A stretch of 32,007 nucleotides of DNA from a virus. Under the pieces are notes generated by a model. It made no database searches. It saw only the letters and a list, made by a program, of their open reading frames with translations, and had not been told where the DNA came from. Where the stretch lies: positions 1 to 32,007 of IMG/VR virus record IMGVR_UViG_3300042517_000492, one strand, 5' to 3'. Position numbers and translations under genes: made by a program. Position 1 is the first letter of the stretch. Each line of letters starts with the position of its first letter. This document shows, piece by piece, positions 1 through 32,007 of the stretch.

Positions 1-1
1 A

Positions 2-529
2 CACCTCACAGCAGGAACGACAGGAGCAGCGTTAAACGCATCGGGCGGGGCAGGAGATCCGTGGTCAACGACATTGCCAGGGGCGTACACAGGCGATCAG
101 GCTGGAAGGCTATTAGCAGACATTGTTGATTCCACATCGCTCATCACAGTCGGAAACGTAACGGTTACTGCACCGGTCAGCGAAGCAGGGGTGATAACCG
201 AGTTGATTCTAGGGGATGATTATCTAGCGGCGAACGGTAGGGCGTTGACTTGGAGCGTGACCGAAATTAGCGGCATGTCGTTAGCTAACGCAAGTTGCAA
301 GTTCTGGGTGCGTAAGGATGACGTTACGGACTTCTGGACAGGCACAGTTTCAGATGGAACCGATCCAAAATGGACGCTAAGCGTTGACATTACCAATACC
401 GATTGGGGCACGCTTGAAGCAGGGCTTTATGAGTATGGCGTTGAGATCATCGACAGCAGCAACAGCCGCGAAGTAACGGTTGTGATTAATCCAAAGGATC
501 AAAGGCTGAGACTGAGGAGCAAGGTGTGA
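2..529 (+). CDS. C-terminal part of a virion/baseplate-type protein (5' truncated)
   Basis: The reading frame is open from the window edge, so the start lies outside; the internal TTG at 74 is not needed as a start. The early part contains DPWSTTLPGAYTGDQAG, a segment style I associate with phage tail and baseplate proteins that precede a long fibre or receptor-binding section. The remaining 120 residues look like an all-beta, immunoglobulin-like fold (alternating V/T/S/W strands, for example ALTWSVTEISG and YEYGVEIID), ending in a basic tail. Its role is inferred to be structural. It is followed by a promoter-like gap and a homing endonuclease, so it probably ends the preceding late transcription unit. 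No catalytic motif is visible. Confidence 0.6.
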   Translation, partial: HLTAGTTGAALNASGGAGDPWSTTLPGAYTGDQAGRLLADIVDSTSLITVGNVTVTAPVSEAGVITELILGDDYLAANGRALTWSVTEISGMSLANASCKFWVRKDDVTDFWTGTVSDGTDPKWTLSVDITNTDWGTLEAGLYEYGVEIIDSSNSREVTVVINPKDQRLRLRSKV

Positions 530-535
530 TTGCAT

Positions 536-563
536 TTGCTCAATGCAACTTAAATGCTAAAAT
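536..563 (+). promoter_or_regulatory. Candidate extended -10 promoter
   Basis: TTGCTC at 536-541 and TAAAAT at 558-563 are separated by 16 bases, and a TG at 555-556 gives an extended -10 element. Transcription would begin near 570, at the base of the hairpin at 567-600. This would drive the homing-endonuclease genes and possibly terminase. It is a pattern match only. Confidence 0.4.
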
Positions 564-566
564 AGC

Positions 567-600
567 GACAGCCTGCACGACTGGAATCGTGCAAGCTGTC
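567..600 (+). other. Strong hairpin in the 5' leader of the endonuclease genes
   Basis: GACAGC(C)TGCACGA at 567-580 pairs with TCGTGCA(A)GCTGTC at 587-600 around the loop CTGGAA. This gives 13 base pairs with one C/A mismatch. No T tract follows, so it is not a simple intrinsic terminator. It would sit at the 5' end of an RNA started from the adjacent promoter candidate, a position where hairpins stabilise mRNA. Confidence 0.6.
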
Positions 601-627
601 TCACCATTCAGTTCGGCTAGGAACGTC

Positions 628-1230
628 ATGGCTAAAGTAAATACTACAGCACTGTTTATTGAGCGTGCAATAGAGATTCATGGAGATCGTTACGACTATT
701 CGGAAACGATCTGGAACGGTTCAGATGAGCCAATAACCATTATTTGCAAGCAGTGCGGTCCGTTTACGCTATCCGAGTCTCAATCGCATTATTCTAAAAA
801 AGCATGCGGTTGCAGATGCCAAGGGAATCGCAAGTATAAAACATGCGAGTGCGGGCATTACGGGTATGGAAATGATTTTCCTCCTCACCTTAAAGGTCGA
901 TGTCTTAAATGTAGAGTGGCAGAAAAAGCCAAGATAGGAATCGAGATAGTTGATGTGCTGAAATATCAAGCGTGGCATTTACGACGGCCACAGGTTACGA
1001 AGCAATACAAATCAAAATGGCACAAGTGGGCGTTCAGGGACAGAGGGAATTCAACCTTTGTGGCTAGGCAGACTGGGCATAGGCGAGAATGTGAAATAAC
1101 GGATTGGCAACAAGCAGCAAAAAGAATGATTGGTTGTTTACGCAAGGAGGAAACATTATGGCAAATCAAAGCAAGACGTTGGGTGGACGGTCTAAGAAGG
1201 CGGCAACACGTACAGAATTGCTCGAGTTAG
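628..1230 (+). CDS. Homing-endonuclease-associated protein with DUF723-like and zinc-ribbon domains
   Basis: The N-terminal 60 residues (FIERAIEIHGDRYDYSETIW followed by a CKQCG pair) match the repeat seen in many phage homing endonucleases, where an 'IHGDKYDYS' segment precedes a zinc knuckle. A second cysteine cluster (CRC, CECG, CLKC) follows, then a basic, Trp/Arg-rich C-terminus likely to bind DNA. No HNH or GIY-YIG catalytic site is visible here; the adjacent overlapping gene has one. I chose ATG 628 because TAGGA lies five bases upstream and a promoter and hairpin precede it. A longer form from GTG 526 would overlap the previous stop by four bases. The gene is visibly more AT-rich than neighbouring structural genes, consistent with transfer. 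Confidence 0.6.
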   Translation: MAKVNTTALFIERAIEIHGDRYDYSETIWNGSDEPITIICKQCGPFTLSESQSHYSKKACGCRCQGNRKYKTCECGHYGYGNDFPPHLKGRCLKCRVAEKAKIGIEIVDVLKYQAWHLRRPQVTKQYKSKWHKWAFRDRGNSTFVARQTGHRRECEITDWQQAAKRMIGCLRKEETLWQIKARRWVDGLRRRQHVQNCSS

Positions 1231-1442
1231 TCGAAACACAAGATTATCGATGTGCTGTTTCAGGCGAGCCAATTGAGCCAGACACCTGTGCTTTAGATCA
1301 CGTCATTGCAGTAAGCAAAGGCGGCGGTCACGAAGTCGAGAACCTTCAGATACTGCACAAGGAAGTTAATCGAATGAAAGGGACGTTGAGCAATGAAGAA
1401 CTGATTGAATGGTGCAAGAAGATCATCAAATGGAACTCATGA
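1158..1442 (+). CDS. HNH endonuclease
   Basis: The 94-residue protein has the compact HNH (beta-beta-alpha metal) fold: a YRCAVSGEPI first strand, LDHVIAVSKGGG carrying the catalytic Asp-His, and ENLQILHKEVNRMKG carrying the Asn and the late helix. It would nick or cut double-stranded DNA using one metal ion. ATG 1158 has AAGGAGG seven bases upstream, clearly better than an earlier in-frame ATG at 1104. It overlaps the end of the previous gene in another frame by 73 bases. HNH genes beside terminase are common; some assist cos cleavage during packaging, others are homing enzymes. The AT-rich partner upstream favours homing, and the location keeps packaging open. Confidence 0.8.
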   Translation: MANQSKTLGGRSKKAATRTELLELVETQDYRCAVSGEPIEPDTCALDHVIAVSKGGGHEVENLQILHKEVNRMKGTLSNEELIEWCKKIIKWNS

Positions 1443-1448
1443 CACCCC

Positions 1449-1484
1449 CCCATTCGGGTGGGTCCCTGTACCCCCCCGAATGGG
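1449..1484 (+). other. 15-bp hairpin between HNH gene and terminase
   Basis: CCCATTCGGGTGGGT at 1449-1463 pairs with ACCCCCCCGAATGGG at 1470-1484 around the loop CCCTGT, with a single mismatch. No T tract follows. It lies in the 160-base gap before the small terminase gene. It could be a terminator without a U tail, an RNA stability element, or part of a packaging site. Confidence 0.6.
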
Positions 1485-1525
1485 CAGTACGGCGGCAAAA
1501 ACGCTCGATTTCGTTGCAGAAAGTT

Positions 1526-1560
1526 GGGGTTAGGTTGGTTTTCGTTGGGGTAGGGGGCGG
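1526..1560 (+). other. G-rich tract upstream of terminase
   Basis: Four G runs (GGGG at 1526-1529, GGTTGG around 1532-1537, GGGG at 1547-1550 and GGGGG at 1553-1557, then GG) lie on the plus strand within 35 bases. This could form a quadruplex. The last run also serves as a possible ribosome binding site for an upstream-extended small terminase gene. Confidence 0.4.
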
Positions 1561-1602
1561 TCTATCACACCAAAGCAAAACGTCAGATTATTAGGTCGAG
1601 CC

Positions 1603-1878
1603 GTGAGAGAAAAATGGGATGTACCAAGAGATCGAGTAGTATCCGAACTGGCGGCTATTCTTGCGTTGCGAGATCCAGAATTGACGTTAGAGGCGGCGAA
1701 GGTTTTTGCTGCTATGGACGCAATCAATGTGAAACGCGACGAACTAGAGATGAAGCGAGAAGCAAAGGACAATGAGCACAAGCTACGACTTCTTGAACTC
1801 GCTAGACGTGCACCAGCTAACGAGCTTGCTAAGCTCGCATCCGAAAACGGCATCATCACTATTGAGCAGCAAAGATGA
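1603..1878 (+). CDS. Probable terminase small subunit
   Basis: The 91-residue protein is helical and charged: an early segment EKWDVPRDRVVSELAAIL, then a long likely coiled coil (KRDELEMKREAKDNEHKLRLLEL). It sits directly before the large terminase. Its job would be to recognise the packaging site and regulate the large subunit. I assign it by position and by resemblance of the N-terminal half to short terminase small subunits; no unequivocal motif is present. The listed start is GTG 1603. The same frame is open back to 1534 without ATG, GTG or TTG, and the upstream residues look protein-like, so initiation at ATC 1564 behind AGGGGG is possible. Confidence 0.55.
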   Translation: MREKWDVPRDRVVSELAAILALRDPELTLEAAKVFAAMDAINVKRDELEMKREAKDNEHKLRLLELARRAPANELAKLASENGIITIEQQR

Positions 1879-3973
1879 TGAGCGGAACGCATCACGCGAG
1901 TACATGGCGGCAAAGCGTGCTAGAGATCGAGACCTAAAGATACCTGCACCAAAGAACATCGCAAACCGATTGCGTGCGTTAGACGATGCAGAGTTTTTTC
2001 TACAGCACTACTTTGGCAACGTGTTCAGCGAACCGTTTACCGAGGATAGACGCGATATGTTGCAGTCTATTGAGAACGCAGCGTTGTACGGTGGCGACCA
2101 AGCTATTGCGGGTCCACGTGGTGAAGGCAAAACGCGGTTAGTTTTGTACCAGGGCTTGAGGCTCGCAATCAAAGGCATTAGTCGTTTTCCGATTGTAATT
2201 GGCAAGTCGCAATCCAAGGCTGAAAAAGACTTGAAAACGATCCGCGAGAAGTTGCAACAGAATCAGCAGTTTATCGATGACTTCCCAGAGATTGGCTATC
2301 CGTTCAAGGCTATCGGTGGTTGGTCGAGTCGGTGTAGATTGCAGACCGTCGCAGGTGTTTTCACGCAGATCGAGATTGCGCCAGATCACTTGATATTCCC
2401 AACTATTGAGCCGTACCAGCTTGAATGGAGTGGTGAAGTAGAACTGTTGAGCAATGGGCAAATCTTCGCGTGCATGGGAATTGACGGTCCTATTCGAGGA
2501 ACGACGTTTCGAGACGAACGACCGACCGTCGCAATCATTGATGATATTGAGGATAAAGAAGCGGCAAGGTCGGACACGTTGATTGAGAAAAACGAGTCTG
2601 TTATCGAGGAGGATATCGGCGGTCTCGGATCTAGTGCCGAGCCTATTTCCCGCGTGTTTCTGTGCACGATTCAGAACCGCAAATGCCTAGCGTACAAGTA
2701 CACCGATCCAACGCAGAAGCCAAGTTGGAGGGGTCGCCGTTATCGCAAGATGATTAAGCCACCAAGCAGAACCGATTTAGTCGATCAGTTCATTGATATG
2801 TGGAAGAACCGCAAAGACAATGACATTGATGCAAGAGAAGCATATAGATTCTGGAAGTTGAACCAAAACGAGATTGAGCACGATTGCCAGATTAGTAATC
2901 CCTACAGCTACTCGAAGAAAGTTCATTCCGATGGCGAACCGATGGAGTTGTCAGCGATCCATAGCTACTATGTCAGGGTTGCGAAATACGGACCTAAAGC
3001 GGTCGCCACGGAAATCGACAACGATCCGCCAGAGGACGCTTCCGCCAAAGGCATTGGCCTTACGGTGCAAGTCGTTTCGAGTCGTCTCAACGGACTTGCG
3101 AAACGTCAGTTACCGGCTAATACAGTTACTCTGACAGCGGCGATTGACTTGGGTAAGTATTACTGCCATTGGGCTGTTGTCGCATGGTGGCAGGGGGCTG
3201 GCGGTTGCGTGGTTGACTATGGAGCAAAACAGGTTTTAGGCACTGACAATACGCAGGACCATTACGCAGCAGAACCGCATATCTTCGACGCATTGTTGGA
3301 TTGGCGGGAGCAGATCCTACAAACGAACTACACGGACGCTAGCGGCATTGTTCGTAAGGTCGATCTGTGTTTTGTTGACAGCGGAGCGTTTACGAATTGT
3401 GCCTACAAGTTCTGTATTGACGTTGGGCGACCGTTCTTTCCGTCGAAGGGCATCGCAAACTACAAGAAAAAGAAGGCTGACACCAACCGTCTATTCGTTG
3501 GCGATAACTTGCACTGCGAGTATCTGCCAGCTCACAAAGTTGCGTTGTACGAACTTGACACCGACTACTGGAAGCAGTTCATCCATGAGCGGTTTATGAC
3601 TTCCACGTTTGATGAGAATAACATGCTGCGGCGTGGTGCGTTGTCGCTTTATCACACCGAGAAGAAGCACACGATGTATGCCGAGCATATTTGTGCAGAG
3701 GAGTACGTTAGCGAGTTCGTCGAGGGCAAGGGCAGTAAGCAATACTGGAACAAACGTCGCGACGACAACCACTGGTTAGATGCTACCTACATGGCAGCGG
3801 CAGCGGCAGAAGTCTACGGCGTCAAGTTGCTATCGTCGAGCGAAGCGGAGATTGTCGCACGTCAAACGAATCCAGCAGCGGAGAAGCAGTCACAAGTCAG
3901 GAGGCCACAACAACATGGACAAGCCAACCGATTCAGAACACGTCCAGGCGGCTGGATACCAAGGAGGAGATAA
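1862..3973 (+). CDS. terL: Terminase large subunit
   Basis: This is the DNA-packaging motor and headful or cos nuclease. Counting from TTG 1862, the ATPase half has a Walker A GPRGEGKT at residues 84-91 and a Walker B VAIIDDIED near residue 222. The RNase H-like nuclease half shows AIDLGKYY near 427, CFVDSGAF near 505 and DDNHWLDAT near 637, which supply the three acidic metal ligands. The length of about 700 residues fits large terminases of the lambda gpA/Terminase_6 type. The frame is open from ATG 1772, but those 30 residues are Ser/Leu-rich and overlap the small subunit by 107 bases. TTG 1862 or ATG 1904 is more likely. The C-terminus ends in basic residues. Confidence 0.93.
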   Translation: MSSKDDERNASREYMAAKRARDRDLKIPAPKNIANRLRALDDAEFFLQHYFGNVFSEPFTEDRRDMLQSIENAALYGGDQAIAGPRGEGKTRLVLYQGLRLAIKGISRFPIVIGKSQSKAEKDLKTIREKLQQNQQFIDDFPEIGYPFKAIGGWSSRCRLQTVAGVFTQIEIAPDHLIFPTIEPYQLEWSGEVELLSNGQIFACMGIDGPIRGTTFRDERPTVAIIDDIEDKEAARSDTLIEKNESVIEEDIGGLGSSAEPISRVFLCTIQNRKCLAYKYTDPTQKPSWRGRRYRKMIKPPSRTDLVDQFIDMWKNRKDNDIDAREAYRFWKLNQNEIEHDCQISNPYSYSKKVHSDGEPMELSAIHSYYVRVAKYGPKAVATEIDNDPPEDASAKGIGLTVQVVSSRLNGLAKRQLPANTVTLTAAIDLGKYYCHWAVVAWWQGAGGCVVDYGAKQVLGTDNTQDHYAAEPHIFDALLDWREQILQTNYTDASGIVRKVDLCFVDSGAFTNCAYKFCIDVGRPFFPSKGIANYKKKKADTNRLFVGDNLHCEYLPAHKVALYELDTDYWKQFIHERFMTSTFDENNMLRRGALSLYHTEKKHTMYAEHICAEEYVSEFVEGKGSKQYWNKRRDDNHWLDATYMAAAAAEVYGVKLLSSSEAEIVARQTNPAAEKQSQVRRPQQHGQANRFRTRPGGWIPRRR

Positions 3974-3974
3974 G

Positions 3975-4208
3975 ATGAACGCACCAGCGATCAATCGAAA
4001 GCAACGTCGGCAAGCACAGATCCGAACACCAGAACCGGTGAAAGAATCCGAGCCAGTTGCTCGCGTTAAGTTCGTGCCGAATCAATGCAAGTGCTGCGAA
4101 GCAATGCGACCAAAAGACAAGGATTACAGCCGAGTGTATTGCACGGTCGGTTCTATTCGGTATGTTAAATGCGGGTATTGTGGGCACACTTGGAAACAGC
4201 GAGGATGA
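3975..4208 (+). CDS. Small zinc-ribbon protein
   Basis: The 77-residue protein starts at ATG 3975, with AAGGAGG seven to eight bases upstream and two bases after the terL stop. The N-terminal half is basic (NRKQRRQAQIR). The C-terminal half carries a zinc ribbon with CKCC and CGYC pairs about 35 residues apart and ends HTWKQRG. It is probably a nucleic-acid-binding accessory of packaging or late transcription, inferred only from the zinc ribbon and its location between terminase and the gpW-like gene. I do not recognise a named family. Longer in-frame starts exist upstream within terL but lack a good ribosome binding site. Confidence 0.7.
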   Translation: MNAPAINRKQRRQAQIRTPEPVKESEPVARVKFVPNQCKCCEAMRPKDKDYSRVYCTVGSIRYVKCGYCGHTWKQRG

Positions 4209-4278
4209 TTTACTACCCAGCTAGTATCTTCGATTCTCACACACTTCAACTTGCTGAATGCGATGCCATGCTTAGTTC

Positions 4279-4491
4279 ATGGCATTAGATGCATCCAATC
4301 TACTATCGCAAGTCGAGACAGCTATCGAGCAGTTGCTAACTGGCAACGTGCAATCGTACTCTATTGGGTCGCGGTCAGTCACTAAGCTGGATCTAGCTAA
4401 GCTATTCGATGAACGTCGAATGCTACAAGCGGAAGTCGCACGTTCTCAAGGCGGCATGTTTACGCTAGGAAAGATGGGGCGTGCACGATGA
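4279..4491 (+). CDS. gpW-like head-tail joining protein
   Basis: The 70-residue protein has the pattern of lambda gpW relatives: two helices (LLSQVETAIEQLLTGN and KLDLAKLFDERRMLQAEVARS) around a short beta hairpin with GSRSVTKLDL, and a C-terminal GGMFTLGKMG. The order terL, gpW, portal is that of lambda A-W-B. gpW plugs the portal after packaging and provides the platform for the next connector. The gene overlaps the portal start by ATGA. The 70 bases before it hold no other gene. The family call rests on size, pattern and position. Confidence 0.75.
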   Translation: MALDASNLLSQVETAIEQLLTGNVQSYSIGSRSVTKLDLAKLFDERRMLQAEVARSQGGMFTLGKMGRAR

Positions 4492-6293
4492 ACGTCCTGG
4501 ATAAGCTCATTGGCTACTTCTCGCCAGAACGCGGAATCCGCAGGGCACAAGCTCGCAAACTAATGCGTAGCTATGCCGGGGCGGAATCCAGCCGACTAAA
4601 CGCAAACAAGAAACCTCGCAATCTAGCGGCAGACCAAGAGCTGATGGGACCGTTCGGAGCTGACGCCATGCGTGCGTGGGCTCGGTCGATGGTTCGCGAT
4701 AACTGCTATGCGTGGAACATCGTTGACACCATCGTATCGAACGTGGTCGGCTCAGGCATTACCGCTCAGTCCGTTCTAGAAGATAAAGACGGAAACGACC
4801 AGGAAGATATCAACGACCAACGCGACAAGGTGTTTTCAGAGTGGTGCGAAGTTGCTGACGTGAACGGGCAACTGAACTTTTACGAGATGCAGATTCTCGC
4901 AATGCGGGAAATGGTCGAAGCGGGTGAAGTGCTTATCCGAATTATTCGGACCAACGGCAAAGAATACAAAGGTATTTCGCGACCTGTTCCACTGGCGTTG
5001 GAAATCATCGAAGCGGATCGTCTCGCACTAGAGCGAGATACGTACAAGTCTGGCGGAATCCACGGCAACAACAAAGTCGTTCGCGGTGTTGAACTCGATG
5101 ACAAAGGCAAGCCAGTCGCGTACTGGATTTACCCGCAGCATCCGAGTAGCCCGTATTCATTCGGTCAGCAAATACCTGAGCGAGTTCCTGCACGCGAGAT
5201 TCTCCACTTATTCCGCAAAGACCGTGTGGGGCAGTCACGTGGCGTCAGTTGGCTTGCTCCAGTCATGTCAACGTTGCGAGATCTGGGAACTTACATCGAA
5301 AACGAACTAGCATCGTCAGCTATCGCGAGTTGTTTCGGCGTGGTCATCAAGACCAATACCCCTGGCGGCTCGCTACAGTTTCCGCAGGGTGAAAGCTCGG
5401 TTGACTCCAACGGCAATATGCTTGAGCAACTAGAGCCCGGCTTGGTCGCTCGCATTCGACCTGATGAGGATATTTCAGTTGTCGATCCAGCTAGACCAGC
5501 ATCGCAAAGCGAACCGTGGATTAACCTGATGCTACGCGGGTCAGCCGCAGGCACGGGAACGAACTACGAAGCGATTGCCAAGGACTTTTCCAAGACTAGC
5601 TACAGCAGTTCTCGCACTAGCAAACTAGAAGATCGTCCGCGATACAAGCGAGACCAGAACTACATCAAGTGGCATATGTGTCAACCGGTTTGGGATGCGT
5701 TTTGCGATGCAGCAGCATTTGCTGAGGTCGATGGATTCCCAACGGAAACAGAACTGCTTGAAGATCGACGCGGAGTAACGCCAGTCGAGTGGCAACTGCC
5801 AGAGCAGGAGTGGGTCGATCCTATGTCGGAGCAATCAGCATCGGAGGCAGCAATCAATTCGTTTACCGATACTGCCCAGCGTGTTTGCGGTGCTCGCGGC
5901 ATGTCCTATCGTGCGGTTTACTACCAGCGCATGAAAGAGGATCGGCTACGCAAAAAGCTAGGGTTGCTCACGGAGTCGGAACGTACCGCCCAAATGATGG
6001 CGGCTCAGACCGGGGCTATCGGTCCAGTTGATGAAGTCAACGCAAGTGCTGAGGGCGAATTAGTTGAGTCGGTCGGTGGCGAGTTTATGGGCATGAAGCG
6101 ACGCGACTGGTTAAACATTCGCAAGGCAGTTCGAGACGTGCAAAAGGACTTCATTGAAGGCAAGTCTACCGAAACATTTGCACGCACTGAATTGGCGATG
6201 CTAGGCGTTCCAGAACAGTTTGCCAACAGTCTCATCGATGATGCCAGAGACGGATCGGTTGATAACGTCGAGCCAGGTGAGGTGACAGCGTGA
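4488..6293 (+). CDS. Portal protein, lambda gpB family
   Basis: The 601-residue protein matches the lambda-type portal (Phage_portal_2). It has an N-terminal basic segment, then CYAWNIVDTIVSNVVGSGI, MREMVEAGEVLIRI and LALEIIEADRL, a central GTNYEAIAKDFSKTSYSSSR clip/wing segment typical of the family, and an acidic C-terminus. A dodecamer of it forms the DNA entry channel at one capsid vertex. It starts at ATG 4488 inside the ATGA overlap with the gpW-like gene and ends with a GTGA overlap into the capsid gene. Its length is usual for the family and no break is visible. Confidence 0.93.
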   Translation: MNVLDKLIGYFSPERGIRRAQARKLMRSYAGAESSRLNANKKPRNLAADQELMGPFGADAMRAWARSMVRDNCYAWNIVDTIVSNVVGSGITAQSVLEDKDGNDQEDINDQRDKVFSEWCEVADVNGQLNFYEMQILAMREMVEAGEVLIRIIRTNGKEYKGISRPVPLALEIIEADRLALERDTYKSGGIHGNNKVVRGVELDDKGKPVAYWIYPQHPSSPYSFGQQIPERVPAREILHLFRKDRVGQSRGVSWLAPVMSTLRDLGTYIENELASSAIASCFGVVIKTNTPGGSLQFPQGESSVDSNGNMLEQLEPGLVARIRPDEDISVVDPARPASQSEPWINLMLRGSAAGTGTNYEAIAKDFSKTSYSSSRTSKLEDRPRYKRDQNYIKWHMCQPVWDAFCDAAAFAEVDGFPTETELLEDRRGVTPVEWQLPEQEWVDPMSEQSASEAAINSFTDTAQRVCGARGMSYRAVYYQRMKEDRLRKKLGLLTESERTAQMMAAQTGAIGPVDEVNASAEGELVESVGGEFMGMKRRDWLNIRKAVRDVQKDFIEGKSTETFARTELAMLGVPEQFANSLIDDARDGSVDNVEPGEVTA

Positions 6294-8467
6294 ACAAGCA
6301 TCAGCTAGTTAAGCGACGCAAAGAGCTAGATCGAAAAGACGCGATCCAATCGACCAAGTGCGGAACGATTATGCGAATGGCGACGGTTATCGAGCCAAGC
6401 AAAGTCGTTATTGCTACAGAAACGCCCGTTGATAAATACGACGAGGAAACCGGGCAGGTAGTTCGCGAAGTGTTGCTGATGAGTGGTGCGATATTCCGCA
6501 ACGGTCGGAACCAAGTGCCAATCGTAGATAGTCACGACGACAGCACAGTCAGAAACATATTCGGGTCAGTCCGGAACATCCAGATCGATGCCATCAATGG
6601 CGAGATGTTTGGTGCTCCATCGTTCGCATCTGACAACGAATCGCAAACAGTATCGCAGCGGATAGCAGAAGGGCATATCACCGACTTCTCAATCACCGCC
6701 GATCCCGTGGAAAGCTACTACATCAAGCCAGGGCAGTCATACACGACTGAACGCGGCGAACTGATCGAAGGGCCAGCACTTATCCATAAAAGCTGGTACG
6801 TGCTCAACGCGAGCGTTTGCGCAACGGGTGCAGACGTAAATTCGAGGGTTGTTAGGTCATATACAGACCTGGATAGAGGAGTCAAAAGAATGAACGAAGC
6901 GGTACTCGCTAAGTTAAAAGAAAAAGGTCTGCCCGAAGGTATGACCGACCCAGCAGCGATCCTTGAATGGATGGTTGCCAACATGATGCCAGAGCAACCG
7001 CCAGTTGTCGAAAACATGGCAGCGGAACCAGTTGCTGCACCTGTTGAACCAGTGATGAACATGGAATCAGCGAAGCCAGCAGAAGAAATGGTTGCTCGCT
7101 CAATGGTCGAAGAAGAAGTTCAGCGTTCGGTTAACGCTGAGCGAACACGACTAAAAGAAATCAAAGCCGCCTGCAAACTCGCTCGCGTTGAGCGTGCATT
7201 CGAGGACGAGTTATGCAGCAGCGGAGTTTCGGTAAGTGATGCACGCAAGAGGATTATTGAACGTATGGCAACAGAACCAATTGGATCGTCGGTTGGTGCC
7301 GACGTTCGAGTTACTGGCGACGGGCAAGAGCGACAGTTTAACGCGATGCGAGACGGACTCGTTAAGCGTTCGCTGAAGTCTGCTCGCATTCGCAAGATCA
7401 ACATTGACAACAAAGACGCGGACGATTTCCAGCATATTAGCATGGGTCGGATTGCTGAATTGGTTTGTCGCTCGATGGGCGTCAACACCGATACAATGAG
7501 TGCAACCAACGTTGCTAAGCTCGCAATGGGCAATCGCCGATTGATGCAACAACACCGAGTTGAACGTGCTTATCACACGACTGGCAGCTTTGCCAACTTG
7601 CTGTTTGATGCAGCCAATAAGACATTGCTGGCAGCATACGAGGAAGCAGAATTCAGTTGGTCCATGTGGGCTCGACAAGCTCCAAGCGTTGCCGACTTCA
7701 AGAACATCAACCGCATTCGATTTAGTGAGTCGCCAGATCCAGAGATGGTCCCTGAGAAAGCCGACTACAAAGAGAAGGCAATGAGCGATTCGAAAGAATC
7801 GTACAAGGTTGAGAAGTACGGTGCACTGTTTACCGTTTCCTGGGAAACAGTTGTAAACGATGACTTGGACGCTATCAGTCGCGTTCCAGCGATGCACGGC
7901 AACGCATGCCGACGCAAGGTCAACAAGGAAGTGTACGCGGTCCTAACTGCTAACGCAGCGATGGCTGACAGTATTGCTTTGTTCAATGCGTCTCACAGCA
8001 ACTTGAGTGGGTCAAGCGGAAACCCAACCGTCACCAATCTTAACACCGCATTCGTTGCGATGATGCGTCAGACTGGCTTGTCCAGTGATGCGATTCTGAA
8101 CATTGTTCCACGTTACCTAATTGTGCCAGCGACTCTATCCGCAACCGCAGAAGAACTCGTAAGCTCGGTCAGCTACAACGCAGCGAACAACAACGAAGGC
8201 GTTAAGAACATCTACGGTCCTGGTGGCTCTCGTCCGCTAACTGTGATTGCAGAACCGCAGCTTGACTTGAACAGCACAACTCGATGGTACTTGGCAGCAG
8301 ATCCAAGCCAAATCGATACCGTTGAAGTCACGTTCTTGCAAGGTGAAGAATCCCCAGTCCTCGAAGATGAATGGGAATTCGATAACGACACCTACAAGTA
8401 CAAGGTCCGTCAAACATTCGGAACCAAGGCAATCGATTGGCGTGGACTCTACGCCTTTGGAACCTAA
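6290..8467 (+). CDS. Prohead protease - major capsid protein fusion
   Basis: One 725-residue frame carries two functions. Residues 30-180 resemble an HK97-type prohead protease (family U35): VPIVDSHDD at 77-84 gives the catalytic His82, and ITDFSIT gives the Ser at 134. Residues 200-400 are Ala/Glu-rich and helical (EEEVQRSVNAERTRLKEI), as expected of a scaffolding delta domain. Residues from about 430 on have HK97-fold capsid features (AEFSWSMWARQAPSVADFK, SWETVVNDDLDA, a C-terminal TFGTKAIDWRGLYAFGT). The protease would cut itself and the scaffold away after assembly. GTG 6290 overlaps the portal stop. Fusions of this layout are known; the fold assignment is by pattern only. Confidence 0.9.
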   Translation: MNKHQLVKRRKELDRKDAIQSTKCGTIMRMATVIEPSKVVIATETPVDKYDEETGQVVREVLLMSGAIFRNGRNQVPIVDSHDDSTVRNIFGSVRNIQIDAINGEMFGAPSFASDNESQTVSQRIAEGHITDFSITADPVESYYIKPGQSYTTERGELIEGPALIHKSWYVLNASVCATGADVNSRVVRSYTDLDRGVKRMNEAVLAKLKEKGLPEGMTDPAAILEWMVANMMPEQPPVVENMAAEPVAAPVEPVMNMESAKPAEEMVARSMVEEEVQRSVNAERTRLKEIKAACKLARVERAFEDELCSSGVSVSDARKRIIERMATEPIGSSVGADVRVTGDGQERQFNAMRDGLVKRSLKSARIRKINIDNKDADDFQHISMGRIAELVCRSMGVNTDTMSATNVAKLAMGNRRLMQQHRVERAYHTTGSFANLLFDAANKTLLAAYEEAEFSWSMWARQAPSVADFKNINRIRFSESPDPEMVPEKADYKEKAMSDSKESYKVEKYGALFTVSWETVVNDDLDAISRVPAMHGNACRRKVNKEVYAVLTANAAMADSIALFNASHSNLSGSSGNPTVTNLNTAFVAMMRQTGLSSDAILNIVPRYLIVPATLSATAEELVSSVSYNAANNNEGVKNIYGPGGSRPLTVIAEPQLDLNSTTRWYLAADPSQIDTVEVTFLQGEESPVLEDEWEFDNDTYKYKVRQTFGTKAIDWRGLYAFGT

Positions 8468-8487
8468 TCAAATAACTGACAACCAAT

Positions 8488-8513
8488 AGCTCAGTCGCAT
8501 CGGTGGCTGAGCT
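8488..8513 (+). terminator. Hairpin after the capsid gene
   Basis: AGCTCAG at 8488-8494 pairs perfectly with CTGAGCT at 8507-8513 around a 12-base loop, followed by TGTT. The T tract is poor, so it may attenuate rather than terminate. It lies in the 88-base gap between the highly expressed capsid gene and the next gene. Confidence 0.45.
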
Positions 8514-8555
8514 TGTTCAACACAAAAACAAACTTCCCGACAAGGAACAAATACG

Positions 8556-9218
8556 ATGGCTGGTATTCAAGATTTTCAGGAGTTCTGCGACGATTTTAAC
8601 GGGACCGTTGCGACGTTCCCAGCGTCAGCAGATCCCGCAACACCGTGGCTTGCTGTTGACACTTCATCCTCAGGCACGCCGACTTACACCAAAGGCACAA
8701 GCGTTGCGATTCTCAAGTTGGCATCGACAAACGAAATCGAAAACGTTTGCCTAGCGTTTGGTGATGCTCTCGATTTTGACATCGATGACATTCAACGCAT
8801 CGAAATGCGAGTTCGCCTAGATGTGACGTTGACCACTGGAACCGAATTGGTTTTCGGTTTGGGCTCTGCTCGAAGCGACACTACTGACAGCGTTGCAGCT
8901 AACGCATGGTTCAAGATGGTTGGCGCGAACAGTACAACCTTGGTTTACTGCGAGACAGACGACGGAGTCCGAGACGTTGACGATGTTTCCAGCGGTCAGA
9001 CGCTAAGCACTTCGTTCAAGCGATTTGTGATTGACTTCACTGGCGGCAAGTCAGATGTCAAATTTTACATCGACGGGATTCACGTTGCTCAGTCGCAGAC
9101 ATTCAATATGAGCGGTTACAGCTCTGGATTGCAGCCGATTGTTCAGTTGCAAAAAGCAGCCAACACCAACGTCAATGGCGTTGTGATTGACTACGTTAAA
9201 GTCACCTGCAAGCGATAA
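8556..9218 (+). CDS. LamG/concanavalin-like virion protein, possible capsid decoration
   Basis: The 220-residue protein has the strand pattern of a concanavalin-like jelly roll. FVIDFTGGKSDVKFYIDGIHV near residues 165-185 matches the late strands typical of LamG-like domains, preceded by RIEMRVRLDVTLTTGTELVFGL. AAGGAA lies upstream of ATG 8556. Sitting just after the major capsid gene, it may be a surface decoration or head fibre protein, possibly binding sugar. That role is inference from position and fold. No signal peptide or coiled coil is seen. Confidence 0.6.
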   Translation: MAGIQDFQEFCDDFNGTVATFPASADPATPWLAVDTSSSGTPTYTKGTSVAILKLASTNEIENVCLAFGDALDFDIDDIQRIEMRVRLDVTLTTGTELVFGLGSARSDTTDSVAANAWFKMVGANSTTLVYCETDDGVRDVDDVSSGQTLSTSFKRFVIDFTGGKSDVKFYIDGIHVAQSQTFNMSGYSSGLQPIVQLQKAANTNVNGVVIDYVKVTCKR

Positions 9219-9220
9219 CC

Positions 9221-9568
9221 ATGAGTCTGCACGACGTAATCATTGCAGATGGCGTTAGCGTTTTCTGCAACACAAACGACTTCGCTGAAACTGCGGTTTA
9301 CTATCCGTTAACGGGTGGCGAACGCACAGTAAGCGTAGTCGTTGAACGTCAGCAGATTCAAGTGTTACCCGAAGATGGCGACAACAATACACCGGTGTTT
9401 CTTGTCCACGTTGCCAACAACGCAACGACGGGCATTACAAGCGAACAGCTCAACATCGGCGGAGATAGATTAGCGTTTGCGGATCGTGTGGGCGACGTTA
9501 TCCGCGAACGCACTATCTTGCGACTCTTAAACCACGACGAAGGGATGCTTGAACTCGAATGTCGCTAG
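9221..9568 (+). CDS. Head-tail connector, gpFII/stopper-like
   Basis: The 115-residue protein combines a short N-terminal helix segment (NDFAETAVYYPLTGGERTVSVVVE) with a beta barrel (FLVHVANNATTGI, LNIGGDRLAFADRVGD). This is the pattern of small head-completion proteins such as lambda gpFII. It would attach under the gpW layer and form the docking surface for the tail. The position between capsid and tail terminator supports this. It starts two bases after the previous stop and overlaps the next gene by ten bases. The assignment is by pattern and order. Confidence 0.65.
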   Translation: MSLHDVIIADGVSVFCNTNDFAETAVYYPLTGGERTVSVVVERQQIQVLPEDGDNNTPVFLVHVANNATTGITSEQLNIGGDRLAFADRVGDVIRERTILRLLNHDEGMLELECR

Positions 9569-10056
9569 GTCAAGTTCCAGTCGTTGAAAAGATTGCAAGA
9601 GAGTTGTATAGGCGGCTGCGGTTGCTTATTAACTCGACAACTCACAACACGCCAGTTGTGGAAGTCATCAGACCAAAACGCATCGAAACGTATTCACCAC
9701 GTCACAGGCAAATTGTGTTAACTGAACAAGATCACAGCCGAGTACCATCGCTAGATTGCCCAGGCAATCCGCCAGCGTTGGCAAAGCAGATCACGTTTAA
9801 CATTCGATGCCATTTGATAAACGATGAGAAAAGCGAAACGCCAATCGATACGCTAGTGCATATGTTCGCGGCAGACGTGGAAAACGTTGTCGTTGGTGAC
9901 GATGCCCAATGGTACACATTCGACAGCAACGCATTCATGGCAGAGTGGCAAAGCGAAGAACCGATAACTGGCGACGGTGCAATTGATGGAGTCAATCTGC
10001 CGTTGATCGTTACCTACCGACACACCGAGGGCGATGCTTACGAGGTGCGTGGATGA
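9559..10056 (+). CDS. Tail terminator (gpU-like)
   Basis: The 165-residue protein has an N-terminal helix (VEKIARELYRRLRLLI), a beta core, and a C-terminal strand LPLIVTYRHTEGDAYEVRG. The last segment is the pattern common to tail terminators that cap the tail tube and stop its growth. It lies between the connector and the tail-completion gene and overlaps the latter by ATGA. The assignment is based on the C-terminal pattern and gene order. Confidence 0.65.
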   Translation: MSLGQVPVVEKIARELYRRLRLLINSTTHNTPVVEVIRPKRIETYSPRHRQIVLTEQDHSRVPSLDCPGNPPALAKQITFNIRCHLINDEKSETPIDTLVHMFAADVENVVVGDDAQWYTFDSNAFMAEWQSEEPITGDGAIDGVNLPLIVTYRHTEGDAYEVRG

Positions 10057-10622
10057 GAGTAACGCTAAACAAATCACAGGTCGATCAAGTTGTTGCAGCG
10101 TTGAAAGACTTGGGAGAAAACGCGGACAAGCAGATCCAGATAGCAATTGGAAAGACAGCGGCCAAAGTAAAGCTAGCGGCTGCACGTAAGTTGCGAGAGT
10201 CACTAAAGGTTCCAGTCAAGATTCTCAAAAAAGCCGTTCGCATCAAGCGACCAAAGAATCCAGACATGCCTTCGGCAACGATCATCCTAGCGTATGGCTA
10301 CCCGATACCTCTGAAGTATTTCGGAGCCAAGGAACTAAATAAAGGCGTCACGTACAAGATAGATCCAAAGTTTAAACGCAAGGACTTGCTGCGTGATGCG
10401 TTCATCGTCGAGCGTTACGGCGGTAACGTCTACAAGCGAACAACAAAGCAACGCGGACCAATAATCCGCATGCACGGACCTGCACCGGGCGAAGTTTACG
10501 AAAAGGGCGGCGTTACTGCGGTTGCATTGCAAACAGCAAACGAAGAACTACCAAAACAAATCAACGAGCGATTGCGTTTTCTAATCGTTAAGGCACAAGG
10601 AAAACTGAGAGGCAAAAAATGA
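10053..10622 (+). CDS. Minor tail / tail-completion protein (gpZ-like)
   Basis: The 189-residue protein begins with a helical segment (SQVDQVVAALKDLGENADKQ), has the lysine-rich VPVKILKKAVRIKRPKNPD stretch, and ends with a helix (EELPKQINERLRFLIVKAQ). This matches lambda gpZ / prophage minor tail protein Z relatives, which join tail to head and position the DNA end. In lambda, Z precedes U; here the order is reversed. It overlaps both neighbours by ATGA. Confidence 0.7.
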   Translation: MRVTLNKSQVDQVVAALKDLGENADKQIQIAIGKTAAKVKLAAARKLRESLKVPVKILKKAVRIKRPKNPDMPSATIILAYGYPIPLKYFGAKELNKGVTYKIDPKFKRKDLLRDAFIVERYGGNVYKRTTKQRGPIIRMHGPAPGEVYEKGGVTAVALQTANEELPKQINERLRFLIVKAQGKLRGKK

Positions 10623-11554
10623 CATTACTTCGAAAACGGATTTTGCTCGCGGCTGAGATCGAAACAACGCCAGGAACAGCGGAAACACTAGCGGCAGCAG
10701 ATGCGACATTCAATTGTTACAACGTCACATTCCAACAGAACGTTGCATTTGAGGAGCGACAAGCACCAGCAGCGTTTGGTCGCAACCAAAGCGTGCCAGG
10801 TGCGAGATCGGGAACTATTTCGTTTTCAGTTGATGCGTCCTGGGATGGAACCGCAACTGAGCCGACATGGGCAGACACGTTTCTTCCAGCGTGCGGTTGG
10901 GTAAAGTCCAGCCAAGTGTTTACCCCTCGCACCGAATCGCCAGGGAGTAACGTCAAGACGCTGACAATGGCAGTCTACAACGATGGTATTCGCTGGTTGA
11001 TGACAGGGGCAGCAGGCACATTCACGCTAGTATGCCCGACTGGACGATCTGCCGTTTTTAACTTTACGTTTAGCGGCATTTGGTCAGCAACGGCAGACGT
11101 TGCGATGTTGTCTCCAACCTACGCCACGGCATTGCCTTTACGTTTTGCCAACAGCGTCACGCAATGGAACAGCGTTGACTTGTGCCTAGAGAACATCACG
11201 CTGGACAGCGGCAACGTGGTTACTGGAATCGAGTGTGCCGACAACGATTCAGGCTTCGAGTATTTCATGGTGACAGATCGTCGAGTGTCGGTAACAGCCA
11301 ATCCGCTAACGAAGCTAGTCGCTGGTCAGGATCGTTACAACAAACTGCTTGACATGAGCGAACACGCACTGACATGGGACTTGGACGGATTAACAAACAG
11401 CAAGATCACAATTGCAGCTCCAAAGGCTCAGATTGTGTCGATCAATCCAGGCGACCGAAACGGAACCACGATTGACGAAATCGAATGGCAATGTAACCGA
11501 AACGGATCAACCATTGACCAAGAAGCATCTATTACTTTTACAGCAGCTAGCTAA
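10619..11554 (+). CDS. Major tail tube protein
   Basis: The 311-residue, beta-rich protein starts MTLLRKRILLAAEIETTPGTAE, a beginning shared by many siphophage tail tube proteins. It continues with alternating strands (GTISFSVDAS, FNFTFSGIWSATAD) and a C-terminal Ig-like half (IDEIEWQCNRNGSTIDQEASITFTAAS). Hexameric rings of it form the DNA conduit. It precedes the tail chaperone and tape measure genes, as in lambda V-G-T-H. There is little basis for another role. Confidence 0.8.
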   Translation: MTLLRKRILLAAEIETTPGTAETLAAADATFNCYNVTFQQNVAFEERQAPAAFGRNQSVPGARSGTISFSVDASWDGTATEPTWADTFLPACGWVKSSQVFTPRTESPGSNVKTLTMAVYNDGIRWLMTGAAGTFTLVCPTGRSAVFNFTFSGIWSATADVAMLSPTYATALPLRFANSVTQWNSVDLCLENITLDSGNVVTGIECADNDSGFEYFMVTDRRVSVTANPLTKLVAGQDRYNKLLDMSEHALTWDLDGLTNSKITIAAPKAQIVSINPGDRNGTTIDEIEWQCNRNGSTIDQEASITFTAAS

Positions 11555-11556
11555 CC

Positions 11557-11916
11557 ATGCCAAAGTCACTAGAGCCGGGGGAGTCGTTCGAAATATGGCT
11601 CGATTCGGACGCCGACAAGCCGAAAGAGACGCGGCCAATATTCATGTGCAAAACGCAGTCGATGCGAGGTCAACGCAAGTTGTGCGACGCATACGACCGG
11701 TTTTACGATGCAACAAGCAACGAGTCAGTGAATGAGAGATTTGATTTTCTCGTTGACGTTGTTTCTGAGATCGTAGTCGGTTGGAGAAACATGGGCGGCA
11801 TCGAATACAGTCGCGAAGCAATTGACGCAGTTTTAAGCCATGCGGAAGCGTTGGAGGTCATTCGAAAGATTGGCTACAACAGACCGAGCCATGAGGAAAA
11901 AAAAAGCTCAGAGTAG
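11557..11916 (+). CDS. Tail assembly chaperone, G-type short product
   Basis: The 119-residue protein lies between tube and tape measure genes, the invariant place of tail assembly chaperones. It is acidic and helical (RGQRKLCDAYDRFYDA, FDFLVDVVSEIVVGWRNM). It ends HEEKKSSE, and the two AAA lysine codons lie in a run of nine A at 11897-11905. A -1 shift there would enter the open frame that continues to 12239 and add a zinc-ribbon domain, giving a 227-residue GT-like protein. Both forms would coat the tape measure and recruit tube subunits. The start is ATG 11557, two bases after the tube stop. Confidence 0.75.
   Translation: MPKSLEPGESFEIWLDSDADKPKETRPIFMCKTQSMRGQRKLCDAYDRFYDATSNESVNERFDFLVDVVSEIVVGWRNMGGIEYSREAIDAVLSHAEALEVIRKIGYNRPSHEEKKSSE
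11898..11904 (+). promoter_or_regulatory. Slippery heptamer for -1 ribosomal frameshift
   Basis: A AAA AAA at 11898-11904, with zero-frame codons 11899-11901 and 11902-11904, fits the X XXY YYZ rule. The -1 frame then reads AAG CTC AGA GTA GCG GCG ATG and stays open to 12239. The zero frame stops at 11914-11916. A small GCGA/TCGC stem (11919-11930) follows, a weak candidate stimulator. Confidence 0.7.
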
Positions 11917-11921
11917 CGGCG

Positions 11922-12239
11922 ATGATTCGCATGGGTGCGTTGTGCCGAAACTGCACTAGCAAGAAATGCAATCCAGATTACCAGTTTGCGGAAATCGAGT
12001 GTCCATCGTGCAACGGACAGGGATGCGACGAGTGTGCGATGGGGTTGATAAGACTGAGTGAGTGCCCTAACAAAGAATGTTCCGATATGTTCCAGGTGGT
12101 TCAACTAGCAGACCTGTTCGAAAAAGGCGTGATGCCAATCGCGGGTGGTGCATTGGATCAATCAGCGTGGTTCGTTGATGCGGTAAACATTCTTAAAGCC
12201 GATGAGTCTCGCGTTAGGGAGATGTTGCTAAATGGCTAA
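11922..12239 (+). CDS. T-type frameshift extension of the tail chaperone, zinc-ribbon rich
   Basis: This frame lies exactly -1 relative to the chaperone and is open back to the slippery site, so it is best read as the 3' part of a frameshifted product (11557-11904 joined to 11904-12239). Independent starts at ATG 11922 or 11931 lack a good ribosome binding site. Residues 8-50 carry CRNC, CNPD, CPSCNGQGCDEC and CPNKEC, enough ligands for two zinc sites. The C-terminal half is helical (ADLFEKGVMPI, FVDAVNILKADESRVREMLL). By analogy with lambda gpGT, the T part would recruit tail tube subunits to the tape measure. It overlaps the tape measure start by eight bases. Confidence 0.7.
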   Translation: MIRMGALCRNCTSKKCNPDYQFAEIECPSCNGQGCDECAMGLIRLSECPNKECSDMFQVVQLADLFEKGVMPIAGGALDQSAWFVDAVNILKADESRVREMLLNG

Positions 12240-13848
12240 CCAATCAATTGAGCTTTTAATATCTGCCAAGAATGAAGCATCGCTAGAACTGGTCGAGGCT
12301 GAGAAGTCATTTGTGCAGTTTCAGAAAACGGTCGATGCTGAAACTCAAGCGATCAAGCGATTGGAAATTGCATTCCATGAGGGCGAAGAAGCTCTTTATG
12401 CTTACGACTTGCAGATGAAGGGGCTGGACGAAACAACGTCTAAAACAATCGCACGGCAGCGATTCGCAATTAAGGAAATGGAAGCGTTACGGAAAGAGGC
12501 GAACAAGCCAATTCCGCAAGCCAAGATGCCAGAGGGCGAATCGGCAGGCAAAGCAACAAAGACCGCAACCGAGTTTATTGGAACGATTGCAGGGTTAACA
12601 GGCTCATCCGAGATTGCCAACTTTGCAGGTCAGCTAGGAAACCTGTCCGAGAAGTCAGAGCAATTCGCAGAAGCGGGGCAAAAAGGCGGAGCAGGTGCAC
12701 TAGCTTTTAAGGCTGGATTAGTCGCTGCGGTTGCGGCAATTGCAGTTAGTGCTGGTAAGTTTCTAGGCGACTGGATTTTCGAGACTAAACGTTGGGCTGA
12801 AGAACTTGAGAACGCAAAGAACAAAGCACGCGAGTTAGAGCAGCAAGCGGCAAGCATGCGAGACATGCGTTTTGCTGACACCACAGCAGACATTGAGCTA
12901 ATTCGCGATCCTGAGCAAAAGCAGCAGGCGTATGAAAGGCTATTGGCAGACCTAAAGAAAAACGTTTCTGGCGTTTCCTCTCAGGTCAAGTCAAGCGAAA
13001 AGGCTGTCAAGGAATGGGCGGAAGCATGGCAAATAACTGGCGACCGAAAAGGGTTTGCCGAACAAGCACAGTTGCAGCTTGACCAGGATAAAGAGCGACT
13101 TGAGCAACTTAAAGAGCAACAGCAGCAGATAGAGCGATTGTTAGGAGTTGAAAAGGAACGGGCTGCAATCCAAGTCGAAAACGCAAAGCTAGACGCCAGC
13201 GAAAACTACGTTGAGTCACTACGCGAACAATTGCGACTTCTCAAAGCCACAGGCGACGAGCAACGCAACATCCAAGCCGAGCAAGCCGGTGCTGTCGGTT
13301 CCGACGTTGGCGAAGCGTCAATGTTGCTTGCTGAGATCGACCGAGTGAATCAACTTAAAGAGCAAGAAAAGCTACTTGCCGACGAACGCAAAAAGGCAGC
13401 AGAAGAACAACTAAACGCACAAAAGAAAATCGAAGAACTTAAAAGCAGCGAACTAGCCAAGCTCGAAGAAGAACGAGTCGCATTGGAACGCGGTAAAGAG
13501 GCTGCCCACGCATTCCGACTAGAGAAGCAGGGCCTAGCCAAAGCGGACGCCGAACGCATTGCCATGATGCAATCCGAGCTTGAGAAGGAACGTGAACGAA
13601 AGACGCAGCAAGAGCAAGCACAGAAGGCATTTGATACCGCAGCGAATCAACCGTTGCAGGTGCAGTCATCGCGATTCCTTACACGCGGACCTACCGAGGA
13701 TAAAACAAGCAAGCTAGTAGACCTGAGCAAGTCGCAATTGAAAGCGAACGAGCAAGCCGCGAAAGCGTTGTCAGATTTGGTGACATTGACGCGAGACAAA
13801 AAACCATCCAACGAAGTACGACTCGTTAAAGTAGGCGGGGGTGTATAA
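12232..13848 (+). CDS. Tail tape measure protein
   Basis: The 538-residue protein is almost wholly helical. It has long heptad-rich stretches at both ends (ENAKNKARELEQQAASMRD; KEQEKLLADERKKAAEEQL) around a hydrophobic Gly/Ala segment at about residues 155-182 (AGLVAAVAAIAVSAG). That is the architecture of siphophage tape measures, which set tail length and later help DNA cross the membrane. At roughly 1.5 angstrom per residue a tail near 80 nm would be expected, shorter than lambda. It follows the frameshifted chaperone directly. No lytic transglycosylase domain is seen. Confidence 0.85.
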   Translation: MANQSIELLISAKNEASLELVEAEKSFVQFQKTVDAETQAIKRLEIAFHEGEEALYAYDLQMKGLDETTSKTIARQRFAIKEMEALRKEANKPIPQAKMPEGESAGKATKTATEFIGTIAGLTGSSEIANFAGQLGNLSEKSEQFAEAGQKGGAGALAFKAGLVAAVAAIAVSAGKFLGDWIFETKRWAEELENAKNKARELEQQAASMRDMRFADTTADIELIRDPEQKQQAYERLLADLKKNVSGVSSQVKSSEKAVKEWAEAWQITGDRKGFAEQAQLQLDQDKERLEQLKEQQQQIERLLGVEKERAAIQVENAKLDASENYVESLREQLRLLKATGDEQRNIQAEQAGAVGSDVGEASMLLAEIDRVNQLKEQEKLLADERKKAAEEQLNAQKKIEELKSSELAKLEEERVALERGKEAAHAFRLEKQGLAKADAERIAMMQSELEKERERKTQQEQAQKAFDTAANQPLQVQSSRFLTRGPTEDKTSKLVDLSKSQLKANEQAAKALSDLVTLTRDKKPSNEVRLVKVGGGV

Positions 13849-14726
13849 TGCCAGTCGTAGTTCCAGGCATCAAAATGTGGTCGCGGCAAGCATCCGATGC
13901 AACAGTCAAAGAGGATTTCAAGGGGCTTGATGTTACGTTCACGGAAGCGTACCAAATACAGGTAACGCCAGATACGACCGAGGTGGAAATCTATCTAACG
14001 GGTGGATTGCCAGGAGCGGGGCAAGTTTTTCCAGGCTTCCCATATTGCTATGCCCAAAAAGCACAACTCCAACGCATTTCTCCGATCTACTGGATAGCAA
14101 CGGTTAACTATATCGGTGAAGTCGGTGGGGTTGATCCGAGCAATCCGAGCAATCCAGCCAATTCTCCGCTAGCAGTCCCTCCGCAGTTCTCGTTAGATGA
14201 CGTTGAGACAGAGCAAGAGATTGACGAGGATTTTGACGGAAATCCAATAACGACAACCGCAGGCGAACGGGTGCGAGGTCGCAAGGCATTGTTCAGCGAT
14301 CAAGTGCTGACAGTCACGCGGAACTTTTTGACGTTCAACAGCTATCTGCAAGCAGTCTACCGTCGATCAGTCAATAGCGACACGTTCCGAGGTTGGCCGC
14401 CAGGGACGTGCAAGTGCATGAAGCTGTCAGCTCAAAACGTGCTCGACGAGAATCTTGGCTACTTCAAGGTGACAGGCGTGTTTCAATTTCGCTATCCTTA
14501 CAACACCACGCCGGATAAGTCATGGTACGACCGATGGCCGAACATGGGGATGTACCAGTTGGATTCAGGCGGTAAGCGTGTTCCATGCGTGGATGACAAC
14601 GGCTATCCAGTATCAACACCGCAGTATCTCGATGCAGCAGGCAAGCAGACAACCGCAGCCAACGTAATTTGGAACGAAACAAAACTCTACGGATCACTAC
14701 CGTACAACGCACTCGGATTTTTCTAG
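13848..14726 (+). CDS. Tail protein downstream of tape measure, function unknown
   Basis: The 292-residue protein begins MPVVVPGIKMWSRQAS and is beta-rich and Pro/Tyr-rich. It contains a PSNPSNPAN linker near residue 98 and conserved-looking Trp residues (RGWPPGTCKCMKL, PDKSWYDRWPNMGMYQ). Its position right after the tape measure is where distal tail and tip proteins are encoded, so a tail-tip role is inferred. I do not recognise a family. ATG 13848 overlaps the previous stop by one base (TAATG). Confidence 0.55.
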   Translation: MPVVVPGIKMWSRQASDATVKEDFKGLDVTFTEAYQIQVTPDTTEVEIYLTGGLPGAGQVFPGFPYCYAQKAQLQRISPIYWIATVNYIGEVGGVDPSNPSNPANSPLAVPPQFSLDDVETEQEIDEDFDGNPITTTAGERVRGRKALFSDQVLTVTRNFLTFNSYLQAVYRRSVNSDTFRGWPPGTCKCMKLSAQNVLDENLGYFKVTGVFQFRYPYNTTPDKSWYDRWPNMGMYQLDSGGKRVPCVDDNGYPVSTPQYLDAAGKQTTAANVIWNETKLYGSLPYNALGFF

Positions 14727-14739
14727 GAGGTGTACCATC
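14725..14739 (+). promoter_or_regulatory. Ribosome binding site pointing to an ATC start
   Basis: AGGAGG at 14725-14730 is a perfect anti-Shine-Dalgarno match. It is six bases from ATC at 14737, while the nearest ordinary in-frame start, TTG 14746, is 15 bases away. It overlaps the stop of the upstream tail gene (TAG 14724-14726). Confidence 0.6.
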
Positions 14740-15156
14740 GCTAATTTGAGCCAGACCGCAGCGTCAGTCGCGTTAGGCGGATCGTCAACGCGAACAGAAA
14801 CAGTCCAAGCCGGGGAGTCCATAACGCAGGGCATGCCAGTTTACTTGCTTTCCACAGATGGCAAGTGGTATCAATCCGATGCAAACGTTGCAGCGGCGGC
14901 AACGTCAACGCATGGAATTGCCATGAGCCCAGCCGCAACCAACGGCTACTTCTCAGTGTCGAAAAGTAACGGGCAAGATGTTAACCTAGGGGCGACGCTA
15001 TCGGTCGGTCAAATCTACGTGGTGTCAGCGACCAAGGGAGCGATAGCACCGTATGCCGATTTGGTGACAAACGACTACGTTATTATTCTAGGCGTTGCGA
15101 CAACAACATCGTTATTGCGTCAACTGTTCAGCCCAACGGGAGTCCAGAAGGCATAG
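14737..15156 (+). CDS. Small virion-associated protein, apparent ATC start
   Basis: The predicted 139-residue protein reads (M)ANLSQTAASVALGG from ATC 14737; starting at TTG 14746 would lose three residues. The body (AGESITQGMPVYLLSTDGKWYQ, AAAATSTHGIAMSPAATNG, VGQIYVVSATKGAIAPYADL, DYVIILGVATTTSLL) matches a compact beta-barrel family common in phages. Those relatives are often near capsid or tail genes and resemble DUF2190-like cement proteins. Here it lies among tail-tip genes, so it may decorate the tail tip or fibre. The family link is by pattern and the role is inference. Confidence 0.65.
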   Translation: MANLSQTAASVALGGSSTRTETVQAGESITQGMPVYLLSTDGKWYQSDANVAAAATSTHGIAMSPAATNGYFSVSKSNGQDVNLGATLSVGQIYVVSATKGAIAPYADLVTNDYVIILGVATTTSLLRQLFSPTGVQKA

Positions 15157-15157
15157 C

Positions 15158-15835
15158 ATGGAACCTATCGCCGGATTCAGCGAACGCAATGCCGAGTTTA
15201 TCCTTGATCAGGCAATGTCATACGCCAAAGATCGTGGCGTGCGTCCGCCTGACGATCTGCAATTTAATCGCAAGCCAACGCATTTCTACAACGATACGGG
15301 GCACGAGATTCCGCCGTATGGCGTGTTGCAAGTTAAAACGGTGCGAGATGTGGCCACGACGTTTCACGACGTTAAGCGACCATACGACTACGACGCATGC
15401 CAGACAACCATGCTAATCAATGGACCGTATGCGGTTGCGGTAGGTGAACGTGGCACAGCACAAGACGGTCCAGTTTATCGAGTGATTCACGACGGTGGAA
15501 CGTATTCTGTAGGCGACAGGCTTGGATGGAAAACAGATTCATTCCAGGTCACTCTAGGGGCATTGCTAGTTAATCTAGGTGCTGATATGGTGACGGAAAA
15601 CTGTTTGCGGGTTGCGTTCGATTATTCGTCAATCCGTGGCGTGACGACTTCCATTCTTGCTATCGGCGGAAGCGGCACGTTCTACCGACGCAAGCGAACA
15701 TCAGGCGGATTCACAACTGACACGAGCAGAACTTATACCGCGTTCAACGATAGCACGACAGCAATTCCAAATGGCGCAGACATCAAGGCTTGGAGTTGCG
15801 AGGGCGTTTGGTATGCCGTGGAGATTTGCGAGTAA
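15158..15835 (+). CDS. Hypothetical structural protein
   Basis: The 225-residue protein starts at ATG 15158, one base after the previous stop. It opens with a helix (RNAEFILDQAMSYAKDRGVR) and continues as a beta-rich domain (THFYNDTGHEIPPYGVLQVK, GPVYRVIHDGGTYSVGDRLGW), ending in a Ser/Thr-rich strand region (RTYTAFNDSTTAIP). It lies within the tail-tip block and overlaps the next gene by one base (TAATG). A tail-fibre or tip role is likely from position. I do not recognise a family. Confidence 0.55.
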   Translation: MEPIAGFSERNAEFILDQAMSYAKDRGVRPPDDLQFNRKPTHFYNDTGHEIPPYGVLQVKTVRDVATTFHDVKRPYDYDACQTTMLINGPYAVAVGERGTAQDGPVYRVIHDGGTYSVGDRLGWKTDSFQVTLGALLVNLGADMVTENCLRVAFDYSSIRGVTTSILAIGGSGTFYRRKRTSGGFTTDTSRTYTAFNDSTTAIPNGADIKAWSCEGVWYAVEICE

Positions 15836-16872
15836 TGGCACGAATCGGTAAATGCTGCTGTGCCGCGTGCGAAGCATGCACCGAGCAATCAGGACTGACA
15901 ACATGGTCAATCGCTGAGCCGTTTTTCGGATTGTCGTTTTCTGGAACATTCTCCGCATTAAACGAAACGAACTGCACAAAGTTTAGTTGCGTTTGCGAGC
16001 GACTCGATAACGTCGAAATAGACGGTGAAGCGACAATAGCAAGCGACTGGACCGCGTATGTGCCGTTTCTTCAGTGTGGCACTTGCTCGGATTGCACCGA
16101 CCCGAACGACCCAATAAACATCATGCCTTGTGCAGTCGATCCGTTCACAGGCACGTGCGATCCGTCCTATCCAAAATACGTTATTTGGGACAGCAGTTCC
16201 CGCAATGGCGTGCGTGTTAAATTCTACTACAGCGTAGGTGCTGACTTTTGCTTGACAGTCCACTACCTGAGCGGCAATCGTATCTATTTCGAAGTTCAGA
16301 CTGGCTTCACAATCGCATCGCTGGCGGAATCTGCATTCGCGTTGCAACGTCGGTATCGTCGGCGTGATTTCTTCTGCAACACAACGACAGTGATAACGAC
16401 GACGGTTTACAACGATGGAGCGTTGACAGTTCCAGAGCCGTTAGCACCATGCGAAGATCCGCTAACGGAGTGGCTGTTGGATTGCGATCCATACACACCA
16501 CCGACACCACCAGACCCATGCGAAAGTGCAACGACGACGACAGTAACAGAATCAGGCTGCGAATTGATTGTTGGCGGAATCTGCACGAATGTTAGCGATT
16601 CGGCGACGGTCACAACGGGCACCGAGGTTAATTGTTGCGACGGAAATAATTCGGGATGCGAGCCGACTTTCGGGTTACAACAAAACGTTGTTTTCTACAT
16701 TTCGGAGATCTACGATTGCGACAGCGTGCCAGCGACAATCGAGTTAACGCTAGATACACCTGATGCCGCAACAGAATACACGCTAGATTGGGAGTGCGAA
16801 CCAGGATGGACCAACAACGCCGACACGACAGTCTTTACCCTGCCGTTGACGCTAACGCTGACGGTGGCGTAA
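15835..16872 (+). CDS. Cysteine-rich tail-tip/fibre-type protein
   Basis: The 345-residue protein begins MARIGKCCCAACEACTEQSG and holds more than 25 cysteines in clusters (CGTCSDCTDPND, CNTTTVITTTVYNDG, CCDGNNSGC). The rest is Thr/Asp/Pro-rich beta sequence (PPTPPDPCESATTTT). The clusters suggest metal sites or disulfides in an exposed appendage. Its place at the end of the late operon suggests an adhesin or tail tip, by inference. ATG 15835 overlaps the previous stop by one base. I recognise no named family. Confidence 0.55.
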   Translation: MARIGKCCCAACEACTEQSGLTTWSIAEPFFGLSFSGTFSALNETNCTKFSCVCERLDNVEIDGEATIASDWTAYVPFLQCGTCSDCTDPNDPINIMPCAVDPFTGTCDPSYPKYVIWDSSSRNGVRVKFYYSVGADFCLTVHYLSGNRIYFEVQTGFTIASLAESAFALQRRYRRRDFFCNTTTVITTTVYNDGALTVPEPLAPCEDPLTEWLLDCDPYTPPTPPDPCESATTTTVTESGCELIVGGICTNVSDSATVTTGTEVNCCDGNNSGCEPTFGLQQNVVFYISEIYDCDSVPATIELTLDTPDAATEYTLDWECEPGWTNNADTTVFTLPLTLTLTVA

Positions 16873-17189
16873 ACCAGCAGACGTTCGACTACATCGACTC
16901 TCTGATGCAACGGGCTCGCAAAGGCCGCGTGATTGAGCGTAACAGCGTTATTAAGTTCGAAGCACCAGACAGACCAGATTGGCGTGCACAAGCGTTAGCG
17001 GACCTGCGAGAGTGGATGCTAGCCAGCAATCAGCCAAGCGTCACGGCAGAAACGTGGGCAGCGGTTTACATTCGCTGTGGTCGATGTTTAACGGAATGGC
17101 GTGCGTGGTGCGAAGCGAATCCGATTACCGACCTAGCAACATGGATTGACGCGGCTAGCGAAGTTGTGGCGGCGAAGCGTTGGATTTAG
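16806..17189 (+). CDS. Small hypothetical protein at the end of the late operon
   Basis: The product is 127 residues if started at ATG 16806; the start is uncertain because it overlaps the previous gene by 67 bases and no clear ribosome binding site is seen. ATG 16905 is an alternative. Residues 15-25 read DANADGGVNQQ, resembling the calcium loop of dockerin or EF-hand motifs. The remainder is helical and Trp-rich (WRAQALADLREWML, CGRCLTEWRAWCEA). It is the last plus-strand gene before the convergent operon. Function unknown. Confidence 0.5.
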   Translation: MDQQRRHDSLYPAVDANADGGVNQQTFDYIDSLMQRARKGRVIERNSVIKFEAPDRPDWRAQALADLREWMLASNQPSVTAETWAAVYIRCGRCLTEWRAWCEANPITDLATWIDAASEVVAAKRWI

Positions 17190-17202
17190 TGGGCGTTTCT
17201 GT

Positions 17203-17514
17203 CTATTCAACCAATCCATTGAGTTTCATGTAGAAATAGCTGCCGCAAGTCCACCCTGCGTTTTCCAGATCAAACTCATCAATTAAGTCGCACTGTACAG
17301 TTGTCATTTCGTAATCTTCGTGATAATCGTAGCCAGTTACTTGTATTAGACCGTCGTAGCATCCATTTTGATATAGCGGTCCTTGCTTTACCCAAATCCT
17401 AGTGCCCACAGGCGGAAGCAAATCAAACTCGATTTTCTTCCAGTATCCGTCCATGCCGCATTTTTCGTAATGCTCAAAGCAGCTATCAACGTTTAACTCG
17501 ACAATCAACTGCAT
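17203..17514 (-). CDS. Small hypothetical protein, last gene of minus operon
   Basis: The 103-residue acidic protein has AAGGAG at 17528-17523, eight bases before its ATG at 17514. It is rich in Tyr, Trp and Asp (CGMDGYWKKIEFDLLPPVGTR, GYDYHEDYEMTTVQCDLIDEF) and appears to be a small beta-barrel domain: 'VGTRIWVKQGPLYQNG' and 'LIQVTGYDY' suggest an SH3-like fold. Function unknown. It converges with the late operon, with only 13 bases between the stops. Confidence 0.65.
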   Translation of the reverse strand: MQLIVELNVDSCFEHYEKCGMDGYWKKIEFDLLPPVGTRIWVKQGPLYQNGCYDGLIQVTGYDYHEDYEMTTVQCDLIDEFDLENAGWTCGSYFYMKLNGLVE

Positions 17515-17541
17515 ATCAGTCGCTCCTTAAAAACTATCCCC

Positions 17542-17676
17542 ATGCTTGACACAATCCCCCACATCCTCGCAGCGTTTTTTCTCGGCGTGCATTTCTGGCT
17601 AGCGTGGAGAAGGAATCGTCTACTTCTGTCTCGCAAAGAAAAACGCACTAATGCCGAACACGACGATGCACACTAG
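17542..17676 (+). CDS. Possible 44-residue membrane peptide opposite the minus operon
   Basis: ATG 17542 opens a 44-residue frame with one hydrophobic segment (IPHILAAFFLGVHFWLAW) followed by a basic, polar tail (RRNRLLLSRKEKRTNAEHDD). This is the layout of small single-span membrane proteins. There is no ribosome binding site, and it overlaps the end of the minus-strand gene at 17620, so it may be chance. Confidence 0.2.
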   Translation: MLDTIPHILAAFFLGVHFWLAWRRNRLLLSRKEKRTNAEHDDAH

Positions 17677-17814
17677 GATGACGCCAACGCTGAAGAATTG
17701 CCATCGTTCGTTCGCCAGTCCAGTAGCATTTGCGGCAGCGTTAAGAATCACGCCAAACACCGCAGCCGTAAGCAGGGAAAACACGATACCGAGGCCGCTA
17801 AGTAGTTTGCTCAT
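17620..17814 (-). CDS. Small two-helix membrane protein
   Basis: The 64-residue protein from ATG 17814 (GGAG upstream) has two hydrophobic spans: LLSGLGIVFSLLTAAVFGVI at about residues 4-23 and FFSVGVILVCIVVFGISAFF at about 40-59. A short polar link joins them and the tail is RQK. This is holin-like in size and topology, but it is not next to an endolysin and lies in the presumed early or lysogenic operon. It could equally alter the host membrane or act in exclusion. Starts further upstream lack support. Confidence 0.65.
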   Translation of the reverse strand: MSKLLSGLGIVFSLLTAAVFGVILNAAANATGLANERWQFFSVGVILVCIVVFGISAFFFARQK

Positions 17815-17851
17815 TAAAGTCTCCAATGGTAATGGGAAAATTGTATTGTAA

Positions 17852-18076
17852 TCAGTTGCGATCCTCAGTGGGTCCAGTTCCCTCGCAAACATGCATGGAC
17901 AGGAGTCCGTCCGATTGGATGAGGAGTCGTTCCGACCGAAACCGAAACATGTTACCATCGGCCAAACAGTCGGCGACATTATCGAATGCCATTTCTGCCG
18001 CTAGCTTATCCTCATACGTCAACACGTTTATTCCTGCACGAGTGACGATCACTAGCGAATGCGGTTTATCGCTCAT
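17852..18076 (-). CDS. Small hypothetical protein
   Basis: The 74-residue protein starts at ATG 18076, within an ATGA overlap with the gene upstream, which favours this start over ATG 18085. It has an alpha-beta look (SLVIVTRAGINVLTYEDKLAAEMAFDNVADCL, then FRFRSERLLIQSDGLLSMHV). No family is recognised. The overlap indicates translational coupling in the minus operon. Confidence 0.6.
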   Translation of the reverse strand: MSDKPHSLVIVTRAGINVLTYEDKLAAEMAFDNVADCLADGNMFRFRSERLLIQSDGLLSMHVCEGTGPTEDRN

Positions 18077-18501
18077 ACTTTGCATTTCCCTTTTCTCTGC
18101 CGATTAACCATCGCCCTGACGTGGCAACCGTAGCACACGCCGTTATAAAGTTCAACTGCCATGTGTCCGCAACTACCGCGAATGTTATTCGTTTTGTGTC
18201 GCGTTGGATCGGGTCCGGTGACGGCTAACATGTTCTTGATGGTATCTTCATCGAGATAGTAACCGACGATCACAGCCCCATCTTTGCGAGGTACTATGAC
18301 GCCCTTTCGCATCAGGGCTTCGACCATGACCGCCATCGTGTTGCTACTGTACTTGCCGAACGATGCGTAAAAGTTCTCGCGAGATCCTTCGAACGGTTGC
18401 TTGTTCAGACGGTCGCAAACCGTGTAAAGTATCGTCCAACTGCGTTCCACTTGTTTTCCGATTCGCTTGCAAATTGTTTCTAAGTCTGGCTTAGTTATCA
18501 T
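18073..18501 (-). CDS. Probable winged-helix and zinc-knuckle protein
   Basis: From ATG 18501 (AGGAGG eight bases upstream; ATG 18507 is too close to it) the product is 142 residues. Residues 1-90 look like a winged helix (CKRIGKQVERSWTILYTVCD, NTMAVMVEALMRKGVIVPRKDGAVIVGYYL). Residues 100-130 hold CGHMAVELYNGVCYGCHVRA, a four-ligand zinc knuckle, and the tail is basic (NRQRKGKCK). A DNA-binding regulator is a fair inference. It overlaps the genes on both sides in the operon. Confidence 0.6.
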   Translation of the reverse strand: MITKPDLETICKRIGKQVERSWTILYTVCDRLNKQPFEGSRENFYASFGKYSSNTMAVMVEALMRKGVIVPRKDGAVIVGYYLDEDTIKNMLAVTGPDPTRHKTNNIRGSCGHMAVELYNGVCYGCHVRAMVNRQRKGKCKV

Positions 18502-18778
18502 CGTCATCCCCTCCTAGTTCCTGCCTAACATACTCCCTCAACACGCGTATTTTCTCGCGAATCAGCCGCCGTTTCTCACGAGGCTTTTGGTTGTCGATGT
18601 GTTCCAGGTATTCGGATGAGATGCTGCCGATTGACGCCGATACAGCGAAGGCATCAACGGTAATTTCGACAGCGTAGAGGAATAAGAAATAGCCACGAAC
18701 AATTCGATGCGCGCAACGCTTAGCGTCCACGCCTTTAGCGATTTGGTCGGCAATCGCCGTGATAGATTCGGTGGTCAT
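18491..18778 (-). CDS. Small helical hypothetical protein
   Basis: The 95-residue protein starts at ATG 18778 in an ATGA overlap with the operon's first gene; GAGG lies eight bases upstream. It is helical throughout (ITAIADQIAKGVDAKRCAHRIVRGYFLFLY), has a basic middle (KPREKRRLIREKIRVLREYV) and an acidic GGDDDDN tail. A single aromatic-rich stretch is too short to call a membrane span. Function unknown. Confidence 0.6.
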   Translation of the reverse strand: MTTESITAIADQIAKGVDAKRCAHRIVRGYFLFLYAVEITVDAFAVSASIGSISSEYLEHIDNQKPREKRRLIREKIRVLREYVRQELGGDDDDN

Positions 18779-19020
18779 CGTCCCCACCTCATCGCCTGTT
18801 CAATTAGCCATTCGTCGCTAGGCTCATCAGGTGCAAACCTAGCATCGATGCGAAACACGCCATCTTGCAATGCAGTCGCGGTTAGACTCGTGCATCGCGA
18901 TGGATAACCACGGTAGATGTATCGCATGCCAACCAACGGTAGCGACCTGTCCATCAATGCAGCTACGCCAGTGTTTGCGCACACCGTAAAAGCGTTTTTA
19001 TCGAAGGCTTCTGCCATCAT
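18775..19020 (-). CDS. First gene of the minus operon, hypothetical
   Basis: The 81-residue protein starts at ATG 19020 with AAGGG five bases upstream. A TTG start at 19128 would add 36 residues but would run through the promoter and hairpin region. The sequence has beta character (VGMRYIYRGYPSRCTSLTAT) and ends in an acidic helix (PSDEWLIEQAMRW). No family is recognised. It faces the helix-turn-helix gene across the divergent control region. Confidence 0.6.
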   Translation of the reverse strand: MMAEAFDKNAFTVCANTGVAALMDRSLPLVGMRYIYRGYPSRCTSLTATALQDGVFRIDARFAPDEPSDEWLIEQAMRWGR

Positions 19021-19030
19021 AGATACCCTT

Positions 19031-19063
19031 TTCGAAAACAAAACTTGGCAGGGAGTTTTCGAA
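19031..19063 (-). promoter_or_regulatory. Leader hairpin abutting the ribosome binding site of the minus operon
   Basis: TTCGAAAAC at 19031-19039 and GTTTTCGAA at 19055-19063 are perfect inverted copies with a 15-base loop. In the minus-strand transcript, the 3' arm ends directly beside AAGGG (19030-19026) of the first gene, so folding could limit ribosome access. The loop and one arm contain one copy of the 18-base repeat. Confidence 0.5.
19044..19061. repeat. 18-bp direct repeat, copy 1
   Basis: CTTGGCAGGGAGTTTTCG occurs here and again at 20277-20294, exactly, 1233 bases apart. This copy lies in the leader of the minus operon. Confidence 0.8.
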
Positions 19064-19075
19064 GTGGTCGCAGGT

Positions 19076-19104
19076 ATCGTATGGCGGCATCCGCCACAGG
19101 TCAA
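19076..19104 (-). promoter_or_regulatory. Candidate promoter for the minus operon
   Basis: On the minus strand, TTGACC (19104-19099) and TACGAT (19081-19076) are separated by 17 bases. Transcription would start near 19069 and give a leader of about 50 bases carrying the 19031-19063 hairpin. Confidence 0.4.
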
Positions 19105-19188
19105 GCAGGGCGGTTCGCTTTTCGCCAAGCGTCAACCAAATCGCACGTAGCGGTTTCTTGGACGATGCGAGGGGTCGAGATAACGGAC

Positions 19189-19216
19189 TTGATTCCCTTA
19201 TTGACACGTGTACAAT
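19189..19216 (+). promoter_or_regulatory. Candidate early promoter for the helix-turn-helix gene
   Basis: TTGATT (19189-19194) and TACAAT (19211-19216) are 16 bases apart. The -10 overlaps the first operator copy, so a bound protein would block it. Transcription would start near 19223, almost at the ATG at 19225, which fits the lack of a ribosome binding site there. Confidence 0.4.
19201..19215. promoter_or_regulatory. Operator-like palindrome, copy 1
   Basis: TTGACACGTGTACAA shares TTGACACGTGT with copy 2 and contains the palindrome ACACGTGT. It sits over the candidate -10 element upstream of the helix-turn-helix gene. Confidence 0.5.
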
Positions 19217-19224
19217 TGAAGACT

Positions 19225-19440
19225 ATGGCAACAACCCTAGCAGGCAAAATAACAATATCGGAAGCGGCGAAGCGATTGGCGGTTACTCGGCAACGCATGC
19301 ATCAATTAATCCAAGAAAACAATCTGCAAACGGAAAAAATCCACCCGCGATTGCTTTTGATTCACCCGCGAGAGCTGAAAAAAATAAGGGAGAAACAAAA
19401 GCCTGGGCGAAAATCTAAAAAAGATTCTCAATCTACTTGA
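19225..19440 (+). CDS. Small helix-turn-helix DNA-binding protein
   Basis: The 71-residue protein from ATG 19225 has a helix-turn-helix at residues 9-35 (ISEAAKRLAVTRQRMHQLIQ), of the excisionase/MerR-like type that begins with a tyrosine-, arginine- or serine-led 'xxEAAxxLxV'. A short beta wing follows (LLLIHPRELKKI), then a strongly basic tail (KPGRKSKKDSQ). Being flanked on both sides by the TTGACACGTGT palindrome suggests it controls its own promoter and perhaps the divergent operon, like a Cro or Xis. That is inference. Longer starts reach into the opposite leader and are not supported. Confidence 0.7.
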   Translation: MATTLAGKITISEAAKRLAVTRQRMHQLIQENNLQTEKIHPRLLLIHPRELKKIREKQKPGRKSKKDSQST

Positions 19441-19450
19441 CACGTGTCAA
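19437..19450. promoter_or_regulatory. Operator-like palindrome, copy 2
   Basis: TTGACACGTGTCAA is a perfect 14-base palindrome that overlaps the stop codon of the helix-turn-helix gene and the possible GTG start of the next small gene. Confidence 0.55.
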
Positions 19451-19566
19451 TCGATATCCTACAACTAGGTGAGCAGTGGCGGTTGTCGCTACCAGTAAAT
19501 AGTGATTACGACAAGTCATTGCATCGACAGGCAATGGATAGAGCGAAAAGGATTGATCTGTCATGA
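19444..19566 (+). CDS. Possible 40-residue small gene
   Basis: GTG 19444 lies inside the second operator and opens a 40-residue frame (SIDILQLGEQWRLSLPVNSD, then KSLHRQAMDRAKRIDLS). It ends in an ATGA overlap with the next gene. The overlap is typical of real genes here; the lack of a ribosome binding site argues against. Function unknown. Confidence 0.35.
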   Translation: MSIDILQLGEQWRLSLPVNSDYDKSLHRQAMDRAKRIDLS

Positions 19567-19874
19567 ACCTATTCGACTACGCAGAATCTCAACTTGCTCG
19601 CACTTCCGATCCAGAAACTAGCCAGCTATCCGCAATCGAAATAACGGCAAAGCTAACCATGCGATGCCAGCAGTTTCTTGACGGTTTGTGAATCCTCGGT
19701 CAGGCAACGGCTAACGAAGTCGCGGTATTCGTCGCGGGTGGAAACATCGGGCTGGTTGGCTCTATACGACGCAGGGCTAGCGACCTGCAAGCTAACAACA
19801 TCATTCGCGTCGTTGGTCGGCGTGCGTGCAAGCTGACGGGGAAGATGGTAAGCGTTTACGAAGTGGGGAAGTGA
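19563..19874 (+). pseudogene. Winged-helix-like phage gene interrupted by an in-frame TGA
   Basis: From ATG 19563 the frame reads MNLFDYAESQLARTSDPETS, a start common in small phage proteins that carry 'DPETS' before a winged helix. It meets TGA at codon 43 (19689-19691). The same frame continues without a break for 60 codons, and the continuation (ILGQATANEVAVFVAGGNIG, then SIRRRASDLQANNIIRVVGR) is the expected winged-helix part and ends at TGA 19872-19874. The second half has no usable start of its own. A CGA to TGA change is the simplest cause. TGA is a normal stop in neighbouring genes. The full frame overlaps the next start by TGATG, as an intact coupled gene would. Confidence 0.75.
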
Positions 19875-20089
19875 TGTTAAGTGCAAAGCAATTGGATGAA
19901 CTGCGTTCGTGGTTGTTTAAGCAGATGCAAGATGAGTCACAAGCGTCCGGCAGACCTGGGGATAGCGACCTAGCAAGAATGCGAGCGATGAGCAAGGCGG
20001 TTGCTTACAACCGTGTCTTGCAAAAGATGGATGAGTTGGCAGGGGATTTAAGCGAGCCAACTAGCGAAACAACGGAACCGAGACGGTAG
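19874..20089 (+). CDS. Small helical hypothetical protein
   Basis: The 71-residue protein starts at ATG 19874, overlapping the broken gene's final stop (TGATG); GGGGAAG lies just upstream. It is helical (SAKQLDELRSWLFKQMQDES, MRAMSKAVAYNRVLQKMDEL) with a Ser/Thr/Glu-rich tail. An earlier in-frame ATG at 19826 lies within the previous frame and is unlikely. Function unknown. Its stop lies inside the first hairpin of the structured region. Confidence 0.6.
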   Translation: MLSAKQLDELRSWLFKQMQDESQASGRPGDSDLARMRAMSKAVAYNRVLQKMDELAGDLSEPTSETTEPRR

Positions 20090-20188
20090 AGCGTTTCTAC
20101 CGTGCTGCCGAGCGATCCGGCAGCAGAAACAAGGGGACTCGACGGAACGAGTGCACGAGGCATGCGGTTGAACCGCTCCCGAAAACAA

Positions 20189-20271
20189 GCATCGGCGGCG
20201 TGTGGGAAACGCACAAGGCGAAGTCTGCCCTCCTGGTAGAAAGACAGACCGTTCGAATCGGTCCCGATGCA
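20189..20271 (+). ncRNA. tRNA-like domain (degenerate tRNA or mimic)
   Basis: A 7-bp acceptor-like stem, GCATCGG (20189-20195) with CCGATGC (20264-20270), encloses a perfect T arm, GACCG-TTCGAAT-CGGTC (20247-20263), which carries the canonical GTTCGAATC. A D-like stem GCGT/ACGC (20198-20201 with 20209-20212) has GG in its loop. The middle does not form a normal anticodon arm: the best stem GGC/GCC (20217-20219 with 20227-20229) has loop GAAGTCT without U33. No CCA follows. It may be a decayed tRNA, an RNA that mimics one, or a tRNA-derived attachment core. Confidence 0.5.
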
Positions 20272-20272
20272 T

Positions 20273-20294
20273 TTCCCTTGGCAGGGAGTTTTCG
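20273..20294 (+). terminator. Terminator-like hairpin with 18-bp repeat copy 2
   Basis: TCCCT-TGGC-AGGGA (20274-20287) is followed by G and TTTT, a short intrinsic-terminator form directly after the tRNA-like domain. Bases 20277-20294 are the second exact copy of CTTGGCAGGGAGTTTTCG. Confidence 0.5.
20277..20294. repeat. 18-bp direct repeat, copy 2
   Basis: This is identical to 19044-19061. Here the preceding CCC allows the repeat's AGGG to pair in a hairpin; the first copy lacks that partner. Confidence 0.8.
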
Positions 20295-20323
20295 CCTCAG
20301 CGTCGCGTTGACGCTGGGGCTTT
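20295..20323 (+). terminator. Second terminator-like hairpin
   Basis: CCTCAGCGTC (20295-20304) pairs with GACGCTGGGG (20310-20319) through ten pairs, one of them T-G, around loop GCGTT, followed by CTTT. It separates the structured RNA from the homing endonuclease. Confidence 0.55.
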
Positions 20324-20352
20324 AGGAATCTATTGGTTAAGGATGTTAAGAA

Positions 20353-21087
20353 GTGAAAGCACGGATAGTTGAGGTGGACGGTATTTCAATGACCGTATCT
20401 GAGGTGTGCAAACGCTTTGGGTTAAAGCGTGGAACAGTGCTTGCAAGAGCTAGGAAGGGATTGGATTTATTAAAGCCAGTGCCAGGAAAGAACAAGCGAG
20501 AATGTGTTGTGTGTAAGAACGTTTTCAACACTCCGCCAAGCTCTAACAAAAAAGCTTGCGGCAAAGAGTGCTCTTCCGTGCTGAGGAGAACAACGCTTGG
20601 AAGGCACAGAATGTCAAGCACTCGAATACACAGGATTTGGTGCAACATAAAACACCGATGCTCGCCTGAGAGCAATGCTAAATACGCAAAGTATTATGCA
20701 CTTAGGGGCATATGCATGTGTGAAGAATGGAAGTCGTTTGAAGTATTCATGGAATGGTCTGTCGCTAACGGCTATCAGGAAGATTTGCAGATTGATCGGA
20801 TTGACAACGACAAAGGTTATAGCCCCGATAATTGCAGATGGGTCAACAGGTCGGGACAAAGCAAAAACAAAGGAAAACGCAGAGACCCAAGATGTAAATC
20901 AAAATACAAAGGCGTTGCCAAGGCGTGCAAAAAATGGCGTGCAGCGATTTGTTCCGACGGCGTTACTACACAGCTAGGGGTTTTTGATAGCGAGATAGAA
21001 GCAGCAAGAGCATACGACAAAGCTGCAATAGTTATTCATGGTGAATTTGCGTGTCTTAATTTCAAGGAAGAGGTGACATCATTTTAA
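20353..21087 (+). CDS. HNH homing endonuclease with AP2 DNA-binding domain
   Basis: The 244-residue protein has four parts. Residues 10-40 are a helix-turn-helix (MTVSEVCKRFGLKRGTVLAR). A zinc site (CVVCKNVF, CGKECS) lies at 51-75. An HNH-type nuclease core at about 90-165 has the usual RIHRIWCNIKHRC, ALRGICMCEEWKSFEVFMEW and LQIDRIDNDKGYSPDNCRWV. A C-terminal AP2 domain at about 183-240 has YKGVAKACKKWRAAI and GVFDSEIEAARAYDKAAI. It would cut a specific site and spread by repair. GTG 20353 has AAGGA ten bases upstream. The gene is AT-richer than its neighbours. It is inserted immediately before csrA and its stop overlaps the csrA start by seven bases. Confidence 0.88.
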   Translation: MKARIVEVDGISMTVSEVCKRFGLKRGTVLARARKGLDLLKPVPGKNKRECVVCKNVFNTPPSSNKKACGKECSSVLRRTTLGRHRMSSTRIHRIWCNIKHRCSPESNAKYAKYYALRGICMCEEWKSFEVFMEWSVANGYQEDLQIDRIDNDKGYSPDNCRWVNRSGQSKNKGKRRDPRCKSKYKGVAKACKKWRAAICSDGVTTQLGVFDSEIEAARAYDKAAIVIHGEFACLNFKEEVTSF

Positions 21088-21311
21088 TCCTACAGCGAAA
21101 AATTTCGGAAAAAATTGCCATTGGTGACAACATCGTTATCGAGGTGAAAGCGATCAAGGGCGGCAGAGTTCGCCTGGCAATCACTGCACCAAAAGACGTG
21201 TCGGTGCATCGAATGGAAATCTACGACGCGATCAAGGCTAACGCTGAAGATTGCAGTCTCGCGGTTGCCATCGCTGGGGTTATATCCAGAGAGAAAGCAG
21301 GTGGAGCATGA
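21081..21311 (+). CDS. csrA: CsrA-family RNA-binding translational regulator, apparent ATT start
   Basis: The 76-residue product reads (M)LILQRKISEKIAIGDNIVIE, then VKAIKGGRVRLAITAPKDVS and VHRMEIYDAIKANAED. This aligns throughout with CsrA/RsmA (usual form MLxLxRKxGExIxIGDxIxV, GxxVRxGIxAPKDVxVHRxEI). Arg5-type and Arg/Pro residues of the RNA-binding face are kept (QRK near the start, RLAITAPKDV). CsrA dimers bind GGA in hairpin loops over ribosome binding sites. The codon where Met is expected is ATT 21081; GAGG at 21070-21073 is seven bases upstream, and no ATG, GTG or TTG is available. The C-terminal 20 residues are an extension beyond the usual 61-residue length. The product presumably reprograms host or phage translation. 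Confidence 0.85.
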   Translation: MLILQRKISEKIAIGDNIVIEVKAIKGGRVRLAITAPKDVSVHRMEIYDAIKANAEDCSLAVAIAGVISREKAGGA

Positions 21312-21571
21312 ACCGTTATTTCTACAAGATCTGCTGTGCACGCCAACTCGACAACGGCGTTCGTCAATCGGTGCAATTCACGATGACGCAAATCAGCGAC
21401 AGTCAGGAGCGAGCCGAATACGCGGTTAGGCTTCAACTGTGCGAGCAGTATTTCGATTGGGAAGTCTGGGTGTGGGAGATCGATTTCCTGACATGGGCAG
21501 CGATCAAAGAACGCGAAAACGGCTGGGCGTTGAAGCTGGCTAGGATGAAAACCGTGAAGGAGTTCGCATGA
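21308..21571 (+). CDS. Small hypothetical protein
   Basis: The 87-residue protein starts at ATG 21308 in an ATGA overlap with csrA, after GGTGGAG. It has strand-helix-strand character (YFYKICCARQLDNGVRQSVQ, ERAEYAVRLQLCEQYFDWEV) and a helical C-terminus. It may be coupled to CsrA production. No family recognised. Confidence 0.6.
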   Translation: MNRYFYKICCARQLDNGVRQSVQFTMTQISDSQERAEYAVRLQLCEQYFDWEVWVWEIDFLTWAAIKERENGWALKLARMKTVKEFA

Positions 21572-21900
21572 GTGACGAAGTAAAACCAACGGACGAATGG
21601 AACGGGATCTACTGGGCTTACAACTGTCCTTTGCAGATGTGGCAACGAAGCAAAGACACTTGGAGAGCACTGAATTACATGCCACGCAAAGAAGCATGCG
21701 ACACGATGGACGAGTCGGTAACTCGCGAGGAGATGCCGCAGTTTTGCCGTAACGCTGCTATCCGATTGCGAAACCTAGCGAAGCTGTTTGATGCAATGGC
21801 AGATGGAAAGATTGACTACATCTACTATCCAGACAAAGACGTTGAGCAGGCTATTGCTGAATGCAAGGCGGATAGAGCTAGAGATGCAGGTGAAGCATGA
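21568..21900 (+). CDS. Small hypothetical protein
   Basis: The 110-residue acidic protein overlaps both neighbours by ATGA. It has a Trp-rich start (DEWNGIYWAYNCPLQMWQRS) and a helical middle (FCRNAAIRLRNLAKLFDAMA), ending in a charged helix. It is part of the recombination operon by position. No family recognised. Confidence 0.6.
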   Translation: MSDEVKPTDEWNGIYWAYNCPLQMWQRSKDTWRALNYMPRKEACDTMDESVTREEMPQFCRNAAIRLRNLAKLFDAMADGKIDYIYYPDKDVEQAIAECKADRARDAGEA

Positions 21901-22706
21901 GTGAGAACTACCACAGCGACCGTTCCCGCATAAGCAACAGCCAGCTATCGCGGTTGAAAGAATCACCAAAGCTGTACTATCAAGAGTACGTGCTTGGCAA
22001 GCGTGGAAAGGCTACGCTAGCGATGTTACGCGGTTCGATGGTGCATACGTTGGTGTTGGAGCCGCATCTTTATCCAGAGATTTACGCGATTGCGCCAAAG
22101 TGTGACCGGCGAACAAAGGTAGGTAAAGAAGTTTATGCGGAGTTCGAAAAGACTGCACACTGTTTCGAAGTAGTTGCCGAGGAGCAGCACAACGAAGCGG
22201 AGCTAATTGCAAACGCGATTTTGTCTCATGCTGAGTTTGCAAAGTGCATGTCGATGATTGACGAATGGGCAGTAGTCGAGAAGCGAATCGATTTCGATTG
22301 GCAGGGCACGCCATGCCGTTGTAAGCCGGATTTGCTGCTACCGAAACACAAGCTATGCGTGGACCTAAAGACAACCGCAGACGCTACGCCAGAGGGATTT
22401 GCCAAGTCGGTGGCTAGTTACGGCTACCACAGGCAGCAAGCGTTCTATCAGCACGCAATTGAACAGCACTACGGCGAGGAGTTCCGATTCCTTTTCGCGG
22501 TAGTCGAAACAAGCGAACCATACAACGCAGCGGTTTATGAACTAGACGCGGCAAGCGTGGACGCAGGACGGCAGGAAATCAATCTCTTGCTGGATGAGTT
22601 GGATAGGCGAACCAGAGATAACGACTGGACGCCAGAGTATTCAAAGGGCATCGTCCCGTTGACGCTGCCAAGGTGGTATCGAAGCAATATTTACGAGGTG
22701 GAATGA
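21897..22706 (+). CDS. RecE-like PD-(D/E)XK exonuclease
   Basis: The 269-residue protein matches the phage exonuclease VIII/RecE-C type (DUF3799-like). SRISNSQLSRLKESPKLYY opens the domain. LRGSMVHTLVLEP contains the conserved His50. CRCKPDLLL with Asp145 and VDLKTTADA with Asp156 and Lys158 form the nuclease core. YGYHRQQAFYQHAI supplies the late Gln helix. It would chew one strand from DNA ends to feed an annealing protein, probably the gene at 23143. It lies in the early operon with ATGA overlaps on both sides. No frameshift is seen. Confidence 0.88.
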   Translation: MSENYHSDRSRISNSQLSRLKESPKLYYQEYVLGKRGKATLAMLRGSMVHTLVLEPHLYPEIYAIAPKCDRRTKVGKEVYAEFEKTAHCFEVVAEEQHNEAELIANAILSHAEFAKCMSMIDEWAVVEKRIDFDWQGTPCRCKPDLLLPKHKLCVDLKTTADATPEGFAKSVASYGYHRQQAFYQHAIEQHYGEEFRFLFAVVETSEPYNAAVYELDAASVDAGRQEINLLLDELDRRTRDNDWTPEYSKGIVPLTLPRWYRSNIYEVE

Positions 22707-23146
22707 TGACCAGAAATAGACCTATTAAACAAGAAGCTGAGAGTGATTTTGATTGGCAATATGCAATCAAAGACAAGAAGTCGTATAGGGGCGAAGTGTA
22801 TGCGGCAATGTTTTCAGTAACCGGTAAGGACCGCAGGTTGGTTTTGCATGTTGGTGACAGCCTAGCTAACAGAATGAAGTGGAGAAAAGGCGACCGGATA
22901 ACGATTTTGATATGCAGGAAAACAATGAAGATTGCACTTAGAAGGGCAGTTGACGGCGAACCAGGTATGGTTTTAACAGGGAATAACACCGAGCGACTGC
23001 GTTGCCAATTCCACAACGACACGCGAGCAGAAGTCGGAATCTCGTCGCGAGTTATTTTGAAGGATGAGGATTTTGTTTTTGATCGTGACCTGGCGATCAC
23101 GTCAATGTGGTGGTTTATTCAAGATAAGGAAAAGGCACAACAATGA
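22703..23146 (+). CDS. Hypothetical protein between exonuclease and recombinase genes
   Basis: The 147-residue protein from ATG 22703 (GAGGTGG just upstream, ATGA overlap) has beta character (RRLVLHVGDSLANRMKWRKG, DRITILICRKTMKIAL) that recalls a small DNA-binding barrel. The 'GDSLANRMKWRKGDRI' element resembles AbrB/SpoVT-like swapped hairpins. That resemblance is loose. Its position between recombination genes suggests an accessory role. Confidence 0.55.
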   Translation: MMTRNRPIKQEAESDFDWQYAIKDKKSYRGEVYAAMFSVTGKDRRLVLHVGDSLANRMKWRKGDRITILICRKTMKIALRRAVDGEPGMVLTGNNTERLRCQFHNDTRAEVGISSRVILKDEDFVFDRDLAITSMWWFIQDKEKAQQ

Positions 23147-23949
23147 GCACAGCAATAGCAAACATTTACAACGACGATCAAGACAGCCAACCGCAGGCGA
23201 TGACAGCGGCGGTTCAGTCTCGCGAGATAGCGGCGATTCAAAGTCAGATGGCGATTGCCAAAAGTTTTCCGCGTTCGCAGCGTCAAGCTATGGACCGAAT
23301 CCTAGTGGCATGTCAACGCAAGACGCTAGCGGAAAAAGCACTGTATTGCTACGCCAAAGGCAAGACGGAAGTAACTGGTCCATCGATTCGGCTAGCGGAA
23401 GCAATGGCACGCGAATGGGGCAATCTTGACTTCGGGATTCGCGAGATTGAGCAACGCGACGGAATGTCAACGGTCGAAGCGTACTGTCTCGATTTAGAAA
23501 CTAACGTTCGTTGTAGCAAGCTGTTTCAGGTAGAGCATAAACGCGACACTAAGCAGGGCAGCTACGCGATCAAGGACAGTCGCGAGATTTACGAACTGGT
23601 TGCCAATGTCGGAGCTAGACGCATGCGTGCTTGCATTCTTGGAATTATCCCAGGCGACGTGGTAGACGCGGCGGTTGCTCAATGCGATGAGACATTGCAC
23701 AAGTCAGTCGAGCTTACACCAGAACGCATCAAGAAGATGCTGGAAGCGTTTGAGACGTTTGGCGTGGACCGCAAGATGATCGAGGAGCGTATTCAGCGTT
23801 CGCTTGATTCGATAACGCCAGCACAGTTCTTGTCGCTTATGAAAACGTACAACAGCATGAAAGACGGAATGGGAGTCGCTGCTGATTATTTCAAGGTTAC
23901 GGAAGTTAAGCCGCAAACACTCGCCAAGAATAAAGGAGTTGCAGAATGA
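23143..23949 (+). CDS. Candidate single-strand annealing/recombination protein
   Basis: The 268-residue protein belongs to a conserved phage family found beside RecE-like or YqaJ exonucleases. Diagnostic segments are AIAKSFPRSQRQAMDRILVA, ALYCYAKGKTEVTGPSIRLA, EAYCLDLETNVRCSKLFQVE and a VANVGARRMRACILGIIPG motif. The C-terminal third is helical. By partnership with the exonuclease I infer a RecT-like annealing role; the sequence does not match RecT, Erf or Sak motifs that I can identify with certainty. It starts in an ATGA overlap. Confidence 0.65.
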   Translation: MSTAIANIYNDDQDSQPQAMTAAVQSREIAAIQSQMAIAKSFPRSQRQAMDRILVACQRKTLAEKALYCYAKGKTEVTGPSIRLAEAMAREWGNLDFGIREIEQRDGMSTVEAYCLDLETNVRCSKLFQVEHKRDTKQGSYAIKDSREIYELVANVGARRMRACILGIIPGDVVDAAVAQCDETLHKSVELTPERIKKMLEAFETFGVDRKMIEERIQRSLDSITPAQFLSLMKTYNSMKDGMGVAADYFKVTEVKPQTLAKNKGVAE

Positions 23950-24221
23950 GCACAGCAACACGCTACATCCAAGCGTCAATCGAGCATCTCAAATACGCCC
24001 AGAACGGCGGGGCGTTACGGGCTCGGTTTAGGGATGGATTTCACGGGCAGTGGGAAGATGGCTGGTTGGTCGGATGGGTGCAAGGAGAAAGGCCGTGGAT
24101 GATGGCATGGGAAAGCCCGGACGAACTTGATTTTTACCAAGATTGGATTGACGGCGAAGCTCAAGATGTTTCGTTTTGGCAATACTGCGAGATTTTGGAA
24201 AGCGATTTGCATGGAGTCTGA
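23946..24221 (+). CDS. Small acidic Trp-rich hypothetical protein
   Basis: The 91-residue protein overlaps the previous gene by ATGA. It contains many Trp residues (GQWEDGWLVGWVQGERPWMM) and ends with an acidic helix (QYCEILESDLHG). It may be a DNA mimic or inhibitor by composition, which is only a suggestion. No family recognised. Confidence 0.55.
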   Translation: MSTATRYIQASIEHLKYAQNGGALRARFRDGFHGQWEDGWLVGWVQGERPWMMAWESPDELDFYQDWIDGEAQDVSFWQYCEILESDLHGV

Positions 24222-24447
24222 CCTCATCGACTTCATCCGCTCCGCCCGTGGTCCATTCCCGCTAAGCGTGGCCGCTAGCGAATTGGAGCGACTCGGCAAG
24301 GCGGGTGCAGGTTGGCCGACAGCAACCGCGACGCATTGGCAACGCGAGCTTGAGGCATTGGCAAGCAAGGGACTATTGACGCTGGCAGATGGCATGCTAA
24401 GCGTGGCTAAGTCAACGACGGTTAAACAGCCGACGTTGTTTGATTGA
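24211..24447 (+). CDS. Small winged-helix-like protein
   Basis: From ATG 24211 the 78-residue product has the layout of a winged helix (LIDFIRSARGPFPLSVAASE, TATHWQRELEALASKGLLTL) and ends in QPTLFD, a clamp-binding-like peptide. It overlaps the previous gene by eleven bases in another frame. Likely a DNA-binding accessory; the LxLF-type tail could contact the sliding clamp. Both points are inference. Confidence 0.55.
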   Translation: MESDLIDFIRSARGPFPLSVAASELERLGKAGAGWPTATATHWQRELEALASKGLLTLADGMLSVAKSTTVKQPTLFD

Positions 24448-24453
24448 GAAAAC

Positions 24454-24561
24454 GCGGCGGGCACCGAGAGCCGCAGTAGGAAAAATCCAGTGCAGGCTTC
24501 AACCGTTTTTCTCCACTTTCGCGGGGTGAGGCATGACAGCCGGGAAAGACCGGCGATTTTT
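24454..24561 (+). promoter_or_regulatory. Structured intergenic leader ending in a terminator
   Basis: The 130-base gap holds GCGGC/GCCGC (24454-24458 with 24470-24474). It ends with GCCGG-GAAAGA-CCGGC (24539-24554) followed by GA and TTTTT (24557-24561), a convincing intrinsic terminator. The stretch between includes GCAGGCTTCAACCG and GCGGGGTGAGGC without an obvious fold. This may be attenuation control of the next operon. I match no riboswitch class. Confidence 0.55.
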
Positions 24562-24584
24562 ACACATGAAAGGAAATGAGGAAT

Positions 24585-24812
24585 ATGGAAAACGCAGAAC
24601 GATTAGTAAAAGCAATCAAATCCGCAGCGGAAAAGATGCCAGAGGACTGGATGGTTTCGATTGACATGGAAGGCGGATATGCCGGAGTTTCTTTAGTCGA
24701 TCCATCCGGAGACGTAATTGACTCGAATGAGTTTATGAGCCCAGACGACACGATAGCAGAACAGTTAGAAAATGCGATTGCATTTGCGATTTCAATTGAT
24801 AGCCAGCAATGA
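24585..24812 (+). CDS. Small acidic hypothetical protein
   Basis: The 75-residue protein begins MENAERLVKAIKSAAEKMPE and continues as a small alpha-beta domain (WMVSIDMEGGYAGVSLVDPS). ATG 24585 is favoured because AAGGA (24570-24574) is ten bases away; ATG 24576 is too close to it. It is the first gene after the terminator. No family recognised. Confidence 0.55.
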   Translation: MENAERLVKAIKSAAEKMPEDWMVSIDMEGGYAGVSLVDPSGDVIDSNEFMSPDDTIAEQLENAIAFAISIDSQQ

Positions 24813-25000
24813 ACCTGCTGGAACTGTACTTAGAGCGAGTCGCCATCATGCAAACCGACGCAGGCGTTCCATTCGCCACGGCACGCTTCCAGGCGTACCA
24901 AGAACTGCGTCGGATTCACGGCTACGCGAACGTGCCGAGGACGGTCCATGAAATGGCGAAGAACGAGAATGACGAACGATGGAAGAATTGGAAGCAGTAA
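24809..25000 (+). CDS. Small helical hypothetical protein
   Basis: The 63-residue protein overlaps the previous gene by ATGA. It is helical and Arg/Glu-rich (LLELYLERVAIMQTDAGVPF, ARFQAYQELRRIHGYANVPR). No family recognised. Confidence 0.5.
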   Translation: MNLLELYLERVAIMQTDAGVPFATARFQAYQELRRIHGYANVPRTVHEMAKNENDERWKNWKQ

Positions 25001-25019
25001 GAAAGGCAGCGGAGATGTT

Positions 25020-25241
25020 ATGAGCGACACGACACCTACATTGGAAGAACTAGAGCAAAAGATGTTGGCGTTGCTAAATGACAAAGAGTTTAACGAAAGC
25101 CGAGAATCGTTTGAGAATTGGTTCTCGTTAGTTGCAAGCGGTCAAGTAAAGCAACTGAGAGGCGACAGTGCGATGCTTGCCGCTCAATGCGTATTGGTTG
25201 TACTGAACCACGTCCGAAAGAAACAAGAGGCGAAGAAGTGA
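25020..25241 (+). CDS. Small helical hypothetical protein
   Basis: ATG 25020 has GGAG six bases upstream. The 73-residue product is acidic and helical (TLEELEQKMLALLNDKEFNE) and has a hydrophobic helix (SAMLAAQCVLVVLNHVRKK). It overlaps the next gene by GTGA. No family recognised. Confidence 0.55.
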   Translation: MSDTTPTLEELEQKMLALLNDKEFNESRESFENWFSLVASGQVKQLRGDSAMLAAQCVLVVLNHVRKKQEAKK

Positions 25242-25429
25242 GCGAAGAAAAGCAAGTCGAGATGTATCCAGTGTTTGACACGCTGGACCGGTTGATGCGA
25301 AAAGGGTACCAAGTCAAGCAGCCGTTTGATAAGGACGGTTTTTACCTACTGAACGCAGCGGGTGGCATTGAAGCAACTGGCTCATCATTCCGTGACCTTT
25401 GCGTGAACATCGTACTAGCGGGGCTGTGA
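25238..25429 (+). CDS. Small hypothetical protein
   Basis: The 63-residue product from GTG 25238 (GTGA overlap) reads MSEEKQVEMYPVFDTLDRLM and then a beta turn region (KDGFYLLNAAGGIEATGSSF). No family recognised. It ends in an overlap with the next gene's ATG. Confidence 0.5.
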   Translation: MSEEKQVEMYPVFDTLDRLMRKGYQVKQPFDKDGFYLLNAAGGIEATGSSFRDLCVNIVLAGL

Positions 25430-25689
25430 TGAACCTAACCGACCTTCAGCAATTCGCCAACGAGTCAACCGACGAGCGCGTGAAATGCCTATGGCAACAG
25501 TTGCAAGTCTCACGGTCCAGGGCGGCGAAGAACCAGCGGAAGAAAGACGAACTGGCGAAGGAAAACGCGAGGATGCGGCGGTTGCTGCGAAAGGTGGCAC
25601 GGTCGGATGAGTTTGAACGGGGCAAGCGTTACACGACGATTGCAGTGGAGAACGAAACTATGGATGAGATTGGGGAGGTGTACTTGTGA
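25429..25689 (+). CDS. Small coiled-coil protein
   Basis: The 86-residue product from ATG 25429 is dominated by a basic coiled coil at residues 20-60 (RAAKNQRKKDELAKENARMR RLL pattern, Leu/Met heptads). It ends with EIGEVYL. It may oligomerise or bind nucleic acid. No family recognised; coupled to both neighbours by short overlaps. Confidence 0.55.
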   Translation: MNLTDLQQFANESTDERVKCLWQQLQVSRSRAAKNQRKKDELAKENARMRRLLRKVARSDEFERGKRYTTIAVENETMDEIGEVYL

Positions 25690-26084
25690 CGGTTTTAACG
25701 CAGTTAACGCTATGGCAACAAGAGCAACGTTTTTTCCCGTACTGGATGTGGGAAGATTTTAAGGCAGGAATGTATAAGCAGACTAAACCAGATGAGTTGG
25801 ATAGTAGCGTTGCTAAAGCGGTTGCGATTCTAGGCGACTCTGAACTGTGTGAATCGTCAATGAGACGTTGCGTTAACGAGTGGAAGCACGCGGCATCTGA
25901 GAACCTAAGCGACGCGACTAAGAATAGGCGACCGTGGCTAGGTAGAGCGTGCTGTTGCATCGAAGCAGGCGTTAGGGATGACGCCGTTCGCATCGCGTGG
26001 TGGCAGCTAACTGAAGAACAAAGAGATACGGCAAACACGATAGCAGACATGATCATAAGAGAGTGGGAAAAGCAACATGCATAA
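25686..26084 (+). CDS. Unknown protein coupled to the IbrA-like gene
   Basis: The 132-residue product from GTG 25686 (GTGA overlap) begins LTQLTLWQQEQRFFPYWMWE. It has a Cys-rich helix (RPWLGRACCCIEAGVRDDAV) and ends in a long helix with many aromatic and acidic residues. It overlaps the IbrA-like gene by eight bases, so the two are probably translated together. I do not recognise the family. The coupling suggests a partner or regulator of the IbrAB-like pair. Confidence 0.55.
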   Translation: MTVLTQLTLWQQEQRFFPYWMWEDFKAGMYKQTKPDELDSSVAKAVAILGDSELCESSMRRCVNEWKHAASENLSDATKNRRPWLGRACCCIEAGVRDDAVRIAWWQLTEEQRDTANTIADMIIREWEKQHA

Positions 26085-27309
26085 GCGGTTTATTGGCGTC
26101 AATGTACTTGACGCAGCAAGAGAACGTATAGCGTGGACGTTCGACAGATTCGAGCGAATCTACATTTCGTTTTCAGGCGGCAAAGACTCAACGGTGATGA
26201 TGCATCTAGTCATGGATGAAGCCGTTAAACGCAAGCGAAAAATCGGTTGCCTATTCATTGATTGGGAATGTCAATTTACGCTGACAGTTGACCATGTTGC
26301 AGCGATGTACGAGGAGTATAAAGACAACATTGAACCGTATTGGGTCGCGTTGCCAATCAAGACATGGAACGGCTGTTCAATGCACGAACCAGAGTGGACA
26401 GCGTGGGAGGAATCCAAGAAAGACATTTGGGTACGAGACAAGCACGAAATGTCGATCACGGACAAGAACAAGTTTCCGTTCTATTGGGACGGAATGATGT
26501 TTGAGGAGTTCACGCCACTATTTGCGAAATGGTACTCACAAGGCAAAGACTGTGCGTGTTTTGTTGGCATCAGAACTGCGGAAAGTCTTAACCGATTCAG
26601 GAGCCTAGCTAGGACGGACAAGATCGGTTTGGAGGGCAGGCAGTACACAACCAACGTGGTTGACAACTGCTGGAACATTTACCCAATTTACGACTGGACC
26701 GTCGAAGATGATTGGACGTACTTAGGCAAGTTTCAGAAGTCTTACAACAAGCTCTACGACCTGATGCACAAGGCTGGGTTGACACTCGCGCAGATGCGAA
26801 TTGACGAGCCGTTTGGAGATACGCAACGCAGGGGTTTATGGATGTATCAAATCATTGAACCTAAGCTGTGGGCGAAAATGTCGTGTCGCGTTTCAGGTGC
26901 CAACACAGGCCGAATGTACGGCGAGGAGTCAGGCAACATTTTAGGCAACAGAAGCGTGTCGCTTCCTGCGGGTCATACCTGGGAATCGTTCTGCCGTTTT
27001 CTTCTTGGATCAATACCACCAAGAACAGCGGAACACTACAAGAACAAACTAGCTAAGTACATCCAATGGTATCGCGAAAGAGGCTATCCGGATGGCATTC
27101 CAGACGCAGCCGACAAGGATCTTGAAGCCAGGGACTTGGTGCCATCTTGGAGACGGATAGCCAAAGCACTTTTGAAGAACGACTACTGGTTGAAAACGCT
27201 TGGGTTTAGCCCAACCAAAAGCAGTGCATACGACAAGTATCTCCAGTTGATGAGACGAAAGAGGGCGGAGTGGAACTTATTCAAAGAGGACAACAATGAA
27301 CCAGCTTAA
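26077..27309 (+). CDS. IbrA-like PAPS-reductase-family protein (DUF3440)
   Basis: The 410-residue protein has the PP-loop of the PAPS reductase/ATP sulfurylase fold, SFSGGKDSTVMMHL, with SGGKDS at 33-38, which binds the pyrophosphate of an adenylated substrate. FVGIRTAESLNRF and IYPIYDWTVEDDW follow as family segments. The C-terminal DUF3440 portion (RVSGANTGRMYGEESGNILG, WESFCRFLLGSIPPRTAEHY) matches IbrA, known with IbrB as a pair that activates eib genes in some E. coli. The biochemical reaction of IbrA is not established; nucleotide activation or sulfur transfer to DNA or protein is plausible. The next gene, overlapping by 14 bases, is the IbrB-like partner. Confidence 0.88.
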   Translation: MHKRFIGVNVLDAARERIAWTFDRFERIYISFSGGKDSTVMMHLVMDEAVKRKRKIGCLFIDWECQFTLTVDHVAAMYEEYKDNIEPYWVALPIKTWNGCSMHEPEWTAWEESKKDIWVRDKHEMSITDKNKFPFYWDGMMFEEFTPLFAKWYSQGKDCACFVGIRTAESLNRFRSLARTDKIGLEGRQYTTNVVDNCWNIYPIYDWTVEDDWTYLGKFQKSYNKLYDLMHKAGLTLAQMRIDEPFGDTQRRGLWMYQIIEPKLWAKMSCRVSGANTGRMYGEESGNILGNRSVSLPAGHTWESFCRFLLGSIPPRTAEHYKNKLAKYIQWYRERGYPDGIPDAADKDLEARDLVPSWRRIAKALLKNDYWLKTLGFSPTKSSAYDKYLQLMRRKRAEWNLFKEDNNEPA

Positions 27310-27970
27310 TTTGTTTGACGGCGACGACGCTTTTGAGAAGCAAATCGAATCCGATATTGCTCCATTAATTGCGAAAATATCATGCATGAAATTGGCCGAC
27401 AAGGTTTCGGCATTGAACATCATAAGGGCAGCGTTGCACGAGGTCAGCCCATTTGCGGAGGAACCTGTTGATTGCGTTTTGTGGGTCAAGAATGCGACCG
27501 TTTTTGCCAACGACTACAACCCCAATAGCGTAGCTCCAACGGAAATGAAACTGCTGGAACTGAGCATTCTGCAAGATGGCTACACGCAGCCGATTGTGAC
27601 AATGCCAACGGCAGCAGGTAGCGAAGTAGTTGACGGATTCCACAGGAACAGGGTCGGCAAGGAGAGCAAGCCAGTCAAGGAACGGGTACGCGGATACTTG
27701 CCAGTGGTGCGAATTAAGAGCGACAGAACAGATAAGCCGGATCGAATGGCGGCGACCATTAGACACAACAGGGCTAGGGGGGCTCACAAGGTTGATTCTA
27801 TGTCTGAAATCGTAGTCGAACTTAAGCGTCGGAATTGGTCCGATGAAAAGATCGGCAAAGAGCTTGGTATGGACGCAGACGAGGTGCTACGGCTAACGCA
27901 GATAAGCGGATTGGCTGAGATGTTTAAGGACAGGGACTTTTCCGAGGCTTGGGAAATCGAGCACGAGTAG
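27296..27970 (+). CDS. IbrB-like ParB/Srx-fold protein
   Basis: The 224-residue protein carries the ParB nucleotide-binding boxes: EVVDGFHRNRVG at 110-121 (the GxHR-type box) and IRHNRARGAHKVDSM at 155-169. A helix-turn-helix follows at about 182-205 (DEKIGKELGMDADEVLRLTQ). The N-terminal 60 residues are specific to this type. ParB-fold proteins can be CTPase clamps, nucleases or sulfiredoxin relatives. Next to a DUF3440 protein it is the IbrB partner. The pair is common on phages and islands, sometimes regulating host surface genes. Its role here is unproven. Confidence 0.88.
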   Translation: MNQLNLFDGDDAFEKQIESDIAPLIAKISCMKLADKVSALNIIRAALHEVSPFAEEPVDCVLWVKNATVFANDYNPNSVAPTEMKLLELSILQDGYTQPIVTMPTAAGSEVVDGFHRNRVGKESKPVKERVRGYLPVVRIKSDRTDKPDRMAATIRHNRARGAHKVDSMSEIVVELKRRNWSDEKIGKELGMDADEVLRLTQISGLAEMFKDRDFSEAWEIEHE

Positions 27971-27993
27971 CTAGGAAACCACAGGAGGCGGAA

Positions 27994-28227
27994 ATGATTG
28001 ACAAGGACTGGTTAAAATGCGAGAATTTACGATGCGGGATTGGTAGTCCAGCAAGTCTAGGAATCTTTCAGAGTTCAACATGGAGTGTTGTGCGCGGGCA
28101 CTTTCTGTGCGCCCGGTCCTTGACCCGGTACTACCAACCGCGCCAACATTCCGCCTTGATTGGTAGTCAGGCGACAAGGATTAAGGATTCTGTTATTAGG
28201 AGGGTAGGGTTATGTCTACACACGTAG
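27994..28227 (+). CDS. Possible 77-residue protein across a repeat-rich region
   Basis: AGGAGG (27983-27988) is five bases before ATG 27994, a very strong initiation site. The product begins MIDKDWLKCENLRCGIGSPA; the rest is of low protein-like quality (SALIGSQATRIKDSVIRRVG) and overlaps the next gene. A second frame in the same RNA gives two short peptides, both ending in Asp-Trp-stop at the GATTGGTAG repeats (28017-28046 and 28080-28166). The initiation site may therefore serve a leader peptide or a decayed gene. Confidence 0.35.
   Translation: MIDKDWLKCENLRCGIGSPASLGIFQSSTWSVVRGHFLCARSLTRYYQPRQHSALIGSQATRIKDSVIRRVGLCLHT
28038..28168 (+). repeat. Direct and inverted repeats in the leader before the nuclease gene
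   Basis: GATTGGTAGTC occurs at 28038-28048 and 28158-28168; its inverse ACTACCAA is at 28130-28137. The inverse can pair with either copy, giving mutually exclusive hairpins. Between them, CGGGC/GCCCG (about 28095-28115) and CCGG-type stems fold around short loops. This resembles an attenuator or switch; alternatively the repeats are protein-binding sites. Confidence 0.5.
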
Positions 28228-28739
28228 ATAAGTCTCAGTTGAGGGCAATTCCAACTGAGTATCGCGGGGTTACGTACAGGTCGAAGTCTGAAGCGATGTT
28301 TGCTGTGTTTCTGAGTTATTACTTAGAAGCACGATTGCGAGATAGGAGGTATATCGCTGCAGGGCTTGAGTACGAACCAGCATGGTCAAAGGTAGGTGAC
28401 TACGTTTTCGACTTCTGCTTTCACATTGTCCGCCCAAGTGAAAGTGGAGTTGTGTATAGCCGAGCGTTGATTGAGTACAAGCCTAAATTCACCACCGCAT
28501 CGTATCAAAACCGTTTTGTTAATCGATGCAAAAAAGCAGAGAAAGCTCTTTCCTCTCAGCCATGCGAAATTCAGTTTTATTTAGCTGAGATAGATTTCTG
28601 GAACTGCGAATCAAGAAAGCTGAAATGCAACAAAGACACTTGGCAACTAGAGGTTTTCTTTGAGAGAAATTTCCTGACTCCAGAGCACTGTGAATTTATC
28701 AGGAGTACTAGGTTTGATTTAGTTGGCGGAAGTCGTTGA
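28212..28739 (+). CDS. PD-(D/E)XK-type nuclease (DUF1064-like)
   Basis: The 175-residue protein opens with EYRGVTYRSKSEAMFAVFLS, the 'YRGxxFRSxxEAxxA' start of small phage nucleases. It continues LEYEPAWSKVGDYVFDFCFH with the metal Asp and ALIEYKPKF with the Glu-x-Lys pair. The C-terminal half holds CNKDTWQLEVFFER. Such enzymes can act as Holliday-junction or DNA-repair nucleases. AGGAGGG precedes ATG 28212 by several bases. The gene is AT-richer than its neighbours. The exact substrate is not evident. Confidence 0.7.
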   Translation: MSTHVDKSQLRAIPTEYRGVTYRSKSEAMFAVFLSYYLEARLRDRRYIAAGLEYEPAWSKVGDYVFDFCFHIVRPSESGVVYSRALIEYKPKFTTASYQNRFVNRCKKAEKALSSQPCEIQFYLAEIDFWNCESRKLKCNKDTWQLEVFFERNFLTPEHCEFIRSTRFDLVGGSR

Positions 28740-28763
28740 GTAAAATTATTAAGGAGATACATC

Positions 28764-29567
28764 ATGTTTGCAAAACTGTTTGCATCTATCACGGAATCGT
28801 CACTTTGGTCAGAACCTAAAGAAGTCAGATTGCTATTTGTCACCATGCTTGCCAAGGCGAACTCAGTTGGTTTTATCGAAGCATCAATACCAGGGCTAGC
28901 TAGGGTTGCAAACCTTACAATCGATGAAACTCTATCGGCGCTGGAAGTTTTGAAAGCTCCTGATCCGTACAGCAAAAACCCAGGCAACGAAGGCCGTAGG
29001 GTTATCGAAGCTCCAGGTGGATTCCTTTTGCTTAACTACGAAGAGTATAGAGCTCGACGCAGCGAAGAGGAAAGGCGGGAGTACATGCGGGAGTACATGA
29101 AGGAGTACAGAGAGGGTCGTAAACAATCTGTAAACAATGTAAACAATGGTAAACATTTGTTAGCCGAGGTTAGCCACGGTAAGCCGGGGTTAGCCCAAGC
29201 AGAGACAGAGACAGAGACAGAGACAGAGACAGAAGAAAATAACACTAACAGGCAAAAGCCTGTTGTGAGGGAGTCTGATTTTGAGCTCTGGTACAAGGAG
29301 TACCCTAAAAAGGTTGAACCAGACGCGGCCGAAAAAGCGTTCAAAAAAGTCATCAAGACCATTTTGCAGAAACAGGGTGGTGAGGTGCGTGACGCAGTTA
29401 ACTGGCTTATCAAAGCGACTAGGGATAGATGCCCAGAGCTCGCACAAAGAGAAAAGCGATTCATCCCACACCCAGCGACATGGCTCAACCGTGGTGGATA
29501 CAAGAGCGAAATCGTTACAGCCGACAGCGGGCTCGATGAGTACGAAGAATATGAGGACTGCCAATGA
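28764..29567 (+). CDS. Replication initiator / helicase-loader-type protein carrying internal origin repeats
   Basis: The 267-residue protein has a winged-helix N-terminus at 1-95 (KEVRLLFVTMLAKANSVGFI, LARVANLTIDETLSALEVLK). A charged linker follows (EERREYMREYMKEYREGRK), then a Thr-Glu repeat (ETETETETETE at about 146-157). The C-terminal domain has FELWYKEYPKKVEPDAAEKA and RFIPHPATWLNRGGY, typical of phage O-like and DnaD/helicase-loading proteins. It would melt the origin and load the DnaB-type helicase encoded next, with which it overlaps by ATGA. AAGGAG lies ten bases before ATG 28764. The DNA of the linker is an array of repeats, as in lambda O. Confidence 0.8.
   Translation: MFAKLFASITESSLWSEPKEVRLLFVTMLAKANSVGFIEASIPGLARVANLTIDETLSALEVLKAPDPYSKNPGNEGRRVIEAPGGFLLLNYEEYRARRSEEERREYMREYMKEYREGRKQSVNNVNNGKHLLAEVSHGKPGLAQAETETETETETEENNTNRQKPVVRESDFELWYKEYPKKVEPDAAEKAFKKVIKTILQKQGGEVRDAVNWLIKATRDRCPELAQREKRFIPHPATWLNRGGYKSEIVTADSGLDEYEEYEDCQ
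29119..29264 (+). repeat. Candidate replication origin: eight ~10-bp iterons, hexamer tract and palindrome
   Basis: Four units of GTAAACAAT type start at 29119, 29130, 29139 and 29149. Four of GTTAGCCNNG type start at 29159, 29169, 29179 and 29189, the last four spaced exactly ten bases. All eight begin GTAA or GTTA and repeat once per helical turn. Five perfect CAGAGA units and one variant follow (29200-29235), then an A-rich stretch and the perfect palindrome AACAGGC-AAAA-GCCTGTT (29247-29264). The layout of iterons, low-complexity DNA and palindrome inside the initiator gene parallels oriLambda. Confidence 0.7.
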
Positions 29568-30853
29568 CTCCTGAGATTATTTCCCAATGCGAAACTGGTC
29601 TATGCGGCATCGCTTTAGCGGATCCAACCGTAATCGATCGGTACGAGCTCGACATGGTTCGATATGCGTTTACTGACACTGAGCTCGGAACGGTCTGGAA
29701 AGTTCTTTGCCAGATGCGTTCCGAAGGAGCTCCAATGGGCGATGTTAAGCTTGTTGGGTTAAAGCTGCGGACGGCCGGTGTTCCAGTCAGCAGGTTAGCC
29801 AGTCTGTTTAGTTCGTTCCAGCCAATCCCAGGCTACTACGTCGAAACGCTTCGAAACGTCGCCACGGTGCAAGCGTTGCGAAGCCTAGTGACGCGATTCC
29901 ATGGCAAGCTAGAGTCGGCCGACAAGCCAAACGAGCTCATTGATTGGCTGTCGGCCGAGCTCACAAGGGTAGACGTTGCTAAGACTGAGAACGAAAAAAC
30001 ACACATTGCAAGTCTGATTCAGGACGTGGCTACCATGTCGAGTGATAAGGGTGAACCAATTCGATCGGTCGAAACGGGGATCCCAAAGCTGGATTATTCG
30101 ATTGGTGGACTGCGAGACGGCCAGTTGATTATCTTGGCTGCGCGTCCGAGCGTAGGCAAGTCAGCGTTGGCGGCTCAGATTGCTGTTTCAGTGGCTAAGC
30201 AGGGCGTCAAGGCGTTGTTTGTATCCCTGGAAATGTCATCAATCGAGACGGCCGCAAGATGCGTGGCACACGAAACGGGTTATCCCATGACGGCAATGCT
30301 TGGTGGCGAGCTCACTAAAGACCAATCGCAGCATGTCGCGGGGCTGGCAGAGGCCTACAAAAGTATCCCGCTACACGTCGAGGATAAGTCATCAGTGACG
30401 CTGCAGAAGCTAGTGCGAATGATTCGCCAGCATGCTTTGAAGGAACGCTTGGGGTTAGTCGTGGTTGACTACGTTGGATTGATTTCCGGCCGCGACGGGC
30501 AGTCAGAGCGAGAGATTATCGAACAAGCATCGAAGCGACTGAAGCAAGTAGCTAGGGAGGAAAAAACACCGATCCTTTTGCTGTCTCAACTTAACCGTGA
30601 ATCAGAAAAGGAGCAGTCGATCAAGCTGCCGACTTTGGCACAGTTGAGAAACAGCGGATCCCTAGAGCAAGATGCAGACGTTGTTTTATTGCTTCACAGG
30701 GAAAGCCGATCGTCGCCTAAAGCAACACTGATTGTGGCGAAGGGGCGTAACGTAAGAGTCGGAAAAATATCGCTCGATTACGTTGGTCCAAAGTATGAAT
30801 TCTTGCCTAGTATTGAATCAGAATACGCAGATGATTTTAAGGGTATAGCATGA
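29564..30853 (+). CDS. dnaB: Replicative DNA helicase, DnaB family
   Basis: The 429-residue protein has the DnaB N-terminal helical domain (residues 1-110) and a RecA-like motor. Walker A is ARPSVGKS at 193-200, the catalytic Glu lies in SLEM at 221-224, Walker B is VVVDYVGL at 299-306, SQLNRESE begins at 341, and LRNSGSLEQDADVVLLLHRE spans 361-380. It would unwind the fork as a hexamer on the lagging strand. It is slightly shorter than bacterial DnaB, as usual for phage versions. It overlaps the initiator gene by ATGA. Confidence 0.95.
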   Translation: MTPEIISQCETGLCGIALADPTVIDRYELDMVRYAFTDTELGTVWKVLCQMRSEGAPMGDVKLVGLKLRTAGVPVSRLASLFSSFQPIPGYYVETLRNVATVQALRSLVTRFHGKLESADKPNELIDWLSAELTRVDVAKTENEKTHIASLIQDVATMSSDKGEPIRSVETGIPKLDYSIGGLRDGQLIILAARPSVGKSALAAQIAVSVAKQGVKALFVSLEMSSIETAARCVAHETGYPMTAMLGGELTKDQSQHVAGLAEAYKSIPLHVEDKSSVTLQKLVRMIRQHALKERLGLVVVDYVGLISGRDGQSEREIIEQASKRLKQVAREEKTPILLLSQLNRESEKEQSIKLPTLAQLRNSGSLEQDADVVLLLHRESRSSPKATLIVAKGRNVRVGKISLDYVGPKYEFLPSIESEYADDFKGIA

Positions 30854-30884
30854 TAGCAAAAGTAGACAGGGAGGCAAACGCAGC

Positions 30885-31298
30885 ATGATCCAACTAACCA
30901 TCCCCGGCGAGCCAATCGCACAACCGCGCCAGCGTCACCGAATCGCGTACAAGGCGAACAAGCAACCATACGTGGTCAACTACACGCCAGCAGACCATCC
31001 AGTGCAATCGTACAAGCAGGCGATAGCGTTGCTAGCCAAGCAGCAATGCAGGGAGCCGATAGACGGGCCAATCGAACTGAGTATTGATCTGTTCTATCAA
31101 AAGCCGAAATCGCTCAAAGGTTCGAGTCTGTTCAAGACTACACGCGAGGATCTGGACAACGTGTGCAAGGCTATCCTCGACGCACTCAACGGCATCGTCT
31201 ATCCCGATGACGGTCGCGTCTTTCGGCTGCACGCGGCGAAGTATTACTGCGAGCCGGGAACGCAACCCAGGACTGAGATAGCGATTGAGCGGTACTAG
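30885..31298 (+). CDS. rusA: RusA-family Holliday junction resolvase
   Basis: The 137-residue protein opens with IQLTIPGEPIAQPRQRHRI, the RusA start (PxPKxRPR type). It holds the active-site acids in TTREDLDNVCKAILDALNGI (Asp89, Asp91, Asp99) and YPDDGRV (Asp108, Asp109). RusA dimers cut four-way junctions left by recombination or replication before packaging. AGGGAGG lies upstream of ATG 30885. The length fits the family, and it follows the helicase as the end of the replication operon. Confidence 0.93.
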   Translation: MIQLTIPGEPIAQPRQRHRIAYKANKQPYVVNYTPADHPVQSYKQAIALLAKQQCREPIDGPIELSIDLFYQKPKSLKGSSLFKTTREDLDNVCKAILDALNGIVYPDDGRVFRLHAAKYYCEPGTQPRTEIAIERY

Positions 31299-31447
31299 GG
31301 CGGCAGGGCGTCAGGCATCACGCCAGGATTGCGCAGCGATGCAACTACGGGATTTTAGGCGTCAGCCTATCCAAACGATTTCTAGAGCCAAAAACGGAGG
31401 TTTGGCGGGGTGTGGCGATGAGCCGAAAACGATGAGGGCATGAGGCA

Positions 31448-31654
31448 ATGGCAGAGCAGGCAAAGTTGGTTGACGCGAAACAGGTAGCGATTCTGTTTGA
31501 CGTTTCTGAGCGAACAATCCGCAGGTGGAAGAAGGCTGGGCATATGCCAAAGCCAGTAAAGCAAATCAATCGAAAGTGCTATTGGCGGTATCAAGATTTG
31601 GAGGGCGAAAACTTCTCGCGGACAGAAGCGGACAAAAGCGGACAGGACGCATGA
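31448..31654 (+). CDS. Small helix-turn-helix protein (AlpA/excisionase-like)
   Basis: The 68-residue product has VDAKQVAILFDVSERTIRRW KKAGHMPKP at about residues 8-36, a MerR/AlpA-type helix-turn-helix, then RKCYWRYQDLEG, the usual Arg-Trp end of the domain. The C-terminal SRTEADKSGQDA is encoded by three GCGGACA repeats. GAGG lies upstream of ATG 31448. It may regulate late or lysis genes; proteins of this type also act as excisionases. The 149 bases before it hold only a TAGGC-GTCA-GCCTA hairpin at 31356-31369 and a weak 34-residue frame. Confidence 0.75.
   Translation: MAEQAKLVDAKQVAILFDVSERTIRRWKKAGHMPKPVKQINRKCYWRYQDLEGENFSRTEADKSGQDA
31618..31647 (+). repeat. Three tandem 10-bp repeats
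   Basis: GCGGACAGAA, GCGGACAAAA and GCGGACAGGA stand head to tail at 31618, 31628 and 31638, one per helical turn, within the end of the helix-turn-helix gene. Confidence 0.65.
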
Positions 31655-31691
31655 TTACATAAGTCTGCAATGAGCAAGACTGCTATCGTTA

Positions 31692-31724
31692 CCCCAATAG
31701 GTTTCGCTAAATCTGACATTGGGG
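31692..31724 (+). promoter_or_regulatory. Hairpin covering the ribosome binding site of the holin-like gene
   Basis: CCCCAAT (31692-31698) pairs perfectly with ATTGGGG (31718-31724) across a 19-base loop. The GGGGG at 31721-31725 is the only Shine-Dalgarno-like sequence before ATG 31731, five bases away, and four of its bases lie in the stem. Confidence 0.5.
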
Positions 31725-31730
31725 GCCACG

Positions 31731-31925
31731 ATGTCTAAGTTACAAAGCTTTTTCAATTCCCGTCGTTTCTGGGTTGCGGCGGGTGGGGTTGCGGTTGTCA
31801 TTATTCGCGACAATATCCCATTCTTGGCAGGGTTGAGTGATGAGCAAATCATCGCTATTTCCGTGACCATCGGATCATGGATTTTCGGTGAGTCCCTGCG
31901 ATCATCTGAACAGGTCGCGAAGTAA
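31731..31925 (+). CDS. Small holin-like membrane protein
   Basis: The 64-residue product has an N-terminal basic segment (SKLQSFFNSRRF), a first hydrophobic span at about 13-35 (WVAAGGVAVVIIRDNIPFL), a short acidic turn (GLSDEQ), a second span at about 41-56 (IIAISVTIGSWIFGES) and a polar tail. Such two-span proteins next to lysis genes are often holins. No endolysin is within the window, so this is provisional. TTG 31719 is an alternative start with worse spacing. The next gene begins at its stop (TAATG). Confidence 0.6.
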   Translation: MSKLQSFFNSRRFWVAAGGVAVVIIRDNIPFLAGLSDEQIIAISVTIGSWIFGESLRSSEQVAK

Positions 31926-32007
31926 TGCTTAGGCGACGCCACAAGCGACTAGCACGCGAGATTGCCAGAGAAGCAATCATTGCTTGCCAAGGTGACATCG
32001 AAGCGGC
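31925..32007 (+). CDS. N-terminus of a gene running off the window
   Basis: ATG 31925 overlaps the previous stop by one base. The visible 27 residues are basic then helical (MLRRRHKRLAREIAREAIIA). Nothing more can be said; a lysis or DNA-binding role cannot be judged. Confidence 0.4.
   Translation, partial: MLRRRHKRLAREIAREAIIACQGDIEA

Follow-up and report, generated by a model that had tools for sequence, protein, structure and literature searches.

A putative third component of the IbrA-IbrB pair in phages

The phage DNA analysed here (in the following the window, a 32,007-base viral record of IMG/VR) carries a cassette of three genes, and sequence comparisons support it well as a conserved three-component variant of the known but unexplained IbrAB pair. 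Next to ibrA and ibrB it contains a small gene, here termed X, whose product is very probably a true third subunit of the IbrA-IbrB system. Hundreds of viral genomes and the chromosome of E. coli K-12 encode IbrA and IbrB. X is tied to the viral form, so an activity may have been overlooked in studies restricted to E. coli IbrAB.

The preliminary description had presented the genes as overlapping and the two larger ones as IbrA- and IbrB-like, and both statements held. The reading frames lie exactly where it had placed them, with overlaps of 8 bases between X and ibrA (26077-26084) and 14 bases between ibrA and ibrB (27296-27309), and IbrA of the window shares 45% identity with E. coli YbdN, while its IbrB shares 54% with YbdM. 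X starts with a GTG codon that is preceded by a strong Shine-Dalgarno sequence (GGGGAGG).

Table 1 Features of the cassette in the window and related loci with accessory genes.
Feature	Position in the window or loci	Strand	Description
X (third gene)	25686..26084	+	132 aa; all-helical; family not assigned; proposed third subunit
Conserved X domain	25725..26069	+	profile match
IbrA-like protein	26077..27309	+	410 aa; PP-loop ATPase (PAPS-reductase/CysD/FAD-synthase fold) and DUF3440
PP-loop motif SGGKDS of IbrA	26173..26190	+	residues 33-38
C-terminal helical domain of IbrA	27034..27264	+	about residues 320-396
IbrB-like protein	27296..27970	+	224 aa; ParB/Srx-type domain, then helix-turn-helix-like region
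D-G-[F]-H-R motif of IbrB	27632..27646	+	residues 113-117; invariant; GERR at this place in canonical ParB
Cupin-bearing loci	L033, L057, L058, L073, L074, L080, L102, L114, L115		in or beside the ibrAB-X operon
SNF2-helicase loci	L031, L121-L124, L131, L132, L047, L067		Firmicutes, Fusobacterium and Flavobacterium phages

Linkage of X to ibrA and ibrB

IMG/VR was scanned with the alignment of the X family as the only query, and ibrA and ibrB were then located in the fetched loci with a profile for each. Patterns derived from the X sequence of the window alone found no relatives in IMG/VR, so the family alignment was needed. It revealed 549 relatives, and the loci of the best 80 were retrieved. 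The check for co-occurrence of the unknown gene with ibrAB was strongly positive: within these best 80 of 549, both ibrA and ibrB were present at 73 of 73 uncut loci, and in the remaining seven a contig end falls inside or beside the cassette. The three genes were located on one strand in 80 of these 80 loci, with a gap between the X and IbrA domains that never exceeded 438 bases. A chance neighbourhood was ruled out, as a query built from X only still led to A and B in 73/73 testable loci.

The same arrangement was observed in other collections. Six GenBank phage records match X of the window and ibrA and ibrB adjoin it in all six; three of these records are closely related Mycobacterium phages, which leaves about four independent lineages. 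The ibrA gene itself is carried by just 216 of 50,697 GenBank phage records. Four bacterial metagenome-assembled contigs contain X as well, again adjoined by A and B.

The order of the genes varies among loci (X-A-B, B-X-A, A-B-X and A-X-B). Furthermore, 32 loci that represent 14 distinct sequence clusters have X fused to the C-terminal end of IbrB, and the fusion reading frames, with IbrB first and X following, encode 366-393 aa in many loci. A natural fusion is strong evidence that X cooperates physically with IbrB. An IbrA tree with 83 rows, which was inferred with a quick method and contains several long branches, shows at least 11 changes of gene order among the X-bearing loci and 8 changes in the presence of X. 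As judged from these loci, the cassette keeps its members while reshuffling their order. Because the three genes stay together through inheritance and rearrangement and X often forms one polypeptide with IbrB, X very probably works physically with this protein. The third gene had been described as coupled to the pair, and the result is stronger than that claim, namely an obligate neighbourhood together with fusion to IbrB. The natural IbrB-X fusions and X thereby offer a concrete complex for purification and assay. Within the literature covered, which was partial, no publication describing a third gene of ibrAB was found. One phage contig (L087, 1953-5492) contains a tandem double cassette in the order A-B-B-X-A.

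The E. coli pair IbrA-IbrB/YbdN-YbdM belongs to the same two families as the pair in the window and is likewise encoded by adjacent overlapping genes. Unlike the window, however, ybdNM and the E. coli phage copy PhiR5_2 have neither an X gene nor an X fusion; ybdN and ybdM of E. coli K-12 overlap by 28 bases and no third gene is present. IbrA was detected in 8 of 398 Pseudomonadota genomes, and X was found at 0 of 7 of the corresponding loci, one locus that had been chosen for having X being left out. That X is an overlooked part of ibrAB in bacteria was therefore ruled out for the sampled loci (0/7). Since the X-less E. coli YbdN/IbrA clade branches beside the IbrA clade of the window, the tree suits a cassette that lost X before it settled on the E. 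coli chromosome, although the change may have run in the opposite direction.

Properties of X and IbrB

Pfam, PHROGs and PADLOC contain no family that matches the X sequence of the window, and 20 of its relatives gave no credible family in PHROGs, Pfam or NCBIfam. Its structure is predicted with very high confidence (pLDDT 93.7, pTM 0.85) and is all helical. A Foldseek comparison of this model with the PDB returned no resembling entry (best E 2.1, TM at most about 0.3), which ruled out a known fold, and in BFVD only one clear match was obtained (A0A649V0K8, 34% identical). Near-invariant residues of X are W22, E23, G28, W66, L74, N80, G86, A116 and A120.

In comparison to its counterpart in locus L006, X has changed mainly at synonymous positions (pN 0.30, pS 0.83), and X is considered a real gene because its relatives differ mostly at such sites. 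Between the same two loci pN was 0.07 for IbrA and 0.06 for IbrB, so that the X protein evolves about 4-5 times faster than A and B, with synonymous sites saturated in all three genes. X is clearly constrained although it is fast-evolving, since pN is well below pS. This pattern of rates suits a putative specificity or interaction subunit.

IbrB belongs to phrog_2159 ('ParB-like partition protein', E 2.8e-71). Its single sequence is a sub-threshold match to Pfam ParB_N (E 0.065), and the family profile matches solved ParB/Noc/Spo0J N-domains (best E 1e-6), to which the N-terminal domain of IbrB is homologous. It differs from ParB/Noc/Spo0J in the invariant DG[F]HR, present as DGFHR instead of the GERR-type CTP motif, in an RHNRARG block and in having a PP-loop enzyme as partner. 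A ParA partner was found in none of the window proteins scanned.

Chemistry of IbrA and possible functions of the cassette

IbrA contains the Pfam domains DUF3440 (PF11922, E 6.6e-35) and PAPS_reduct (PF01507, E 4.8e-15). It falls into phrog_2302 (E 3.8e-87), which is named 'phosphoadenosine phosphosulfate reductase' in PHROGs and classed as an auxiliary metabolic gene. CysH, the usual label of viral IbrA, is of the same fold family and among the nearest structures to the AlphaFold model of IbrA (pLDDT 84; 6vpu, E 1.3e-8). A true cysH, acting as an auxiliary gene of sulfate assimilation, is nevertheless hardly conceivable. The catalytic CGxH motif is present in 0 of 81 IbrA relatives and is not found in IbrA of the window, whereas E. 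coli CysH, our positive control, contains it (KRECGLHEG) and lacks GGKDS, its PP-loop region reading SSSFGIQ. This absence, viewed against the positive control, ruled out a true CysH/PAPS reductase. IbrA furthermore differs from CysH in its extra DUF3440 region and in its operon, where it is obligately linked to IbrB and X. Because the PP-loop is intact (G35-K36-D37-S38 is kept in 81 of 82 sequences) but the CysH catalytic motif is absent, IbrA is, on sequence grounds, not a PAPS reductase. An auxiliary metabolic gene family of 'PAPS reductases' without the catalytic motif means that part of the literature on viral 'cysH' and sulfur metabolism may need re-examination.

The IbrA model also resembles FAD synthase, with an rmsd of 3.8 and a TMt of 0.65, and CysD, with a TMt of 0.63; both are among the best structural and profile matches of IbrA. 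Both eukaryotic FAD synthase and CysD, an ATP sulfurylase, share the fold of IbrA and differ from it in the C-terminal region; no CysN partner was seen beside IbrA. Transfer of AMP by FAD synthase and CysD needs no cysteine. Among 82 IbrA relatives, no alignment column exceeded 80% cysteine, and the four best cysteine columns are occupied by L, D, A and A in the protein of the window. Since the PP-loop is kept, CGxH and conserved cysteines are missing and the fold is close to CysD and FAD synthase, the chemistry of IbrA is likely to be a cysteine-independent adenylation, not the reduction of sulfate or a thiolation through cysteine. In about 19 loci X adjoins a separate small gene which duplicates the C-terminal IbrA domain, and in locus L114 an extra copy of this domain is fused to IbrA itself.

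The best explanation for the whole, which we put forward tentatively, is that the three proteins form one ATP-dependent adenylating complex with IbrB-X as targeting arm, possibly a DNA-modifying one. IbrA, with its intact PP-loop, would adenylate a substrate (ATP -> AMP + PPi) in the way of CysD, FAD synthase or TilS and without cysteine-bound sulfur. IbrB, which combines a ParB/Srx NTP-binding fold with a helix-turn-helix-like region, would bind DNA and position or license the reaction, and X could serve as a fast-evolving helical adaptor that confers target or partner specificity on IbrB. X is dispensable for some function, because A and B persist in E. coli although it is absent there. Speculatively, the substrate might be phage or host DNA, and the cassette a small nucleic-acid modification device that alters restriction sensitivity or gene expression; in this case the reported effect of IbrAB on prophage (eib) gene expression would be secondary. 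DNA as the target is a possibility that we favour weakly, because IbrB is of a DNA-binding type, helicases accompany the pair and a few relatives, L006 among them, have a cytosine methylase nearby. Against a modification of DNA stand the cytosine methylase being close to the cassette in just about 5 relatives and the 14 window proteins, among which no Dnd partners were recognised. A more specific version is unlikely as it stands: guided by an IbrB-X arm with a new fold, the PP-loop enzyme, free of cysteine, would adenylate a base and attach to it an amine or small molecule, which an ectoine-synthase-like cupin would process in some lineages. If it were true, the widely reported viral 'cysH' genes of the IbrA family would be DNA-modification genes and ybdNM of E. 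coli a domesticated two-gene remnant.

A serious rival to the adenylating complex is a module of transcription control, in which IbrA would make or consume an adenylated small molecule, IbrB, as a DNA-binding protein of ParB fold, would sense it and X would act as adaptor, so that genes of the phage or the host are switched and no nucleic acid is modified. The phenotype reported for IbrAB in E. coli is transcriptional. Enzymes that act on small molecules, among them CysD and FAD synthase as adenylyl transferases, are nearest to IbrA in fold, and the C-terminus of IbrB is helix-turn-helix-like. The rival is strengthened by an ectoine-synthase-like cupin (PF06339), which suggests a small molecule: it occurs in nine loci, where its gene often separates A from B (E about 1e-33 to 1e-35 among the members scanned), and fusions of it are seen (L034; gp104 of mycobacteriophage Gaia, where the partner is IbrB). 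IbrAB is also annotated as a co-activator of prophage gene expression and treated as such (PMC4490671), and ybdNM is an operon repressed by CitR (PMC9068703). Yet regulation by IbrAB is possibly indirect, and SNF2-type helicases (~400 aa), which overlap or flank X-less ibrAB in Streptococcus, Lactobacillus, Flavobacterium and Fusobacterium phages, fit work on DNA better. These helicases were found in 7 of 23 X-less and 2 of 106 X-bearing loci, which are not independent of each other, and are thus nearly exclusive with X. Taken together, we regard a pure regulator as rather unlikely. Still less probable is a module for host takeover or competition, be it a toxin-antitoxin system, superinfection exclusion or anti-defence AMPylation of proteins. 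The accessory-type genes, and an X that evolves fast compared with A and B, would be in line with this, and a Listeria IbrAB pair was listed as a putative toxin-antitoxin system by neighbourhood alone (PMC7020466); however, enterobacteria carry the pair on their chromosomes, where it is broadly conserved, and no known toxin domain is present.

A PP-loop ATPase next to a partner of the ParB superfamily also recalls DndB and DndC of DNA phosphorothioation, a parallel which had been drawn in the preliminary description and which stands at the level of the folds only, as the cysteines of the sulfur enzyme DndC are absent. Nucleic-acid modification and evasion of host defence, both named in the preliminary description, are possible roles. 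The invariant DGxHR of IbrB is reminiscent of DGQHR in DndB. PADLOC gave weak matches of IbrA to DndC (33 bits) and BrxP (24 bits), such as any PP-loop relative gives. The pair of folds and the weak DndC match would be compatible with a DndB/DndC-like sulfur modification of nucleic acid, the sulfur being supplied by a host desulfurase, but we consider this very unlikely. DndC has three cluster cysteines (4Fe-4S) and a catalytic cysteine dyad, and DndB is related to ParB (PMC10853773); in contrast, IbrA is without conserved cysteines for an Fe-S cluster or a persulfide relay. Besides IbrA, PADLOC recognised no Dnd partner (DndA, DndD or DndE) among the 14 window proteins scanned, from a record that may be incomplete, and the cassette has the helical X as partner instead. 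The cysteine analysis of 82 IbrA relatives ruled out close DndC homology in the sense of membership, and IbrA is probably not a sulfur transferase of the DndC type.

Movement of the cassette and its context

The window (26422-28302) and locus L008 (1-1881) are 99-100% identical over ibrA, ibrB and 0.3 kb beyond, and the identity then decreases to some 45% within the following gene (28212-28739). This drop looks like a recombination edge, and the cassette seems to move between phages. The cassette of L006 is 90% identical to that of the window, and the 13.2 kb surrounding it have little in common with the window except for an exonuclease region with 41-50% identity. L006 also contains a C5-cytosine methylase about 480 bases downstream of ibrB. 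Methyltransferase partners in Bacillus, Arthrobacter and Rhizobium phages were discarded, as these are annotations without Pfam support.

Promoter and terminator scans around the cassette stayed at chance level, an Rfam search gave no match, and the sequence 3' of ibrB folded no better than shuffled sequence (z -0.59), so that a structured RNA at this place was discarded. Other genes of the window code for a terminase, a portal protein, a capsid/protease protein, a DnaB helicase, RusA and an exonuclease. A tRNA-Thr with the anticodon AGT was predicted at 20189-20271. The reading frame at 6290-8467 encodes a single protein of 725 aa that matches phrog_4523 ('major head and protease protein', E 3e-125) and is, by this match, a capsid-protease fusion.
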